DNA of 64,000 nt, taken from Amycolatopsis sp. 195334CR (GTDB lineage Bacteria > Actinomycetota > Actinomycetes > Mycobacteriales > Pseudonocardiaceae). The first letter of the stretch is position 1; each line of letters starts with the position of its first letter. Location of the stretch: NCBI RefSeq assembly GCF_017309385.1, contig NZ_JAFJMJ010000003.1:496001-560000 (forward strand), given 5' to 3'. Shown here one piece after another: positions 1 through 64,000 of this stretch. Made by a program: the position numbers and the translations under genes. The notes beneath the pieces are model-generated. The model did no database searches. It saw only the letters and a program-made list of their open reading frames with translations, and was not told the origin of the DNA.

Positions 1-344
1 TGCTCAAGGACACGCCGCCGGTGGAACTGACCGCCGCGATCCGCACCGTGGCGGCGGGCAACGCGATGCTGGCCCCGACGGTCACCCAGCGGTTGATCAC
101 CGCGTTCGCCGAACAGCATCCGGAACGGGCCCGCCGGGCGAGGGAGAAGCTCACCGCGTTGACCGAGCGGGAGCGCGGGGTGATCAACGCGGTCGCCAAG
201 GGCTTGTCGAACGCCGATATCGCGAAGGAGTTGCTGATGAGCGAGGCCACGGTGAAGGCGCACGTGAGCCGGTCGCTGGCCAAGCTCGGGCTGACCAACC
301 GCGTCCAGGCAGCGATCCTGGCGCACGATGCCGGGGAGGGCTGA
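1..344 (+). CDS. NarL/FixJ-type response regulator, C-terminal part (5' end outside window)
   Basis: The frame is open from the first bases of the window (codons begin at position 3, reading LKDTPPVEL), so this is the 3' part of a longer gene; the GTG at 21 is not the true start. LLKDTPP followed by AAIRTVAAGNAML is the usual end of the receiver domain. The rest is a LuxR-type HTH: LTERERGVINAVAKGLSNADIAKEL, then SEATVKAHVSRSLAKLGLTNR, with the conserved Glu, Val-Lys and Gly positions. Such proteins are phosphorylated by a sensor kinase and bind DNA as dimers. The kinase would be expected just upstream, outside the window. Family call secure; target unknown. Confidence 0.9.
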   Translation, partial: LKDTPPVELTAAIRTVAAGNAMLAPTVTQRLITAFAEQHPERARRAREKLTALTERERGVINAVAKGLSNADIAKELLMSEATVKAHVSRSLAKLGLTNRVQAAILAHDAGEG

Positions 345-553
345 CCACGCACCAGGCACAAGGAACATTTCCGTCCGCGCCTGGGAGAACGACCGGGGCA
401 GTGAGCGGAGCGGCCGGGTAGGCCAACAGGGTGACCGAGTCGGCCAGTGGAGCGACTGGAGGCAATCCGGGTGACCCGGCGCACGTGTGCCCGCGTTCCC
501 CGTACCCTGCTGGGTGCAAAATGCGCTGACGTTGCTCAGGAGGTCGCCTCGAC

Positions 554-937
554 GTGCACTGGCCGTTCCGTCAGCCGGTACCCGCTTCCGGCCGCCTCGT
601 GCGGATCGATGAGGTGCACTGCTGCAAGCCCAGTCAGCTGCGCGCCCGGCTGGCCGCGCACGCGAGGGGCGCGACCGTGTGGACGGCCGGGAACTTCACC
701 GACATCGGGTTGACCGGGGCACGCGACCTGGAAGCCCCGATCCAGCGGCGGTTCCGGTCGGCGGCGGCGTTGTGCAAGGCCGCGCTCAAAACGGCGTCGG
801 GACGGGAACCGCTCGTGCTGCTGATGTCCGAGCACCAGTTCCACGCGCACAGCGGGGACCAGCGCCTGCGCGCCGTGGTCGACCACGAGCACTGCTGCGT
901 GCTCGTGCTGTGCAGCTGGCTGCAGCCGTCCACATAG
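554..937 (+). CDS. small hypothetical protein
   Basis: A 127-codon frame beginning with GTG. An AGGAGG sequence at 538-543 lies 10 bases before the GTG, a good ribosome binding site that fixes this start. Third codon positions are strongly G/C, as in real genes of this genome. The product is soluble, Arg/Ala rich and has two Cys-Cys pairs (VHCCKP and HEHCCVLVLC), with no signal peptide or membrane segment. I do not recognise a family. It stands alone between the response regulator and a convergent SGNH hydrolase. The opposite-strand frame over the same bases lacks a ribosome site and looks like a shadow. Function unknown. Confidence 0.6.
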   Translation: MHWPFRQPVPASGRLVRIDEVHCCKPSQLRARLAAHARGATVWTAGNFTDIGLTGARDLEAPIQRRFRSAAALCKAALKTASGREPLVLLMSEHQFHAHSGDQRLRAVVDHEHCCVLVLCSWLQPST

Positions 938-968
938 GACTGGCAGTCAACGTCCCCGCAGCGCGCGC

Positions 969-2147
969 CTACGGGGCGAACGGGCCGCCGGGGCTGAAGG
1001 CGTGGTCGGCGAAGCGGGTGCCGATGCGCTCGTGGGCGGCGGTGTCCGGGTGCAGCCGGTCGGGCAGGGGCAGTTCGGCGGCATCAGCCTCGCCGTAGAG
1101 GGTGCGGCCGTCGAGGTAGTGCAAGTGGGGGTCGTCGGCGGCGCGCTGGGCCACGATGCGGGCGAGTTCTTCGCGGATGACGGTCAGCGTGAGCTTCCCG
1201 GCGGCGCGCTCGGCGGGGTCGCCGGTGGCCCGGAATCGCAGCACCCCGTCGCTGAAGTCGACCGCGCCCGGACCCGGGGTGTCCTCGTGGATCGGGCAGA
1301 GGATGGCCGAGACGACCAGCAGCGGCGTGGTCGGGTGGCCGTCGCGGATGGTGTCGAGGAAGCCGTGCACGGCTGGGCCGAAGGCACGCAGGCGCATCAG
1401 GTCGGCGTTGACCAGGTTGATGCCGATCTTGACGCTGATCAGGTCGGCCGGGGTGTCGCGCAGGGTGCGCGCAGTGAACGGGTCGAGCAGCGCGCTGCCG
1501 CCGAAGCCCAGGTTGATCAGGTCGACCCCGGCGCGCGTGGCGGCCAGCGCGGGCCAGGTGGTGGCCGGGCTCGCGGCGTTCGAGCCCTGGCTGATCGAGC
1601 TGCCGTGGTGCAGCCAGACCCGGGCCTTGGCTGGTGCGGGTTCGACGGGCGCGTCGGTGCGCAGCTCCACCAGTTCGGTGATTTCGGTGTGCGGCAGCCA
1701 GATTTCGACTTCCTTCACCCGATCGGGCAGGCCGTCGAACCGGACCGTGCCGACCGGGCCGGGCTGGACCTCGGCGGTGCCGGTGGCCATGTCCAGCAGC
1801 TGGACCTTGCCGCCGGTGGTCGGGGCCTGACCGGCCGGGACGCCGTCGACGAGCAGGTCGTACCGGCCGTCCGGGCGGAGCGGGAGGTCGCGGTAGCCGA
1901 CCCGGGTGCGCAACGTGTCCAGCTCGATGGCGGTGGCGCGGGTGCGGAACACCAGGCGCACGCCGGACGGCTGGGCCTCGGCCATGGCCAGCTGCCCGTC
2001 GGCGCCCTGCGCCCGCGCCCAGGACGGCAGGCGGTGGGGCTGCACGCCGTGCTCGGTGTGCTCCAGTTCGATCGCGCCCCGCAGCAGGTCCGCGGTGATG
2101 GGCGTGGTGGTCCACGAGGCGGCGGCAGGGTGCTGGGTCATGATCAC
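969..2147 (-). CDS. SGNH/GDSL-family hydrolase (carbohydrate esterase-like)
   Basis: The 392-residue product has an N-terminal beta-rich region of about 160 residues and a C-terminal SGNH hydrolase domain. Visible blocks are HHGSSISQGSNA (block I nucleophile Ser in the GxS context), LGFGGSALLDP (block II Gly), KIGINLVN (block III Asn) and PDRLHPD near the end (block V Asp-x-x-His). This two-domain plan matches SGNH esterases that remove acyl groups from sugars. No signal peptide is seen, so it is probably cytoplasmic. The gene stands alone; 28 bases separate it from the lipoprotein gene upstream on the same strand. An ATG two codons further in is also possible as start. Substrate unknown. Confidence 0.85.
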   Translation of the reverse strand: MIMTQHPAAASWTTTPITADLLRGAIELEHTEHGVQPHRLPSWARAQGADGQLAMAEAQPSGVRLVFRTRATAIELDTLRTRVGYRDLPLRPDGRYDLLVDGVPAGQAPTTGGKVQLLDMATGTAEVQPGPVGTVRFDGLPDRVKEVEIWLPHTEITELVELRTDAPVEPAPAKARVWLHHGSSISQGSNAASPATTWPALAATRAGVDLINLGFGGSALLDPFTARTLRDTPADLISVKIGINLVNADLMRLRAFGPAVHGFLDTIRDGHPTTPLLVVSAILCPIHEDTPGPGAVDFSDGVLRFRATGDPAERAAGKLTLTVIREELARIVAQRAADDPHLHYLDGRTLYGEADAAELPLPDRLHPDTAAHERIGTRFADHAFSPGGPFAP

Positions 2148-2175
2148 AGTCTGCCAACCGCGAGCGGGCGGGGCG

Positions 2176-2733
2176 CTAGGCGGGGGAAAGCTTGATCACC
2201 GCACGGCCGTCGGCGAGGTGGAGGGTGTCGAGGTTCAGCGCGTTGTTCATGGTGATGCCGCCGTTGACGGTGGTGGTCATGCCGCCCGAGATGTTGACCG
2301 TCAGGCTCTCGGGGCCGACGTCCAGGACGGTCAGGGCGCTGATCTTCGGGGTGGCCTTCACCTGGTTGCCGATGCGGATGACGTCGCCGGGTTTCACCTC
2401 GACCTCGCAGGTGCCGTCCGCGCAGGCGCGGAGGTTCGTGCCGTCGGCGGGGATGGGCGGGGCTGTGGTGGCGGGGGTGGGCGGGGCTGTGATGGCAGGG
2501 GTGGCCGGTGGCGGGGTGGTCGTCGTGGTGGGTGGTGCTGTCGTGGGTGGGGCCGTGGCTGCGGCGGTGAGTGGTGCTGTGGTGGGTGGCGGAGCCGAGG
2601 GTGTCGGGGCGGCGGATGGTGGGGCTTCGCTCCCGCATCCGGCAAGGGTGGCCAGTGCGGCGAACGGAACCACGACGGCGAGCGCGGCGGTGGGTTTCCT
2701 GCCGCGGGTTGCGGTGGGGTTGTTGGGGGCCAT
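2176..2733 (-). CDS. proline/threonine-rich surface lipoprotein
   Basis: The start is the ATG at 2733, chosen because GGAAGGA lies just before it and because translation then opens with a lipoprotein signal: MAPNNP, basic RGRK, a hydrophobic run and the lipobox LAGC. The mature protein has a roughly 80-residue Pro/Thr/Ala-rich spacer (PPTTAPPTTTTTPPP type), typical of cell-wall-spanning linkers, then a beta-rich domain of about 90 residues containing ADGTCEVEVKPGDVIRI. The longer frame back to 2856 has poor content and no ribosome site. Probably membrane-anchored and exposed. I do not recognise the C-terminal domain. Confidence 0.8.
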   Translation of the reverse strand: MAPNNPTATRGRKPTAALAVVVPFAALATLAGCGSEAPPSAAPTPSAPPPTTAPLTAAATAPPTTAPPTTTTTPPPATPAITAPPTPATTAPPIPADGTNLRACADGTCEVEVKPGDVIRIGNQVKATPKISALTVLDVGPESLTVNISGGMTTTVNGGITMNNALNLDTLHLADGRAVIKLSPA

Positions 2734-2803
2734 GGGTTGTCCTTCCCGGGGAGCGTGGCCCTGACCGTGGCATGGATGGTCGGGGGTGGTCCCGGGGTGG
2801 CCG

Positions 2804-3394
2804 TTAGCGGACAAGCAGGTCCTGCGCCAGGGCGACGATCGGCGCCCGGAGGGCAACCAGGTCGTCCGGGGTGTTGGCGACGAAGTGGGCGGTTACCAGC
2901 GAGACGATCGAGCCGACCAGGGCTTGGCAGGCGAAGCGGTCCCGGGCGGACCGGGCATCGAAGGTTTTCGCCAGCAGGTTGACGAAGTGTTGCTGCAGTT
3001 CCAACCGGCGGCGCATCGCATCGGGGCCCGCTGAGTAGGTCTCGATCAGAAAAAGCCTGGCGAGCGCCGGGTTCTCCGCCAGCGCGTCCAAGTACGTGCC
3101 CACAAAGCGGTCGAAACGCTCCACCGGGGTGCCCGCCGACGGTGGTTCGACCGCGGCGGCCAGCACCTCGATCGCGGCCTCCAGTGCCGCGATGAAGCAG
3201 GCCTGTTTGTTCGGGAACTGCTGATAGAACGTCTCCCGTGACACGCCTGCCCGCTTGATGATGGCGGCGACCGTCGCGGCTGGGTAGCCCTGGGTGGCCA
3301 TCACCTCGGCGGCGGCCTTCAACATCCGGGCCCGTTGCGCGCCGGCCACCTCGTCCCGGCTGAGGTGGTGGCGTCCGCTCGGGAGGCGCGTCAT
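2804..3394 (-). CDS. TetR-family transcriptional regulator
   Basis: A 196-residue protein that begins at the ATG at 3394, sharing ATGA with the stop of the carboxymuconolactone decarboxylase-like gene. The N-terminal HTH is clear: AAEVMATQGYPAATVAAI, then KRAGVSRETFYQQFPNKQAC. The C-terminal ligand domain is of the TetR_C type, unassigned. A longer frame back to 3949 exists only because the upstream gene is read out of frame. It is the last gene of the operon that starts at 5791 and probably represses it; the perfect palindrome at 4845-4862 inside the operon is the likeliest operator. Ligand unknown. Confidence 0.9.
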   Translation of the reverse strand: MTRLPSGRHHLSRDEVAGAQRARMLKAAAEVMATQGYPAATVAAIIKRAGVSRETFYQQFPNKQACFIAALEAAIEVLAAAVEPPSAGTPVERFDRFVGTYLDALAENPALARLFLIETYSAGPDAMRRRLELQQHFVNLLAKTFDARSARDRFACQALVGSIVSLVTAHFVANTPDDLVALRAPIVALAQDLLVR

Positions 3395-3933
3395 CGCCGC
3401 GGGGAATCCGGGGTGATGCGCAGGGTCTCCAGGAACATGGCCAGCATGTCGTAATGTCCTACCAGCAACAGGAACTCGACCGCCGAAGGCTCGTCGAGGT
3501 GCGCGCGCAGGGCCGCCCAGGTGTCGTCGTCGAGGTCGCGGTTTGCCAGCAGGGCGTCGGCCGCGTGGAGCAGGGCGCGTTCGCGCGGGGTCCAGGCCGG
3601 GTCGTCGGGGCCTGCCTGGATGCGGTGCAGGTCGTCCTCGCGGACGCCCGCCCGGGCGCCGAGGCGGCGGTGGTGCTCGAATTCGTAGGCGCACCCCCGA
3701 ACCTGCGCCACCCGCAGGATGACCAGCTCGGTCTCGCGCCGGGGCAGGGTGCCGCCGGGCATGAGGCGGGCGGCGAAGCGCAACCAGCCGCGGAACAACC
3801 GCCGCCGCCGGGCCATGGTCAGGAACAGCTTGGGCGGCGCCGTCCCGGTGACCCGGCCGCTGACCTGGGCGAACACCCAGGCGAACAGGCCGACCTCGGC
3901 GCGCCCGCCGGGCGTGACCCGTGGCGCGGTCAT
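3391..3933 (-). CDS. carboxymuconolactone decarboxylase-like (AhpD fold) protein
   Basis: A 180-residue protein with the CMD/AhpD pattern: LPRRETELVILRVAQVRGCAYEFEHHRRLG, where Cys and the two His of CxxEFxxH are the family's redox or proton-relay site, then TPRERALLHAADALL. Only one Cys of the usual CxxC pair is present (RGCAYEFEHH), as in many CMD proteins that are not peroxiredoxin reductases. It lies between the SDR gene and the TetR gene, linked to each by overlap. The first bases are duplicated just upstream (see repeat at 3897). Probably helps in oxidation of a cyclic or steroid-like substrate together with the SDR; this role is inference. Confidence 0.85.
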   Translation of the reverse strand: MTAPRVTPGGRAEVGLFAWVFAQVSGRVTGTAPPKLFLTMARRRRLFRGWLRFAARLMPGGTLPRRETELVILRVAQVRGCAYEFEHHRRLGARAGVREDDLHRIQAGPDDPAWTPRERALLHAADALLANRDLDDDTWAALRAHLDEPSAVEFLLLVGHYDMLAMFLETLRITPDSPRR

Positions 3934-3998
3934 CGCACGACGTCCACATCGGCGCGCCCGCCGGGCGCGACGCGTGGCGCGGTCATCGCACGGCCGTC
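3897..3998 (-). repeat. 53-bp tandem duplication at the SDR/CMD gene junction
   Basis: Read on the minus strand, the sequence from the ATG at 3986 for 37 bases recurs from the ATG at 3933 with two mismatches, and the roughly 11 bases before each ATG are also alike (GACG..CGTGCG). The period is 53 bases, not a multiple of three. The first copy therefore reads MTAPRVAPGGRADVDVVR and stops in a TGA that overlaps the second ATG, while the second copy opens the CMD protein with MTAPRVTPGGRAEV. The SDR stop overlaps the first ATG (ATGA). The result is an 18-codon mini-ORF between two genes that would otherwise share a direct ATGA overlap. Confidence 0.85.
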
Positions 3999-4852
3999 CG
4001 CAGCAGCCGCCGCATGGCGAAGTTCGCCAGGCGCATGAGCCCCACGTAGACCGGCGGGCACACCCGCTGGAGCAGGTGGATCAGCTGGACGTCGCGCGAG
4101 GTGTACACCAGGTACCGGTTGCGCCGCACGCCGCGCAGCGTCGCCTCGGCCACCCGTTCCGGGGTGACCGCCCGCCGCCGGAAACCTTCGCGCAGGCGCA
4201 CCCACCTCGCGCTCGTCGTGTCGATCCCCGCGACCTCCACCGTCTCGGTCAGCGGGGTGCGCACGCCACCGGGGCAGACCAGGCTGACCCCGATGCCGTG
4301 CTCCCGCAGGTCGAACCGCAGCACCTCGGACACCCCGCGCAGGCCGAACTTGCTGGCGCTGTACGCCGCGTGCCACGGCAGGCCGATCAGCCCGGCCGCG
4401 GACGAGACGTTGACCAGGTACCCGCCCCGGCCCGCGGCGATCATCGGCGGCAGGAACGTCTCGATCACGTGGACCGGCCCCATCAGGTTGACCTCGACCA
4501 GGCTCCGCCAGTGCCGGTGCTCGAGCCGGTCCACCGTGCCCCAGGCGGAAATGCCCGCCACGTTCATCACCACGTCGACGTGCCCGCAGGCGGCGTGGAC
4601 CCGCTTCCCCAGCCCGGTCACCGCGTCCAGGCTGCTGAGGTCGGCGGGCTCGGCGAAGTCCACCACGCCACCGGCGTCGCGGATCTCCCGCACCGCCTCC
4701 GCCAAACCCGGTTCGTCGAGGTCGGTCAGGTACAGCCGCGCACCCCGCGCCGCCGCGAGCGCGGCCGTCGCCCGGCCGATGCCGCCCGCCGCGCCGGTGA
4801 TCAGCACTCGTTTGCCCGCCAGTTCCACCGGGGCGACGTTATTCACGAACAC
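3983..4852 (-). CDS. short-chain dehydrogenase/reductase
   Basis: A 289-residue classical SDR. The cofactor motif TGAAGGIG is near residue 19, LTDLDE follows the second strand, NVAG marks strand four, and the catalytic set is NVSSAAG (Ser) and YSASK (Tyr and Lys). PGGVRTPL follows the active site. The acidic residue after strand two (TDLD) suggests NAD(H). The start is uncertain: GTG at 4852 lies inside a perfect 18-bp palindrome, and the in-frame GTG at 4828 would leave that palindrome upstream. It follows the quinone-oxidoreductase gene by 9 bases and overlaps the next reading frame by ATGA. Substrate unknown. Confidence 0.9.
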   Translation of the reverse strand: MFVNNVAPVELAGKRVLITGAAGGIGRATAALAAARGARLYLTDLDEPGLAEAVREIRDAGGVVDFAEPADLSSLDAVTGLGKRVHAACGHVDVVMNVAGISAWGTVDRLEHRHWRSLVEVNLMGPVHVIETFLPPMIAAGRGGYLVNVSSAAGLIGLPWHAAYSASKFGLRGVSEVLRFDLREHGIGVSLVCPGGVRTPLTETVEVAGIDTTSARWVRLREGFRRRAVTPERVAEATLRGVRRNRYLVYTSRDVQLIHLLQRVCPPVYVGLMRLANFAMRRLLRTAVR

Positions 4853-4862
4853 CGGTGTTCGT
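4845..4862. promoter_or_regulatory. perfect 18-bp palindrome, candidate TetR operator
   Basis: ACGAACACCGGTGTTCGT is its own reverse complement over all 18 bases. It covers the stop codon of the quinone-oxidoreductase gene and the proposed GTG of the SDR gene. Size and symmetry fit a TetR-family operator, and the TetR gene at 2804-3394 is in the same operon. It may control an internal promoter for SDR, CMD and tetR. Binding is inference. Confidence 0.6.
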
Positions 4863-5791
4863 CAATGGCCGATCTCGAGCACCGCCTTGCCGGACAGGCG
4901 GCGTTCGCGCAGCGCCGCGATGGCCGTCGCCGCGTCGTCCCAGCTGCCGCGCCAGGCGATGTGCGGGTCCAGTTCCCCCGCCGCCACCAGTCCGGCGAGC
5001 CAGCTCAGATCCGGGGCCAGGCCGGTGAGGTTGAGCAGGAAGAACGTGGTGATCGAGCGGTCGTGCCCGCCGAAGCCCTGCAACGACGCGGGCGGGAGCA
5101 CGGCGTCGGCACCGGAGGAACGCCCGACCGAGACGAGCGTGCCGTGCTCGGCGAGCTTGCCGTAGGCCTCCACCAGGTGGTCACCGCCGACCACGTCGAT
5201 CACCACGTGCACCGGTTCGTCCACTGAGGCCGGTCCGTCGACCACCTCGTGCGCACCGAGCGCACGCAGGCTTTCCCCGTGCTTGGCGGGGTTTCCGGTC
5301 GACGCGAGCACGTGCGCGCCACCGCGGCGCGCGAGCTGGACGGCGTACCGCCCCACTCCCCCGGTCGCACCGGTGACCAGGACCCGCCTGCCCAGGATCG
5401 GCCCGGCGCGGTGCAGCGCGCGCAACGCGCTCGCCCCGGCGACCGGCACCGTGCTGATCGCGCCGAGGTCGGCCCCGGCGGGCACCACGCCCAGCAGGTC
5501 CGTGTCGACGGCCCGCAGTTCGGCCCACGCCCCGGCCATGCCCAGGGTCACCACCGGCGTGCCCGCGGCGGGCCCGGTGCCGTCGGCCGCGGCGCGTTCG
5601 ACCACGCCGGCGGCGTCCCAGCCCAGCACCGCGCCGGGCTCCGCCTCCGGGAGCAACGCGACCACCTCGCCACTGTTGAGGGAGGTGGCCGCCACCCGCA
5701 CCAGCGCCTGGTTCGGCGCCGGGACGGGGTCGGGCGCCTCGCCGAGGCGGAGGCCACCGGGTGCTCCGGGGTCAGCCAGCAATGCACGCAT
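4862..5791 (-). CDS. NADP-dependent oxidoreductase, quinone-oxidoreductase (MDR) family
   Basis: A 309-residue medium-chain dehydrogenase without the structural or catalytic zinc ligands. The N-terminal GroES-like part includes TSLNSGEVV and GWDAAGVVE; the Rossmann part has [23 protein letters not shown], the AxxGGVG cofactor motif of quinone oxidoreductases; the end is [11 protein letters not shown], the standard finish. It probably uses NADPH to reduce quinones or enones. It starts at the ATG at 5791 and leads the operon that continues with SDR, CMD protein and TetR. The divergent TetR gene at 5871 shares its promoter region. Confidence 0.88.
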
Positions 5792-5813
5792 CAGGACCTG
5801 CTTTCGCTCAAAG

Positions 5814-5828
5814 TGCCACTCGGTGGCA
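5814..5828. promoter_or_regulatory. inverted repeat in divergent promoter, candidate operator of the TetR at 5871
   Basis: TGCCACTCGGTGGCA has 6-base arms around a 3-base centre; flanking A and T bases extend the symmetry weakly. It sits in the 79 bases between the oxidoreductase start at 5791 and the tetR start at 5871, where a regulator could act on both promoters. The assignment to that TetR rests on position only. Confidence 0.55.
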
Positions 5829-5870
5829 TTAGCCTACAAGAGGCAAACGCCGCTCCGCTACGCTGACCGC

Positions 5871-6506
5871 ATGAACACCGACCGGCTGCCGCTGCGCGAG
5901 CGCAAGAAACTGCAGACCAGGGACGCCCTGATCGGCACCGCGCTGGAGCTGTTCACCACGCGCGGCTTCGCGGCCACCACGCTCGACGAGCTGTGCGACG
6001 CGGTCGGCGTGTCGAAGCGGACCTTCTTCCGCACCTTCGGCAGCAAGGAAGAGGTCGCGCTGGCGCCGTCGGAGGACCTGTGGGTCGCGTTCCTGGCCGA
6101 GCTGCGGGTCATCGATCCCGGCGGGCGCACGGTGGTCGACGTCCTGCGGGCCACCCTGATCACCGCGCTCGACGAGATGACGGGCGAGGACTGGGCGCAC
6201 CGCGTGCTGCTGGGCCGGCGGTTGGCCGCCGAAACGCCGTCCGTGGACGCGCACGGGCTCTACTTCTGCGAACGCACCAGCCGGACCGCGCTGGAGATCC
6301 TCCACACGCGACTCGAGCTCGACGATCCGGCGGATCCGCGTGTGCGCCTGGCGATGGACATGCTCGTCTCGGCGTTCCACCTCGCGCAGGAGACGTGGGC
6401 CGAGCAGCCGGGCGAACCCTCCAAAAAGGACTTCGCCCGGCACCTCGACCGGTCCTTCGACCTGCTGCCCGAGAGCTTGGCGCTCACCGTCCCGGCGCGG
6501 CGGTGA
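5871..6506 (+). CDS. TetR-family transcriptional regulator
   Basis: A 211-residue protein. The HTH is at residues 15-60: ALIGTALELFTTRGFAATTLDEL, AVGVSKRTFFRTFGSKEEV. KRTFFRTFGSKEE is typical of actinobacterial TetR proteins with a MftR-like C-terminal domain. The ATG at 5871 is chosen because the HTH begins at the normal distance from it; longer frames read the promoter. It is transcribed away from the quinone-oxidoreductase operon and its stop faces the copper ATPase stop 18 bases away. Likely autorepressor and repressor of the divergent operon. Confidence 0.9.
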   Translation: MNTDRLPLRERKKLQTRDALIGTALELFTTRGFAATTLDELCDAVGVSKRTFFRTFGSKEEVALAPSEDLWVAFLAELRVIDPGGRTVVDVLRATLITALDEMTGEDWAHRVLLGRRLAAETPSVDAHGLYFCERTSRTALEILHTRLELDDPADPRVRLAMDMLVSAFHLAQETWAEQPGEPSKKDFARHLDRSFDLLPESLALTVPARR

Positions 6507-6524
6507 CCGCCAGAGCTCCCGTCG

Positions 6525-8728
<2,204 letters not shown>

Positions 8729-8732
<4 letters not shown>

Positions 8733-9651
8733 GCGTGCTCCTCCCCGTGCGTCGCGATGGTGAACTCCGCCGTGCGGACCACGCCGCCGTGCTGGAAGTC
8801 CAGGAACAGCCGGTAGGTACCGGCCGAGGGCACCTCGGCGTGGAAGGTCACCCCTGGACCGGCGGGTGTCCGGCCGTCGCCCGGTTCGCCGTCCGGGTGG
8901 ACGTGCAGGTAGGCCAGGTCGCCGCCGCGCAGGGCCACCAGGTGGCCGTAGGCGCCCAGGTACGGCTGCAGGTCGGTGACCGGCGTGCCGTCGCGGTCGA
9001 CGGTGAGCGTGACCTCCGACGACCGGCCGGGCTCGAGGTCCCCGGTCAGGCGCACGCGATAACCGTCCACTTCGGCCTCCCGGGACGGCTCGAAGGCGCG
9101 CGGCTGGAAGTCACCGGCGACCGCGGTGTCCACCCCGAGCGTGAGCGCCTCGCCCCCGGTGGGCTTGAAGTCGGCGAAGACGCGGTAGACGCCCGCCCGC
9201 GGCAGGTCCAGTCCGGTGCGGCAGGTCCAGTCCGGTGCGGCAGGTCCAGTCCGGTGCGCCAGACCCCGTCGGCGCCCAGTTCCGGGTGGACGTGCTGGAA
9301 CCCGGACGTGTCGCGGCGGACAGCGATCAGGTGGAGGCGCTTCTCGTGCTCGACCTCGTAGGCGGTCACCGGGTGGCCGTCCGGCCCGGTGATGGTGAAG
9401 GCGAAGGGCTGGTTCGGCCCCGGTGCCAGCGTCGTCGTGGCGGGGGTGAAGGTGTACCCGCCGCTGGACGAGGCGAGGCCGCCGGGTTGTTCGGGTGCCT
9501 CCGCGACGGTGCCGCCGTGGGTGTCCCCGTGCCCGGCGGCCGGCGCCGGCTCCTCCGGGAAGGGACCGACAGCGGTACCGGTGGCCCAGCCGCCACCGGC
9601 GACCAGGGCGACCACCGCACCGTAGGCGGAGAGCTTCACTGCTGTGTTCAT
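8729..9651 (-). pseudogene. secreted copper-associated protein gene, frameshifted by a tandem repeat
   Basis: Two reading frames belong to one gene. The first (from ATG 9651) has a signal or anchor segment (MNTAVKLSAYGAVVALVAGG), a His-rich linker and a beta-sandwich domain with HEKRLHLIAVRRD and FQHVHPELG. The second (to 8729) has a matching domain, [21 protein letters not shown]. After the first frame reaches GLDLP, three perfect 19-bp copies lie at 9202-9258. With one copy the frame would continue as GLDLPRAGVYRVFADFKPTGGE into the second half. Two extra copies add 38 bases and shift the frame. The intact product would be a repeat-domain envelope protein that often accompanies CopA. Either a recent slippage mutation, a switchable gene or an assembly error. 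Confidence 0.88.
9202..9258 (-). repeat. three perfect tandem copies of a 19-bp unit
   Basis: The unit GCAGGTCCAGTCCGGTGCG occurs at 9202-9220, 9221-9239 and 9240-9258 with no mismatch. It lies inside the copper-protein gene and encodes the region RTGLDLP; only one copy keeps the gene in frame. Confidence 0.97.
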
Positions 9652-9677
9652 CGGACTTCCTCCGTTCCGCCGACGTT

Positions 9678-9734
9678 TATACCCTAGGGGGGTACCCTAA
9701 AGAAAGACTTGCGCCGCTACCCCCTAGGGGTATA
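9678..9734. promoter_or_regulatory. two mirror-image CsoR-type copper operators in a divergent promoter
   Basis: Box 1, TATACCCTAGGGGGGTA at 9678-9694, and box 2, TACCCCCTAGGGGTATA at 9718-9734, are nearly the same 17-base sequence in opposite orientation. The TACCCC...GGGGTA form with a central CTAG matches known CsoR sites, where a Cu(I)-sensing repressor releases DNA when copper is bound. One box faces the secreted copper protein and copA, the other faces the DUF4396 gene, so both sides should be copper-induced. The sensor itself is not encoded here. Confidence 0.8.
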
Positions 9735-9769
9735 CAAACCAGGGGCGGTCGACGAGAGAGGGTCAGCCA

Positions 9770-10255
9770 GTGAGCGAGACACACGAACACCACGGTCACC
9801 ACCAGCACCACGGCGGCGGGGCGAGCTGGCGCACGGCGGCGTCGGCCACGCTGCACTGCCTCACCGGCTGCGCCATCGGCGAGGTGCTCGGCATGGTGAT
9901 CGGCACCGCGCTCGGGTGGCACAACCTGCCCACCATCGTGCTCGCGGTCGCGCTGGCCTTCGTGTTCGGTTACGCGCTGAGCATGCGCGGCGTGCTGCGC
10001 GCCGGTGTCGGTTTCAAGCAGGCGCTGAAGGTGGCGCTGGCCGCGGACACCGTGTCGATCACCGTGATGGAGCTCATCGACAACGGCGTGATGCTGGTGG
10101 TGCCCGGCGCGATGGACGCCGGACTGGGCACCTGGCTGTTCTGGGGTGCGCTGGCCTTCGCCTTCCTGGTCGCGTTCCTGGTCACCATGCCGGTGAACAA
10201 GTGGCTGATCGGGCGCGGCAAGGGGCACGCGGTGGCGCACGCCTATCACCACTAA
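9770..10255 (+). CDS. His-rich membrane protein, DUF4396 family
   Basis: A 161-residue protein with a His-rich N-terminus (HEHHGHHQHHGGG), then about four hydrophobic segments. Conserved-looking features are ATLHCLTGCAIGEVLGMVIG and FVTMPVNKWLI-type ending, with a C-terminal HAVAHAYHH. These fit DUF4396 membrane proteins. The His clusters and the CsoR-type box directly upstream suggest a role in copper binding or transport. The start is a GTG at 9770. Biochemical function unknown. Confidence 0.8.
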   Translation: MSETHEHHGHHQHHGGGASWRTAASATLHCLTGCAIGEVLGMVIGTALGWHNLPTIVLAVALAFVFGYALSMRGVLRAGVGFKQALKVALAADTVSITVMELIDNGVMLVVPGAMDAGLGTWLFWGALAFAFLVAFLVTMPVNKWLIGRGKGHAVAHAYHH

Positions 10256-10286
10256 GCGTCTTAGTAGGACGTTGTAGAGTGGGCGC

Positions 10287-10631
10287 ATGACCGGACACCA
10301 GCGCGGACGGCGGGTACTCCTGCTGTGCGCGCTGGTGTTCGCCGTGCTGGGCATGCACCACCTGACGGCCACCGCGCACGCGGCCGCGCCGATGGTCCAC
10401 AGCGCACCGGCGGAGCACTCCCCCGAGGCACCCGCGCACGAACTCGGGCACCAGTGCCCGGCGATCCTGCACTGGCTCGGCGTGGGCCTGATCGCGTTGG
10501 CACTGCTGTGGTTCCGCCCGCTGCCGGCGGTTCCCCGGCCGGCCGGGCGGCGTCTCACCTGGCCGGAGTGGCGGCCGCCCGACAGATCGGGGCGCCTGCT
10601 GCTGACCGCGCTCTGCGTTCATCGACAGTGA
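10287..10631 (+). CDS. small membrane protein, DUF6153-like
   Basis: A 114-residue protein with an N-terminal hydrophobic segment (RVLLLCALVFAVLGMHHL), a His-containing middle (APMVHSAPAEHSPE, HELGHQCPAILHWLG) and a second membrane segment (VGLIALALLWF). It is followed after 51 bases by the DUF305 lipoprotein gene, an arrangement common in actinomycetes for this family. His and Cys residues facing outward would suit metal contact. The gap before it (10256-10286) carries TAGAGT, a possible -10 box. Function unknown. Confidence 0.75.
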   Translation: MTGHQRGRRVLLLCALVFAVLGMHHLTATAHAAAPMVHSAPAEHSPEAPAHELGHQCPAILHWLGVGLIALALLWFRPLPAVPRPAGRRLTWPEWRPPDRSGRLLLTALCVHRQ

Positions 10632-10682
10632 GGGAAACGGGTCACCCGATTTTCCGCACAACTTCGATGAAGAGGGTTTCCG

Positions 10683-11207
10683 ATGAAAAAGGCATTCGTG
10701 CTGGCGGTGCTCGCTGTCCTGGTGACGGCGTGCGGTGGCACCGAGCAGGCGCACAACGACCAGGACGTCAGTTTCGCCAAGGAGATGGTCCAGCACCACC
10801 AGCAGGCGCTGGAGATGTCGCGGCTGGTGCCCGATCGCAGCAGCAGCGCGCCGGTACTGGACCTGGCCGCACGCATCGAAAAGGCGCAGGACCCGGAGAT
10901 CAAGGAGATGGAGGGCTGGCTCGGCGCGTGGGGCGCGGCCCCGGCGGACGAGCACGGCGGTGGCCACGGGGACATGGCCGGGATGATGACCGGTGCGGAA
11001 ATGACGCAGCTGGCACAGGCGTCGGGCACCGAATTCGACCGGCTGTGGCTGGAGCTGATGATCAAGCACCACCGGGGCGCGGTGGACATGGCGAAGAAGC
11101 AACTCGCCGAGGGCGCTGATCCGGGTGCGAAGGCGTTGGCGCAGCGGATCATCGACGCGCAGCAGAGCGAGATCGGTGAGATGGAGCAGTTGCTGAATCA
11201 GGGCTGA
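10683..11207 (+). CDS. DUF305 lipoprotein, probable metal-binding ferritin-like fold
   Basis: A 174-residue protein with a lipoprotein signal (MKKAFVLAVLAVLVTAC, lipobox VTAC). The mature part has two related helical halves with the DUF305 signatures FAKEMVQHHQQALEMS and LMIKHHRGAVDMAKKQ, and a His/Met-rich link (HGGGHGDMAGMMTGAEM). DUF305 proteins are found in copper and silver resistance loci. It is the last of the copper group here and presumably sits on the outer face of the membrane. Role in copper binding is inferred from residues and neighbours. Confidence 0.9.
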   Translation: MKKAFVLAVLAVLVTACGGTEQAHNDQDVSFAKEMVQHHQQALEMSRLVPDRSSSAPVLDLAARIEKAQDPEIKEMEGWLGAWGAAPADEHGGGHGDMAGMMTGAEMTQLAQASGTEFDRLWLELMIKHHRGAVDMAKKQLAEGADPGAKALAQRIIDAQQSEIGEMEQLLNQG

Positions 11208-11242
11208 CCGGGGTGGTGCCGGGGGTTCGCCTCCGGCACCAC

Positions 11243-11569
11243 TCAGCCGAAGCGGCGGGCGAGGTCCTGGTGTCGCTCCACCGCTTTGGCCGCGTCCTCC
11301 GGGGTCATGATCGAACCCGGCATGACGCTCAGCTTCCGCACCTGCACGGCGAAGTCCCGGTGTTCGCGGGCCGCGTGTTCCCGGCACGCCAGGCACGTCA
11401 CGCTCTCCGGGTGCGGCGAGGTCATCGCGTACGGCACCTCGATCCCGCACCCGGTGGCGACCACGGCCGGCGCATCGGCCACCGCGCCGAACATCGAGGC
11501 GATGACGTTGCGGTAGTCGGCGCCGGCCTGCAGCACCTTCCGCTCGACGTGGATGTGCGGATCGTCCAT
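11243..11569 (-). CDS. hypothetical protein following the GMC oxidoreductase
   Basis: A 108-residue soluble protein whose start lies 9 bases after the stop of the GMC oxidoreductase gene, so it is very probably co-transcribed with it. It contains CLACREHA and MTPEDAAKAVERHQDLARRFG; the Cys-x-x-Cys-x-x-His could bind metal. No signal peptide or membrane segment. I do not recognise the family. Its position suggests an accessory role for the oxidoreductase, but nothing more can be said. Confidence 0.7.
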   Translation of the reverse strand: MDDPHIHVERKVLQAGADYRNVIASMFGAVADAPAVVATGCGIEVPYAMTSPHPESVTCLACREHAAREHRDFAVQVRKLSVMPGSIMTPEDAAKAVERHQDLARRFG

Positions 11570-11578
11570 CCGCCCTCC

Positions 11579-13096
11579 CTAACCGGTGATCAGCTCGGCC
11601 GCCTTCTCCCCCACCATGATGGCCGGTGCGTTCGTGTTGCACGAGGGCACCTTCGGCATGATCGACGCGTCCGCGACCCGCAGCCCGGCCACGCCCCGCA
11701 CCCGCAGCTCCGGATCGACCACGGCCAGCTCGTCCACGCCCATCCGGCAGGTGCCGACCTGGTGGTGGTACGTGCCGACCGACCGCCGCGCGAACTCGCG
11801 GACGTGCTCCCGGGTGGTGGCCTCCGGCCCTGGGGCGACTTCCCGCTTGCGCCACGGGTCGAACGCGCGCTGGCGCCCGACCTCCCGGCTCATCTCGATC
11901 GCGTCGCACAGCGCTTCGAGGTCGTACGGGTCGGCGAGGATCCGCGGGTCGACCAGCGCCGGTTCGGCCGGATCCGCCGAGGCCAGCCGCAGCGTGCCGC
12001 GGGATTTCGGGGCGACGATCCCGGCCGCGATGGTGTACCCGTGCTCGGGCATCTCGTAGCCCTCGGCCGGGTAGACCAGGTGCAGGAACAACGGCTGCAG
12101 GTCCGGCGCGGCCCCGGTCCACCCCGCGCTGTCGGCGTAGAACTGGGCTTCGAGCAGGTTCGCGCGCCCCTCCGGGAGCGGGCCGGGCGACTCGTAGACC
12201 ACGCTGATCAGCGGGTGGTCGTGCAGGTTCTCCCCGACGCCCGCGACCTCCGCGACCACCTCCACGCCGACCTCCCGCAGGTGCGCGGCCGGGCCGATGC
12301 CGCTGCGCAGCAGGATCGCCGGTGAGCCGATGGTGCCCGCGGACAGCACCACCTCCGCGTCGGCGCGGGCCACGCGCCGCTCGCCTCCGGCGACGTACTC
12401 GACCCCGACGGCTCGCCCGCTTTCGACGACCACCTTGTCGATCAGGGCGCCGGTGGTGACCGTCAGCGCCGGGTTGTCCAGCACCGGTGCGACGAAGCTC
12501 TGCCACGCGCTCATCCGGCGGCCGTCGCGCACGGTCATCTCGTTGAACCCGACACCACGCAGGTCGTCGCCGTTGAAGTCCTCGTTGCGCTTGTGCCCGG
12601 CGGCCACCGCCGCGTCCACGAAGGCCCGCGCGGCCGGGTGCGGGCTGGTGATCGGGCTGACCGGCAGCGGGCCGCCGGTGCGGTGGTGCGCGTTCGCCCC
12701 GGTCAGGTGGTCCTCGGACCGCAGGAACAGCGGCAGCACGTCGTCCCACGCCCAGCCGGTGCAGCCCTGCGCCGCCCACCCGTCGTAGTCGCTCCGGTGC
12801 CCGCGCATGTAGATCATGCCGTTCAGCGAGCTGCTGCCGCCGAGCACCTTGCCCCGCGGCCAGAACAGCGACCGCCCGTTCGCGAACTCCTGCGGCACGG
12901 TCATCACGGCCCAGTCCTGCGGACCGGCCAGCAGCGCGGGCCAACCCTGCGGGCGGTGGATCGCCTCGGCCTCGTCGGCGGGACCGGCTTCGAGCACGTG
13001 CACGGTGCGGCCCGCGTCCACCAGGCGGCGGGCCAGCGCGCTCCCGGCCGACCCCGCGCCGACGATGACGTAGTCGCTGCTGGACCCAGAACCCAT
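11579..13096 (-). CDS. GMC-family FAD oxidoreductase, choline-dehydrogenase-like
   Basis: A 505-residue flavoprotein. The FAD-binding motif VGAGSAGSALARRL is at the N-terminus, the GMC signature GKVLGGSSSLNGMIYMRG is near residue 85, the second signature GSPAILLRSGIGP is near residue 255, and HHQVGTCRMG carries the catalytic His near the end. The ATG at 13096 has GAAGAGG before it; the longer frame is promoter. Family members oxidise primary alcohols to aldehydes; choline is one possible substrate, but alkanols or polyethylene glycol are also oxidised by relatives. An aldehyde dehydrogenase with a shared promoter motif lies at 14209. Confidence 0.9.
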   Translation of the reverse strand: MGSGSSSDYVIVGAGSAGSALARRLVDAGRTVHVLEAGPADEAEAIHRPQGWPALLAGPQDWAVMTVPQEFANGRSLFWPRGKVLGGSSSLNGMIYMRGHRSDYDGWAAQGCTGWAWDDVLPLFLRSEDHLTGANAHHRTGGPLPVSPITSPHPAARAFVDAAVAAGHKRNEDFNGDDLRGVGFNEMTVRDGRRMSAWQSFVAPVLDNPALTVTTGALIDKVVVESGRAVGVEYVAGGERRVARADAEVVLSAGTIGSPAILLRSGIGPAAHLREVGVEVVAEVAGVGENLHDHPLISVVYESPGPLPEGRANLLEAQFYADSAGWTGAAPDLQPLFLHLVYPAEGYEMPEHGYTIAAGIVAPKSRGTLRLASADPAEPALVDPRILADPYDLEALCDAIEMSREVGRQRAFDPWRKREVAPGPEATTREHVREFARRSVGTYHHQVGTCRMGVDELAVVDPELRVRGVAGLRVADASIMPKVPSCNTNAPAIMVGEKAAELITG

Positions 13097-13156
13097 CGCG
13101 CACACCTCTTCGCTCGTCGTTGAACCAGGGAACCCAGTGTGGCCGCGGATCCCCGT

Positions 13157-13200
13157 CCGACTTGACTCCGCACGCACCGGACTTGGCTGGCCGCGCACGG
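13157..13200 (+). promoter_or_regulatory. direct repeats upstream of the GMC gene, candidate AraC-regulator sites
   Basis: Two related blocks lie in tandem: CCGACTTGACTCCGCACG at 13157-13174 and a longer form opening CCGGACTTGGCTGG at 13177-13200, ending CGCACGG. A close match to the second block occurs at 15732 upstream of the aldehyde dehydrogenase gene, in the same orientation relative to its gene. Asymmetric direct repeats are what AraC proteins bind, and the araC-type gene starts at 13266. A separate dyad, ACCGACCGTTCGGT at 13208-13221, lies between this and the araC-type gene. Confidence 0.6.
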
Positions 13201-13265
13201 TTGACTGACCGACCGTTCGGTGTTGTACGGTGCCCTGACCAGCGTTTACTCACCGAGGAGTTCGC

Positions 13266-14225
13266 ATGGCAGGTGCAGCCGCGATGCCTGTCCCGCCGTC
13301 GAGCGGGTTCGACGACTGGGAGCACCGGATCTGCCGCACGTTCGTCCCGCTGCGGGCGCACCGGCCGGACGGACCGGAGTTCCGCGGCGGGGTGGGCTCG
13401 GCCAACCTCGGCTCGGTGGTGCTGGCCGGAGTGTCCGCCTCCTGCGCGGTGGTCGAACGCACCCGCCGCCTGATCCGCCAGGACGACCCCGAGCTGTACA
13501 AGTTCGGCCTCCAGGTCAGCGGCACCAGCGTGGTCGAGCAGGACGACCGGCAGGCCAGGCTGACCCCGGGCGACCTGGCCATCTACGACACCTCGCGGCC
13601 GTACCGGATCTCCTTCAGCGACGACTTCCGGATGACCGTGGCGATGTTCCCGCGCAAGCTGGTCCGGCTGCCCGAGCAGCGGATGGCTGGGCTGACCGCG
13701 GTCCGGCTGGCCGGCGACTCCGGGCTCGGCTCGCTGATCGCGCCGCTGCTGAAGGGGCTCGGCGGGGAACTCGACGCCACCACCACGGTGATCGCCACCC
13801 ATCTCGGGGACGCCGTGGTCGACCTGGTCACCGCCGCGTTCGCGCAGCAGTTGCAGCAGCCGCTCGACGAGGACGACTCGGCGGCCCGCCGCGCGCTGCG
13901 GGCCAGGGTCGGCCGGTTCATCGACGACCACCTGGCCGACCCGGACCTCACCTCGACCGCCGTCGCCGAAGCGCACTTCGTCTCGGTCCGGCACCTGCAG
14001 AAGGTGTTCGAGGCCGAGGGCGTGCCGGTGTCGGCGCTGATCCGGTCGCGGCGGCTCGAGCACTGCCGCCGCGACCTCGCCGACCCGCGGTGCGCGCACC
14101 TGCCGATCGCCGCGATCGGCCGCCGGTGGGGGTTCACCGACGCCGCGCACTTCTCCCGCCTGTTCCGCGGCACCTTCGGCCGGTCGCCGCGGGAGTACCG
14201 CCGGGCGGTCACAGCACGATCGTGA
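13266..14225 (+). CDS. AraC-family regulator with AraC-binding-like N-terminal domain
   Basis: A 319-residue protein. The N-terminal 200 residues (LYKFGLQVSGTSVVEQDDRQARLTPGDLAIYDTSRPY) match the AraC-binding-like domain of FeaR and NphR-type regulators. The C-terminal two-HTH unit is VAEAHFVSVRHLQKVFEAEG and IGRRWGFTDAAHFSRLFRGTFG. Such proteins activate alcohol, amine or aldehyde oxidation genes. GGAG precedes the ATG at 13266. It is divergent from the GMC gene and its 3' end overlaps the convergent aldehyde dehydrogenase gene by 17 bases. The shared motifs at 13177 and 15732 suggest it controls both. Confidence 0.92.
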   Translation: MAGAAAMPVPPSSGFDDWEHRICRTFVPLRAHRPDGPEFRGGVGSANLGSVVLAGVSASCAVVERTRRLIRQDDPELYKFGLQVSGTSVVEQDDRQARLTPGDLAIYDTSRPYRISFSDDFRMTVAMFPRKLVRLPEQRMAGLTAVRLAGDSGLGSLIAPLLKGLGGELDATTTVIATHLGDAVVDLVTAAFAQQLQQPLDEDDSAARRALRARVGRFIDDHLADPDLTSTAVAEAHFVSVRHLQKVFEAEGVPVSALIRSRRLEHCRRDLADPRCAHLPIAAIGRRWGFTDAAHFSRLFRGTFGRSPREYRRAVTARS

Positions 14226-15675
14226 CCACCTTCTCCTCGGTGTTCGCCAGGATGCCGCTCCAGCCCAGTTCGCGGCCGATGCCGCTGCTCTTCATCCCGC
14301 CCCACGGCAGCGCCGGGTCGATCGCCGCCCAGCCGTTGACCCACACCGCGCCCGCGCGCACCTTCGCCGCCAGGTGGTGCGCGTTCGACACGTCACGGGT
14401 CCAGATGGTCGCGGCCAGGCCGTAGCGGGTGTCGTTGGCGATGGCGATCGCCTCGTCGAGCGTGTCGAACGGGAGCACCGCGCCGACCGGGCCGAAGATC
14501 TCCTCCTGCGCGATGGCCGAACCGTGGTCGACGTCGGCGAAAATGGCCGGGCGCACGAAGAACCCCGGCCCGTCGTGCGGTTCACCGCCCACGACCAGGC
14601 GGGCGCCGGAGGCCTTGCCCCGCTCGATGTAGTCGAGCACGCGCCGCTGCTGTTCGGCGTTGACCAGCGCGCCCATGGTGGTGTCCTCGGCGAACGGGTC
14701 GCCGAGCACCTGTGCCCGCGCGGCTTCGGCGAGGGCTTCGACCACCGTCTCGTAGTGCGACCGGTGCACCAGCACGCGGGTGCCCGCCGCGCAGACCTCG
14801 CCCTGGTTGAAGAACAGGCCCATGGCGATGCCCTGGATCGCGGCCCGCACGTCGGCGTCCTCGGCGACGATCTGCGGGCTCTTCCCGCCCAGTTCCAGCG
14901 TCACGCGCTTGACCGTGTCCGCCGCGGACTTCTGGATCAGCCGCCCCACTTCGGGCGAACCGGTGAAGCTGATCTTGTCCACGTCCGGGTGGGCGACGAG
15001 CGCGGCACCGGCGCCGCTGCCGAGGCCGGGCACGAGGTTCACCACGCCCGCCGGGAAACCGGCCTCCTCGATCAGCCTGCCCAGGTGCAGGATCGACAGC
15101 GGCGCGTCCTCGGCCGGTTTGACCACCAGGGTGTTGCCCGCGGCCAGCGCCGGGCCCAGTTTCCAGGCGGCGATCATCAGCGGGGTGTTCCACGGGATGA
15201 TCGCGCCGATCACACCGACCGGTTCGCGCACGGTGTAGGAATGCGTCTTCGCCACGCCCAGGTACCCCGCGGTCGGGATGGTGGCACCCTGGATCTTGTC
15301 GGCCCAGCCGGCGAAGTGCCGGAAGGTGGCGATCGCGTTCGGCACGTCCAGCATCGCCGGTTGCCCGGCGGGTTTGCCGATGTCCAGCGCTTCGAGCCGG
15401 ACGAGTTCCTCGGCGTCGCGTTCGACGAGGTCGGCGAGCTTGTTCAGCAACCGGCCGCGCACCACGCCGGGGGTTTCGCCCCAGGCACCGTCGAGCGCCT
15501 TGCGCGCCGCCCGCACGGCCCGGTCCACGTCTTCGGCACTGGCGTCGGCGACCTTCGTCAGCACCTCGCCCGTCACCGGGTTGAGGTCGTCGAAGGTGGC
15601 CGCCGCCTCCGACCACTCGCCGTCGATGAACAGTCCGCTGGTGAATCCGGCCCGGGGCTCGGCGGTCAACGTCAT
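14209..15675 (-). CDS. aldehyde dehydrogenase family protein
   Basis: A 488-residue NAD(P)-dependent aldehyde dehydrogenase. Key motifs are IPWNTPLMIAAWKLGPALAAGN, VTLELGGKSPQIV (catalytic Glu), NQGEVCAAGTRVLVH (catalytic Cys near residue 299) and EEIFGPVGAVLPFD; PWGGMKSSGIGRELG ends the catalytic core. The ATG at 15675 has AGGAGGAA before it, so the longer frame to 15774 is rejected. Similarity of style is to betaine-aldehyde and phenylacetaldehyde dehydrogenases; the substrate cannot be fixed. With the GMC oxidoreductase it would give alcohol to aldehyde to acid. Convergent with the araC-type gene and divergent from the PucR gene. Confidence 0.93.
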   Translation of the reverse strand: MTLTAEPRAGFTSGLFIDGEWSEAAATFDDLNPVTGEVLTKVADASAEDVDRAVRAARKALDGAWGETPGVVRGRLLNKLADLVERDAEELVRLEALDIGKPAGQPAMLDVPNAIATFRHFAGWADKIQGATIPTAGYLGVAKTHSYTVREPVGVIGAIIPWNTPLMIAAWKLGPALAAGNTLVVKPAEDAPLSILHLGRLIEEAGFPAGVVNLVPGLGSGAGAALVAHPDVDKISFTGSPEVGRLIQKSAADTVKRVTLELGGKSPQIVAEDADVRAAIQGIAMGLFFNQGEVCAAGTRVLVHRSHYETVVEALAEAARAQVLGDPFAEDTTMGALVNAEQQRRVLDYIERGKASGARLVVGGEPHDGPGFFVRPAIFADVDHGSAIAQEEIFGPVGAVLPFDTLDEAIAIANDTRYGLAATIWTRDVSNAHHLAAKVRAGAVWVNGWAAIDPALPWGGMKSSGIGRELGWSGILANTEEKVVTIVL

Positions 15676-15731
15676 CGGGTTCCTCCTGCTCGCACTGGTT
15701 TCCGGCGCCCACGGTGGCAGGACCGGCGGTA

Positions 15732-15757
15732 CCGGACTTGCCCGCCGCCGCACACGG
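15732..15757 (+). promoter_or_regulatory. copy of the GMC promoter motif upstream of the aldehyde dehydrogenase
   Basis: CCGGACTTGCCCGCCGCC followed by GCACACGG resembles the block at 13177-13200 and is also followed by GTTGAC. It lies 57-82 bases before the aldehyde dehydrogenase ATG, comparable with the distance at the GMC gene (81-104 bases). Probable shared AraC-regulator site. Confidence 0.55.
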
Positions 15758-15857
15758 GTTGACCAGCGGCGCACAACCGCTGCTGACGAGCGGAACGGCG
15801 GCTTTTCCCCTTCCGCCGATCGCCCTTACGCTTTTCCCATATCGAGGGGAGCCCGGG

Positions 15858-17006
15858 GTGGATGATCTTTTCGGGGTGCTGGCGAAACGCGCGGAAGCGA
15901 ACGCTATCGCCGCGGTGGAAACCTTCGTCAGTCAAATACCGGATTACCGGCGGGAGGCGGCGAATCCGCGGGGGAAGGCGAAGTTGCTCGACCACGCCCT
16001 GTGGTTTCGAAGACACACCGCGGAAAAGGGGCGGACCGGCGAACCGCTGGACGAAAGCACGCTGGCGTTCATCGGCGCCATCGGCCGGTTGCGGGCGGCG
16101 GGCGGGTTCACCACCAGGTCCGTGGAATCCGCGCTGGCCCTGCACACCAACCTGATGCTGAGTGAGATCCAGGCGGCCGCGGCGGAAAACGGGGACGTGA
16201 CCGAACTGCTCCGGTTGACCGCGTGGTTCGGCGCACAGGGGCTCCGTGGTTGCGCCGCTTATCTCAACGGTTATCTGGACGAGCACGCGTTGCGGGTGAA
16301 ACTGGCCCAGCGGGTCCGGGATCTCGCCGAATCACTGCTGGCCAATGCCACCAGCACCGCCGAAATCGCCCACCGGCTGAGCATTGACGTGCACCCGGAG
16401 TATTTTGTCGCGGTACTGCGTTTCACCGCGAAATCAATCGGGGCCGCGGACGAAATCATCGAAGCCGCCTTCAAACAGCATTCGGTGGTGGCGACGTGGC
16501 ACGAACCGGGTGAACTCGTCGCCCTGCTCCCGGTGGACCACGACCGGGCGCTGGCGGTGGTCCGGGAGATGGTGGCGCTGGGCCGGGTGCCGTGCGCGGT
16601 GGGCGCCGCGACCGGCCGCGCGGGCGCGCTGGCCGCGGCCGCCGAGGTGGCCAGGCGGGTGGCCGACGTCGCGCCACCCGAACGGGTGCCCAGCACGCTG
16701 TACGGCATTCCCGAGGTGTTCGTCGAGCTGGGCGTGGCCGGGGTGCCGGAGATCGACCACTGGCTGGGCGAACTGGTGCGGCGGCTGGCCGGCGGCCCGG
16801 AGCTGGTCGCGACGCTGGATGCCTACTACCGCAACGACATGAACCGCCTCGGCGCCGCGCTCGCGCTGCACATCCACCCGCGGACGCTGGACTACCGGCT
16901 GCGGCGGGTCCGCGAACTCGTCGGTGTCGATCCCGGATCCGTGCGCGGGGTGCGCATCCTGAGCAGCGCGGTCGCCCGTGCCGCGCACCGCGGTTGTCAC
17001 AGATGA
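15858..17006 (+). CDS. PucR/CdaR-family transcriptional regulator
   Basis: A 382-residue protein. The start is the GTG at 15858, preceded by GAGGGGAG. The N-terminal 160 residues are helical (RsbRD/PucR N-terminal type); the middle resembles a GGDEF-like PucR domain with FVAVLRFTAKSIG and LVALLPVDHDRAL; the C-terminal HTH_30 is clear: LVATLDAYYRNDMNRLGAALALHIHPRTLDYRLRRVREL. PucR proteins usually activate neighbouring catabolic or secondary operons. It lies divergent from the aldehyde dehydrogenase and just upstream of the E1/RiPP-like operon in the same direction, with two dyads between them. Either may be its target. Confidence 0.9.
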   Translation: MDDLFGVLAKRAEANAIAAVETFVSQIPDYRREAANPRGKAKLLDHALWFRRHTAEKGRTGEPLDESTLAFIGAIGRLRAAGGFTTRSVESALALHTNLMLSEIQAAAAENGDVTELLRLTAWFGAQGLRGCAAYLNGYLDEHALRVKLAQRVRDLAESLLANATSTAEIAHRLSIDVHPEYFVAVLRFTAKSIGAADEIIEAAFKQHSVVATWHEPGELVALLPVDHDRALAVVREMVALGRVPCAVGAATGRAGALAAAAEVARRVADVAPPERVPSTLYGIPEVFVELGVAGVPEIDHWLGELVRRLAGGPELVATLDAYYRNDMNRLGAALALHIHPRTLDYRLRRVRELVGVDPGSVRGVRILSSAVARAAHRGCHR

Positions 17007-17046
17007 CAACGGGCGCCGCGGCGCTTCTCACCTTGTCACGATGACG
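16993..17046. promoter_or_regulatory. paired TGTCA/TGACA dyads before the E1 operon
   Basis: GTTGTCA-CAGA-TGACAAC at 16993-17010 is a perfect 7-base inverted repeat that overlaps the pucR stop. A second, shorter form, TTGTCACGATGACG at 17033-17046, lies 61 bases before the E1 alpha start. Both share TTGTCA and TGAC arms. They may be regulator sites for the operon at 17107, or the first may act as a weak terminator; no T-run follows. Confidence 0.4.
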
Positions 17047-17106
17047 CGCCGCGGCCGGGCTTGCGATGGTGGGCTCAATCCCCCCACCACCCTCCCGGAG
17101 GTCTAG

Positions 17107-18066
17107 ATGACGCTGGCGGACGCCGCAACCGCTGTCCAGCGCCGCGACCTGCCGTTGTACGAGACGATGCTCCGGATCCGCGCGTTCGAGGAGACCGCGC
17201 TGGAACTGCAGCGGCGCGGGGAGGTCCCCGGCGCGCTCCACCCGGCCACCGGGCACGAGGCGATCGCGGCCGGGGTCTGCGCGCACCTCGGCCCGGCCGA
17301 CCACGTGGTCAGCTACTACCGCTGCCACGGGCACGCGCTGGCCGTCGGGGTGGACCCGGCCGCGATGTTCGCCGAACTGCTCGGCCGCGCCACCGGGCTC
17401 AACAAGGGCAAGGGCGGTTCGATGCACCTGGCCGACCGCTCGCACCGGTTCCTCGGCGGGAACTCCATCGTCGGCGCCAACGTCGGCATCGCCGCCGGAA
17501 TGGCCGCCGCACTGCGGATCCGGCAGGAACCGGGCGCGGTGGTGGTGTTCTTCGGGGACGGCGCGGTCGGTGCCGGGGTGGTGCTGGAGACCCTGCGGAT
17601 CGCCGCCCACCAGCGCCTGCCGCTGTTGTTCGTCTGCGAGAACAACGGGTACCAGGACCGCACGCGCAGCGAACTGGTGTCCGGCATCGCGCCGGGTGCC
17701 GTCGCCGCCGGTCTCGGGGTGCCTTCGACGAGCGTCGACGGGAACGACGCCAGGGCGGTCGCCGACGCCGCCGGCGCACTGCTCCCGATCGTGCGCGAGG
17801 AACGCACCGCGCGGTTCCTCGACGCCGCCACCTACCTGCGCGACTTCCACTGCCAGTTCGGTCCCGAACCACCCGGCGAATACCGCCCGGTGGACGAGGT
17901 CCGGCGGTGGCGTGCCCGCGATCCGTTGTCCCGTGCGGACTTCGACCTGACCGAGCCTCGGCGGCGCGCCGTCGACGAGATGCGCCTGGCCGCCGCGCAC
18001 GCGCTCGCCCAGCCGGAGCCGTCCGTGAACACGGTCGACGACGACCTGACCGCGGCCCGGTGGTGA
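17107..18066 (+). CDS. thiamine-diphosphate-dependent 2-oxoacid dehydrogenase-type E1 alpha subunit
   Basis: A 319-residue protein of the E1 alpha family. It has YETMLRIRAFEE, HPATGHEAIAAG, SYYRCHGHALAVG, the phosphorylation-loop region LNKGKGGSMHLAD and the thiamine-diphosphate motif GDGAVGAGVVLETL ... FVCENNGYQ near residues 151-180. It pairs with the beta subunit gene 4 bases downstream. No E2 acyltransferase or E3 lipoamide dehydrogenase gene is in the window, so the pair may use its activated aldehyde for another transfer or carboligation, as acetoin-type and natural-product E1 pairs do. First gene of the RiPP-like operon; GGAGG lies before the ATG. Confidence 0.93.
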   Translation: MTLADAATAVQRRDLPLYETMLRIRAFEETALELQRRGEVPGALHPATGHEAIAAGVCAHLGPADHVVSYYRCHGHALAVGVDPAAMFAELLGRATGLNKGKGGSMHLADRSHRFLGGNSIVGANVGIAAGMAAALRIRQEPGAVVVFFGDGAVGAGVVLETLRIAAHQRLPLLFVCENNGYQDRTRSELVSGIAPGAVAAGLGVPSTSVDGNDARAVADAAGALLPIVREERTARFLDAATYLRDFHCQFGPEPPGEYRPVDEVRRWRARDPLSRADFDLTEPRRRAVDEMRLAAAHALAQPEPSVNTVDDDLTAARW

Positions 18067-18070
18067 ACCG

Positions 18071-19018
18071 ATGATCGCCCTGCACGCCGCCCTCGTCCAG
18101 GCCCTGCGCCGCGATCCCGACCTGGTCTACCTGTGCACCTGGCAGCCGGACCTGTTCGTCGACGAGTTCGGGCCGGAGCGGATCCGCAGCATGCCGATCG
18201 CCGAGAACGCCACGCTCGACTTCGCCGTCGGGCTGGCCGCCGCCGGACTGCGGCCGGTGGTCGACCTGGCCCGGGCCGCGTTCCTGTTCACCGCGATGGA
18301 TCCGCTGGTCAACCAGGCGACCAAGCTGCGGTACCTGACCGGTGGCCAGTACGCGGTGCCGCTGACCGTGCGCGCGCAGACCCGTGGCGGCGGTGAATCC
18401 CTTGGCGCGCAACACGAACACCTCCCGTACGCGATGCTCGCGCAGGTCCCGGGACTGGTGGTCGCGGTACCCGGCAGCGGTGCCGAAGCAGCCGGGCTGC
18501 TGGCGACCGCGATGACCCACCCCGATCCGGTGGTCATCCTGGAGTCCCCCGCGTTGTTCACCGACGAACCGCACTGGGCTGGCGGAGACGTCGCCGGAGT
18601 TCCGTTCGGCCGGGTCCGGATCGCCCGGCGCGGCAAGGACATCACCATCGTCGCCATCGGGCTCGGCGTGCGGCACGCGCTCACCGCCGCCGACCGGCTC
18701 GCCGAGTTCGGCGTCAGCGCGATGGTGGTCGACGTGCGCACGGTCGCCCCGCTGGACATCGCCGGGCTCGCCGAATCCGCCGCGGCGACCGGGTCCGTGC
18801 TGGTGGTCGACGAGGCCATCGGCCCCTGTTCGGTCGCCTCGGAGATCGTCGCGAACCTGGCCACCGCGGAGGTGGTGCGGCCACGGCAGGCCAGGCGCTG
18901 CACCGCGCTGCCGGTGCCGTCGCCGTTCAGCCCGGCGCTGCAGCGGGCGGTGTACCCCGGCCCCGAATCCATCGAACGGCAGGCACTGGCCCTGCTCGGC
19001 GAAAGGTCACCGGCATGA
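18071..19018 (+). CDS. thiamine-diphosphate-dependent 2-oxoacid dehydrogenase-type E1 beta subunit
   Basis: A 315-residue transketolase-like beta subunit. MPIAENATLDFAVGLAAAGLRPVVDL is the conserved cofactor-side Glu region; DPLVNQATKLRYLTGGQYAVPLTVR and the region from TRGGGESLGAQHEHL (active-site His) follow; the C-terminal transketolase domain has VVDVRTVAPLD and VLVVDEAIG. It is shorter and more diverged than housekeeping pyruvate or branched-chain E1 beta proteins. It forms an alpha2-beta2 enzyme with the gene upstream. Its stop overlaps the diiron protein start by ATGA, so the two are translationally coupled. Confidence 0.92.
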   Translation: MIALHAALVQALRRDPDLVYLCTWQPDLFVDEFGPERIRSMPIAENATLDFAVGLAAAGLRPVVDLARAAFLFTAMDPLVNQATKLRYLTGGQYAVPLTVRAQTRGGGESLGAQHEHLPYAMLAQVPGLVVAVPGSGAEAAGLLATAMTHPDPVVILESPALFTDEPHWAGGDVAGVPFGRVRIARRGKDITIVAIGLGVRHALTAADRLAEFGVSAMVVDVRTVAPLDIAGLAESAAATGSVLVVDEAIGPCSVASEIVANLATAEVVRPRQARRCTALPVPSPFSPALQRAVYPGPESIERQALALLGERSPA

Positions 19019-19773
19019 CCCTGCTCAAACCCGAGATCACCGCACTGGACGACACCTCGTTCCAGCTCTTCGCCAGCGGCCGGAACAGCGAGCAGTGGTC
19101 GGCGCGCGAGATCATCGGCGACGGCGCCACCGAACTCGACGAGGCGGACACCGAGCGCGCCTGGATCCTCGCGTCCACTTCGTACTTCGCCGAGCAGGCC
19201 GGACTGGTGGCCGCCGCGGAACTGGTGTCGGAGACCGACGACGTCGCCCTGCGCCTGAGCTTCGCCACCGCGGTGTCCGACGAAGCCAGGCACGCCGACG
19301 CCTTCCTCGCTTACGCCGTGGCCCGCGGTGGTGACCTGGCGAACGTCTCCGAGGACGGCTTCCTCGACGAACTGCACGAGACGCTGTCCACCGTGAGCCA
19401 TCTGGAGAAGTTCCTGATGCACACCACCTTCGAGGGTATCGCCGCAGACGAGTTCGTGTTGCTGCAACGAATCTTCGCCGGTGACCCGCTCGGTGAGATC
19501 TACCGGCACGTGCGCTCGGACGAGGTGCGCCACGTCGCGATCGGGCTGAACTACCTGCGCCGCAGTTACGCCACGCCGGAGGGCCGCGAGGAGTGGGACG
19601 CGCACTTCGGCGACTGGTCCGAGCGCGCGCTGCGGATCGCCAGGCTGCCGGAGGTGGCCGCCGGGCTCGGCGCGGTGATGGGCAAACCGGCCGAGCCGAT
19701 CGAGCAGTGGTTCATGCGCCGGCATCGCGCACGTCTGCGCGGGGCCGGAATCCCCGTCCCGGAAAGGAGGTGA
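19015..19773 (+). CDS. ferritin-like diiron protein in RiPP-like operon
   Basis: A 252-residue all-helical protein. Metal ligands of a ferritin-like four-helix bundle are visible: Glu in TSYFAEQAGL, then SDEARHADAF (ExxH), Glu in FEGIAADEF, and RSDEVRHVAIG (second ExxH). This E, ExxH, E, ExxH pattern is that of diiron oxygenases and oxidases such as AurF-type enzymes. It lies between the E1 beta gene and the tiny peptide gene; its stop codon is part of the peptide's ribosome site. An oxidation of the peptide or of an attached group is a reasonable guess, not shown. Confidence 0.85.
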   Translation: MTLLKPEITALDDTSFQLFASGRNSEQWSAREIIGDGATELDEADTERAWILASTSYFAEQAGLVAAAELVSETDDVALRLSFATAVSDEARHADAFLAYAVARGGDLANVSEDGFLDELHETLSTVSHLEKFLMHTTFEGIAADEFVLLQRIFAGDPLGEIYRHVRSDEVRHVAIGLNYLRRSYATPEGREEWDAHFGDWSERALRIARLPEVAAGLGAVMGKPAEPIEQWFMRRHRARLRGAGIPVPERR

Positions 19774-19777
19774 ACCC

Positions 19778-19876
19778 ATGGCGATCAAGAAGGTCCGGCT
19801 CGAGAAGTCGGTGACCGGCACCTGCCGGTACCTGGTGCCGATCAAGACGCAGGCGCGAACCGTGAAGAAGCACTGA
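19778..19876 (+). CDS. 32-residue basic peptide, candidate RiPP precursor
   Basis: A 33-codon frame too short for usual gene finding. It starts at ATG 19778 behind AAAGGAGGTGA (19763-19773), an almost full anti-Shine-Dalgarno complement, the strongest ribosome site in this operon. The peptide opens MAIKKVRLEK, continues SVTGTCRYLVPIKT and ends QARTVKKH; 10 of 32 residues are Lys, Arg or His basic or partly basic, with a single Cys. A 10-bp hairpin follows, then the radical SAM maturase gene. Position, strong translation signal and hairpin are what is expected of a precursor made in excess over its enzymes. It matches no precursor family I know. Confidence 0.75.
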   Translation: MAIKKVRLEKSVTGTCRYLVPIKTQARTVKKH

Positions 19877-19883
19877 CCCACCC

Positions 19884-19911
19884 GTGGGGGGCGTGTGACC
19901 GCGCCCCCCAC
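19884..19911 (+). terminator. G/C hairpin between peptide gene and radical SAM gene, partial terminator or stabiliser
   Basis: GTGGGGGGCG at 19884-19893 pairs perfectly with CGCCCCCCAC at 19902-19911 around an 8-base loop. No T-run follows, so it is more likely a leaky terminator or a 3' barrier that protects the peptide mRNA. It lies 8 bases after the peptide stop. Confidence 0.7.
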
Positions 19912-19928
19912 TCCGGCTTGGAGGCCCG

Positions 19929-21755
19929 ATGCGCAAGCTCAACGTCCGGCTGGCCGCGATGCCGTGGCAGGCCCTCGACATGCCCTCGCTGCCGTTGGGC
20001 CTCCTCCGGGCGTCGTGCCGGTCGGCGGGCCGCGAGGCCCCGGCCTGTTACCACGGGAACATGCACTGGGCGGAGTTCCTGCTGGAGCGGTCCGACGGTG
20101 AACTCGGCCCGAACGAGTACCTGGAGGTGGCCGAGAACGGCATCTTCCACGGGATCGGCGACTTCGTGTTCACCGGGGTGCTGCACGGCGGCGACTTCGG
20201 CATGGCCGAGTTCACCGACCTGCTGCGGCGCCGGGGTTTCGACCCGGGCCGCGCGCTGGACATGCGCCCGCACGCCGAGGAGTTCATCGACCTGGCGGCC
20301 CGCGAGATCCTGGCCGGCGAGCCGGACCTGGTCGGGTTCAGCAGCACGTTCATGCAGAACGTGCCGAGCCTGGCGCTGGCGGCCAGGATCAAGCAGTACG
20401 CCCCGGGGGTATTGACCGTGCTCGGCGGCGGCAACTGCGACGGGCCGATGGGCGCCGCGCTCCACCGCAACTACGCCTGCCTGGACTACGTGGTGCGCGG
20501 TGAAGGCGAGGAGATCTTCCCGGCGCTGCTGGACGCGATCGAGCGCGAGGTGGAACCGGTGGACCTGCCCGGGCTGTGCTGGCGTCGTGACGGGGAAAGC
20601 GTCGCCAACCCCGACCGGCGCGAACCGCTGCCGCCGGGCCGCATCCCGATGCCGGACTTCGACGACTGGTTCGAGCTGGTCGAGAGCTCCCCGCTCGAAG
20701 GGCACGTCCAGCCGAAGCTGGTGCTCGAATCGGCCCGCGGCTGCTGGTGGGGCGAGCTGCACCACTGCACCTTCTGCGGGCTCAACGGGTCGCTGATGCA
20801 GTTCCGCAGCAAGGCGCCGGAGCGGGTGCTCGGCGAGATCTCGCACCTGGTGGCCCGGCACCGCACGCTCGACATCATCATGGTGGACAACATCATCGAC
20901 AACGCCTACTTCACCACGCTGCTGCCCGACATCGCCGCGCTGGACTGGGACCTCCGCATCCACTACGAGGTCAAGGCGAACCTGACCCCGGCGCAGATCG
21001 GGGCCCTGCGCGACGCCCGCGTGGCGCACCTGCAGCCCGGCATCGAGTCGCTGAGCACGCGGGTGCTGAAGCTGATGGACAAGGGCGTGGACGCGATCCG
21101 GAACGTGCGCACCCTGCGCGACTGCCATTCCGCGCAGCTCGACACCACCTGGAACCTGCTCTTCGGCTTCCCCGGCGAGACCGACGACGACTACTGGCCG
21201 CTGATCCGCCAGCTGCCCGCGCTGGTCCACCTCCAGCCGCCGTCGGACGCCACGCCGATCCTGCTCGAACGGTTCAGCCCGAACTTCGACCGGCCGGAGC
21301 TGGGCTTCGGCTGGCGACGGCCCGCCGAGATCTACCGGCACGTCTACGACCTGCCGCAGCGGGAGCTGGAAGATCTGGTGTACCTGTTCGACAGCGAGGA
21401 GCTCGGCATTCTCGGCGAGGTGGTCGAGGCGCTCGAAGAGGCCATCGAGGAGTGGAAGAAACGGCACCACGAAAGCAGTCTGCTGCGCGTCGACTTCGAC
21501 GGCGGGATCCTGCTGGAGGACCGCCGCAGCGGGTGGCCGGTGCGCGACCACCACATCGAGGACCCGGCGCTGGTCGCCGCCTACCGGGAGCTGGAGCAGG
21601 GCCGGTCCAGCCGGGCTCTGTTGTCCAAAGTGGAGATCACCGCGGCACGGCTGGAGGCCTGGCTCGGCGAACTCCGCGAGGCGGGCCTCGTTTTCCACGA
21701 GGGCGACCGGTTCCTCGCGCTCGCCACCACCAGCGTTCCGGTGAGGATCAAGTAG
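19929..21755 (+). CDS. B12-binding radical SAM RiPP-maturation protein (TIGR03975-like)
   Basis: A 608-residue protein. Residues 1-190 form a cobalamin-binding-type domain (LAAMPWQALDMPSLPLGLL; FSSTFMQNVPSLALA; VLGGGNCDGPMG; YVVRGEGEEIFPALL). The radical SAM part has the characteristic ESARGCWWGELHHCTFCGLN, giving Cys272-x7-Cys280-x2-Cys283, the unusual spacing of the family named RiPP maturation radical SAM C-methyltransferase. LLFGFPGETDDDY is another conserved block. The C-terminal 150 residues resemble a winged-helix-like substrate domain (RSSRALLSKVEI...LREAGLVF). Known relatives act beside small precursor peptides. GGAGG at 19919-19923 precedes the ATG. Confidence 0.92.
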   Translation: MRKLNVRLAAMPWQALDMPSLPLGLLRASCRSAGREAPACYHGNMHWAEFLLERSDGELGPNEYLEVAENGIFHGIGDFVFTGVLHGGDFGMAEFTDLLRRRGFDPGRALDMRPHAEEFIDLAAREILAGEPDLVGFSSTFMQNVPSLALAARIKQYAPGVLTVLGGGNCDGPMGAALHRNYACLDYVVRGEGEEIFPALLDAIEREVEPVDLPGLCWRRDGESVANPDRREPLPPGRIPMPDFDDWFELVESSPLEGHVQPKLVLESARGCWWGELHHCTFCGLNGSLMQFRSKAPERVLGEISHLVARHRTLDIIMVDNIIDNAYFTTLLPDIAALDWDLRIHYEVKANLTPAQIGALRDARVAHLQPGIESLSTRVLKLMDKGVDAIRNVRTLRDCHSAQLDTTWNLLFGFPGETDDDYWPLIRQLPALVHLQPPSDATPILLERFSPNFDRPELGFGWRRPAEIYRHVYDLPQRELEDLVYLFDSEELGILGEVVEALEEAIEEWKKRHHESSLLRVDFDGGILLEDRRSGWPVRDHHIEDPALVAAYRELEQGRSSRALLSKVEITAARLEAWLGELREAGLVFHEGDRFLALATTSVPVRIK

Positions 21756-22322
21756 ATGGACGTTTCGGTCGATCCACGGGTGCGCCACGTCGACCCGGTG
21801 GACCTGCTCGCGCTCGACCCCGCGGCGTTGTCCGCGGCCGGGGTGCAGCTGCTGGTGCTGCCCGAACCGGTGAGCTTCGGCTCGGACGACGAGCGGGACC
21901 TGCGGTTTCTGCGGTTGTTGCGGGAGGCGGTGTCCTACACCCTGCGGATCGAGTGGCGGGCGCGGGCGGTGCCGTTCGACCTGACCATGGTGGGGCACCT
22001 GCCGCCGCCGCTCGGGGACGAGGGCCGGGAATGGCGGGACACCTACCGGTTCGGCCTCTGCTACTACCAGCGCGGGCCGAACTTCGTGCTGTTGAAGGAC
22101 GTGCGCGGTGAGGGCGGGGCGCGGTACCGGATCGACGACGAGCAGGCGATGTCGGTGTGGCCGGAACTGGAACCGGTGCGGCACCGGGATTCCCTCACCC
22201 CGGCGGCGCGGGAACTCTGCGCGCTGCTGGAGGAAGAGGAACTGCTGATGCGCCGCGGTGACTGGGTGACGCACCTGCCGTACCGGCTGCGCCGCTGGCC
22301 GGTGCCGTTCGACGCGATCTGA
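21756..22322 (+). CDS. small partner protein of the radical SAM enzyme (DUF5825-like)
   Basis: A 188-residue soluble protein whose ATG directly follows the TAG of the radical SAM gene. It contains VDPVDLLALDPAALSAAGVQLLVLPEPVSFG, GLCYYQRGPNFVLLKDVR and LLMRRGDWVTHLPYRLRRW. The pattern agrees with proteins labelled DUF5825 that I recall next to the same class of radical SAM gene; this memory has not been checked. It could bind the precursor peptide or help the maturase. Activity unknown. Confidence 0.72.
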   Translation: MDVSVDPRVRHVDPVDLLALDPAALSAAGVQLLVLPEPVSFGSDDERDLRFLRLLREAVSYTLRIEWRARAVPFDLTMVGHLPPPLGDEGREWRDTYRFGLCYYQRGPNFVLLKDVRGEGGARYRIDDEQAMSVWPELEPVRHRDSLTPAARELCALLEEEELLMRRGDWVTHLPYRLRRWPVPFDAI

Positions 22323-22324
22323 CC

Positions 22325-23566
22325 GTGGCGCCGGGCCTGCTTCGCGCGCATCCGGTGTTCCGCTCGGTGCTCGCGGCGCGGGCGGTCAGCGCGCTGGGTG
22401 ACCGGTTCTCGCTGGTCGCCGTGCCGGTGCTGGCCCTGTCGTCGGCCGGGGCGACGGCGGGGCAGGTGGCGCTGCTGTGGACGGTGCAGCTGCTGCCCGG
22501 CGCGGTGCTGGCCCTGCCCGCCGCCGCGAACCTGGTCGGCCGGCCGGAGCGGGCCGCGATGATCGCCTGCGACCTGCTGCGGGCGGTGTTGCTGCTGGGC
22601 GTGTTCGGCCTGGCGGCGGGCGGTGAGCTGCGGTTGTGGCACCTGTTCGCGGTGGTGCCGGTGATCGGCGTGCTGACCACGGTGTTCGACGTGGGCGCGC
22701 AGGCCTACGTGCCGCGGATCGTCGACCGCGCCGACTACGCCGAGGCGAACAGCCGGTTCACCCAGGCCGAAAGCGCCGCGGACGTGGCCGGACCGCTCAT
22801 CGCGGGCGTGCTGATCGGTTTCGCGGGCGCGGGCACGGCGTTGCTGGTGGACGCGGTGAGCTTCCTGCTGTCGGCGGTGTTCCTGGCCCCGATCCGGCCG
22901 GTGCACGACCAGCCGGTCGAAGTGGCGCCTTCGGGGTGGTGGCGCAACCTGCGCGACGGACTCCGGTTCGTCGCGGGCCGCCCGGTGCTGCGGGCGCTGG
23001 TGGCGGCGTTCGCGTTGTTCAACTTCGGGGGCGCGGTGGTCAGCTCGCTCTGGTTCGCCTACCTGCTCGACCACCTGCGGTTGTCGCCTTCGGTGACCGG
23101 CGGGCTGATCACCGTCGGCGGGGTCAGCGGGCTGGTCGCGGCGCTGGCCACGGGCCGGGTGCTGCGGCGGGCCAGCCCGCGCGTGGTGTTGCCGGTGTCG
23201 CTGGTGGTCATCGTGGTTTCGCTGTGGTTCGTGCCGCTGGCCGCCCTCGGGTCACCGATCGCCCTGCTGGCCGCCTACCAGGCCTTGTTCGGTGCGGGGG
23301 TGGCTTTCTTCGCGGTCACCGCCGCCACGGTCCGGCAGCTGCTGACGCCCGTCGACCAGCAGGGGCGGGTGTACGCGGTGTTCTACACATTCTCCTTGCT
23401 GACCGTGCCTTTCGGCGGTTTGCTGGGCAGCGCGCTCGCCACGTCGTTCTCGCCGGTGGTCGCCATCGCGGTGGGCGCGGGCGTCGCGGCCACCAGCCTG
23501 CTCACGCTGCGCCGCTATCATTCGCGGGATGTCGACCTGGCTGACCGACACCCGGACCTCCTATGA
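22325..23566 (+). CDS. MFS transporter, probable exporter of the operon product
   Basis: A 413-residue protein with about twelve hydrophobic segments. The N-terminal half has RAVSALGDRFSLVAVPVLAL and ANSRFTQAESAADVAGPLIAG, both typical of the MFS_3-type (EntS-like) exporters in actinomycetes. The GTG at 22325 is 2 bases after the previous stop, so it belongs to the operon. Export of a peptide product is a plausible role from context; the family also exports siderophores and drugs. It ends 52 bases before the convergent phoD stop. Confidence 0.9.
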   Translation: MAPGLLRAHPVFRSVLAARAVSALGDRFSLVAVPVLALSSAGATAGQVALLWTVQLLPGAVLALPAAANLVGRPERAAMIACDLLRAVLLLGVFGLAAGGELRLWHLFAVVPVIGVLTTVFDVGAQAYVPRIVDRADYAEANSRFTQAESAADVAGPLIAGVLIGFAGAGTALLVDAVSFLLSAVFLAPIRPVHDQPVEVAPSGWWRNLRDGLRFVAGRPVLRALVAAFALFNFGGAVVSSLWFAYLLDHLRLSPSVTGGLITVGGVSGLVAALATGRVLRRASPRVVLPVSLVVIVVSLWFVPLAALGSPIALLAAYQALFGAGVAFFAVTAATVRQLLTPVDQQGRVYAVFYTFSLLTVPFGGLLGSALATSFSPVVAIAVGAGVAATSLLTLRRYHSRDVDLADRHPDLL

Positions 23567-23618
23567 CACCGTCGCCGTTTGAGGTCGGCTCAATGACCAG
23601 CCTGCCCCTGGCCGAATG

Positions 23619-25199
23619 TCACGCGGGTTGCACGCCGGGACGGTGGTCTTCGACGACGTAGCTGGCTCGCGTCGAGACAGGCGCGCCCGGCTTCGTGACG
23701 TACGGCAGGACCCGGAAGTCGCTGCGCCACCGGTGCCGGTCGACGTCGACGCGCACGTAACCCCGCTGGGCGTTGAAGAACTTCATGTGCGGGTTCGCCG
23801 CCAGGAACTTCACGCCGTCGTCGTTCAGGTCCGCGCCGTCGGCCCCGCTGCTCACCGAGGTCCCGACGAACTCACTGGCCACCACCGGCGAATCCGGGTC
23901 GGCGAAGTCCCGCTTCAGGTCCCACGCGTAGTTCTGGTGCCGGTCCCCGGTGATCACCACCAGGTTCCGCACGTTCCGGTCCTGCGCGGCGGCCAGCACC
24001 CGGTCGCGGTCGGCCACGTACCCGTCCCACGGGTCGTACCAGACGTCGACCGCCGGGCCCGGGTCGCGGTCGGTCTGCCCGATCGGCGCCTGGTTGCCCA
24101 GGATCTGCCACCGCGCGTCGGACCGGCTGAAGCCGTCGAGCAGCCACTCGCGCTGTGCGGCGCCGAGGATCGTGCGGTCGGTGTCGAACCGGTCGGCGCA
24201 GTCGACCCCACCACCGTCACCGCACGGCTGGTCGTCCCGGTACTGCCGGGTGTCGATCATCGTGAGATCCGCCAGCCGCCCGTACTTCAGGCGGCGGTGC
24301 ATGCGGATGTCCGCGCCCGACGGCATCTGCGCCCGCCGCAGCGGCAGGTTCTCGTACATCGCCTGGAAAGCCGCGGCCCGCCGCGCCCGGAACACCGCGG
24401 GGTCCTGGTCGGGTTCGGTGTCCGCCTGGGAGATGTCGCCCGCCCAGTTGTTCTCCACCTCGTGGTCGTCGAAGGTCACGATCCACGGGAACCGCGCGTG
24501 CGCCAGCTGGAGCGGGGCCTCCATTTTGTACAGTGAGTACTGCAGCCGGTACCGGGCCAGGTCGAAGGTCTCGGTGTGGAACCGCGGGTCGACGGTCACC
24601 CCGCGCTTGTTCGTGCCGACCCCGGTTTCGTAGAGGTAGTCCCCGAGGTGCACCACGAAGTCGAGGTCCTCGGCGGCCATGTGGTCGTACGCGGTGAAGT
24701 ACCCGTCCTGCCACGCCTGGCACGAGGCGAACGCGAACCGCAGTTCGTTCGGGTTGGCCCACGCCGCGGGCATCGTCCTGGTCCGGCCGACCGGCGAGAC
24801 CTCGCCACCCACCCGGAACCGGTAGTGGTACTCACGATCCGGCGCCAGGCCGTGGATCTCGGGGTGCACCGAATGCCCCAGCTCGGGCGTGGCCACCACG
24901 CTGCCGCGGCGCACCACCTGCCGGAAGCGCTCGTCCCGCGCGAGTTCGTACTCCACCCGCACCGGTTTGGCCGGCATGCCACCCGCACCGTCCACAGCGA
25001 ACGGATCCGGGGCGAGCCGCGTCCACAGCACCACGCCGTCCGGCGCCGGATCGCCCGAGGCGACCCCGAGGGTGAACGGGTTCGACGTCCCCGCCGGCGC
25101 GGCGAAGGCACCCGCCGCGTTCCACACTCCGTTGCCGAGCAGCACCGCCCCGATCCCGGCTCCGCCGTACCCGAGCAGCTGCCGACGCGAAATCGTCAC
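23619..25199 (-). CDS. phoD: PhoD-type alkaline phosphatase/phosphodiesterase, Tat-secreted
   Basis: A 526-residue secreted metallophosphatase. The N-terminus carries a Tat signal, SRRQLLGYGG, followed by a hydrophobic run and AFAAP. The PhoD N-terminal domain (FTLGVASGDPAPDGVVLWTRLAP) is followed by the calcineurin-like domain: FASCQAWQDG, FVVHLGDYLYE, VTFDDHEVENNW and VITGDRHQN are metal-binding blocks. The GTG at 25199 was chosen because GGAG lies 8 bases before it; a GTG 21 bases earlier is in frame. It releases phosphate from phosphodiesters outside the cell. It lies downstream of the rhamnosidase gene with a 125-base gap, where no convincing Pho box was seen. Confidence 0.92.
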   Translation of the reverse strand: MTISRRQLLGYGGAGIGAVLLGNGVWNAAGAFAAPAGTSNPFTLGVASGDPAPDGVVLWTRLAPDPFAVDGAGGMPAKPVRVEYELARDERFRQVVRRGSVVATPELGHSVHPEIHGLAPDREYHYRFRVGGEVSPVGRTRTMPAAWANPNELRFAFASCQAWQDGYFTAYDHMAAEDLDFVVHLGDYLYETGVGTNKRGVTVDPRFHTETFDLARYRLQYSLYKMEAPLQLAHARFPWIVTFDDHEVENNWAGDISQADTEPDQDPAVFRARRAAAFQAMYENLPLRRAQMPSGADIRMHRRLKYGRLADLTMIDTRQYRDDQPCGDGGGVDCADRFDTDRTILGAAQREWLLDGFSRSDARWQILGNQAPIGQTDRDPGPAVDVWYDPWDGYVADRDRVLAAAQDRNVRNLVVITGDRHQNYAWDLKRDFADPDSPVVASEFVGTSVSSGADGADLNDDGVKFLAANPHMKFFNAQRGYVRVDVDRHRWRSDFRVLPYVTKPGAPVSTRASYVVEDHRPGVQPA

Positions 25200-25324
25200 T
25201 TCAGGATCTCCTGTCCTCACCGAACTCGCGGAATTTCATAACCCGGGCCGTTAGCGCGCAACAAGGGTTCTGCCCGAAGTACAGGCCGTGTTCACGTCGC
25301 CGACGCCGGATGGAACGGCAGAAG

Positions 25325-28063
25325 TCACCCGAGGACCGCGGCGAGCGCGGCTTCGGCGGCGGATCCGTCGCGGGACGGGTCCTTCATCGCGAGCAGCCCG
25401 GCGAGTTCGGCGGCGGGCCGGTCGAGGAACGGCGCCGCCTCCTTGGCGATCTCCGCCGAACCCGCGCCGAGGCCCAGTTCTCCCAGCAGCGCCACCGCTT
25501 TCGGCCACAGTTCCGCGTGGTCCAGCAGATCCCGGACGGTCACCGGGACGGGACGCGGGGTCACCGGATCCGGCACCGTCCACTCGTGACGGCCGTGCCG
25601 CACCTCCACCGGCTCTCCACCGGGAAGCCGCACTTCGGCCGAAGCACCCACCGGTACCTCAACCTCCACAGTGAACTCCCCGCCGTCCCGCCGCCACGAC
25701 ACCGACGCCGTGCCGTACGGCGTCTCGTGCCGCGCGGAGGCGTGCGTCAGGGCGGCGTCCGGAACGGGTTGAACGGTGATCCGCCGGTAGCCCGGCGCCG
25801 CCGGGGCCAGGCCCGCGACCGTGCGGTGCATCCAGTCGGCGACCGCCCCCAGCGCGTAGTGGTTGAACGAGGTCATCTCGCCGGGGTTGATCGAACCGTC
25901 GGGCAGCATGCTGTCCCAGCGTTCCCAGATGGTGGTGGCGCCCATGGTCACCGGGTACAGCCACGACGGGCAACCGCGTTCGAGGAGCAGCCGGTACGCC
26001 AGATCGGGGCGCCCGGCCGAGGTCAGCGCGTCGGTCACCAGCGGCGTGCCGACGAACCCCGTACCGATGCGGAACCCGTTGGCCCGCACCAGGTCCGCCA
26101 GCCGCTCGGCCGCGTGCGCGCGCTGATCGGCGGTGGGCAGCAGGTCCCACGCCAACGCCAGCGCGTACACCGTCGGCGCGTCGCTGAGCACCCGTCCCGA
26201 ATCGGTGACGTAGTGCCGGACGAACGCTTCCTTCGTTTCGGCGGCCAGTTTCTCGTAGTGCCCGGCGTCCCGGCCGAGCACGCGCGCGATCTCGGCGACC
26301 ATTTCCGCCGACCGGATCAGGTACGCCGTGGCCACCACATCGGGATCTGCCTTGGCGGCGAAGGGGTTCTCCGGCGGGGCGGTCGGATCGAGCCAGTCGC
26401 CGAACTGGAAACCGCCCGCCCACACGCCGTCCGTGGTCAGTGAGGCGATCTTGTCCACCCAGGCGCGCATGCTGTCGAACTGCCGCGCGAGCACGCCCGT
26501 GTCGCCGTTGCGCCGGTACAGCACCCAGGGCACCACGGCCGCCGCGTCACCCCACGCCGTGGCGGTCGGCGACTTCCCGTAGAGCACGTCCGGGATGACG
26601 TACGGGACCGAGCCGTCCTCCTGCTGGTCGGCCGCGAGATCGGCCAGCCAGGTGCTGAGGAAGCCCGCGGTGTCGAACAGGAACCCGGCGGTGGGCGCGA
26701 AGACCTGGATGTCGCCGGTCCAGCCGAGGCGCTCGTCGCGCTGCGGGCAGTCCGTCGGCACGTCCAGGAAGTTGCCGCGCATGCCCCAGACCACGTTGCG
26801 GTGGAACTGCTCGAGATCGTGCTCGGAGCAGGAGAACCAGCCGGTCCGCCGCAGGTCGGTGCCCACCACCACGGCGGCCAGGTCCTCCACCGCCACCTCG
26901 GCACCGGTGATCTCCGCGTACCGGAAGCCGTGGAAGGTCAGGTTCGGTTCCACCACCACTTCGGCCGCGTCGGCGAGCACGTAGGTGTCCGTCGCCTTCG
27001 CCGTGCGCAGCGGCCGCACGCCGAGTTCGTCGTGCTCCAGCACCTCCGCGTGCCGCACCACGACCTCTTGCCCGGCCCGGGTGTCGTGCAGGTGGATCCG
27101 GACCCAGCCGACCACGTTCTGCCCGAAGTCGACCAGCGTTTTGCCCGACGGTGACTGCCACACCTTCAACGCGGGCAGCACCTCGGTCGCCCGCACCGGC
27201 GGCCCCTCGGGCGCGACCAGCCTGCCCAGATCGGCGTCCACCACTTCGACTCGATCCACTGTGGACGACGTGGCCCCGAGGTCGGTGAGCTGACCGTCGT
27301 ACAGGTCGTCGGCCAGAACCGTGCTGTTCCGGGCGGTCCACTGCTCGTCGGTGCCGATCACATCGACCGTGCCGTCCGCGTAGGTGACTTCCAGCTGGGC
27401 GAGCAAGGCCAGCCGGTCACCGTAGTGCGCGCGCTTGCCCGCCCAGGCCAGGCGGCCGCGGAACCAGCCGTTGCCCAGCAGGACATCGAGTTCGTTCTCG
27501 CCCTCGCGCAGCAACGCCGACACGTCGTGGGTTTGGTACCGCAACCGGGCCTGGTAGCTGGTCCAGCCCGGCGCGAGCACCTCGTCACCGACGCGCTCGC
27601 CGTTCAGCCGAGCCTCGTACACCCCGTGCGCGGTGGCGTACAGCCGGGCGGACGCGATACCGGACCGCAAGGTCACCGCTCGGCTCAGGATCGGCGCGGG
27701 GGAACCGATTCCGCCCAGCGTGACCGGACTGACGAACCGCGCGGACCAGTCCGCCGTCGACAGCAGCCCTGTTTCTACAGTGGACGATTCGCTCCACGGC
27801 GACCAGTCGCCACCGGAAGCCACGCGCACGCGGACCGCGGCACGCGCGCGCGAGGGCAGCGGCTCGAACGGCCACGGCACGAGCACCTGCTCGGCGGAGT
27901 CCACCCGGACCACCGAGCCGTCCAGCTCCAGCTCGTACGCGGTCTGCGTCCATTCCGGATCGTCGGTGCGCACCTGCCAGGACAGCCGCGGTGTCGCGGT
28001 GCCCAGCCCCAGCGGGTCGTCGCGGTGCTCGAAGCGGACCGGGCCGGCGGTGGTGGCTGTCAA
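25325..28063 (-). CDS. alpha-L-rhamnosidase, GH78 family
   Basis: A 912-residue enzyme. The start is a TTG at 28063 that overlaps the upstream stop (TTGA) with AGGAGG before it. The order is: N-terminal domain with PVRFEHRDDPLGLGTATPRLSW (typical GH78 opening), beta domain with YATAHGVYEARLNGERVGDEVLAPGWTSY, then the catalytic barrel with FLDVPTDCPQRDERLGWTGDIQVF, which holds the acidic catalytic residues, and EMTSFNHYALGAVADWMHR; the end is a beta-sandwich. It cleaves terminal L-rhamnose from plant or microbial glycosides. No signal peptide, so it acts on imported oligosaccharides. The final roughly 80 residues look like an added helical tail. Confidence 0.93.
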   Translation of the reverse strand: MTATTAGPVRFEHRDDPLGLGTATPRLSWQVRTDDPEWTQTAYELELDGSVVRVDSAEQVLVPWPFEPLPSRARAAVRVRVASGGDWSPWSESSTVETGLLSTADWSARFVSPVTLGGIGSPAPILSRAVTLRSGIASARLYATAHGVYEARLNGERVGDEVLAPGWTSYQARLRYQTHDVSALLREGENELDVLLGNGWFRGRLAWAGKRAHYGDRLALLAQLEVTYADGTVDVIGTDEQWTARNSTVLADDLYDGQLTDLGATSSTVDRVEVVDADLGRLVAPEGPPVRATEVLPALKVWQSPSGKTLVDFGQNVVGWVRIHLHDTRAGQEVVVRHAEVLEHDELGVRPLRTAKATDTYVLADAAEVVVEPNLTFHGFRYAEITGAEVAVEDLAAVVVGTDLRRTGWFSCSEHDLEQFHRNVVWGMRGNFLDVPTDCPQRDERLGWTGDIQVFAPTAGFLFDTAGFLSTWLADLAADQQEDGSVPYVIPDVLYGKSPTATAWGDAAAVVPWVLYRRNGDTGVLARQFDSMRAWVDKIASLTTDGVWAGGFQFGDWLDPTAPPENPFAAKADPDVVATAYLIRSAEMVAEIARVLGRDAGHYEKLAAETKEAFVRHYVTDSGRVLSDAPTVYALALAWDLLPTADQRAHAAERLADLVRANGFRIGTGFVGTPLVTDALTSAGRPDLAYRLLLERGCPSWLYPVTMGATTIWERWDSMLPDGSINPGEMTSFNHYALGAVADWMHRTVAGLAPAAPGYRRITVQPVPDAALTHASARHETPYGTASVSWRRDGGEFTVEVEVPVGASAEVRLPGGEPVEVRHGRHEWTVPDPVTPRPVPVTVRDLLDHAELWPKAVALLGELGLGAGSAEIAKEAAPFLDRPAAELAGLLAMKDPSRDGSAAEAALAAVLG

Positions 28064-29466
28064 CGGATGCCCTCCTGCGTGACGGTGACCAGTTCGTGGC
28101 CGCAGAGATCCGCGACCGCGCGCAGTTCGGCTGCGCGATGCCCGACGCCGAGCGCCCAGTGGTGGCCGATCCCGGTCATGCTCCAGTCGTCGGTCCACTC
28201 GCCGGGATGCCGCCCGAAGTCCACCCGGGACGTGGTGTTCCCGATGCGCAGCAACGGCCCGTCCACCACGGTGCCCTCCGAGGCGACGAAGCGGAACGAA
28301 CCGTCGGGCTGCTGGCCGAGGCCGAACGCGGTGACCGGCCCGTGCTTGACGTCGAACTCCACGGACACGCCCCAGCCGCGTTTCCCGTGGTAAACGCCCA
28401 GGCCGCGCAGGATCGGCTTCCCGTCGCTGATCGCCAGGTGCGCCGGCCCGTCGTGGCCCATCTCCACCACGTCGTCGCGGAAGCTCAGCGCCTGCAACTC
28501 GGTGAACGAACCACCCGCGCCGAGCTGGTCGAGGATGAGCATGGCCAGCGAGGTGCGCAGTTCGTACTCACCGGCGGCGGGGATCCCGCGGGCGGTGAGC
28601 AGGGAGGCGCCGAGGATCATGCCCGCGCCCACGCGCTCGTGGGTTTCGCCGTTCAGGCCGCGGTGGTAGTAGGCGAGACTGTCCAGGCCGAAGTCGTCCA
28701 CGAGCTGGTCCAGCGCCACGGAAACCTTGGCCGCCCAGCGGAGATCGTCGTCCACGACGGACGAGTCCACTGTGAACACTTCACGTGCGTGCGCCACCCT
28801 GTCGTCGGTGGCGGCGTCGCCGACCTGCTCGACGCGCACACGCAGATCGTCGATCTCCAGCACCTCGACGTGCCCGCCGAAGGCACGCGGAACCAGCGTG
28901 AGGTCCGTGGACACGTCGAGCATGCCCGGGTACAGGTGCCCGAGGAGGCCGTGCCTGCCGCGCCGCAGCTTCGCCCGGACCCCGGCCGCGCGCACCCAGC
29001 GGCCGATCTTGTCCCACGCCGCGGGTTCCTCCAGGTACCCGCTGACACAACGAGCCTCCACGCCGCACCGGCGGAAGGCGTTGACCATCTCCGGCAGCGG
29101 GCAGGCACCGCAGTAGGCGAGCCACGCACCGGTGTCGAAGGTGGCGTGGTCCATCGCTTCGGTGGGTTGCAGGTTCAGCAGCAGCACGGGCGCGCCGCTG
29201 CGCTGCGCCACCGGCATCAGCATGTTCGAGGTCATGTACGTGGTCAGGAAGGCCACGATGATGTCGCACCCGGCGGCCCGCAGCTGTTCGGCGGCGCGGT
29301 CGCCCTCCCGCGGGTCGGCGATGAAGCCGACGTCGACCACTTCGCAGTCGAACTCCCGCATCCGCTCGGAAACGCGTTCGGCGGAGAGCTTCAGCTGGGG
29401 CAGCAGCTCCGGGAACTGGGGCCAGTAGGCACCCAGCCCACCGGCGACAAGGCCGACCTTCGTCAT
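28060..29466 (-). CDS. L-fucose/L-arabinose isomerase-like sugar isomerase
   Basis: A 468-residue protein that begins KVGLVAGGLGAYWPQFPEL, with VAFLTTYMTSNMLMP and LLLNLQPTEAMDH, all typical of the N-terminal fold of fucose and arabinose isomerases. The C-terminal metal site is suggested by GHDGPAHLAISDGKP and GIGHHWALGVG. It is shorter than classic L-fucose isomerases (about 590 residues). In this operon it could convert released L-rhamnose or a related deoxyhexose to its ketose, in place of RhaA; that is inferred from the neighbours. Overlaps the genes on both sides by 4 bases. Confidence 0.82.
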   Translation of the reverse strand: MTKVGLVAGGLGAYWPQFPELLPQLKLSAERVSERMREFDCEVVDVGFIADPREGDRAAEQLRAAGCDIIVAFLTTYMTSNMLMPVAQRSGAPVLLLNLQPTEAMDHATFDTGAWLAYCGACPLPEMVNAFRRCGVEARCVSGYLEEPAAWDKIGRWVRAAGVRAKLRRGRHGLLGHLYPGMLDVSTDLTLVPRAFGGHVEVLEIDDLRVRVEQVGDAATDDRVAHAREVFTVDSSVVDDDLRWAAKVSVALDQLVDDFGLDSLAYYHRGLNGETHERVGAGMILGASLLTARGIPAAGEYELRTSLAMLILDQLGAGGSFTELQALSFRDDVVEMGHDGPAHLAISDGKPILRGLGVYHGKRGWGVSVEFDVKHGPVTAFGLGQQPDGSFRFVASEGTVVDGPLLRIGNTTSRVDFGRHPGEWTDDWSMTGIGHHWALGVGHRAAELRAVADLCGHELVTVTQEGIR

Positions 29467-32400
29467 GGTTCCTCTCCGTGTCGGATGAGCCGGACCGGGC
29501 CGAACAGGCCGGTGCGGACCTGCCCGGCGGCCACGGCGGTGGTCGGTGAGGCGTCGTCGAGATAGCCCGCGAGCGTGCCGCGCACGACGATCTCCAGCTC
29601 GTTCTCGCCGTCCCGCAGCGCGTCCGTGATTTCGGCACGCCACGGCGCCCACACCAGCTGGTCGACGAGTTGCCCGTTGACCAGCACGTCGGCGGTGCCC
29701 CGGACCTCGCCGAGGTCGAGCACCACGCGTCCGCCCGGGGCGGTGAACGTGGTGCGGTAGCGCATCCGCCCGCCGAGCGAACGCAACCCGAGTTCCGCCC
29801 AGCCACGCAGTTCCACCGGCGCTTCGGCGACCTCCACCTCGATCGCGGAGTCCAGCAGGGCGCCGCCCCGGCGGCCGTCGGTCGCGCGGAAGTCCAGCCG
29901 CACCGGCGTTCCGGCGGCGAGCGGGGACGGCAGGCCGACCCGGCCGCCGACCGGCTTGTGCTCGGTTCCGTCGATGACCGCGACCACCTCCAGCCCGGAC
30001 GGGATCCGCAGGGACACCGTACCCAGCGGCGCCGGGAACTCCAGTGACTCGACGCGCTCCCCGGACGGCGCCGGATCGGGCACCACCGGCACGACCACGT
30101 CGCCGGGTGCCGCCTCCGGCTCCAGCCACCAGGCGCCGGGCAGCGGGTGCGGCCGCGGCCGGAGGCAGAGGAACCGGGGGTCACGCGGGTGCCTGCGGCG
30201 CAACCCGTCGCAGGTCCATTCGGGACCGCTCGTGATGCCCGGGTCCGGCGCGTCGACCGCGGCGACCGCACCGGGCCCGAGCAGCAGGGTCAGCGTGTTC
30301 TCCCCCGGCCGCAACGCCAGTTCGTACGGGTGCACCCGGATCTCGCGGTGGCCGGGGTACGGGTTGAAGTCGCCCTGCCTGCCGATCTCCGTGCCGTTCA
30401 GCAGCACCCGGCAGGCGCCTTCGCTGGCCACCTGCACGACCGCCGTGTCATCGGTGTGCCGGAAGGTACGGCTGACCTCCGCGCCGACCATCCACTCCGG
30501 ACGGCGGTACCGTTCGAAATCGGTGACCACGGCGAAGGAAGCCCGCACCGGGCCGTCCTCCGACGCGGTGAACTCGATCTCCAGCCGGACGGTCCGGCCG
30601 CCGGGCACCGGGCTGACCGTGTGGTACCCCTCGCCGGTCGACGGCACCTCGGCGCCGTCGATCCGCACCCGCCGCGCGGCCCCGGAGCCGACCACCAGCT
30701 GGAGCCCGTCCGACGGCGGCAGCTCCAGCCAGGTGCGCACGGCCACCGAGCCACCCGCAGGCACGTGCCGCCAGTCGAGGAACTCCTCGGCGACATATCC
30801 CTTCGGCCCCAGGGTTTCGTTGTGCACCGGGTCCTTGTGGATGCCACGGGACAGCGACCACTCCGCGTTCCGCCAGCCACCGTCGGCGTCACGCACCTCG
30901 GCGAACGGGCCGAACCCGGCGATCACCGGACCGCTCTCGTGGCTCAGCCGCCAGACTTCGATCGGCAGCACGCCATCGCGGGCCGCGCCCGCCAGGTCGC
31001 CCTCGCTGTTATCCAGAGTGGACTCGGCCAGCCCGAGCCACGGCCCGGCGACCGGCACCGACTCCAGCTCACGGCCGAGTGGACGCGCGTCCGCCGGCGG
31101 CAGGTCTTCCCCGAACACCACCAGGGAAATCGGGCCGTCGTCGAACGGGACTTCGAGAACTCCGTCGCGCACCACGAGTTCCGTGCGCTCGCCGGTGCGC
31201 GGGTTCCACTGCTGCGCCCGTCCGGGCAGGCCGCTGGTCCGCACGTGCGCCACCCGGCCGGTCGGCGGCACGAACCGGTAACCGTCCTCGCGAAGCCGTT
31301 GCCAGTACTCCTCCCACGGGAAACCGACCTCGGCCCAGTTCTCCCGCGCCAGGTCGACGATCGGCGCGAGCGTGCCGGTCCGCTCGTCGTGCGCGGTCAG
31401 CAGCAGGACGAACGAGTCACCGTCGCGGCGGAGCAGGAAGGGGGCGTCTGCCTGCACCGGGCCTTCGGGGATCAGCGCGGGCACGTCCTCGGGCCGGCCG
31501 ACCACGGTCACGTCGTCCAGCGGAGCGACACCCACGCAGATCACCTGCCCGCCCGCGCGGGCGAATTCCGCCAGCTTCTCGGCAGCGGCCGGGTGCAGCA
31601 GCTCGACCTCCGGCAGCACCACCGTGCGGTAGGTCTCGTCACCGATCCGGAGGCGGTCGCCGACGACTTCTCCCCCGGCGATGGTGGCTTCGTCGAAGGT
31701 GTCGTGGTCGATTCCGGCGGCCTCCAGCACGCCGCGTTCTTCCGCGAACCAAACGCTTGCGCCGTTCAGCCGGTGGTAACACGCGGCGGCGCGTTCGGCG
31801 GGCGGAAGCGGACCGTCGAGCGTCAGGTACGCCTGCGTGGTGGTGGTCGGCGAGAGCAGGACGACGTCGCAGACGTGCGTGCCGATGGTCAGCACCGAGC
31901 ACAACCGCGACACCGCCGTGGCGAACCGGTGGTAGGCGGGCCAGTACGGCTGGCGCCAGCACGTCGACGGCGGCGCCCACTCCCACCAGCCGCCGGCGGT
32001 CGAGTAGTAGACCGCGTGCGGGTCGTAGAGGTTGGCGCCACGCCGCAGGAACGGCGCGAGCCAGTCGTAGGTCTCCTCCAGCGTGCCGCCCCAGCCGGAG
32101 GAGTGGAACGCCTCGATCCAGGTGCGCGAGTGCCCGTTCGCGTGCGCCAGCGAACTGTGCACCTTCGGGTCGCCCCAGTGGTCGCTGCCCGGCGCGCCGA
32201 ACCCGGAATGCGTGCCGAGGTAGTCGCCGTACACCTGGACACCGCCGATGGGATCGCCTTCGCGCGCCGGGGACGGCTGGTCGAAACCGCAGATCAGGCC
32301 GCGCTCGGCGAACCAGCGGTCGAGCGGGTCGAAGAAGGCGCGGCGGGCCAGGCGGGCGCGGTGCTCGTGGTAGTCGCGGCGGTTCCGGGCCGATTCGGCG

Positions 32401-33020
32401 TCCTTCCCGCCGTACAACGCGGGCAACGCCAGTTCGTAGCCGTAGTGCGCGGCGAAGGTCCCGGCGAAGTCGTGGCCCCAGGTCGGCATCGCGGGCAGCT
32501 CGTCCTGGAAGAACCCGGGGATCACCTTGCCGAACCAGTGGCCGAGCCCGCGTTCGAGCTCACCGTGGACCTGGTCCAGCAGGGTGGCGCAGGCGTCCAC
32601 GCCGAAGTAGTCGAACCCGCTGACCTCCTCCCGGATCTCGCCACCGGGGTCCCGGTGCAGCGCCAGCCCGGCGAACTCCGGGTTCCGCGCGGTGATCCGG
32701 CCCTGGAAGTTCGCCCCGGAGAAGCCGATCTGGTCGTAGAGCCACAGCCGGAAGCCGATCCGCTCGGCGTCCTGGCAGGCGCCGTCGAACAACTCGATCC
32801 ACTGTGGACTGAGGAACGGCGGGTCGTCGGCCACCGAGCCGAACATCGGGCCGGTGGGCGCCAGGCAGAGGACCACCGCCTGGCGCACCCCCTGCCCGGC
32901 GAGCCGGTCCATCTGCTCGCGCAGCCGCGTCCTGGTCACCTTCGCCCCGCTCCACCACCAGATCGGCAGCGGGGAGGACTCGGGCCCCGGTGCGCGGAAC
33001 CGGCTCAGCAGCCCCGTCAT
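29463..33020 (-). CDS. large glycoside hydrolase, GH106-like rhamnosidase
   Basis: A 1185-residue protein beginning at ATG 33020 (ATGA overlap with the transporter stop). The N-terminal catalytic region has LPIWWWSGAKVTRTRLREQMDRLAGQGV and FRLWLYDQIGFSGANFQG, then YDWLAPFLRRGANLYDPHAVYYSTAGGWWEWAPPS, which match the GH106-type rhamnosidase plan. The C-terminal 450 residues contain beta-sandwich carbohydrate-binding-like domains ending with GRVVLDLGEVRGTADVLVNGQ and PWRAEITDALRDGENELEI (glycosyl hydrolase 2-like). No signal peptide. With GH78 it would cover two kinds of rhamnoside linkage. Exact specificity is inferred. Confidence 0.82.
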   Translation of the reverse strand: MTGLLSRFRAPGPESSPLPIWWWSGAKVTRTRLREQMDRLAGQGVRQAVVLCLAPTGPMFGSVADDPPFLSPQWIELFDGACQDAERIGFRLWLYDQIGFSGANFQGRITARNPEFAGLALHRDPGGEIREEVSGFDYFGVDACATLLDQVHGELERGLGHWFGKVIPGFFQDELPAMPTWGHDFAGTFAAHYGYELALPALYGGKDAESARNRRDYHEHRARLARRAFFDPLDRWFAERGLICGFDQPSPAREGDPIGGVQVYGDYLGTHSGFGAPGSDHWGDPKVHSSLAHANGHSRTWIEAFHSSGWGGTLEETYDWLAPFLRRGANLYDPHAVYYSTAGGWWEWAPPSTCWRQPYWPAYHRFATAVSRLCSVLTIGTHVCDVVLLSPTTTTQAYLTLDGPLPPAERAAACYHRLNGASVWFAEERGVLEAAGIDHDTFDEATIAGGEVVGDRLRIGDETYRTVVLPEVELLHPAAAEKLAEFARAGGQVICVGVAPLDDVTVVGRPEDVPALIPEGPVQADAPFLLRRDGDSFVLLLTAHDERTGTLAPIVDLARENWAEVGFPWEEYWQRLREDGYRFVPPTGRVAHVRTSGLPGRAQQWNPRTGERTELVVRDGVLEVPFDDGPISLVVFGEDLPPADARPLGRELESVPVAGPWLGLAESTLDNSEGDLAGAARDGVLPIEVWRLSHESGPVIAGFGPFAEVRDADGGWRNAEWSLSRGIHKDPVHNETLGPKGYVAEEFLDWRHVPAGGSVAVRTWLELPPSDGLQLVVGSGAARRVRIDGAEVPSTGEGYHTVSPVPGGRTVRLEIEFTASEDGPVRASFAVVTDFERYRRPEWMVGAEVSRTFRHTDDTAVVQVASEGACRVLLNGTEIGRQGDFNPYPGHREIRVHPYELALRPGENTLTLLLGPGAVAAVDAPDPGITSGPEWTCDGLRRRHPRDPRFLCLRPRPHPLPGAWWLEPEAAPGDVVVPVVPDPAPSGERVESLEFPAPLGTVSLRIPSGLEVVAVIDGTEHKPVGGRVGLPSPLAAGTPVRLDFRATDGRRGGALLDSAIEVEVAEAPVELRGWAELGLRSLGGRMRYRTTFTAPGGRVVLDLGEVRGTADVLVNGQLVDQLVWAPWRAEITDALRDGENELEIVVRGTLAGYLDDASPTTAVAAGQVRTGLFGPVRLIRHGEEP

Positions 33021-34306
33021 ACCAGCGCCCGCTCCTGTTCGATCTGTTCCAGTGACTTGCCGGAGGTGTCGGGCATGAAGAAGTACCCGACCACCCCGCT
33101 GATCAGCAGGCACGCCGCCAGCAGCGCGGCCACCGTCTCGATGCCCGCGGTGGCCAGCGTCGGCACGAAGAAGCTCCAGATGCCCAGGAAGGTCCGCGCC
33201 ACGCCGAAGGTCAGGCCCTGGGCGGTCCCGCGGAGCATGGTCGGGAACAGCTCCTGGCTGAAGATCTTGTACACCGCTTCACCGGCGAAGGCGGCACCGA
33301 CGCCGAACAACACGATGTTGGCGATGATCACCGGGATGGTGAACGGGAACACCAGGTACGCCACGAAGGCGAGCACCTGCATCACCGCACCGGCCGCCCA
33401 CATGGTCCTGCGCTTCGAATGCCCGCGGTCGACCAGGCGCATGAACACCAGGGTGCCCAGGATGCCGATGACGAAGCCGGCGCAGGACAGCGCCACCCCC
33501 GCCGCCTGGCTGCCCGCGTTGAGCGTGGTGACGATGTACGGGGTGAAGATGCCGTTGGTCCCGGCGGCCACGTTCCAGAACAGGTAGATCGTGCCGGTCC
33601 ACACCAGGGCCCGCAGGTTGGCGCCGCGGAAGAGCGCGCCGACCCGCGTCGCGACCGAGCCGGCCGCGGCGGCGGCCGTGGTCCACCGCGCCGATTCGGC
33701 GAGCCCCCGGCGCAGCGCCCAGGTGACCAGCGCGACCACGAAGAGGTGCAGGAACACGATCCTGATGCCGAGCAGTTCCAGCGGGGACAGCACCAGCGCG
33801 AGCAGCAGCACCACCACCGGCCCGGTGTTCCAGGCGATCTGCGTGAAGCTGAGCAGCTTGCCCCTGGCCTTGGACGGCGAGAACTCGCCGACCAGCGCGA
33901 GCGAGGTGGGCACGTCCGCGCCGACCGCGACACCGACCACGAAGGTGCCGATGAACAACATCGGCGCGTTGACCGCGAGCGCGATGCAGAGGATGCCCGC
34001 CGCGTAGACCAGCAGGTCGTACTTGTAGATCCGCTTGCGGCCGAGCTTGTCGCCCAGCCGCCCGCCGATCAGCGCGCCGAGCGCGCAGCCGATCGCGTTG
34101 GGGCCGATGGCGGCCAGCGCGCCGACCGCGTCGTTGCTCAACCCCAGGTAGGCCTGGAACAGGGCCAGGCCCGAGCCGAGCGCCACGATCGAGCCGGCGT
34201 CCAGATAGGACGCCATCGCGGCCAGCACCGACCATTTCCACTGCTGGCGACTGACCGTTCCGGACTCGTCCGCCGGTGCGTTGCCGACGGCTTCTGAGGA
34301 AGTCAA
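33017..34306 (-). CDS. MFS sugar transporter (sugar-porter type)
   Basis: A membrane protein of about 429 residues. The sugar-porter marks are present: GGRLGDKLGRKRIYKYDLL (loop 2-3), DVPTSLALVGEFSPSKARGKLLSF, and PTMLRGTAQGLTFGVAR near the end. The start is placed at TTG 34306 behind GAGGACGAGGAG; an upstream GTG at 34339 is possible but has no ribosome site and lies in the operator region. It heads the rhamnoside operon and should import the rhamnoside or oligosaccharide by proton symport. Controlled by the LacI-type boxes just upstream. Confidence 0.87.
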   Translation of the reverse strand: MTSSEAVGNAPADESGTVSRQQWKWSVLAAMASYLDAGSIVALGSGLALFQAYLGLSNDAVGALAAIGPNAIGCALGALIGGRLGDKLGRKRIYKYDLLVYAAGILCIALAVNAPMLFIGTFVVGVAVGADVPTSLALVGEFSPSKARGKLLSFTQIAWNTGPVVVLLLALVLSPLELLGIRIVFLHLFVVALVTWALRRGLAESARWTTAAAAAGSVATRVGALFRGANLRALVWTGTIYLFWNVAAGTNGIFTPYIVTTLNAGSQAAGVALSCAGFVIGILGTLVFMRLVDRGHSKRRTMWAAGAVMQVLAFVAYLVFPFTIPVIIANIVLFGVGAAFAGEAVYKIFSQELFPTMLRGTAQGLTFGVARTFLGIWSFFVPTLATAGIETVAALLAACLLISGVVGYFFMPDTSGKSLEQIEQERALV

Positions 34307-34343
34307 GTGAGTCTCCTCGTCCTCGTTGACGTAGGTCACACTT

Positions 34344-34431
34344 TGAAACGTATTAAGCGGCACAGTAGCGAAGCGGACCAGCGGACTCAAGGTCCGAAAA
34401 CGGCCATCGACTAACGCAATGAATCGTTTCA
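34344..34431. promoter_or_regulatory. two LacI-type operators in the divergent rhamnoside promoter
   Basis: TGAATCGTTTCA at 34420-34431 is symmetric TGAA-N-CG-N-TTCA, the CcpA/LacI form with a central CG. A weaker relative, TGAAACGTATTA, lies at 34344-34355. They sit between the transporter start at 34306 and the lacI-type start at 34483 and could be bound together by the neighbouring repressor. Confidence 0.7.
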
Positions 34432-34482
34432 TATGCACTGGGTGCCGCGGGGTCACTGCCTGCCATCGGCTATCGTCGGCGG

Positions 34483-35478
34483 GTGGGCAAGGAAGAGCCG
34501 GTCACGCTGGTCGAAGTGGCTCGGGTGGCGGGGGTCTCCAAGACCACGGCGTCCGACGCGCTGCGCGGCTCCGGCCGCGTTTCGGAGCGCACCCGGCAGC
34601 TGGTCACCAGCACGGCGAACCGGCTCGGTTACTCCCCCAACGCCTCGGCGCGGTCGCTCCGGCGTGCGAACACCGGCGCGATCGGGCTGCACCTGCCCGA
34701 CATCCTCGCGCGCTCCGAGTACTACATGTCCTTCGTCTTCGGCGTGGTCGACAAGGCCGCCGAGATGAACTACGACGTCACCCTGCTCACCTCGAAGCAC
34801 CTGCCCGCGCCCGGCGCGTTCCACCGCGTCGACGGGGTGGTGCTGGGTGATCCGCTGGAGACCGATCCGATGGTGCGCGGGCTGCTGCGGGCGTCGGTTC
34901 CGGTGGTCACCTGCGAGCGGTTCACCGGGGACGCCAGCCCGGCCGGGATCGTGCTGTCCGACCACGCGGAGATGTTCGGGCGGCTGCTCGACCACCTGCA
35001 CGCCGCGGGCGCGCGGCGGCCCGCGCTGCTCGCCTCCAGCGCCACCACCGACTGGGGAAACCAGCTGCAGCAAGCGTTCCGGGCCTGGTGCCGGAGCAGG
35101 GGCGTGCCCGCGCTGCTGCGCGAGCTGACCTTCGGCGCGCCGGCGGACGTGGTGCAGGACAACGTCAGCGCGCTGCTGGAGACCGATCCCGCGCTGGACG
35201 CGCTCATCTGCGCGCCGGACGGTTCGGCCACCGCCGCGCTGCCGGTGCTGCGGGCGGCGGGCCGCTCGGTCGGCGGCGACCTGCTGCTGGCGGCCTGTGT
35301 GGACGGCACGCCGCTGGCGCACAGCGATCCGCCGATCACCGCCATCGACCTGCACCCGCGCGAAGCGGGCGCGGCGTGCGCGGGGTTGCTGTTCGACCTG
35401 CTGGACGGGAAGGCCCCGGCGGGTACCGTGCGCTCACTGCCGATCGGCCTCACCGAACGCCGCTCCACCCGGCGGTAG
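34483..35478 (+). CDS. LacI-family transcriptional regulator
   Basis: A 331-residue repressor. The HTH is VTLVEVARVAGVSKTTASDALRGSGRVSERTRQ with the hinge helix NRLGYSPNASARSLRR; the rest is a periplasmic-binding-protein-like sugar domain (GAIGLHLPDILARSEYY; RVDGVVLGDPLETD; ITAIDLHPREAGAACAGLLFDLL). GTG start at 34483. It is divergent from the rhamnoside operon and is its likely repressor, released by a sugar from rhamnoside breakdown. The IS110 element inserted just after its stop has not harmed the gene. Confidence 0.93.
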   Translation: MGKEEPVTLVEVARVAGVSKTTASDALRGSGRVSERTRQLVTSTANRLGYSPNASARSLRRANTGAIGLHLPDILARSEYYMSFVFGVVDKAAEMNYDVTLLTSKHLPAPGAFHRVDGVVLGDPLETDPMVRGLLRASVPVVTCERFTGDASPAGIVLSDHAEMFGRLLDHLHAAGARRPALLASSATTDWGNQLQQAFRAWCRSRGVPALLRELTFGAPADVVQDNVSALLETDPALDALICAPDGSATAALPVLRAAGRSVGGDLLLAACVDGTPLAHSDPPITAIDLHPREAGAACAGLLFDLLDGKAPAGTVRSLPIGLTERRSTRR

Positions 35479-35520
35479 CCCGCCCCAGGGCCCGTGCAGT
35501 GAATGATGCTCCTATTGAGG

Positions 35521-36603
35521 TCAAGGGGTTGTTGTGAGGTTGGCCATGTCTGTGGTGATGGTTCGGTGGATTTCGCGTGCGACGTAGCGTTTGAGGCAGC
35601 GGATGATGTGTCGTTTGGGGAGGCCTTCGCGGGTGCGTCGTTCGAGGTAGGCGCGGGTGCGGGGGCAGTGGCGCAGGCGGACGATCACTATTCGGTGGAG
35701 GGCGGCGTTGGCGTGGCGGTCGCCGCCGCGGTTGAGGCGGTGGCGGTTGTTGCGGCCGCTGCTGGCGTCGATCGGGGCGGTGCCGCAGAGGTGGGCGAAC
35801 TGGGCTTCGGTGGTGATGCGGTCGGGGTTGTCTCCGGCGGTGGCCAGGAGCTGGGCGGCGGTGTCGGGGCCGACGCCGAACACGGCGGTGGTGGCGGGCA
35901 GGACCTGGCGGGTCAGGGTGTTCAGGTCGGTTTTGGCGTCGGTGATCTCGGTGGTGAGGTCGGTGATGCGCCGGGCGAGGCGGCGGAGCGCGGTTTTCGT
36001 GGCGTTGACGGGGCTGGTGAGGTCGGTGCCGGGGCGCAGCCGGGCGCAGGCCCTGATCAGGGTTGTGCCGGTCAGGCCGGACAAGGATTCGCGTAGCGGG
36101 GCGGGGGCGGTGACGATCAGGGCGTGGAGCTGGTTGAGCGCGGCGGTGCGGGATTTGACCGCGCTGGTCAGCGCGGTGCGCAGGGCGGTGATCGCGGCGG
36201 CGGGCCCGGTGCCGGCTTTGGGGGTGGCCTCAGCGTGGCCGGCCAGGACGGCGCGGGCGGTGTTGATCGCGTCCTGGGTGTCGGTCTTTCCCTTGCGGCG
36301 GCGGGCATGCCGGTCGGGCTGGTTGACCTCCACCACCGTGACACCCTCGCCGGCCAGGTAGCGGGCCAGGCCCGCGCCGTAGGAACCGGTGCCCTCCACC
36401 CCGGCCGCGGACACCGTGCCGAACCCGGCCAGCCAGGTGCCCAGCGCGGTGTAGCCGGCGGTGGTGGCCGGGAAGGTGTGCGTGCCCAGTACCCGGCCGA
36501 CAGGATCGAGCGCGGCGGCGGTGTGGGTGTCTTTATGGGTATCGACCCCGGCGATCACCGCGGTGTGCTGGGCAGTGTCGACGCCGGTGTGCTGATCAGT
36601 CAT
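35521..36603 (-). CDS. IS110-family transposase
   Basis: A 360-residue DEDD transposase. The N-terminal RuvC-like domain has AGVDTHKDTHTAAALD (first Asp), AAGVEGTGSYGAGL (Glu) and RKGKTDTQDAINTARA (last Asp pair). The C-terminal Tnp domain has FGVGPDTAAQLLATAGDNPDRI and CGTAPIDASSGRNNRHRLNRGGDRHANAALH, which includes the catalytic Ser region. The ATG at 36603 is preferred because it gives the standard opening TDQHTGVDTAQHTAVIAGVDTHKD. All motifs are present and the frame is unbroken. It acts with a bridge RNA as guide. Confidence 0.95.
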   Translation of the reverse strand: MTDQHTGVDTAQHTAVIAGVDTHKDTHTAAALDPVGRVLGTHTFPATTAGYTALGTWLAGFGTVSAAGVEGTGSYGAGLARYLAGEGVTVVEVNQPDRHARRRKGKTDTQDAINTARAVLAGHAEATPKAGTGPAAAITALRTALTSAVKSRTAALNQLHALIVTAPAPLRESLSGLTGTTLIRACARLRPGTDLTSPVNATKTALRRLARRITDLTTEITDAKTDLNTLTRQVLPATTAVFGVGPDTAAQLLATAGDNPDRITTEAQFAHLCGTAPIDASSGRNNRHRLNRGGDRHANAALHRIVIVRLRHCPRTRAYLERRTREGLPKRHIIRCLKRYVAREIHRTITTDMANLTTTP

Positions 36604-36856
36604 CCTGGTCTCTGCCGTCCCGTGGTGTTCAGTGGTCAGGGAGGGCACGTACCGGGCCAGCAGGGGTGGACAGCACAGTGATGGGTGTCCTGGTGGCACA
36701 GGCTCCTATCAAGTCACATCCCCTGGCCTGGTGACGTGCACGAACGGAGACCACCCCGGAACCGGCAGATCATTCGCAAGACAACCCCGGCCAGGGCGTC
36801 AGTGGCTTTCCGGGCCAAGCCCCGGGGCAGCCCCCGTCCATACACACCATCATCAC
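36604..36856 (-). ncRNA. predicted IS110 bridge RNA region with target and donor guides
   Basis: This 253-base stretch lies between the IS left end and the transposase, where IS110-group bridge RNAs are encoded. Guides, in transcript order: left target guide GAAAGCCAC (complement of 36802-36810) equals the left target plus one core base; right target guide GAATG (36771-36775) is complementary to the core and right target; left donor guide ATAGGAGC (36702-36709) equals the element's right end at 35508-35515; right donor guide CATCACTG (36676-36683) is complementary to the other end. Order target loop then donor loop, and the same-strand/complementary pattern, match the described IS621 design. 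Exact RNA ends are not known. Confidence 0.78.
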
Positions 36857-36901
36857 TGTGGCTTTCACAGCACATTCCGCAGTGAAAGCCACATTCACTG
36901 C
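36857..36901. repeat. right part of palindromic intergenic repeat split by the IS110 element
   Basis: TGGCTTTCAC at 36859-36868 and GTGAAAGCCACATTCACTGC at 36882-36901 with the left piece GCAGTGAATG at 35496-35505 rebuild a hairpin with 20-bp perfect arms and a 13-base loop. The same repeat, intact and with longer arms, is at 53914-53968. Confidence 0.88.
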
Positions 36902-36910
36902 GCCTGGCGC

Positions 36911-36995
36911 AGCGCGCGGGTCAGGTGAGCGCGCGGGTCAGGTGAGCGCGCGGGTCAGGTGAGCGCGCGGGTCAGGTGAGCGCGCGGGTCAGGTG
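36911..36995. repeat. five perfect tandem copies of a 17-bp unit
   Basis: AGCGCGCGGGTCAGGTG is repeated five times without change from 36911 to 36995. The last copy includes the stop codon and the final codons of the aldehyde dehydrogenase gene at 36989; the others lie in the 3' untranslated part and each carries the same stop-like TGA. Confidence 0.95.
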
Positions 36996-38482
36996 AGCGT
37001 GCCGTCCACGCGGCGCGGCAGGTGCCACGGGTTGTCCGCGCGCAGCGGGGCGGGCAGCGCCGCGTCCGGCACGCTCTGGTACGCCACCGGCCTGGTGAAC
37101 CGCACCAGGGCACCGGCGCCGACCGACGTGGTGGCCGGGGCCGTCGTGGCGGGCCACGGGCCGCCGTGGTGCTGGGCCCAGGTGATCGCGACGCCGGTCG
37201 GCCAGTCGTTCACCGTGACCCGGCCGGCGAGGCCGCTGAGCTTGCCGACCAGGTCCGCGACGTCCGGGTCCTCGTCCCCGCCGGTCATCACCGCCGCGGT
37301 CAGCGTGCCCTGCAGCTCGCCGAGCGCGGCGTCCAGCTCGGCCAGTGAGGCGTATTCGGCGACCAGCACCACCGGCCCGAAGCACTCCTCCAGCAACCGC
37401 GAACCGCTGACCAGCTTCTCGATCGGCACCGACAACACCGCCGGCGCCACCGTCCAGCCCTCGCCCGGTCCCTCGGTCGAGCCGACCACCCGGCCACCGG
37501 CGGTGACCAGTTCACCCACGCCCGCCGCCGCGTCACGGGCGATCCGCTCGGTGAGCATCCACGACTTCGGCGCGCGCCGCTCCAGTTCCGCGGCCACCAC
37601 CTCGGCCGCCGAGTGTCCACTCGGGACGAACAGCAGGCCGGGCTTCGTGCAGTACTGCCCGGTACCCAGGGTGAACGAGCCGACGAAGCCCTCGGCGAGT
37701 TCCGCCAGCCGGTCCGCGCCTGCCGGGGTCACCACGACCGGGTTGACCGTGCCCATCTCGGCGAAGACCGGGATGACCACCTCCCGTTCGTTCGCCATCT
37801 GCCACAACGCCAGCCCGGCCCGCTGCGAACCGGTGAACGCGACCGCCGCGGTGTGCGCCGAACGCACCAACCGGGCGCCCGCGTCGAATCCGGCCACCAG
37901 CTCGAACAGGCCCTCCGGCGCGGACGTGCCCGCCAGCGCCGTCCTGGTCAGCGAAGCCAGCCGCGCGCTGAGCCGCGGGTGCGCGGGATGCGCCTTGACC
38001 ACCACCGGGCAACCCGCCGCGAGCGCCGAGGCGGTGTCCGTGCCGAGCACGCTGAACGCGAACGGGAAGTTGCTCGCGCCGAACACCGTGACCGGCCCGA
38101 GCGGGACCTGCACCCTGGCGATCCCCGGCGTCGGCGGCTTCGGCGCGTCGATGGTCGCCTGGAGGTACGAGCCCTCGACCGCGACGTCGGCGTAGTACCG
38201 CAGCTGGCCCGAGGTGCGGCCGATCTCCATCCGCAGCCGGGGTTCGCCGAGCGCGGTCTCCGCGTCCGCGAGCGCGATCAGTTCGTCCACAGTGGACGGC
38301 TCGTCGAGCGCGTCGGCGATCGCGTACAGCCAGGCCGACCGGTCCGCCGGTGAGGTGGCGGCGACGACCGGCGCGGCGGCGGCCGCCCGCGCGAGTGCCG
38401 CGTCCACCTCCGCGTCCGGCGTGGCCTCGACCTCACCCGCCGCGGCGCCGGTTCGCGGGTCGTAACTGATGTCGGCGGTCAT
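36989..38482 (-). CDS. aldehyde dehydrogenase, 2,5-dioxovalerate (alpha-ketoglutarate semialdehyde) type
   Basis: A 497-residue enzyme. It has VPLGPVTVFGASNFPFAFSVLGTDTASALAAGCPVVVKAHPAHP and FAEMGTVNPVVV (catalytic Glu), then GSFTLGTGQYCTKPGLLFVP (catalytic Cys), the pattern of NADP-dependent alpha-ketoglutaric semialdehyde dehydrogenases, which finish oxidative pentose, glucarate or hydroxyproline pathways. The ATG at 38482 overlaps the C45-type gene stop (ATGA). It is the last gene of the importer operon and ends inside the 17-bp tandem array. Its true substrate in this operon may be another aldehyde. Confidence 0.87.
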   Translation of the reverse strand: MTADISYDPRTGAAAGEVEATPDAEVDAALARAAAAAPVVAATSPADRSAWLYAIADALDEPSTVDELIALADAETALGEPRLRMEIGRTSGQLRYYADVAVEGSYLQATIDAPKPPTPGIARVQVPLGPVTVFGASNFPFAFSVLGTDTASALAAGCPVVVKAHPAHPRLSARLASLTRTALAGTSAPEGLFELVAGFDAGARLVRSAHTAAVAFTGSQRAGLALWQMANEREVVIPVFAEMGTVNPVVVTPAGADRLAELAEGFVGSFTLGTGQYCTKPGLLFVPSGHSAAEVVAAELERRAPKSWMLTERIARDAAAGVGELVTAGGRVVGSTEGPGEGWTVAPAVLSVPIEKLVSGSRLLEECFGPVVLVAEYASLAELDAALGELQGTLTAAVMTGGDEDPDVADLVGKLSGLAGRVTVNDWPTGVAITWAQHHGGPWPATTAPATTSVGAGALVRFTRPVAYQSVPDAALPAPLRADNPWHLPRRVDGTLT

Positions 38483-39579
38483 ACCCGGCCCTTCTCGTCG
38501 AACGGAACTTGCTGCCAGCCATCGGGTTCGATCCGGCACGGCCCGCCTTCGTGCGCGTACAGCCGCCCGGCCGCCACGTCCAGGCTGATCGTGGCCAGGC
38601 TCTCCCAGCGCAGGTGAGCGGGCAGTGAAAGATCGGCGTGCGCGCAGATGGCCGGGCCCTCACCGCGGTGCGAGTGCAGTGCCCGCGCGCGCTCGGTCCG
38701 GTCGTCGGTGTTCAGCGCGGTCACCCGCTCGCGCAGCCCGGGAAGCCGGTCGAAGGTGCTGGACACCTCGTTCGTGGTCTTCTCCCCCGCCGCCAGCTTC
38801 TCGTCGAGGAAGTGGTTGGTGTGCAAGAGAACCCCGTCCGGGTCGACGGGCAGTTCACCGACGCGCTCGGGCGACAGCTCGAGGCCGATGGCGTCCCCGC
38901 GCTCCCCGTCGTAGGTCACCACGGTGAGCACGGTGGACGCCGAGAGCCGCGCCGACCGCGCCAGCTCGACCGCCTCGCCGACGGTGGTCGCCTCGTCCAG
39001 GATGCGCCGGGCGACCACGTGCACCGGCACGCCGATGTCGGTGTGGTCCGAGGCGTGGCGCAGCACGTTGAAGTGCAGCCCGAGGCCGTCGCTGTTCACC
39101 CCGACCTTGCCGACCACACCGAACTCGGTGAACGTGTGCACCCGGCGGCCCGGCCGCGGTTCCAGCGACCACAACAGCATTCCGTCGCGGAAGGTGTCGT
39201 GCCAGTCCCAGGTCTGCACCGTCCGCGGCGCGCCGGACTGGGGCACCAGCACCGCCGCCGAGCACTCCCCTTCCCCGGTGACCGCGAGCGCGGCGAGGAT
39301 CTCGGTGCGCCCGTTGAGCGCGCCGAGCTGCCACGGTTCGAGACCGGCACCTTCCGCCGTGCCGGTCATCTCCGCGGCCAGTTCCGGCGCCCAGGCGGCC
39401 GTCTCGGCCAGCGCCCGGGCGCCCCAGTCGGCCACCTGGCCCGCTCGCGCGCCCTCGGCAGCGAACAGTTCGTCGTACCGGGCGAAGGCGGCGTGCAGTT
39501 CGGCACGCCGAGCCCGGCCCAGTTCCCGGCCTCGGGCGGCAGGCTCGATCTCCGTGGAGAGGTGGGTGGCGATCGGCAT
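38479..39579 (-). CDS. C45-family autoproteolytic acyltransferase/hydrolase (Ntn fold)
   Basis: A protein of 366 residues. Features of the acyl-CoA:6-aminopenicillanate acyltransferase-like family are WQLGALNGRTEILAAL, GEGECSAAVLVPQSGAPRTVQTWDWHDTF, in which the Cys is the expected N-terminal nucleophile after self-cleavage, and FGVVGKVGVNSDGLGLHFNVL. The start was set at ATG 39579, which has GAGAGGGG before it; an ATG at 39594 that overlaps the upstream stop is the alternative. It would cleave or transfer an acyl group on an amide. Its partner upstream is another self-processing amidohydrolase-type peptidase. Confidence 0.86.
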   Translation of the reverse strand: MPIATHLSTEIEPAARGRELGRARRAELHAAFARYDELFAAEGARAGQVADWGARALAETAAWAPELAAEMTGTAEGAGLEPWQLGALNGRTEILAALAVTGEGECSAAVLVPQSGAPRTVQTWDWHDTFRDGMLLWSLEPRPGRRVHTFTEFGVVGKVGVNSDGLGLHFNVLRHASDHTDIGVPVHVVARRILDEATTVGEAVELARSARLSASTVLTVVTYDGERGDAIGLELSPERVGELPVDPDGVLLHTNHFLDEKLAAGEKTTNEVSSTFDRLPGLRERVTALNTDDRTERARALHSHRGEGPAICAHADLSLPAHLRWESLATISLDVAAGRLYAHEGGPCRIEPDGWQQVPFDEKGRV

Positions 39580-39590
39580 CGTGGCCCCTC

Positions 39591-40589
39591 TCATTCGGCG
39601 GCGCTCAGCACCGCGTCCCAGGCCACCTCGGAGGCGATGGCGCCGAGGCCGGTCGCGGTGATCCCGGTGAGGTCCACCTCGTCGGTGGTCACGGTGAACA
39701 GGATGTCACCGTCGATCTCGGTGTGGAACGGCTGGATCGCGCGGTGCATCGAGCTGTGCACCTGGGTGCCGAGCTGGCGCAGCGACACCTCGGGCAGGCG
39801 CACGTTGGTCACCAGCACGGTCAGCGTGGTGTTCCCGGCGAGCGTGCCCACCGGCTGCCCACCGCCCGCGGCCAGCGCGTAGTCCTCGACCGGGAGCTTG
39901 CGCTCGCCCGTGTCCGCGTGCACGTTCCCGCGCACCACCCGGCCGTCGCGGTCGACCACCACGCCGACCGCGTTGACCACGGTGGCGACCAGCACCTTCA
40001 TCCCGCCGATCTCGCGGAACGCGGCACCCTGGCCGGCAAACTCGGCCCGGCCGAAGTCGATCTTGCCCACCGAGGCGGTCCGTCCCGCGCCACAGCGGCC
40101 CACCGGGAACTCGCCCGGCTTGGCGTTGCGCAGCGCCGCCCGGCCCAGCGCCGCGTCGGGCGCGATGGCGGTGTCACGGGCGGAGAAGTCGTAGATGACC
40201 GCACCGGAGACGTGCTGCAACGCCGCCCAGTGCGTGCGGTTCTCCACGCGGTGCAGCAGTTCCGTGCCGACCCCGGCGGCGGCCTCCAGCCCGTAGACCG
40301 ACCCACCGGCGAACACGATCGCCTGGTGGATGTCGTACCCGCCGCTCAGGCCCACCGCGCCGCCCCTGGCGTCGATCGCGGTGCGCACGCCGTCGGGGAA
40401 GTGCAGCACCGTGCAGCCGGTCGGGCCTTCGGCGTATTCGGCCGTGCCGACGAGCACGCCCGGCAGGTCGAACGGGACCACCGCGCGGCCCTCGCTCGGC
40501 TGCGGGGTCAGTTCGGCGTCGTCGTTCGTCAGCGCCCCCGGGGCGAAGGCCGACGGCCTGGCCAGCCGGGTTTCGGGCGCGTTGCTCAC
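39591..40589 (-). CDS. P1 (S58/DmpA) family self-processing aminopeptidase
   Basis: A 332-residue protein of the DmpA/BapA group. ARGGAVGLSGGYDIHQAIVFAGGSVYGLEAA, TIAPDAALGRAALRNA and GMKVLVATVVNAVGVVVDRDGRV are conserved blocks. The self-cleavage site is probably in GTLAGNTTLTVLVTN, where a Thr becomes the nucleophile; many relatives use Ser. These enzymes remove N-terminal residues from peptides, amino-acid amides or beta-peptides. GTG start overlaps the upstream ATPase stop (GTGA). The operon imports its substrate with the Dpp/Opp-type system. Confidence 0.88.
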   Translation of the reverse strand: MSNAPETRLARPSAFAPGALTNDDAELTPQPSEGRAVVPFDLPGVLVGTAEYAEGPTGCTVLHFPDGVRTAIDARGGAVGLSGGYDIHQAIVFAGGSVYGLEAAAGVGTELLHRVENRTHWAALQHVSGAVIYDFSARDTAIAPDAALGRAALRNAKPGEFPVGRCGAGRTASVGKIDFGRAEFAGQGAAFREIGGMKVLVATVVNAVGVVVDRDGRVVRGNVHADTGERKLPVEDYALAAGGGQPVGTLAGNTTLTVLVTNVRLPEVSLRQLGTQVHSSMHRAIQPFHTEIDGDILFTVTTDEVDLTGITATGLGAIASEVAWDAVLSAAE

Positions 40590-41335
40590 AGTGCCTCCAT
40601 CAGTTGTCGCGAGTACTCGTGTTCCGGTTCCCGGTAGAAGACCGCCGCGTCGTTGTCCTCCACGATCTCACCGCCGCGCATCACCGCGATCCGATCCGCG
40701 ACGTACCGGACGGCGCCGAGGTCGTGCGAGATGAACAGGGCGGCGAAGCCCAGTTCGGCCTGCAGGTCCTTGATCAGGTTCAGGATCTGCGCCTGCACCG
40801 AGACGTCGAGCGCGCTCACCGCCTCGTCGAAGACCAGGAACGGCGGCCGGGTGACCAGCGCCCTGGCGATCGAGACGCGCTGGCGCTGCCCGCCGGAGAG
40901 CTGGTGCGGGTAGCGCTGGGCGAACGAGGCGTCCAGGCCGACCTGCGCCAGTATCTCCTCGGTGCGCCCGGCGGGATCGGTCCTCCCCAGCACGGTGAGC
41001 GGTTCCGCGACCGAACGCCCGACGCGCTGACGCGGGTCGAGCGACCACTGCGGGTGTTGCAGCACCGCCTGCATCCGCCCGGCCAGTGCCCGGCGGCGCT
41101 TCGGGAACGGCTCGCCGTCGAACCGCACCACCCCGCTGGCCGGCCGGCGCAGGCCGAGCGCCACCATGCTGGTGGTGGTCTTGCCGGAACCGGATTCGCC
41201 GACCAGGCCGACCGTCTGGCCGGGCTCGATCCGCAGGCTGACCCCGCGCATGGCGTGGACCGACCGGCGGCGCAGCGGCGGGCCCGAGGTGAAGGTGACG
41301 GTCACGTCGTCGAGTTCGAGGATCGGAGTGCTCAT
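40586..41335 (-). CDS. ABC transporter ATP-binding protein, second ATPase of oligopeptide-type importer
   Basis: A 249-residue ATPase with Walker A GESGSGKTTTSM, Q-loop VLQHPQWSLDPR, signature LSGGQRQRVSIARAL and Walker B FLVFDEAVSALD. It lacks the roughly 60-residue C-terminal oligopeptide extension found in many DppF proteins. Start at ATG 41335, ATGA overlap with the other ATPase gene. It powers import with genes 41332-44056. No close sign of the substrate; the downstream peptidases suggest an amide or peptide. Confidence 0.93.
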   Translation of the reverse strand: MSTPILELDDVTVTFTSGPPLRRRSVHAMRGVSLRIEPGQTVGLVGESGSGKTTTSMVALGLRRPASGVVRFDGEPFPKRRRALAGRMQAVLQHPQWSLDPRQRVGRSVAEPLTVLGRTDPAGRTEEILAQVGLDASFAQRYPHQLSGGQRQRVSIARALVTRPPFLVFDEAVSALDVSVQAQILNLIKDLQAELGFAALFISHDLGAVRYVADRIAVMRGGEIVEDNDAAVFYREPEHEYSRQLMEAL

Positions 41336-42270
41336 CGGCTCGCTCCCACCGTGGCGCGGTGGCACAGCACGTCTCGATCGGCGGAGACGTGCAGCAGCGG
41401 GCGTTCCCCCGCGCAGGAGTCCAGCACCTCGGGGCACCGCGCGGCGAACGCGCAACCGGCGGACGCGCCGGAGAGCACCGGCGGCTGACCGGGGATCGAC
41501 ACCAGCCGCTCGCCCTCGGCCACCGCGCCGGGCACGGACCCGGCCAGCGCGGCGGTGTACGGGTGCCGGGGTTCACCGAGCACGGCCGAGGCGGCACCGG
41601 ATTCGACCACGCGGCCGCCGTACATCACCACCACCCGCGAACACCGGCGCGCGACCGCGGGCAGGTCGTGGCTGAGCCACAGGATCGTCGTGCCCGCCGC
41701 CGCGGCGAGCGCGAACACCAGGTCGAGCACCTCGTCGCGGACCTGGCTGTCCAGTGCCGCGGTGGGTTCGTCGGCGATCAGCAGTTCCGGTTCGGTGGCC
41801 ATCGCCATCGCGATCGCCACCCGCTGGGCCATGCCGCCGGAGAGCTGGTGCGGATAACTGCGCGCGACCCGGGCGGGATCGGCGAGCTTCACCGACGCCA
41901 GCCGGTCGAGGACCTCGGCCTTCCCGGCGCGACCGGCCAGCGCGACCTGCTTGCCGACGCGCATGGTCGGATCGAGCGAGCCGATCGGCTCCTGGAAGAT
42001 GAACCCCAGTCGCTCACGGCGAAGCGCCCGCAGTTCGCGGGGTGCGAGCCCGCCGACCGCGACCCCGCCGACGCGCACCTCACCACCGGCGACGGTGGCC
42101 GCCCGCGGCAGCAGTCCGCCGATCGCCGCGCCCAAAGTGGACTTCCCGGACCCGCTTTCCCCGACTATGCCGACGGTTTCCCCGCGGTCGACCGACAGCG
42201 AGGCGCCGTCGAGCGCGCGGACCGGGCCGTAGTCGACCGCCAGCCGGTCGACTTCCAGCAGCTGCGTCAT
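41332..42270 (-). CDS. ABC transporter ATP-binding protein, first ATPase of oligopeptide-type importer
   Basis: A 312-residue ATPase. Walker A GESGSGKSTLGAA, Q-loop IFQEPIGSLDPTMRVG, signature QLSGGMAQRVAIAMAM, Walker B LLIADEPTAALD. The C-terminal oligopeptide domain has CAFAARCPEVLDSCAGERP, whose Cys residues are typical of DppD-type proteins and may hold an iron-sulphur cluster. ATGA overlaps join it to the genes on both sides. Confidence 0.94.
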   Translation of the reverse strand: MTQLLEVDRLAVDYGPVRALDGASLSVDRGETVGIVGESGSGKSTLGAAIGGLLPRAATVAGGEVRVGGVAVGGLAPRELRALRRERLGFIFQEPIGSLDPTMRVGKQVALAGRAGKAEVLDRLASVKLADPARVARSYPHQLSGGMAQRVAIAMAMATEPELLIADEPTAALDSQVRDEVLDLVFALAAAAGTTILWLSHDLPAVARRCSRVVVMYGGRVVESGAASAVLGEPRHPYTAALAGSVPGAVAEGERLVSIPGQPPVLSGASAGCAFAARCPEVLDSCAGERPLLHVSADRDVLCHRATVGASR

Positions 42271-43088
42271 ACCAGTGACCTCGACTCCCTCGGTTCGAGC
42301 CGGTCGCGCAGACCGTCCCCGAACACGTTGACGGCCAGGATCGCCACCACCAGCACGGCACCGGGGAAGGCCAGCAGCCACGGTGCCGCGAGCAGGTAGA
42401 TCCCGCCCTGCTGGATGAGCACGCCGAGCGAGGAATCCGGGGGCTGCACGCCGAACCCGAGAAAGCTCAGCCCGCCTTCGACCAGGATGCCCACCGACAG
42501 CGCGTAGGTGCCCTGCACGGCGATGGTGCCCGCCACGTTCGGCAGCACGTGCCCGGTCAGGATCCGCCACCGGCCGACCCCGCTGATCACCGCGGAGGTG
42601 ATGTAGTCGCGCTGCGCCACGGTCACCGCGGCGGCCCGGACCAGCCGGGTCATCAGCGGGATGGTGACCAGCACGATGCTGGCCATGGTGGCCGCCTGCC
42701 CCGGCCCGACCACCGCGGCGACCAGGATGGCCAGCACGATCGCCGGGAACGAGTAGAGCACGTCCACCGAGCGCAGCACCAGTTCGCCGAGCCAGCCGCC
42801 GCGGTACCCGGCGACGATGCCGAGCAGGGTGCTCAGCGCGGCGGTCACCACCACCGCGATGGTGGACAGCAGCAGCGTGGTGCCGATGCCTTCGAGCACC
42901 CTCGGCAGCATGGACCGGCCGAGCTGGTCGGTGCCGAGCAGCCAGTCGCCGCCGGGTGGGGCGAGGCGCGGGCCGACGATCGCGTCCGGCTCACCACCGA
43001 GGCCGAACACCGTACCCGCGAGCGCGGCGAGCACCAGCACCCCGAGGCACCACAGCCCGGCGCGGGCGAGCCGATCGAGCTTGGCCAT
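42267..43088 (-). CDS. ABC transporter permease (DppC-like)
   Basis: A 273-residue membrane protein with about six membrane segments. It has LLGTDQLGRSMLPRVLEGIGTTLLL (DppC opening) and the EAA-like loop AVISGVGRWRILTGHVLPNVAG, then SFLGFGVQPPDSSLGVLIQQG. ATG at 43088 shares one base with the upstream stop. Pairs with the DppB-like permease. Confidence 0.93.
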   Translation of the reverse strand: MAKLDRLARAGLWCLGVLVLAALAGTVFGLGGEPDAIVGPRLAPPGGDWLLGTDQLGRSMLPRVLEGIGTTLLLSTIAVVVTAALSTLLGIVAGYRGGWLGELVLRSVDVLYSFPAIVLAILVAAVVGPGQAATMASIVLVTIPLMTRLVRAAAVTVAQRDYITSAVISGVGRWRILTGHVLPNVAGTIAVQGTYALSVGILVEGGLSFLGFGVQPPDSSLGVLIQQGGIYLLAAPWLLAFPGAVLVVAILAVNVFGDGLRDRLEPRESRSLV

Positions 43089-44056
43089 CAGCCTGCCGCC
43101 TTCCGCTGGGTCCCGAAGCGCGGATCGAGCACGCCCGACACCGCGTCCGAGAGCATGTTGAGCACCACGAAGACCACCGCGGCGAGCAGCACGCCCGCCT
43201 GGACCACCGCGTAGTCGCGGCGGCCGACGGCCTGCACCACGTACGAGCCGATGCCGGGCAGGTTGAACAGGTGCTCGATGATCACCGCGCCGCCGAGCAG
43301 GTAGGCGGTGGTCGAGGTGAGCACCACCAGGATCGGGATGGACGCGTTGCGCAGCACGTGCCTGCCGATGATGAACAGCGGGGTCTCGCCCCGGGCCACC
43401 GACGCGGTGATGTACGGCTCGACCAGCACGTTCATCACCGCGTCGCGGGTGGTCCGCGCGGTCACCGCGATAGCGAACACCGACAGCACCGCCGCCGGCA
43501 GCACCATCGACCGCAGGTTCGCGCCGAGGTCCTCGCCGAGCGGCCGGTAACCGCCGACGGTGAGCCCCAGCGCGTACCGCGAGAACACGAACACCACCAG
43601 GCTGCCGAGCACGAACTCGGGCACGCTCACGCCGAGCCCGCCGGCCAGCCTGCCCAGCGCGCCGCCACCCCGCTGGCCCGCCCGCACCGCGGTGTACACC
43701 CCCAGTGGCACACCGATCAGCACGGCCGCGCCGATGCCGAGCAGGGTCAGTTCGACGGTGACCGGGATGCGCAGGCCGAACTCACCCGCGACCGGTTCCC
43801 CGCTGAGCAGCGAGGTCCCGAGATCACCGCCGAGCACGGCGGAGAGCCAGAGCCCGTACTGGCTGAACAGGCTCTGGTCCAGCCCGTACTTCTCGGCCAT
43901 CGCGGCCCGCTGGTCCGGGGTGGCGAACGGGCCGAGCACCACCTCGGCGAACCCGCCGGGCATCAGCCGCGAGGCGGCGAAGATCAGGACGGACACCACG
44001 AACAGGGTCAGCACCGCGCTCACCAGCCTGCGGACCCACCAGGAAACCAGGCGCAC
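43088..44056 (-). CDS. ABC transporter permease (DppB-like)
   Basis: A 322-residue membrane protein. It begins VRRLVSAVLTLFVVSVLIFAASRLMPG and has YGLDQSLFSQYGLWLSAVLGGDLGTSLLSGEPV, the standard DppB N-terminus; the EAA-like loop is VARGETPLFIIGRHVLRNASIPILVVL, and NLPGIGSYVVQAVGRRDYAVVQAGVLL ends the core. GTG start at 44056, 16 bases after the binding protein stop at 44073. Confidence 0.93.
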   Translation of the reverse strand: MRLVSWWVRRLVSAVLTLFVVSVLIFAASRLMPGGFAEVVLGPFATPDQRAAMAEKYGLDQSLFSQYGLWLSAVLGGDLGTSLLSGEPVAGEFGLRIPVTVELTLLGIGAAVLIGVPLGVYTAVRAGQRGGGALGRLAGGLGVSVPEFVLGSLVVFVFSRYALGLTVGGYRPLGEDLGANLRSMVLPAAVLSVFAIAVTARTTRDAVMNVLVEPYITASVARGETPLFIIGRHVLRNASIPILVVLTSTTAYLLGGAVIIEHLFNLPGIGSYVVQAVGRRDYAVVQAGVLLAAVVFVVLNMLSDAVSGVLDPRFGTQRKAAG

Positions 44057-44072
44057 TACCGTTTTCCTCTCA

Positions 44073-45680
44073 TCAGGGTCTGCCGACCAGGCGGAAATCG
44101 GCCAGCCCGCGGAAGGCGTTGCCGTAGCCCTCGGTGGCGTACACCGTGGGGCTGACCGAGTCGTTGCGGTAACCGACCAGCACCGGACGGGTCACCAGCG
44201 GGATCATCTGCGCGTCCTCGTCCACCGCGGTGCACAGCTCGCGCAGCACCGGCGCCCGGTTCGGCCCGTCCGGTTCGGTCGCCGCCTTGTCGATCACCCG
44301 GTTCAGCTCCGGGTTCGGCTTCATGAAGCCGAGGTTGAAGGCGGCCTGCTCCGGGTTCCACCACTTCGCCACCATGCCCGCCCCGGCGTACCCGGCGAAC
44401 CACGACAGCGCGGCGTCGAACCCGGCGGGCACCGAGCCGTACACCTTGCCCGCCCAGCTGCCCTCGTCGAGCTGTTCGATGGTCACTTCGATGCCGATGC
44501 GCGCCAGGTTCTGCTGGATCACTTGCGCGACCGCCGGCGCCGGTTCGGTGGCGTAGGCGGTGATGACGAACTTCAGGTCCCGCACCCCCGCCTCGGCCAG
44601 CAGCTGCCGGGCGCGGTCGAGACCGGCCGTCGCCGACGGCAGGGTCGCCGGATCGCAGGCGTCCGGCAGGTCCACCGGGGTCACCCCGGTCGGCTTGCCG
44701 AGCCCGTTCGTCGCCACTTCGGCGATCTGCGCCCGGTCCATCGCGATGTTGATCGCCGTGCGCACCCGGGGATCGGCGAACTTGCCGCCGGGCGCGTTGC
44801 TGTTCAGCATCAGGTAGTAGAAGTCCGTTGTGGACTGTGCGCGCACGGTCACCCCGCGCACACCGGCCAGTACCTGCGGAGCGTCCACATTGCCCAGTAC
44901 CGCCAGGTTCGCGCTGTTGTTCTGCAGCGAGGCGATCCTGGTCGGCTCCTGCGGCACGATCGAGATGTTCACCGCGTCCACGGCGGGCTTGCCGGGCGCC
45001 CAGTAGTCCGGGCGGCGCTTGAACCGCCACAGCACGTCCTGCCGGTGGAAGGTGTCCACGAACGGGCCGGTGCCGAGCATGGTCTTGGCCGGGTCGACCG
45101 AACCGTTCTCGATCTCGGTCATCGGCAGCACCGCGGCCGGGGTGTTCGCCAGCGCGGACAGGAACGGCGTGTAGGGAGCGGAAAGCTTGAACCGCACGGT
45201 CGCCGGGTCGAGCGCGGTCACCGATTCGACCGGCCCGATCTGCGTCCGCCAGACGCCTTCGCCCGCGAGCAGCCGGTTCACGCTGCCCACCACGTCGGCC
45301 GCGGTCATCGCGCGGCCGTTGGAGAAGGTGACCCCCGGTCGCAGGTGGAACACGTATTCGGTGGGGCTCGGGGTTTCCCAGCGCTGCGCCAGTCCGGGCA
45401 GCGGCTCGAAGTCCGGACCGACGGTGACCAGCGTTTCGTAGACCAGTGACATCAGCTGCCACGACACCGCGACGTCGGCCAGCTGCGGGTCGAGCCCGCC
45501 CGCCGCGCCGGTGTCCACCGGCATCTGCAGTTCGACCGTGCCACCGGGCGGGAGCGCGCCGTCGGCGGCCGCCAGGTAACCGGGCACCTGGGTGGCCGTC
45601 GGCTCGGGAACCGCCTGCGCGGCACAGGAAGCGACGAGCGGGACCACGGCCAGCGCGGTGCAGAACCGTCTGATCCGCAT
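44073..45680 (-). CDS. extracellular solute-binding lipoprotein, family 5
   Basis: A 535-residue lipoprotein: MRIRRFCTALAVVPLVASC gives the lipobox VASC. The family 5 (oligopeptide/nickel) signature is VSWQLMSLVYETLVTVGPDFEPLPGLAQRWETPS, then FSNGRAMTAADVVGSV. It captures substrate outside the cell for the permeases. First gene of the operon that ends at 36989. The palindrome at 45714-45731, upstream of its start, is matched by another upstream of the divergent copper amine oxidase gene. Substrate unknown. Confidence 0.93.
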   Translation of the reverse strand: MRIRRFCTALAVVPLVASCAAQAVPEPTATQVPGYLAAADGALPPGGTVELQMPVDTGAAGGLDPQLADVAVSWQLMSLVYETLVTVGPDFEPLPGLAQRWETPSPTEYVFHLRPGVTFSNGRAMTAADVVGSVNRLLAGEGVWRTQIGPVESVTALDPATVRFKLSAPYTPFLSALANTPAAVLPMTEIENGSVDPAKTMLGTGPFVDTFHRQDVLWRFKRRPDYWAPGKPAVDAVNISIVPQEPTRIASLQNNSANLAVLGNVDAPQVLAGVRGVTVRAQSTTDFYYLMLNSNAPGGKFADPRVRTAINIAMDRAQIAEVATNGLGKPTGVTPVDLPDACDPATLPSATAGLDRARQLLAEAGVRDLKFVITAYATEPAPAVAQVIQQNLARIGIEVTIEQLDEGSWAGKVYGSVPAGFDAALSWFAGYAGAGMVAKWWNPEQAAFNLGFMKPNPELNRVIDKAATEPDGPNRAPVLRELCTAVDEDAQMIPLVTRPVLVGYRNDSVSPTVYATEGYGNAFRGLADFRLVGRP

Positions 45681-45713
45681 ACGACCTCACTCTCCGGGGA
45701 TGGCCGGACGATC

Positions 45714-45731
45714 TGCCGGAACGTTCCGACA
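45714..45731. promoter_or_regulatory. palindromic operator before importer operon
   Basis: TGCCGGAACGTTCCGACA differs from the perfect palindrome at 45879-45896 by a single base. It lies 34-51 bases before the binding-protein start, where a repressor would block transcription. The central AACGTT with CG at the middle suggests a LacI-family site; no matching regulator lies next to it. Confidence 0.7.
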
Positions 45732-45878
45732 TGGGTGGTGATTAAACGATGGGCACCCCGGTCCGTCAAGGGCCTCCGCCGAATCCGTCGCGCCGACATC
45801 TGCTTGAAACAAAGGGAAAACCCGGGCGGGCCACCGGCATTGACCGGACTCGCGCCAGCGGGTTAACCTGCCGGACGA

Positions 45879-45896
45879 TGCCGGAACGTTCCGGCA
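45879..45896. promoter_or_regulatory. perfect 18-bp palindromic operator before copper amine oxidase
   Basis: TGCCGGAACGTTCCGGCA equals its reverse complement. It is 30 bases before the GTG at 45927. With the copy at 45714 it places the importer operon and the amine oxidase gene under one regulator. The LacI gene at 34483 has a different likely operator (TGAA..TTCA). Confidence 0.75.
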
Positions 45897-45926
45897 ATCC
45901 AGGTCACCACCAGGCAGGGAGAATTC

Positions 45927-47879
45927 GTGACGGACTGTTGCCACACGCCGACCGGCGGTGCCGTGGTCACCGAGGCGGCCGCCCACCCGCTCGACTCGCT
46001 GACCGGCGTCGAATTCCTGCGTACCCGCGAAATCCTCGAAGAAGCCGGGGTGCTGCGCGAGTCCACCCGGTTCTCCTACGCGGGTCTGGCCGAACCGGCT
46101 AAAGACCGGCTCGCGCGCTACGAGGCCGACGGTGCGCCGGTACCGCGCGAAGTGCGCGCGCTGCTGCTGGACATCAAATCCGGTGACGCCGAGGACGTGC
46201 TGGTCCGGCTCGACGAACCCGGGGTGGTTTCGCGGACGCCGATCGATTCCGAAGCGGCAGGCCACGTCCCGGTGCTGGCCGAGGAGCACACCACCGTCCG
46301 CGAGATCATGGCCGCCGACGAGGGCTGGCTGGCCGCCCTGCGCAAACGCGGCATCGAGGACCCCGCGCAGGTCTACCTGGCCGCGTTGTCCGCCGGCCGG
46401 TTCGACTCCATCCCGGACGCCCACCGGCGGATGGTGCGTGTGCTGGCGCACTGGCGGCCGGAACCGTCCACAATGGTCTGGGCGCACCCGATCGACGGAC
46501 TGGTGGCGTACGTGGACCTGATCGCGCGTGAGGTGTGCGAGATCGTCGACACCGGCGTGGTGCCGATCCCGCGGGAATCCGGTGACTACGACGACCCCGA
46601 GGTGCGCGGGCCACTGCGGACCTCCCAGCGCGCCATCGAGATCACCCAGCCGGACGGCCCGAGCTTCACCCTGCACGGCAACGTGCTGAGCTGGGAGAAC
46701 TGGGAGGTCCGGCTCGGCTACGACATGCGCGAGGGGCTCGTCCTGCACCAGCTCGGCTTCCGCGACGGTGACCGCCTGCGCCCGGTGGTGCACCGCGCGT
46801 CGGTCGCCGAGATGGTGGTGCCCTACGCCGACCCCGGCCCGATCCGGTTCTGGCAGAACTACTTCGACACCGGCGAGTACCAGCTCGGCAGCCTGGCGAA
46901 CGCGCTCGAACTCGGCTGCGACTGCCTCGGCGACATCACCTACGTCGACGCCGTGGTGGCCGGCGGGGACGGGCGCCCGGTGACCCTGCCCAACGCGATC
47001 TGCATCCACGAGGAGGACGACGGCGTGCTGTGGAAGCACACCGACCCGTCCAACGGCAGCAGGCAGACCCGGCGGCAGCGGCGCCTGGTGGTCTCGTTCT
47101 TCGTCACCGTCGGCAACTACGACTACGGTTTCTACTGGTACCTCTACCTCGACGGCACGATCGAGCTGAAGGCCAAGGCCACCGGCATCGTGTTCACCGC
47201 CCGCTACGACGAGCGCATCGCGCCGTACGCCTCGCAGGTGGCGCCCGACCTCGCCGCGCCGTATCACCAGCACCTGTTCAACGTGCGCCTGGACATGGCC
47301 GTGGACGGCCCCGCCAACGCGGTCGACGAGGTCGAGGTCGAACGGGTGCCGATGGGCCCGGACAACCCGCACGGCAACGCCTTCCGCCGCCGCGCCACCC
47401 GGCTGCGGCGGGAGTCCGAGGCGCAGCGGCTGGCCGAGCCCGCGGCCGGGCGGACCTGGCTGGTGGTCAACCCCGAGCGCCGCAACCGGCTCGGCGACGC
47501 GCCGGGGTACGCGCTGATCCCGGAGGGCCAGCCGGTGCTGCTCGCCGACGAGGCCTCCGCGATCCACGGCCGGGCCACCTTCGCCACGCGGCACCTGTGG
47601 GTCACCGAGTACCACCCCGAGGAGCGCTTCCCGGCCGGTGACCTGGTCAACCAGGGGCCGCCGGGGGCCGGACTGCCCGCCTACACCGCCGCGGACCGCG
47701 ACCTCGACGGCACGGACCTGGTGCTGTGGCACACCTTCGGGCTGACCCACTTCCCCCGCCCGGAAGACTGGCCGGTGATGCCGGTGGACCACTGCGGCTT
47801 CCTGCTCCGGCCGGTCGGTTTCTTCGACCGGAACCCGACGCTGGACGTGCCGTCCCCCGGCGGCCACTGCGCGAGCTGA
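45927..47879 (+). CDS. copper-containing primary-amine oxidase
   Basis: A 650-residue enzyme. The topaquinone precursor is Tyr398 in VGNYDYGFYW (N-Y-D motif). Copper ligands are the His pair in YHQHLFNVRLD and the late His in GLTHFPRPEDWPVMP. The catalytic base region is WQNYFDTGEYQLG. It converts a primary amine and oxygen to an aldehyde, ammonia and peroxide. GTG at 45927 has GGGAG before it. No signal peptide, so cytoplasmic. It is followed 10 bases later by the PaiB-like gene. Possible substrates are aromatic amines or diamines; the aminotransferase and glutaryl-CoA dehydrogenase nearby favour diamines. Confidence 0.95.
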   Translation: MTDCCHTPTGGAVVTEAAAHPLDSLTGVEFLRTREILEEAGVLRESTRFSYAGLAEPAKDRLARYEADGAPVPREVRALLLDIKSGDAEDVLVRLDEPGVVSRTPIDSEAAGHVPVLAEEHTTVREIMAADEGWLAALRKRGIEDPAQVYLAALSAGRFDSIPDAHRRMVRVLAHWRPEPSTMVWAHPIDGLVAYVDLIAREVCEIVDTGVVPIPRESGDYDDPEVRGPLRTSQRAIEITQPDGPSFTLHGNVLSWENWEVRLGYDMREGLVLHQLGFRDGDRLRPVVHRASVAEMVVPYADPGPIRFWQNYFDTGEYQLGSLANALELGCDCLGDITYVDAVVAGGDGRPVTLPNAICIHEEDDGVLWKHTDPSNGSRQTRRQRRLVVSFFVTVGNYDYGFYWYLYLDGTIELKAKATGIVFTARYDERIAPYASQVAPDLAAPYHQHLFNVRLDMAVDGPANAVDEVEVERVPMGPDNPHGNAFRRRATRLRRESEAQRLAEPAAGRTWLVVNPERRNRLGDAPGYALIPEGQPVLLADEASAIHGRATFATRHLWVTEYHPEERFPAGDLVNQGPPGAGLPAYTAADRDLDGTDLVLWHTFGLTHFPRPEDWPVMPVDHCGFLLRPVGFFDRNPTLDVPSPGGHCAS

Positions 47880-47889
47880 AGGAGCTGCC

Positions 47890-48606
47890 ATGCGTGTCTA
47901 CGGGCCTTACGTCGCGCCGTCACCGGCGATGGAGGTGGAGTTCGTGCGGCGGCACCCGTTCGCCGTGGTGGTCAGCGCGGACCCGGGCCGGGCGCCGGTG
48001 GCCACCCACCTGCCGGTGATCTTCCCCCGGCACGACCAGCCGCCCGCCGCACTGGCCGGGGTGACCATGCTCGGCCACCTGGCCCGCAAGAATCCACAGT
48101 GGACACAGTTCGCCGACGGCCGGGAGATCCTGGTGATCTTCTCCGGCCAGCACGGTTACGTCTCCCCCAGCACCTACGGCTTCGAGCCGGCCGTGCCCAC
48201 GCTGAACTACGCCGCGGTGCACCTGACCGGCACGGTCGAGCTGACCGACACCAGGGAGGAATCCCTGCACGTGGTGGAGGAAACCGTGCGCACCATGGAG
48301 AGCATGCGCGATCCCGCGTGGGACATGACGGCGTCGCGGGAGAAGTTCACCGAGCTGGTCGAGCACGTGGTGTCGTTCAAGGTGCACGTCACCGACGTGC
48401 AGGCGATGTTCAAGCTCAGCCAGGACATGGCGCCCGAGGTCCGCGCGCGGGTGCGCGCGGACCTCGGCGCCGGTGGCCACCCCGGGCTCGCCGGGCTGAT
48501 GGCCGAGGTCGATCAGCCGCACGCGGCCGCCAGCACCGCCAGCCCCTCGGTGAGCAGTGAGTCCGGAATGGACAGCGGCGGCAGGAACCGGAGCACGTTG
48601 CCGTAG
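47890..48606 (+). CDS. FMN-binding PaiB-family protein
   Basis: A 238-residue protein. It has HPFAVVVSADPGRAPVATHLPVIF, GHLARKNPQW and IFSGQHGYVSPSTY, then FKVHVTDVQAMFKLSQD, all typical of PaiB, an FMN-binding protein linked to polyamine and sporulation control. AAGGAG precedes the ATG. The frame runs 94 bases into the 3' end of the convergent aminotransferase gene; residues beyond about 207 (QPHAAASTASPS...) have no family likeness and are encoded antisense to that gene. A lost stop codon is likely. It may act as a flavin reductase or regulator for the amine oxidase. Confidence 0.9.
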   Translation: MRVYGPYVAPSPAMEVEFVRRHPFAVVVSADPGRAPVATHLPVIFPRHDQPPAALAGVTMLGHLARKNPQWTQFADGREILVIFSGQHGYVSPSTYGFEPAVPTLNYAAVHLTGTVELTDTREESLHVVEETVRTMESMRDPAWDMTASREKFTELVEHVVSFKVHVTDVQAMFKLSQDMAPEVRARVRADLGAGGHPGLAGLMAEVDQPHAAASTASPSVSSESGMDSGGRNRSTLP

Positions 48607-49865
48607 CTGCCCGCGGTCAGGGTGAGCAACCCACCGGCGTGGCACCGCTTGCTGATTTCGGCGGTGCGCGCCGGGTCCGGGGTGCGGTCGGGTCCGCGCA
48701 CGATCTCGATGGCGAGCATCGCGCCCCGGCCACGGACCTCACCGACGAAGGTGTGCCGCTCGGCCAGTTCCGCCAGTGCGGGCCGCATGATCCGCTCGAT
48801 CTCGGCGGCCCGGCGCAGCAGGTCCCCGCGCTCGATCTCGTCGAACACGCCCAGCGCCGCCTCGCAGGCGACCGGGTTGCCGCTGTACGTACCACCGAGC
48901 CCGCCCGCGGGGACCGCGTCCATCAGCTCGGCGCGGCCGGTCACCGCACCGATCGGCAGGCCGCCGCCCAGGCCCTTCGCCGTGGTGATCAGGTCCGGTT
49001 GGACGCCCTCGTGCTCGCAGGCGAACATCGCGCCGGTGCGGGCGATCCCGGTCTGCACCTCGTCGGCGATCAGCAGGATGCCGCGTTCCGCGCAGATCTC
49101 GGCCACCGCGGGCAGGAAACCGGGCGCCGACACGACGAACCCGCCTTCGCCCTGGATCGGCTCGACCACCACGGCGGCGATGTTGCCCGCGCCCACCTGG
49201 CGGTCGATCAGCTCGACCAGCGCGGCGGCGGCCTCCTCGGCACAGCGCTCCGGACCGCCGGGCCACCGGTACGGATAGGCCATCGGCGCGCGGTGCACGT
49301 CGGTGGCGAACGGGCCGAACCCCTGCTTGTACGGCACGTTCTTGGCGGTCATGCTCATCGTCAGCAGCGTCCGGCCGTGGTAACCGTGGTCGAACACCAC
49401 CACGCCGGGCCGTCCGGTCGCCGCGCGGGCGATCTTCACCGCGTTCTCCACCGCCTCGGCGCCGGTGTTCACCAGCAGCGTGCGCTTCTCGCCGGGGACC
49501 GGGGCCAGCCGGTTGAGCCGTTCGCAGACCTCCACATAGGACTCGTAGGGGTTCACCAGGAAACAGGTGTGGGTGAACCGGTGCAGCTGCGCGGCGGCGC
49601 GTTCGGCCACCCGGGGCGCGGCGTTGCCCACGGTGGTCACCGCGATCCCGCTGCCGAAGTCGATGAAGGAGTTGCCGTCGGCGTCGACGACCACCCCGCC
49701 ACCGGCAGCGGTGATGAAAACCGGCAGTGCCGAGCCGACGCCCGCGGGCAGGGCGGCCCGCTGCCGGGCGAGCAGTTCCGCCGACCGCGGTCCGGGCACC
49801 TCCGTCCGCACCCGCCTGACCTGCGCGAGCCCGGGACCGCCTTGCTGTGTTTCGACAACGTCCAT
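48513..49865 (-). CDS. gabT: class III aminotransferase, 4-aminobutyrate/5-aminovalerate type
   Basis: A 450-residue PLP enzyme. It has VFITAAGGGVVVDADGNSFIDFGSGIAVTTVG, VNTGAEAVENAVKIAR, FDHGYHGRTLLTMSMT, LLIADEVQTGIARTG (Asp) and LITTAKGLGGGLPIGAV (PLP Lys). These match GabT. It moves the terminal amino group of an omega-amino acid to 2-oxoglutarate, giving a semialdehyde. The glutaryl-CoA genes divergent to it suggest 5-aminovalerate as substrate, but 4-aminobutyrate cannot be excluded. No gabD gene is adjacent. Confidence 0.92.
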   Translation of the reverse strand: MDVVETQQGGPGLAQVRRVRTEVPGPRSAELLARQRAALPAGVGSALPVFITAAGGGVVVDADGNSFIDFGSGIAVTTVGNAAPRVAERAAAQLHRFTHTCFLVNPYESYVEVCERLNRLAPVPGEKRTLLVNTGAEAVENAVKIARAATGRPGVVVFDHGYHGRTLLTMSMTAKNVPYKQGFGPFATDVHRAPMAYPYRWPGGPERCAEEAAAALVELIDRQVGAGNIAAVVVEPIQGEGGFVVSAPGFLPAVAEICAERGILLIADEVQTGIARTGAMFACEHEGVQPDLITTAKGLGGGLPIGAVTGRAELMDAVPAGGLGGTYSGNPVACEAALGVFDEIERGDLLRRAAEIERIMRPALAELAERHTFVGEVRGRGAMLAIEIVRGPDRTPDPARTAEISKRCHAGGLLTLTAGSYGNVLRFLPPLSIPDSLLTEGLAVLAAACG

Positions 49866-49983
49866 ACGCGCACGCTAGGCAGGCGACCCGGCCGCCACGA
49901 TGGACGGAACGGCGAACCGCGTGCTCCGGAATTCGACAGGTCGTCGAGTGCCCGGCTCGCGCCGGGGCCCGAGACTCAGGCCC

Positions 49984-51099
49984 GTGACTTCCCTGTCCGG
50001 ACTGCTGGTCGCCGACTTCTCCCGGGTGCTGGCGGCGCCGTACGCCACCATGCTGCTGGCCGATCTCGGCGCCGACGTGATCAAGGTCGAGCACCCGGAC
50101 CGCGGCGACGACACCCGGGCCTGGGGTCCGCCGTTCGCCGGCGACCAGGCCACCTACTTCCTGTCGGTGAACCGCAACAAGCGCTCGCTGGCGCTCGACC
50201 TGCGGTCGGAGACCGGCCGCCGCCGCGCCGCCGAACTGGTCCGCCGCGCCGACGTGGTGATCGAGAACTTCCGGCCCGGCACGATGGCCAAGCACGGCCT
50301 CTCCCCCGACCACGTCCGCTCGCTCAACCCGCGCGCGGTGTACTGCTCGGTCACCGGCTTCGGTGCCGAGTCGGACCTGCCCGGCTATGACCTGCTCGCG
50401 CAGGCGGTCGGCGGGCTGATGAGCGTCACCGGCAGCGGCGAACCGGTCAAGGTGGGCGTCGCGCTGGTCGACGTGCTGACCGGGTTGCACGCGGCGGTCG
50501 GCGTGCTGGCCGCGCTGCGCGACCGGGAACGCACCGGTGAGGGCCAGCTCGTCGAGGTGAACCTGCTGAGCACGCTGTTGTCCAGCATGGTCAACCAGAG
50601 CGCCGGCTACGCACTGGCCGGGGTGGTGCCGCGGGCGATGGGCAACCGGCACCCGTCCATCGCGCCCTACGCCGTGTTCACCGCCGCCGACCGGCCGTTC
50701 GTGCTGGCGGTCGGCAACGACCGGCAGTTCTTCGCGCTGTGCCAGGGAATCGGGCTGCCGGAGGACACGCGGTTCGCCACGAACACCTCGCGGGTCGCGC
50801 ACGTCGAGGAGCTGACCGAGTTGATCGACGAGCGCCTCGGCACCCGGACCGCCGACGAGTGGTTCAAGATCCTGAGCCCGCTCGGCGTGCCGTGCGGTCC
50901 GGTGAACGACGTCGCCGGGGCGTTCGCGCTCGCCGAGGAGCTCGGCCTGCGCCCGCTGGCCGACGGGTTCGTGGCCAATCCGATCGGCCTGTCCCGCACC
51001 CCGCCCGGCTACCACCGCCCGCCACCCCGGCTCGGCGAGCACACCGAGGAGCTCGCCGCCTGGCTGGACCGTCCACTATCCACAGGAGACCCCGCATGA
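49984..51099 (+). CDS. CaiB/BaiF family CoA-transferase, probably acting on glutarate
   Basis: A 371-residue family III CoA-transferase: LLVADFSRVLAAPYATMLLADLGADVIKVEHPDRGDDTR, with the motif NRNKRSLALDLRSE and the catalytic Asp region GYDLLAQAVGGLMSVTG. GTG start at 49984 follows a 118-base divergent promoter shared with the aminotransferase gene. It overlaps glutaryl-CoA dehydrogenase by ATGA. Pairing of these two families is typical of glutarate use, where a succinyl- or acyl-CoA donor gives glutaryl-CoA. Donor unknown. Confidence 0.9.
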   Translation: MTSLSGLLVADFSRVLAAPYATMLLADLGADVIKVEHPDRGDDTRAWGPPFAGDQATYFLSVNRNKRSLALDLRSETGRRRAAELVRRADVVIENFRPGTMAKHGLSPDHVRSLNPRAVYCSVTGFGAESDLPGYDLLAQAVGGLMSVTGSGEPVKVGVALVDVLTGLHAAVGVLAALRDRERTGEGQLVEVNLLSTLLSSMVNQSAGYALAGVVPRAMGNRHPSIAPYAVFTAADRPFVLAVGNDRQFFALCQGIGLPEDTRFATNTSRVAHVEELTELIDERLGTRTADEWFKILSPLGVPCGPVNDVAGAFALAEELGLRPLADGFVANPIGLSRTPPGYHRPPPRLGEHTEELAAWLDRPLSTGDPA

Positions 51100-52256
51100 C
51101 CGACCCGTTGCAGCTGCTGGACATCCCGGCGACCCTGCCCGCGGACGAGCGCGACATCCAGGCCACGGTGGCCCGGTTCGCCGAGGACCGGCTGCGGCCG
51201 GGCATCCGCGAGTGGTACGAATCCGGGCGGTTCCCGCGTGAGCTGGCACCGGAGTTCGGCAAGCTCGGCGTGCTGGGCATGCACCTGGACGGGTACGGCT
51301 GCGCCGGCGCCAGCGCGCTGGCGTACGGACTGGCCTGCCTCGAACTGGAGGCTGCCGACTCCGGGTTCCGCAGTTTTGTCTCGGTGCAGGGTTCGCTGGC
51401 GATGTTCTCGATCCACCGCTACGGCTCGGAAGAGCAGAAGGCGGAGTGGCTGCCGCGGATGGCGGCGGGCGAGGCGATCGGCTGCTTCGGGCTCACCGAA
51501 CCGGACTTCGGCTCCGATCCCGGCGGGATGCGCACGCGCGCGGTCCGCGACGGTTCCGACTGGGTGCTCGACGGCACGAAGATGTGGATCACCAACGGTT
51601 CCGTCGCCGACGTGGCCACCGTCTGGGCCCGCACCGAGGAGGGCATCCGGGGTTTTGTGGTGCCGACGGACACGCCGGGCTTCAGCGCGCGGGCGGTCGG
51701 GCACAAGCTGTCGTTGCGCGCGTCGATCACCGCCGAACTGGTGCTGGACGGCGTCCGGTTGCCCGGCAGCGCGATGCTGCCCGAGGCGCGCGGGTTGTCG
51801 GCGCCGCTGTCGTGCTTGAACGAAGCGCGGTTCGGGATCGTCTTCGGCGCGGTCGGCGCGGCCCGGGATTCGATCGGCTGCGCGCTGGACTACGCGAAGA
51901 ACCGGACGCAGTTCGGCAAGCCGATCGCCGGGTTCCAGCTGACGCAGCGCAAGCTCGCGGACATGACGGTGTCGGCGGGCAACGCGATGCTGCTCGCGCT
52001 GCACCTGGCGCGGTTGAAGGACGCGGGCACGATCCGCGGTGAGCAGATCAGCGTGGGCAAGCTGAACAACGTCCGGGAGGCGATCGCGATCGCCAGGGAG
52101 TGCCGCACGATTCTCGGCGGCAGCGGGATCACCACCGAGTATTCGCCGCTGCGGCACGCGAACAACCTGGAGTCCGTGCTGACCTACGAAGGCACGTCCG
52201 AGGTGCACACGCTGGTGATCGGGCAGGCGCTGACCGGGATCGCGGCCTACCGCTGA
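51096..52256 (+). CDS. gcdH: acyl-CoA dehydrogenase, glutaryl-CoA dehydrogenase type
   Basis: A 386-residue FAD enzyme. FRSFVSVQGSLAMFSIHRYGSEEQK, GCFGLTEPDFGSDPGGMRTRA and DGTKMWITNG are conserved, and the end has YEGTSEVHTLVIGQALTGI with the catalytic Glu (TYEGT). The SFVSVQ-SLAM and PDFGSDP blocks are typical of glutaryl-CoA dehydrogenase. It oxidises and decarboxylates glutaryl-CoA to crotonyl-CoA. ATG overlaps the CoA-transferase stop. Its 3' end overlaps the convergent PucR gene by 10 bases. Confidence 0.9.
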   Translation: MTDPLQLLDIPATLPADERDIQATVARFAEDRLRPGIREWYESGRFPRELAPEFGKLGVLGMHLDGYGCAGASALAYGLACLELEAADSGFRSFVSVQGSLAMFSIHRYGSEEQKAEWLPRMAAGEAIGCFGLTEPDFGSDPGGMRTRAVRDGSDWVLDGTKMWITNGSVADVATVWARTEEGIRGFVVPTDTPGFSARAVGHKLSLRASITAELVLDGVRLPGSAMLPEARGLSAPLSCLNEARFGIVFGAVGAARDSIGCALDYAKNRTQFGKPIAGFQLTQRKLADMTVSAGNAMLLALHLARLKDAGTIRGEQISVGKLNNVREAIAIARECRTILGGSGITTEYSPLRHANNLESVLTYEGTSEVHTLVIGQALTGIAAYR

Positions 52257-53662
52257 CGGCTTTCCCAGGCGAGGACGGCGAGCAGGAGCTCGGCTCGCAC
52301 ACGCGCCGAACCGAGGTCGCGGCCGAGCAGTTCGCCGATCCGGTCGAGCCGGTTGCGCAGGGTGTGCCGGTGCACGCCGATGCTCGCCGCGGCGGCTTCC
52401 CACTGGCCGTTGAGTTCGAGGAACGTGCGCAACGAGGTGATCAGGACCGGGTCGAGCTTCGCGATGGTGGCGCCGGCGACGGTGTCGAGCACGGCGCGGC
52501 TGGCCGGGGTGGCGAGCAGGGTGGCCCCGGCCAGTTCGGTGAATTCGGCGAGCCCGGCATCCGACGCGGCGGCGAGGCGGGCTTGCGCAAGCGCTTGCGG
52601 TAGCTCGGACAGCGGGTGGGGGCTGCTCAATCCGGCTTTGGTCAACTCGGGCAGGGACGCCTGGGTGAAGCCGCCCGGGAGCAGGACCAGCGTTTCGTGC
52701 TCGGTTTCCTGCGCGAGCAACGGGAGATCGCGCTCGGCGAGTGCGGCGTCGATGGCGGGAAGGTCGGTTTCCGTGGTGAGCACGCGGATGCCGTGGTTGT
52801 CGACGATGTCCGCGAACTGGGGCCGCAGCTGTGGTTCGAGCGTGGGGTCGGACAGCAGCAGGCCGAAGAGCGTGGCACCGAGCCGGTTCCGCTCGCCGCG
52901 CAGGCGTCGCGGCTTCTCGCGGTCCAGTGCCAGCAGCGAGGCCGCGTGCCCGAGCAGCACCTGCTCCACCTGGCCGAGCGCCCGGTCCCCGACGACGCCG
53001 AGCCACCCGTGCACGGCGGCGCCGACGCCGACTGTCTGCACGCTGACCGCCCGGCCCTCGCGCACCACGGCGGCGCCGGTCACGTCCTCGCGCACCAGGG
53101 CCACGACGTCGGCGATGTCGTCCACTGTGGCCTTGGCGGCTTCGGGTTCCTTGTCGGTGCCGAGGAACACCGTGGCCGCGCCGGTCGCGGCGGACAGCTC
53201 GCGCACGATCCCGGCGGCGCCTTCCTTGAGCGCGGCGCGGGTCATCCTCGGCTGGGCGCGGGACACCCGCAGGACCTCTTCGTACCGCTGTTCGGCGATC
53301 CGCTCCAGCACGGCCTTGGTGATGGCGGCGAACGGCGTCGGCAACGGGATCTCGACGAGCGGCAGGCCGAGCTCGTCGGCTGTGTCCACAATGGTCTGGG
53401 GGATTTCGGCGTGGGAGAGGCCGATCCCGAAGCCGAGCGCCGCCACCCCGGCGCGGTGCAGGCCCTCGACGTACTCGCGGGGGTTCGCGGGGAGGTGCGC
53501 GCCGGTGGTCAGGACCAGCTCGCCGCCGGAAAGCCAGGGGCACGGGTCGGCCAGATCGATGCTGTGCGCGAACACCAGCGGCCGACCGGCCCCGGCCGCC
53601 CCCGCCACCAGCCGGAGCCCGAGCTCCGGCCGGTCGAGCAGCCACCGCAGCGAAACACCCAT
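52247..53662 (-). CDS. PucR-family transcriptional regulator
   Basis: A 471-residue protein. The N-terminal PucR ligand-type domain has VFAHSIDLADPCPWLSGGELVLTTGAHL and GVAALGFGIGLSH; the middle is a GGDEF-like region; the C-terminal HTH_30 is FLELNGQWEAAAASIGVHRHTLRNRLDRIGELLGRDLGS. PucR proteins often sense a catabolic intermediate and switch on the nearby operon. Here it lies convergent to the glutaryl-CoA genes and is the probable regulator of the amine/glutarate set; no operator can be assigned. Confidence 0.92.
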   Translation of the reverse strand: MGVSLRWLLDRPELGLRLVAGAAGAGRPLVFAHSIDLADPCPWLSGGELVLTTGAHLPANPREYVEGLHRAGVAALGFGIGLSHAEIPQTIVDTADELGLPLVEIPLPTPFAAITKAVLERIAEQRYEEVLRVSRAQPRMTRAALKEGAAGIVRELSAATGAATVFLGTDKEPEAAKATVDDIADVVALVREDVTGAAVVREGRAVSVQTVGVGAAVHGWLGVVGDRALGQVEQVLLGHAASLLALDREKPRRLRGERNRLGATLFGLLLSDPTLEPQLRPQFADIVDNHGIRVLTTETDLPAIDAALAERDLPLLAQETEHETLVLLPGGFTQASLPELTKAGLSSPHPLSELPQALAQARLAAASDAGLAEFTELAGATLLATPASRAVLDTVAGATIAKLDPVLITSLRTFLELNGQWEAAAASIGVHRHTLRNRLDRIGELLGRDLGSARVRAELLLAVLAWESRQR

Positions 53663-53679
53663 CCGCCGACCCTAACCGC

Positions 53680-53910
53680 CCCCCGCCCGCCCGGCGCCCC
53701 GCCCGCCCGGCGCCCCGCCCAGCCTCCGCCCCGCCCGGCCCGCACCCTCTCCCGGCCCGCGCCCTCGCCCGGCCCGCGCCCCCTCCCCGGCTGCGCCTCT
53801 CCCGGCCCGCGTCCCCTCCCGGGCTGCGCCCCGCCCAGGCCGCGCCCCCTCCCCGGCTGCGCCTCTCCCGGGCTGCGCCCCCGCATGCGCCCCTCCCGGG
53901 CTGCGCCCTC
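53680..53910. repeat. C-rich low-complexity tract
   Basis: The roughly 330 bases between the PucR start (53662) and the TetR stop (53996) hold no gene. About 230 of them are degenerate repeats of CCCGGC, GCGCCC and CTCCC words, for example repeated GGGCTGCGCC and CCCTCCCCGG. The plus strand is strongly C-rich. The tract lies between a divergent-type start and a gene end, so it may contain the pucR promoter, which I cannot pick out. Confidence 0.7.
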
Positions 53911-53913
53911 GCG

Positions 53914-53968
53914 TGCAGTGAATGTGGCTTTCACTGCGGATTTCGCAGTGAAAGCCACATTCACTGCA
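53914..53968. repeat. intact palindromic intergenic repeat, 25-bp perfect arms
   Basis: The arms at 53914-53938 and 53944-53968 are exact inverted copies around the 5-base loop GATTT; each contains GAATGTGGCTTTCAC or its complement. The same family member at 35496/36859 carries the IS110 insertion, and both contain the element's target. A repeat of this kind may act as terminator or mRNA end for the TetR gene that ends at 53996, and is probably scattered through the genome. Confidence 0.93.
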
Positions 53969-53995
53969 TCGGGGCGGGGATCCGGGGAGGTCGCG

Positions 53996-54571
53996 TCAGT
54001 CTCGGTGGGTGCACATGCCGCGCCACAGCAGGTCGGCCAGGGCGGCGGCCTGCTTCCGCCATTCGTCCGCCGAGTCGAGGTACAAAAGGCCGCCCAGGCC
54101 GCGGAGCACGGTTTCCGGCTCCAGTTCCGCGCGCACGGTGCCCGCCTCGACGTTGGCCTTCAACAGCGTCGCGACCGCACCGACCATGGCTTCGTAGGCG
54201 TTCGCCGGGAGGTCGCCGCCGGTGGCCGAGGCGCTGCGCAGCGCGGTCGCCAGGCCCCGCTTGGTCATCATGTAGTGGGCCAGGTGGTCCGTGGTCCACA
54301 CCCGGAACGCCTGCTCCGGCGGGTGTTCGGCGAGCAGCGCGGGCACCACCTCGACCAGGTGCCGCACCTCGCGCCGGTAGACCGCCAGGATCAGCGCCTC
54401 CGGGGTGGGGAAGTGCCGGTACACCGTGCCCACACCCACCCCGGCGTGCTTCGCGATGGCGTTGAACGAAACCTCACCCGATCCGGCGAGCGACTCCGCC
54501 GCCGCGATGAGGATGCGCTCGTGGTTGCGCCGGGTGTCCGCACGCCGCGGGTTGACCGATCCCGTCGTCAT
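53996..54571 (-). CDS. TetR-family transcriptional regulator
   Basis: A 191-residue protein. The HTH is ILIAAAESLAGSGEVSFNAIAKHAGVGVGTVYRHFPTPEALI; the C-terminal part (RGLATALRSASATGGDLPANAYEAMVGAVATLLKANVEAG) fits a TetR_C subgroup in actinomycetes. It is divergent from the molybdenum aldehyde oxidoreductase operon and probably represses it through the dyad at 54664-54681. Confidence 0.92.
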   Translation of the reverse strand: MTTGSVNPRRADTRRNHERILIAAAESLAGSGEVSFNAIAKHAGVGVGTVYRHFPTPEALILAVYRREVRHLVEVVPALLAEHPPEQAFRVWTTDHLAHYMMTKRGLATALRSASATGGDLPANAYEAMVGAVATLLKANVEAGTVRAELEPETVLRGLGGLLYLDSADEWRKQAAALADLLWRGMCTHRD

Positions 54572-54663
54572 CCGTCCCTCCCTCGCGCCCGGCCGTGTCC
54601 GCTGAATCTAATGCACCACCCCCGGTGAGCTGGAGCAACTCCAGGGTGACCGGTTCGTTGCGA

Positions 54664-54681
54664 AGCGGATTCTAATCCGCT
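54664..54681. promoter_or_regulatory. inverted repeat, candidate operator of the TetR at 53996
   Basis: AGCGGATT and AATCCGCT are perfect 8-base arms around CT. It lies in the divergent region between tetR (54571) and the iron-sulphur subunit gene (54760). A weaker relative, CCGGATGGTTATCCGC, follows at about 54698-54713. Both half-sites share GGAT/ATCC. Confidence 0.65.
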
Positions 54682-54759
54682 AGCCTCGCGATGGAACCGG
54701 ATGGTTATCCGCTTCACTCCCGCTCTCCCACCACGGACGATCTGCGGAAAGAGATTCAG

Positions 54760-55212
54760 TTGGACCTCTCCCTCGAAGTCAACGGCCGCACCGAGCACCT
54801 CAGCGTCGAGCCGGGGGTGACCCTGCTCGACGCGCTGCGCGAACGGCTCGACCTGACCGGCCCGAAGAAGGGCTGCGACCGCGGCCAGTGCGGGGCCTGC
54901 ACCGTGCACGTCGACGGCCGCCCCGTGCTCGCCTGCCTCACCCTGGCCGCCACCGTGCGCCGTCCGGTGACCACCGTCGAAGCACTGTCCACAGGGGACG
55001 AACTGCACCCGGTGCAGCGGGCGTTCGTCGACCAGGACGCGCTGCAGTGCGGGTTCTGCACCTCCGGCCAGGTGATGTCCGCGGTGGCCGCGGTCGAGCA
55101 GCGGGTCGACGACGTGCGCGAGTTCATGTCCGGCAACCTGTGCCGGTGCTCGGCCTACCCGAACATCGTCGCCGCGATCAACCAGGCGAGGAGCGCCGAT
55201 GCGACCGTTTGA
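54760..55212 (+). CDS. paoA: 2Fe-2S subunit of molybdenum aldehyde oxidoreductase
   Basis: A protein of about 150 residues. The plant-type cluster is [16 protein letters not shown] with a later Cys in VLACLTLA; the second cluster is [14 protein letters not shown] and [10 protein letters not shown]. It is the small subunit of xanthine oxidase-type enzymes. The TTG at 54760 is preferred because GGAAAGAG is just before it and the family fold begins here ([10 protein letters not shown]); an ATG at 54691 would lie too near the operator. It has no Tat signal, so the enzyme is probably cytoplasmic, unlike E. coli PaoA. Its end overlaps the FAD subunit gene by 14 bases. Confidence 0.88.
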
Positions 55213-56158
55213 GCTGACCGCACCCTCCACTGTGGACGAAGCCGCCGGCGCGGACGGCACCTTCCTGGCCGGTGGCACCACCCTGGTCGACCTGATGAAG
55301 CTGGAGGTGCTGACCCCGCGCCGCGTGCTGGACATCAACCAGGTCCCGTTGCACGGCATCGACACCGGCGACGGGCTGCGCGTCGGCGCGCTGGAGCGGA
55401 TGAGCGACATCGCCGCGCACCCAGGCGTCTACCCGATGATCTCCCGCGCCCTGCTGCTGAGCGCGTCGCAGCAGATCCGGAACATGGCCAGCATCGGCGG
55501 CAACCTGATGCAGCGCACCCGCTGCACGTACTTCCGCGACGTGGCCACGCCGTGCAACAAGCGGAACCCGGGCAGCGGCTGTCCCGCCATCGAGGGCGCC
55601 AACCGGATGCACGCCGTGCTCGGCACGAGCGACTCGTGCGTGGCCACCCACGCCAGCGACGTGGCGGTCGCACTGGTCGCACTGGACGCGGAACTCAAGC
55701 TGGTCAGCGACGCCGGCACCCGGACCGTGAAGCTCGCCGACTTCTACCAGCTGCCGGGTGAGACGCCCGAGCAGGAGCACGACCTGCGCCCCGGTGAGCT
55801 GATCACCGAGGTGGTCGTGCCGAAGCTGGACTGGGCCGCCCACTCCACCTACGTGAAGGTGCGCGACCGGCAGTCCTACGAGTTCGCGCTGTGCTCGGCC
55901 GCGGTCGCGCTGGACATCCAGGACTCCCGCATCGCCGGGGCCCGGATCGCGGCCGGCGGCGTGGGCACGGTGCCCTGGCGGCTGCCCGCGGTCGAGGCCG
56001 CGCTGGTCGGCGCGCCGGTGACCACGGAAGCCTTCGAGGCGGCCGCTTCGGTGGCGGCCGAGGGGGCCCGGCCGTTGTCCGGCAACAAGTTCAAGCCCGC
56101 CCTGCTGCGCCGGACCATCGTCCGCGCCCTGCGTGAACTGACCGAGGGGAGCCGCTGA
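55199..56158 (+). CDS. paoB: FAD-binding subunit with extra 4Fe-4S motif (PaoB-like)
   Basis: A 319-residue subunit of the CoxM/PaoB family. FAD contact motifs are [19 protein letters not shown] and [22 protein letters not shown]. The insertion [20 protein letters not shown] is the additional 4Fe-4S cluster that marks PaoB among FAD subunits. It passes electrons from the iron-sulphur subunit or to an acceptor. Its TGA overlaps the large subunit start (TGATG). Confidence 0.92.
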
Positions 56159-58326
56159 TGACCAGCAGGCTGGACGGGCCGGCGAAGGTCACCGGCCGGG
56201 CCAAGTACGGCGTCGACCACAACGTGCCCGGCATGGCCTACGGCTACGTCGTGCTCAGCACCATCGCGCACGGCGAGATCGAGGCCATGGACGTCACCGC
56301 GGCGAAGAGCGCGCCCGGTGTGCTCGCCGTGTACTCGCCGTTCGACCAACTGGGGCTGAAAACCGCCAGCAGCCCGCTCTTCGGTGAGACCTGGGTGCCG
56401 ATGCAGGACACCGAGGTCACCTACTACGGGCAGGCGATCGGCTTCGTGGTGGCGGAAACCTTCGAGCAGGCCAGGGACGCGGCCATGCTGGTCGAGGTCA
56501 GCTACCGCGAACGGCCCGCGCGGACCTCGCTGGAGGAGGGCCTGGCCACCGCCGAGGACGCCCCGGCGGCCAGGGACGGCTCGCCGGCCACCCTCGACAT
56601 CCTCGCCGAGGGCGTCGAGTCCATCGACGACGCCTTCGCGGCGAGCCCGGTGGTGGTCGAGGCCACCTACCACACCGCCACCCAGAACCACGCCGCGATG
56701 GAACCGCATTCCGCGGTCGCCTACTGGGAATCCGGTGAGCTGACCATCCACAGTGGAAACCAGGCGAGCGACCTGCAGGCGGTGGAGCTGGCCAGCGCGC
56801 TGGGCCTGGAACCCTCGTCGGTGCACGCGCTGAACCCGTACGTCGGCGGGGCCTTCGGCGGGAAGGGCCGGACCTCCGCGCCCGCCTTCCTCGCCGCGGC
56901 CGCGTCCAGGGCGCTGGACCGGCCGATCAAGGCCGCGCTGACCAGGGAGCAGGTGTTCACCGCGACCGCGGGCCGTGCCGCGACCGTGCAGAAGCTCAAG
57001 CTCGGCGCGGACCGCTCCGGCACGCTGATCGCGCTGCGCCACGATTCGTGGTGCACCACCGACCTCGCCCGGTCCTTTGTGGAGCCCACCTCGCACGGCA
57101 CCTCGCGCGAGTACTACGCCACGCAGAACCTGGCGCTCACCCAGAAGGTCGTGCCGCTGAACGTGCCGTCGACCACCTTCATGCGCGCCCCCGGTGAGGC
57201 GCCGGGCTCGTTCGCGCTGGAGAGCGCGATGGACGAACTGGCCGTCGCGCTGGACATGGACCCGATCGAACTGCGGCTGCGCAACAACTCCACCGCGCCG
57301 GCCGGCAAGGACCTGCAGTGGTCGAGCAAGCACCTCGACGAGTGCTTCCGCGCCGGGGCCGAGCGGTTCGGCTGGGCGAACCGGAAGCCGGGCGGCCACC
57401 GCGACGGTGACTGGCTCGTCGGCATGGGCGTGGCCTCCGCGTTGTTCCCCGCGCTGCGCTTCCCCGCCACGGTGGGGATCACCCTGCGCGAGGACGAAAC
57501 GGCCGTGGTCGCCACCAGTGGCGCGGACCCCGGCACCGGCCTGCTGACGGTGCTTTCGCTGATCGGCGGGGAATCGCTGGACATCCCGCCGGAGCGGATC
57601 GTGCCGAAGCTCGGGGACTCCTCGCTGCCCTCGGGTGGCCTGTCCGGTGGTTCGACGGCCACCGCGAGCGCCGGGACGGCGATCATGGTCGCCGCCACCA
57701 ACGCGATCGACGAACTGCTCGCACTGGCCGCGAAACCGTTCGATGGCGCGGAAGTCACCTACGCCGACGGCCGCGTGCACGGCGGCGGCCGGAGCATGAC
57801 CTTCGGCGAGGTGCTGCGCGCCACCGGCCGCACTTCGCTGGAGGTCACCGGTTCCTCGGCGCCCGGCGAGGAGCTGACCAAGCACTCGTTCAGCTCGTTC
57901 GGGGCCCAGTTCTGCGAAGTCCGGGTGCACGAGTGGACGCGGGAAGCCCGCGTTTCGCGCATGCTCGGCGTGTTCGACGCCGGCCGGATCATCAACCGGA
58001 AGGCGGCCCGCAGCCAGATCATCGGCGGCATGATCTGGGGTGTTTCGGCGGCCCTGCACGAAGGTCTGGAGATCGAGGCCAGCGGACGGCTGGCCAACGG
58101 CGACTTCGCCGGCTACCTGCTGCCGGTGAACGCGGACATCTCCGAGGTGGACGTGCACTTCGTCGAGTACCCGGACACCCTGCACAACGCGGTGGGTGCC
58201 CGGGGCCTCGGTGAGATCGGCACGGTCGGCATGGCGGCGGCGGTGGCCAACGCGATCTACAACGCCACCGGCATCCGGGCGCGCCACCTGCCGATCACCA
58301 TCGAGGACCTACTCGAACAGCGGTAA
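56158..58326 (+). CDS. paoC: molybdenum cofactor-binding large subunit of aldehyde oxidoreductase (PaoC-like)
   Basis: A 722-residue catalytic subunit. Motifs are DGPAKVTGRAKYGVDHNVPGMAYG, NPYVGGAFGGKGRTSAPAF, MRAPGEAPGSFALESAMDELA (cofactor Arg region) and GARGLGEIGTVGMAAAVANAIYNATG, whose Glu is the catalytic base. The three subunit order and the cluster in PaoB indicate an aldehyde-oxidising enzyme like PaoABC. No XdhC-type chaperone gene is adjacent. Its end overlaps the convergent HAD hydrolase gene by 18 bases. Confidence 0.94.
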   Translation: MTSRLDGPAKVTGRAKYGVDHNVPGMAYGYVVLSTIAHGEIEAMDVTAAKSAPGVLAVYSPFDQLGLKTASSPLFGETWVPMQDTEVTYYGQAIGFVVAETFEQARDAAMLVEVSYRERPARTSLEEGLATAEDAPAARDGSPATLDILAEGVESIDDAFAASPVVVEATYHTATQNHAAMEPHSAVAYWESGELTIHSGNQASDLQAVELASALGLEPSSVHALNPYVGGAFGGKGRTSAPAFLAAAASRALDRPIKAALTREQVFTATAGRAATVQKLKLGADRSGTLIALRHDSWCTTDLARSFVEPTSHGTSREYYATQNLALTQKVVPLNVPSTTFMRAPGEAPGSFALESAMDELAVALDMDPIELRLRNNSTAPAGKDLQWSSKHLDECFRAGAERFGWANRKPGGHRDGDWLVGMGVASALFPALRFPATVGITLREDETAVVATSGADPGTGLLTVLSLIGGESLDIPPERIVPKLGDSSLPSGGLSGGSTATASAGTAIMVAATNAIDELLALAAKPFDGAEVTYADGRVHGGGRSMTFGEVLRATGRTSLEVTGSSAPGEELTKHSFSSFGAQFCEVRVHEWTREARVSRMLGVFDAGRIINRKAARSQIIGGMIWGVSAALHEGLEIEASGRLANGDFAGYLLPVNADISEVDVHFVEYPDTLHNAVGARGLGEIGTVGMAAAVANAIYNATGIRARHLPITIEDLLEQR

Positions 58327-58956
58327 CCGCGTCACGTCGGCGACGATGTGGGTGGGGTGCTCGGCGGCCAGTTCGGCCTCGGTCTGCGCCCCGCTGAGCA
58401 CCCCCACCACCATCGCGGCGCGGGCGGCCCGCCCCGCCTGGACGTCCAGCGCGGTGTCCCCGGCGGCGAGCACCTCGCCGGGGTCGGTGACGCCGGTGAG
58501 GTCCATCGCGCGGTGGATCATGTTCGGCAGCGGGCGCCCGCCGCCCGCTTCCACCGCGCAGACCACCGCGTCGACCTCCACCCCGGACCGCCAGCCGATC
58601 GCGGCCAGCAGCGGATCGGTGATCTGCCGGTCGAAGCCGGTGGTCAGCACCACCCGCACACCCGACTCCCGGAGTTCCGCGATCGCTTGCGGCACACCGG
58701 GAATCGGCCGTGGCGGGTGCTGCTCGTAGGCGGCGCGCAGGCTGGTGACGAAGCGGTCGTGCAGGTCTTCCACGGCCGAGGGGTCTCCGGTGAGCGCGGC
58801 CAGCGCCTCCCGCTTGTCCGCCCCCATCCAGCGGCGGATGTCGGCTTCGGCGGCGGGTTTCCCGTGCGCGGCCACCACTTCGGCGAGCACGCGGTAGACG
58901 TGGTTGTCCTCGGCGACCGTGGTCCCGGCGATGTCGAGGGCGGCGAGCTTGATCAC
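58309..58956 (-). CDS. phosphonatase-like HAD hydrolase
   Basis: A 215-residue HAD protein that starts with GTG at 58956. The nucleophile motif is LAALDIAGTTVAEDN, with Asp-x-Ala-Gly-Thr as in phosphonoacetaldehyde hydrolase relatives; VVLTTGFDRQI is motif II and GDTALDVQAGRAARA motif IV. It lacks the long PhnX cap. Members of this group occur in phosphonate gene clusters and are called phosphonatase-like. GTGA overlap joins it to the permease gene. The exact C-P or phosphate-ester substrate is unknown. Confidence 0.87.
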   Translation of the reverse strand: MIKLAALDIAGTTVAEDNHVYRVLAEVVAAHGKPAAEADIRRWMGADKREALAALTGDPSAVEDLHDRFVTSLRAAYEQHPPRPIPGVPQAIAELRESGVRVVLTTGFDRQITDPLLAAIGWRSGVEVDAVVCAVEAGGGRPLPNMIHRAMDLTGVTDPGEVLAAGDTALDVQAGRAARAAMVVGVLSGAQTEAELAAEHPTHIVADVTRLPLFE

Positions 58957-59780
58957 GAGCCACTCCCCAGCCGGCGCCGGACGAGCGCGGACAGCTGGTC
59001 GACCAGCACGATCAGCACCAGCACCACCAGGATGTGCGTGAGCATCCGGTCGAAGCGGAACAACTTGATCGACTGGTTGATCAGGAATCCGATACCGCCC
59101 GCCCCGACCAGGCCGAGCACCAGCGACGACCGCACGTTCACGTCGAACCGGTAGAGCAGCAGCCCGAACAGCTGCGGGGTGACCAGCGGCAGCAGCGCGT
59201 GCGTGGCCACCTGCGTGCGGCTCGCGCCGGTCGACCGGACGGCGAGCGCCGGGCCGGGGTCCGCGTCCTCCAGCGCCTCGGCCCAGAGCTTGCCCATCAC
59301 GCCGACGTTGTGGAACACCAGCGCCAGCACCCCGGGGAACGGCCCGAGCCCGACCGCGGTGACGAAGATCAGCGCGAACACCACCTCCGGCACCGCCCGC
59401 AGGAACGACAGCAGCGAGCGCGCGGCCTGGTAGATCCAGCCCGACGGGGTGGTGCCGCGCGCCGCCAGCAGGGCCAGCACCAGCGCGAACGGTACGGACA
59501 GCGTGGTGCCGAGCAGGCCGATCCACAGGGTGACCAGCGCGCCTTCGAGCGACGGCCCGAGCACCTCCCAGCTCAGGTCCGGCGGGATCGCCTCGCCGAG
59601 GAACCCGGCCATGCCTTCCCAGCCTTCGGCGAGCGCGGCGGGTGAGAACTCCGTGGCGTCCCAGGCGATCACGTGCACGACGACCAGCACGGTGACGAGC
59701 GTGCCCACGCCGAACAGCACGCGCGGGCGGCGGGGTTTGGGCGGTATCGGCAGCCGCCGGACCGCTTCGGTGGTGGTCAT
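58953..59780 (-). CDS. phnE: PhnE-type phosphonate/phosphate ABC permease
   Basis: A 275-residue membrane protein with about six membrane segments. The loop ALEDADPGPALAVRSTGASRTQVATHALLPLVTPQ is the EAA-like signature and RFDVNVRSSLVLGLVGAGGIGFLINQSIKLFRFDRMLTHI is the PhnE ending. ATG at 59780. Works with PhnC and PhnD. Confidence 0.92.
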   Translation of the reverse strand: MTTTEAVRRLPIPPKPRRPRVLFGVGTLVTVLVVVHVIAWDATEFSPAALAEGWEGMAGFLGEAIPPDLSWEVLGPSLEGALVTLWIGLLGTTLSVPFALVLALLAARGTTPSGWIYQAARSLLSFLRAVPEVVFALIFVTAVGLGPFPGVLALVFHNVGVMGKLWAEALEDADPGPALAVRSTGASRTQVATHALLPLVTPQLFGLLLYRFDVNVRSSLVLGLVGAGGIGFLINQSIKLFRFDRMLTHILVVLVLIVLVDQLSALVRRRLGSGS

Positions 59781-60487
59781 GAGGTGGTCTCCAGAACCGG
59801 GTACGGGTAGAGGGAGCCGACCGGCTGGCCGGGGTCGCCGTCGAGCACCACGTGCCCGTCGCGCAGCCCGACGATCCGGTCGGCGTGCCGGGCGGCGAGG
59901 TCCGGCTGGTGCAGGACGGCCAGCACGGCGAGGCGTTCGTCGTGCGCGAGTTCGGCGAGCAGGGCCAGCACCTGTTCGGCGGCGGCCGGGTCCAAAGCGG
60001 ACACCGGTTCGTCGGCGAGCAGCACCCGGGACCGCTGGCACAGCGCCCGCGCGACGGCGACCCGCTGCTGCTGGCCGCCGGAAAGGCTGCCCGCGCGGTC
60101 GTGCGCCCGATCGGCGAGGCCGACCCGGTCGAGGCAGGCCATCGCCTCCTCCTTGACCGCGCGCGGGAACAGCGCGGGTACCAGCGAATCCCGCAGCGAC
60201 AGGCGGCCGAGCGCACCGGCGCACACGTTGTCGAGCACGCTGCGCCGCCGCACCAGGTGGATCTGCTGGAAGATCAGCGCCACGTCGAGGCGGCCGCGGT
60301 CGCGACCGGCCACGGTGACCGAGCCGGTGTGCGGGACGAGCCCGGCGGCCGCTCGCAGCAGGGTGGACTTGCCGGAGCCGTTGGCACCCAGCACGGCCAG
60401 CAGTTCGCCCTCGGCGACGGTGACCCCGGCGTCGTGCAGCACCTGGCGCTCGCCGAAGGACACGGAGATCCCGGACAGCGCGAGCAT
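59777..60487 (-). CDS. phnC: PhnC-type ABC transporter ATP-binding protein
   Basis: A 236-residue ATPase: Walker A GANGSGKSTLLRAA, Q-loop FQQIHLVRRRSVLDNVCAGALGRL (PhnC style), signature SLSGGQQQRVAVARAL and Walker B LLADEPVSALDP. It shares one base with the PhnD stop (TGATG) and 4 with the PhnE start. Confidence 0.94.
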   Translation of the reverse strand: MLALSGISVSFGERQVLHDAGVTVAEGELLAVLGANGSGKSTLLRAAAGLVPHTGSVTVAGRDRGRLDVALIFQQIHLVRRRSVLDNVCAGALGRLSLRDSLVPALFPRAVKEEAMACLDRVGLADRAHDRAGSLSGGQQQRVAVARALCQRSRVLLADEPVSALDPAAAEQVLALLAELAHDERLAVLAVLHQPDLAARHADRIVGLRDGHVVLDGDPGQPVGSLYPYPVLETTS

Positions 60488-61389
60488 CAGGCGTCGTCCT
60501 CGGTCAGGCCGAGCTTGTCGGCCAGCTCGAACAGCGGCTGGTAGGTGCTCTGGTCGACCGGGACCAGCGGCCCCGGCGGGGAGACGTCGAGCAGCGCGCC
60601 GATTTCGCCGATCGCGGCGGGCGGCAGGCCGAGCAGGGCGTCGCGGATGGCGGTCTTGGTGGCCGGGTCGAGGTCCCCGCGCACGGTGACCGGGTCGTTC
60701 GGGATCGGCGCCGACTGCCAGACCTTGCGGAAGCCCGCCGGGTCGAACGTGCCCGCGCCGATCGCGCTGCTCTCCTGCTGGGAGTTGATCTCCGCAGCGT
60801 CCACCTTGCCGTTGGCCAGCGCCAGCAGCGCTTCGGGGTGCCCGCCGGCGTAGTCGATCCGGACGTCGGCCTCGGCCACGCCGGCGTCGGCCAGCGCCTG
60901 CCGGGGCAGCGCGTCACCGGAGGTGGACCCGGCCGAGGACAGCGCGAGCGAGTGGCCGCGCAACTGCGCCACCGTGGTGATCGGCGAGTTCGCCGGTACC
61001 CAGATCGCGGCGGTGTAGCTGGACAGCTTCCCGGTGGCGTCACCGAAGGAGGCGACCGCCTCGGCCTTGGCGCGGCGGTGCGCGAACACGTACCCGAGCG
61101 GGCCGAAGATGCCGACGTCGAGCTTGCCGTTCTCCATCGCGAGCACCTCGGCCGAGTAGTCCTCGGTAACGGTCAGCTCGACCGGGCAGGACAACGCGGT
61201 CGACAGCGAGTCGGCGAGCACCTTGGCGGCCGGGGTGAGCCGGGCGGGGTCTTCGAACGGTTCGACGCCGAACCGGATGCGACCGTCCGGACAGGACGGT
61301 GACGCGGACGAGGTTTCCGGTGCCCCGCAGGCGGTGGCCACGAGGCTGAGGCAGGTGAGCGCGACAAGCGCTCCACGGCGGATGAACAC
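60487..61389 (-). CDS. phnD: PhnD-type phosphonate-binding lipoprotein
   Basis: A 300-residue lipoprotein with signal MFIRRGALVALTCLSLVATAC (lipobox VATAC). The mature part has IRFGVEPFEDPARLTPAAKVLADSLSTAL, MENGKLDVGIFGPLGYVFAHRRAKAEAVASF and SAGSTSGDALPRQALADAGV, all PhnD marks. Catches phosphonate or phosphite outside the cell. First gene of the phn operon, divergent from the GntR gene at 61559. Confidence 0.93.
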   Translation of the reverse strand: MFIRRGALVALTCLSLVATACGAPETSSASPSCPDGRIRFGVEPFEDPARLTPAAKVLADSLSTALSCPVELTVTEDYSAEVLAMENGKLDVGIFGPLGYVFAHRRAKAEAVASFGDATGKLSSYTAAIWVPANSPITTVAQLRGHSLALSSAGSTSGDALPRQALADAGVAEADVRIDYAGGHPEALLALANGKVDAAEINSQQESSAIGAGTFDPAGFRKVWQSAPIPNDPVTVRGDLDPATKTAIRDALLGLPPAAIGEIGALLDVSPPGPLVPVDQSTYQPLFELADKLGLTEDDA

Positions 61390-61558
61390 GGCGGGCTCCA
61401 GGGGGATCTGCTGGGGGTGTGCCCCGACCGTCGCAGGCCCGCCGGTCGGCGGTCAACGACCTGTATTGACAAGTCATGCAGTGTTCACCTGCGGATTTCC
61501 CGCCGTACTCGGAGTTGCTGGGTGCACTTGTCCAGTCATGCTGGGTAAGCTGGCGATC

Positions 61559-62290
61559 ATGGCCCCCCTGCACCGGACGCTCGCCGCCGAACTCCGCCGC
61601 CGCATCCGCGAGGGTGAGCTGGCCGTCGGGGATTCGCTGCCCTCGGAAGCGCAGCTGTGCCTGGAGTTCGGCGCTTCCCGCGGGCCGGTCCGGCAGGCGC
61701 TGTCGGCGTTGCGCGAGGAGGGGCTGATCGGCGGCGGGCAGGGCAAGCGGGCCGTGGTGCTGGACGCCGTGCCGGCGCAGCCGTTCGAAACCTTCCTGTC
61801 GTTCACCCGGCGGGCCGAGCTGACCGGGCACGTGCCGGGGCAGCGGCTGCACGAGATCGCCCTGCGCCGTCCGGAACCGGCCATCGCCGCGGCACTCGGC
61901 GTGGAACCGGAAACCCATGTGGTGCAACTGGTCCGGCTCCGCCTGCTGGACGGCCGCCCGGCCATGCTGGAGCGGATGAACTACACCGAGCCGGTCGGGC
62001 GGCCCCTGCTGGAGGCCGATCTGAACGCGGGCTCGATCTACGCGCTGCTGCTGGCGCGCGGGGTCGACCTGCACAGCGCGCGGCACACCTTCGACGCGGT
62101 GGCCGCCGACGCGCTCGACGCGGAACTGCTCGAAGTGCCCGAAGGCGCGCCCCTGTTGCGGGAACGGCGGATGACCGCGGACTCCGCCGGAACCCCGCTG
62201 GAGTGGTCGGAGGATCGCTACCGCCCCGACCTCGCCACGGTCACCGTCACCAACACGCGCAGTTCACGCCCCACGGCCAACCGGCTCTGA
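61559..62290 (+). CDS. GntR/HutC-family regulator with UTRA domain (PhnF-like)
   Basis: A 243-residue protein. The winged HTH is LHRTLAAELRRRIREGELAVGDSLPSEAQLCLEFGASRGPVRQALSALREEGLI; the UTRA ligand domain has VQLVRLRLLDGRPAMLERMNY and LLRERRMTADSAGTPLEWSEDRYRPD. ATG 61559 gives a normal N-terminus; ATG 61538 is also in frame. Upstream, TTGACAAGTCATGCAG near 61464 and CTTGTCCAGTCATGC near 61527 are related and could be operators or promoter parts. It probably controls the divergent phn genes. Confidence 0.9.
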   Translation: MAPLHRTLAAELRRRIREGELAVGDSLPSEAQLCLEFGASRGPVRQALSALREEGLIGGGQGKRAVVLDAVPAQPFETFLSFTRRAELTGHVPGQRLHEIALRRPEPAIAAALGVEPETHVVQLVRLRLLDGRPAMLERMNYTEPVGRPLLEADLNAGSIYALLLARGVDLHSARHTFDAVAADALDAELLEVPEGAPLLRERRMTADSAGTPLEWSEDRYRPDLATVTVTNTRSSRPTANRL

Positions 62291-62308
62291 CGGCACCCCT
62301 CGCCCCGC

Positions 62309-62371
62309 CGATTGCTATGAGTGGGGCATTACTAGCGTTGAATGCAAGTAATGCCCCACTCATAGCAATCG
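62309..62371. terminator. long perfect hairpin between convergent genes
   Basis: Arms of 25 bases (62309-62333 and 62347-62371) pair exactly around the 13-base loop AGCGTTGAATGCA; the stem includes ATGAGTGGGGCATTACT. It lies between the ends of the GntR gene (62290) and the alcohol dehydrogenase gene (62383), so it can stop transcription from both sides. Its sequence is unrelated to the repeat at 53914. Confidence 0.85.
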
Positions 62372-62382
62372 CTGGCGATCGG

Positions 62383-63429
62383 TCAGGGGGTGACGGCCTG
62401 CCGCGCGGCTTCCCCGGCGCGGGCGGCGGTGAAGGCGGCGTCGAGCTGGTCGAGTCCGTACCGGCCGTGCACGAGTTCCGCGAAGGGGTGGTCGCGGTGG
62501 TGCGCGGCCAGGAAGTCGACCGCGGTCTGGAGGTCGTCCGGCCGGTAGTTGTGCACCCCGGTGATCGTGTGCAGCCCGCGGACCAGGAGTTCGGGCTCGA
62601 CGGGGATCGCGGGGCCGGGGAAAACCGAACCGGCGAGCACGGCGATGCCCCCGACGGCCAAGGTGTCCAGACAAGTGGTGACGGCCTGGTGTGCGCCGGA
62701 CAGCTCGATCGCCACGTCGAACTCGCCGGTGGGCTTCTCCGTGGCTTCGGCGGCGCCGAACCGCAGCGCCCGGTCGCGCCGGTCCTGGTGCGGGTCGACG
62801 GCGACCACGTGCGCGCCCTGGTGCGCGGCCATCGCCACGGCCGTCACGCCGAGCATGCCCGCGCCGGTGATCAGCACCCGTGCGCCCCGGAGATCCCGTG
62901 CTGCCCTGAGCGCCGCCGCGACCGTGGCCGTGGCGCAGGACGCCGGGGCCGCCACGACGTCGGGGATCTCCTCGGGGACCTCGACGATCGTGGTGCCGGG
63001 GACGAGCAGGCAGTGCGAGGCGAACCCGCCGGTCAGCGGCCGCTCGGGGCGCAGTTCCTGGTGCCCGTACTTGGTCAGGCGACGGCACTTCTGGGGCAGG
63101 TCCCGCGCGCAGCGGTCGCAGTCACCGCACGAGGCGGTGACCGACCAGACCACCCGGGCGCCCGTCTCGACCGGCGTCCCGTCGAGCAGCCGGGGCGCGG
63201 GCTCGCCGACCGCGACCACCGTGCCGACCTGCTCGTGCCCCAGCACGCCGGGCACCGGCGACGGCCGCGCGCCCGACACGGTGTGGACGTCGCTCCCGCA
63301 GACCGTCGCGAGGTCCACCCGGACCAGCGCCTCGCCGGGGCCCGGTGTCCGCGGCACCCCGGTCTCGACGACGTCGAAGGGCCGGTCGGCGCCGTTCCAG
63401 CGGGCGTAGCGAACGGAGGTGGTGATCAT
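62383..63429 (-). CDS. zinc alcohol dehydrogenase, phosphonate-catabolism-associated type
   Basis: A 348-residue medium-chain dehydrogenase. Catalytic zinc ligands are in TVCGSDVHTVSG and PGVLGHEQVG; the structural zinc is ASCGDCDRCARDLPQKC; the cofactor motif is ITGAGMLGVTAVAMA. PASCATATVAAALRAA matches the group named putative phosphonate catabolism-associated alcohol dehydrogenase (TIGR03366), which occurs with the HAD and Phn genes found next door. ATG at 63429; the longer frame is not used. Substrate unknown, perhaps a hydroxyalkyl phosphonate. Confidence 0.88.
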   Translation of the reverse strand: MITTSVRYARWNGADRPFDVVETGVPRTPGPGEALVRVDLATVCGSDVHTVSGARPSPVPGVLGHEQVGTVVAVGEPAPRLLDGTPVETGARVVWSVTASCGDCDRCARDLPQKCRRLTKYGHQELRPERPLTGGFASHCLLVPGTTIVEVPEEIPDVVAAPASCATATVAAALRAARDLRGARVLITGAGMLGVTAVAMAAHQGAHVVAVDPHQDRRDRALRFGAAEATEKPTGEFDVAIELSGAHQAVTTCLDTLAVGGIAVLAGSVFPGPAIPVEPELLVRGLHTITGVHNYRPDDLQTAVDFLAAHHRDHPFAELVHGRYGLDQLDAAFTAARAGEAARQAVTP

Positions 63430-63494
63430 TCCAGCACCCTCGCACCGGAAGGTGTCTATACAAGCTCGGCCGGGTGGACCCGCGGTTACGGGAG

Positions 63495-64000
63495 TCAGGC
63501 GAACTGCGGCATCACCTCGTCGTGGATGAGGCGGAGCTGGTCCCGCATGGACGCCACACCCGGCATCTCCAGGCCGGAGAAGGCCTTCACCAGCGCGGCG
63601 TCGGTGATCGCCAGGATCAGGTGGTTCACCCCGGCCGAGGTGATCTCCGACTTGATCTTCTCCACGCACTCCGCCGGCGTGCCCGCCACCGACAGCCGGT
63701 CGGCCAGTTCCGGCGAGGTCAGCTCGTACGCGCGATCGACCCGCCCCTCCCCCACCGCGGCGATGATGTCGGTCAGCTCGGCCGGGTCGACGTTGTTGCG
63801 TTCCAGCTGCTCCACCGGCATCGACGACGCGTACAGCCCGACCATCGCCCGCGCGGCGTCCTTCGCCGCCTTCGAATCGGGGCCGGTGGCGAAGACGATC
63901 CACGCGCCGAGGTCCAAGGTGTTGACGTCCCGCCCGGCGCGTTCGGCGCCGATGCGCACGTTCTCCACCATGTACTCGTACGCCCGCTTCGTGTAGCTCA
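63495..64000 (-). CDS. LLM-class flavin/F420-dependent oxidoreductase, C-terminal part (5' end outside window)
   Basis: The frame is open to the window edge, so the ATG at 63971 is internal. Sequence such as YTKRAYEYMVENVRIGAERAGRD and FATGPDSKAAKDAARAMVGLYASSMP, then SVAGTPAECVEKIKSEITSAGVNHLILAITD, belongs to the C-terminal third of luciferase-like monooxygenase proteins of the Mer type, many of which use coenzyme F420 in actinomycetes. It points the same way as the alcohol dehydrogenase gene, 65 bases upstream of it. Substrate unknown. Confidence 0.87.
   Translation of the reverse strand, partial: SYTKRAYEYMVENVRIGAERAGRDVNTLDLGAWIVFATGPDSKAAKDAARAMVGLYASSMPVEQLERNNVDPAELTDIIAAVGEGRVDRAYELTSPELADRLSVAGTPAECVEKIKSEITSAGVNHLILAITDAALVKAFSGLEMPGVASMRDQLRLIHDEVMPQFA

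Follow-up and report, generated by a model that had tools for sequence, protein, structure and literature searches.

E1-like and R2-like proteins encoded beside a candidate precursor peptide and a B12-binding radical SAM maturase in Amycolatopsis

The window analysed here is a stretch of 64,000 nucleotides from Amycolatopsis sp. 195334CR (GCF_017309385.1, contig NZ_JAFJMJ010000003.1, positions 496,001-560,000 of the forward strand). Its region 17107-23566 is very probably a cluster of the RiPP type with the gene make-up given below, preceded by a gene for a possible cluster regulator.

15714..17006, + strand: PucR/CdaR-type regulator, upstream of the E1-alpha gene
17107..18066, + strand: E1-alpha-like subunit of a TPP enzyme (PF00676), member of a cluster-specific clade
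18071..19018, + strand: E1-beta-like subunit (Transket_pyr/Transketolase_C), retaining the glutamate position of IAEN and the histidine position of AQH
19015..19773, + strand: predicted di-metal oxidase with an R2-like ferritin fold and E60, E90, H93, E140, E170 and H173 as putative ligands
19778..19876, + strand: candidate RiPP precursor of 32 residues, MAIKKVRLEKSVTGTCRYLVPIKTQARTVKKH, with a leader-like MAIKKVRLEK and a core of GTCRY and the following residues
19884..19911, + strand: 12-bp hairpin directly 3' of the precursor stop codon
19929..21755, + strand: B12-binding radical SAM RiPP maturase (TIGR03975)
21756..22322, + strand: DUF5825 partner protein (Pfam), C-terminal half RRE-like by a weak structural match
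22325..23566, + strand: MFS exporter (MFS_1), TIGR00900-like with a score under the cut-off of that model

The six genes and the peptide gene are collinear with overlaps or small gaps, and all the genes and junctions agree with a preliminary description of this DNA. The start of the diiron gene overlaps the end of the E1-beta gene (ATGA), the ribosome site of the precursor, AGGAGGTGA, spans the diiron stop codon, the TAG of the radical SAM gene directly abuts the ATG of DUF5825 and two bases separate DUF5825 from the MFS gene. The E1 genes and the peptide gene are part of one operon. Pfam searches have assigned E1_dh, Transket_pyr/Transketolase_C, Radical_SAM with B12-binding, DUF5825 and MFS_1 to the proteins of the window. 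A PucR/CdaR-type gene is also found upstream of E1-alpha in a relative of the same genus (L013).

The radical SAM protein scores 560 bits against TIGR03975 (cut-off 281.85), a known family of RiPP maturases. The Cys-x7-Cys-x2-Cys pattern described earlier corresponds to C272-x7-C280-x2-C283 and is identical in all four rows of an alignment of the window protein with three relatives; the cobalamin-type domain has likewise been recovered, as Pfam B12-binding next to Radical_SAM. The gene adjoins that of DUF5825, as in the clavusporin pair. The C-terminal half of DUF5825 weakly resembles RRE domains, and under the pathway proposed below this half of the protein would have a function in binding the leader.

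The candidate precursors comprise 22-34 residues in the different loci and align free of internal gaps, with Ile3, Val6, Gly14, Cys16 and Tyr18 invariant. Their leaders follow the pattern I-x-x-V-x-[ILV]-[KE] and the G-[TSV]-C-[KR]-Y core is internal, followed by C-termini that vary in length and sequence and end in H, S, K or L. When the strand of the radical SAM gene was scanned for soon-terminating frames with G[TSV]C[KR]Y, each of the 17 loci that encode a close relative of the diiron protein (window included) showed one such frame, except L043 with two. The frame is absent from L004, which encodes the same radical SAM/DUF5825 pair with a different short frame ahead of it and has neither E1 nor the diiron gene. 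This recurrence in 17 of 17 diiron loci and absence from L004 argue that the frame is not due to chance. Conservation of the peptide in relatives keeping the maturase, named beforehand as a test, was checked and is seen in all 17 of these loci; a conserved short precursor gene beside maturases is what a RiPP pathway calls for. A hairpin follows the short frame in most loci. That of the window has a z of -1.8, weak on its own, and could possibly serve as an attenuator or mRNA stabiliser between the precursor and maturase genes.

The 17 loci are those of genomes with a close relative of the diiron protein, the genome of the window included, and 20 kb were examined in each. The peptide, radical SAM, DUF5825, diiron and MFS genes are present in all of them; E1, a class-III aminotransferase (13/17) and a P450 (7/17) are variable. 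That the six genes co-occur elsewhere, as had been anticipated, holds for 16 of the 17 loci (window included), in which both E1 genes accompany the other four. E1 is not obligatory, since the G447 locus encodes the peptide, diiron, radical SAM, DUF5825 and MFS proteins without it. The aminotransferase accompanies E1 in 13 of 14 relatives from the Micromonospora phaseoli family; that of L040 lies outside the region first examined and has one in-frame TAG. No relative of the L046 aminotransferase was found in genome G000 at E <= 1e-40. The counts in relatives rest on tblastn because gene calling based on GC content missed or mis-framed some of the genes.

Seven weak diiron matches are left out of the count of 17. 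Five of them, besides the window, come from a class-wide search of 394 genomes, and the other two are L053, which begins at a contig end, and L054; these two loci have none of the other query genes save a partial P450 match in L054. A search of the 297 genomes of family f21 with the diiron profile gave no match at E <= 1e-35, an outcome that carries no weight in a search run without a known positive. Protein names from Streptomyces capparidis and Kitasatospora indicate that the family reaches past the sampled genomes.

The diiron protein has no match in Pfam or NCBIfam, and its best sequence match in the PDB, a dehydrogenase fragment (E-value 0.0098), was disregarded. Its description as a ferritin-like diiron protein is borne out by the predicted model, which has the R2-like fold, and by the sequence, in which two E-x29-ExxH sets make up a complete ligand pattern. 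R2-like ligand-binding oxidases and ribonucleotide reductase R2 share this fold and the six-residue pattern, at an identity of 9-17% among the VIA-align matches listed. No named heme-oxygenase-like oxidase occurs among the Foldseek or VIA-align matches listed for the model.

In a tree that calls for caution over long branches, the cluster E1-alpha proteins group as a single clade and stand apart from 17 further E1-alpha genes drawn from seven genomes; a housekeeping origin of the E1 genes was rejected on this basis. Alignment with other E1 genes of seven genomes reveals that the TPP-binding GDG motif is kept, as are the pair further downstream that ends in N and the Glu/His positions; we take the TPP-motif residues, the IAEN glutamate and the AQH histidine to have their usual binding and catalytic roles. 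The reported lack of an E2 is confirmed for the window, where PF00198, the E2 catalytic domain, has no match. All five PF00198 matches of the genome lie outside it, the sole one on the same contig being at C3:1370639 as against C3:496001-560000 for the window. The pair is hence not encoded with an E2 as in a 2-oxoacid dehydrogenase complex.

From the gene set, its linkage and conservation, the predicted folds and the conserved catalytic-site residues we infer the chemical steps of a pathway, their order and their sites. With its leader docked to DUF5825 at the RRE-like half, the precursor would expose its G-[TSV]-C-[KR]-Y core, and the radical SAM/DUF5825 pair would C-methylate residues of this core by analogy with the clavusporin pair. 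The diiron enzyme, judged by its R2-like fold and complete ligand pattern, may oxidise an unactivated position, probably to an aldehyde or ketone. E1-alpha/E1-beta, acting without E2, would decarboxylate a 2-oxoacid and transfer the acyl carbanion to this peptide carbonyl, giving an alpha-hydroxyketone. Where present, the aminotransferase would aminate the new ketone and the P450 could decorate the product of some clusters further; the small product would exit through the MFS protein. The cluster is best read as that of a new RiPP family; the pathway as a whole is proposed tentatively, at somewhat below even confidence. The E1 pair as a dedicated peptide carboligase, forming a carbon-carbon bond by thiamine umpolung on a ribosomal peptide whose carbonyl comes from an R2-like oxidase, with the class-III aminotransferase of the Micromonospora relatives then converting ketone to amine, is possible and held with considerable doubt.

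An alternative is that E1 never touches the peptide: with the aminotransferase, the pair would produce a small unit of its own, an acyloin or an amino ketone, which is attached to the peptide afterwards or accompanies it as a co-product. The locus devoid of E1 is consistent with this, as are L039-L052, where the E1 genes (with the aminotransferase where present) are on the strand opposite to diiron-peptide-rSAM. Against it, no ligase or other attaching enzyme is found among the nine window genes scanned with Pfam and NCBIfam, the E1 genes of the window share the operon of the peptide, and the distances of E1 and the radical SAM protein track one another; we consider it unlikely. E1 normally acylates a lipoyl disulfide, and with such native chemistry the acyl-thiamine carbanion could attack a diiron-oxidised sulfur of Cys16 to give an S-acyl cysteine. 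The invariance of Cys16 in 15 of 15 distinct peptides and the retained E1 active-site positions favour this, but the linked aminotransferase is left unexplained and we know of no R2-like enzyme that forms a sulfenate, which makes it quite improbable.

The peptide could also be the donor and not the acceptor: E1 enzymes decarboxylate 2-oxoacids, and by this usual activity the pair would convert a terminal peptidyl 2-oxoacid, made by the diiron enzyme or the aminotransferase, to an aldehyde. Daptides too are described as losing the terminal carboxylate ahead of transamination (PMC10036551). The C-termini of the present peptides are variable and the conserved core is internal, and the donor role is very unlikely. 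Finally, the short frame and the attenuator-like hairpin after it would suit a regulatory leader peptide, or the frame may have arisen by chance, with the enzymes making a non-ribosomal small molecule. This is scarcely credible, given that all 17 loci retain the amino-acid motif next to TIGR03975 and DUF5825, which are known as a pair in RiPP biosynthesis, that L043 carries the motif twice and that L004 combines the same pair with another short frame.

The carboligation pathway, if true, would bring the acyl-anion chemistry of thiamine and oxidation by R2-like enzymes into RiPP biosynthesis, and would offer a gene-encoded means of extending ribosomal peptides through new carbon-carbon bonds. 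This would be the first RiPP family, to present knowledge, whose peptide is tailored by an R2-like oxidase and by an E1 pair like those of central metabolism; among the open-licence PMC matches listed, none describes a RiPP cluster with E1 or R2-like enzymes or a RiPP role of R2-like oxidases. With precursors of 22-34 residues and a seven-gene operon the cluster is directly testable in a heterologous host.

Among known systems, daptides are RiPPs in which, as proposed here, a class-III aminotransferase acts on a ketone of the peptide and the DUF partner contains an RRE; as described in PMC10036551, they need a C-terminal Thr, an oxidative decarboxylase of alcohol-dehydrogenase type and a methyltransferase, none of which is found among the window genes scanned. 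Membership of this class was rejected on the C-termini without Thr and on the L046 aminotransferase, the only one scanned, which scores 239 bits against the daptide model NF041821 (cut-off 450). The PigE model ranks 23rd of the 69 models matched by the same protein. In prodigiosin formation PigD and PigE carry out thiamine carboligation from pyruvate followed by class-III transamination, the succession proposed here, but PigD is a TPP enzyme of one chain and its substrate is an enal, not a peptide.

Biphenomycin-type clusters with YHxYxY precursors also combine a B12-binding radical SAM protein with DUF5825, but use MNIO chemistry, and the account of them in PMC12257519 names no E1 or R2-like enzyme. 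Clavusporin, according to the same paper, involves a B12-binding radical SAM protein and DUF5825 that C-methylate a ribosomal peptide; the present cluster shares the adjacent pair and the ribosomal substrate and differs in its E1 pair, R2-like diiron enzyme and precursor of 22-34 residues. The E1-like pairs AviB1/AviB2 of avilamycin and Pau11/Pau12 of paulomycin are described as acting on sugars, and are likened to the cluster E1 by this description (PMC4425429, PMC4753412). For AviB1/AviB2 the proposed reaction is acyl-carbanion transfer to a ketosugar, the model for the E1 step suggested here, and avilamycin formation has a nonheme iron enzyme, AviO2, alongside the E1-like pair.

A real and recurrent cluster system of the RiPP type almost certainly exists. 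The preliminary description had proposed a new RiPP system of seven co-directional frames, which are borne out by the window sequence and are arranged with their neighbours as follows:

15714-17006, PucR-type regulator, upstream of the cluster
17107-23566, seven co-directional frames (E1-alpha, E1-beta, R2-like diiron protein, 32-residue peptide, B12-radical SAM protein, DUF5825 protein, MFS transporter)
23619-25220, opposite strand, PhoD phosphatase gene, downstream of the cluster

In family scans E1-alpha matches E1_dh, E1-beta matches Transket_pyr and Transketolase_C, and the radical SAM protein (rSAM) has Radical_SAM and B12-binding domains and matches TIGR03975 at 560 bits; DUF5825 and the MFS transporter are the two further named products, and no family has been assigned to the diiron protein or the peptide. 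The lack of E2 is likewise confirmed, no E2 domain being found within the window. No description of this enzyme set was found in open-licence papers, among the matches listed.

A scan of genome contigs has identified three relatives of the rSAM, in Micromonospora phaseoli, M. qiuiae and Actinoplanes lutulentus (L004). The first two loci keep the diiron protein, E1 pair, DUF5825 and MFS; L004 has rSAM and DUF5825, is without E1, diiron protein or a match to the window MFS, and has transporter-like frames nearby, as judged by eye. With the diiron protein as bait, wider searches gave matches in three genomes out of 390 from the family to which the window belongs (the window, G530 at 98% identity and G447 at 42%) and in 16 of 354, two of them weak, of the M. 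phaseoli family, which we take to be Micromonosporaceae. Across 394 genomes of the class the search returned, besides the window, five weak matches; none came from 297 genomes of a further family. A protein search scored 7997 candidates and listed 103 of them as relatives of the diiron protein, the named organisms among these being actinobacterial except for one Corallococcus; this protein (P0102), from the myxobacterium C. coralloides, is 38% identical in alignment. Diiron and DUF5825 proteins paired as P0006/P0142, P0073/P0149 and P0069/P0159 come from contigs of equal size (34483, 13789 and 18654), a hint that such genes are clustered also in Actinophytocola and further relatives.

Wide neighbourhoods (20 kb fetched) of 17 strong loci, comprising the window and loci with a close diiron relative, were compared by tblastn. 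The gene set recurs, as the preliminary description requires: rSAM, DUF5825 and MFS occur in all 17 and both E1 genes within the fetched 20 kb in 16. The whole set forms a single operon in the window and G530. In the M. phaseoli-family loci (L039-L052) the E1 genes are on the opposite strand from diiron-peptide-rSAM, adjoining the MFS gene divergently in L039-L048 and lying convergently beyond the far side of DUF5825 in L049-L052. E1-alpha of the cluster kind was not found in G447 (best match 35%). The region following this E1-less cluster (L014:14041-16593) has a part similar to short-chain dehydrogenases (29% identity) and a frame looking by eye like flavin amine oxidase, which are possible alternative tailoring enzymes.

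Twelve of the 17 loci as fetched have a class-III aminotransferase beside E1; counting that of L040, just outside the fetched edge, the total is 13 of the 14 M. phaseoli-family loci. The aminotransferase is absent from the window, a same-genus relative (L013), the G447 locus and the L051 cluster. For the only one scanned, that of L046, the best model among 69 families is the daptide aminotransferase (239 bits, below the cut-off of 450), PigE of prodigiosin ranking 23. A P450 adjoins DUF5825 in seven of the 17 loci (L045-L051). Beside the M. qiuiae cluster, an aminotransferase frame (L078, G782:C31:20349-21653) has one in-frame TAG, reflecting a pseudogene or a sequence error. The same Micromonospora neighbourhood (L039:76-4201 / L040:957-5082, with L039:5153-8202) may contain another RiPP cluster: it has a second rSAM of TIGR03975, which shares about 31% identity with that of the window and is accompanied by a Trp-halogenase family protein, a HalD/BesD-like halogenase, a TauD-like oxygenase and a methyltransferase.

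The peptide frame, on whose conservation the preliminary description depended, is kept in all 17 loci, where a short frame follows the diiron gene. Each locus has one short frame with the motif G[TSV]C[KR]Y, except L043, which has two. The 18 frames represent 15 distinct peptides of 22-34 residues, which align free of internal gaps and share I3, V6, G14, C16 and Y18. The L042 peptide ends four residues after Tyr, so the part beyond it is dispensable. The frames of the window and G530 differ by a single change, which is synonymous; none is nonsynonymous, the divergence being small. L049 and L050 have second peptide copies (THGVSKH / THGVSQH) without Cys and Tyr just before the intact peptide, either decayed or serving another role. 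L004 has a different short frame, MKIKVENVKRPDETRTKKELPRSTGIIPIRSLENK, ahead of rSAM (L004:8838-8945), a 35-residue candidate precursor, and the motif was not found in this locus; the start of the frame, MKIK...VK, resembles the cluster peptides, the remainder differs, and a hairpin (z -2.3) follows its stop. The N-terminal residues that never vary alternate as in a strand able to join an RRE sheet, and in the L004 frame only the start is similar. Together these features suggest a division into leader and core; the core G-x-C-K/R-Y would therefore be the target.

Precursor is commonly produced in excess of the maturase by means of a hairpin between their genes. A GC-rich hairpin often lies 3' of the peptide stop, with an uninterrupted stem of at least nine pairs in 13 of the 17 loci (counted from fold output) and of eight pairs in L014; among the 17, L046-L048 have no such stem. 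Its energy against 100 shuffles gives z of -2 or below in 11 loci and is weaker in six, including the window (-1.8).

The whole mechanism, with chemistry inferred at every step, is put forward tentatively, at somewhat less than even chances. The leader strand would add to an RRE-like sheet, the rSAM/DUF5825 pair would C-methylate the core, the R2-like enzyme would oxidise the peptide, and the E1 pair would carry out acyl transfer, followed, where an aminotransferase is present, by amination. This last order is the simplest reading, because the aminotransferase linked with E1 scores best against the model of an enzyme that acts on ketones of peptides, the daptide aminotransferase (PMC10036551). 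The final product may be small, since the scanned window genes include no peptidase and the exporter is of MFS and not ABC type. In prodigiosin, thiamine carboligation is reportedly followed by transamination, a precedent for the order proposed here.
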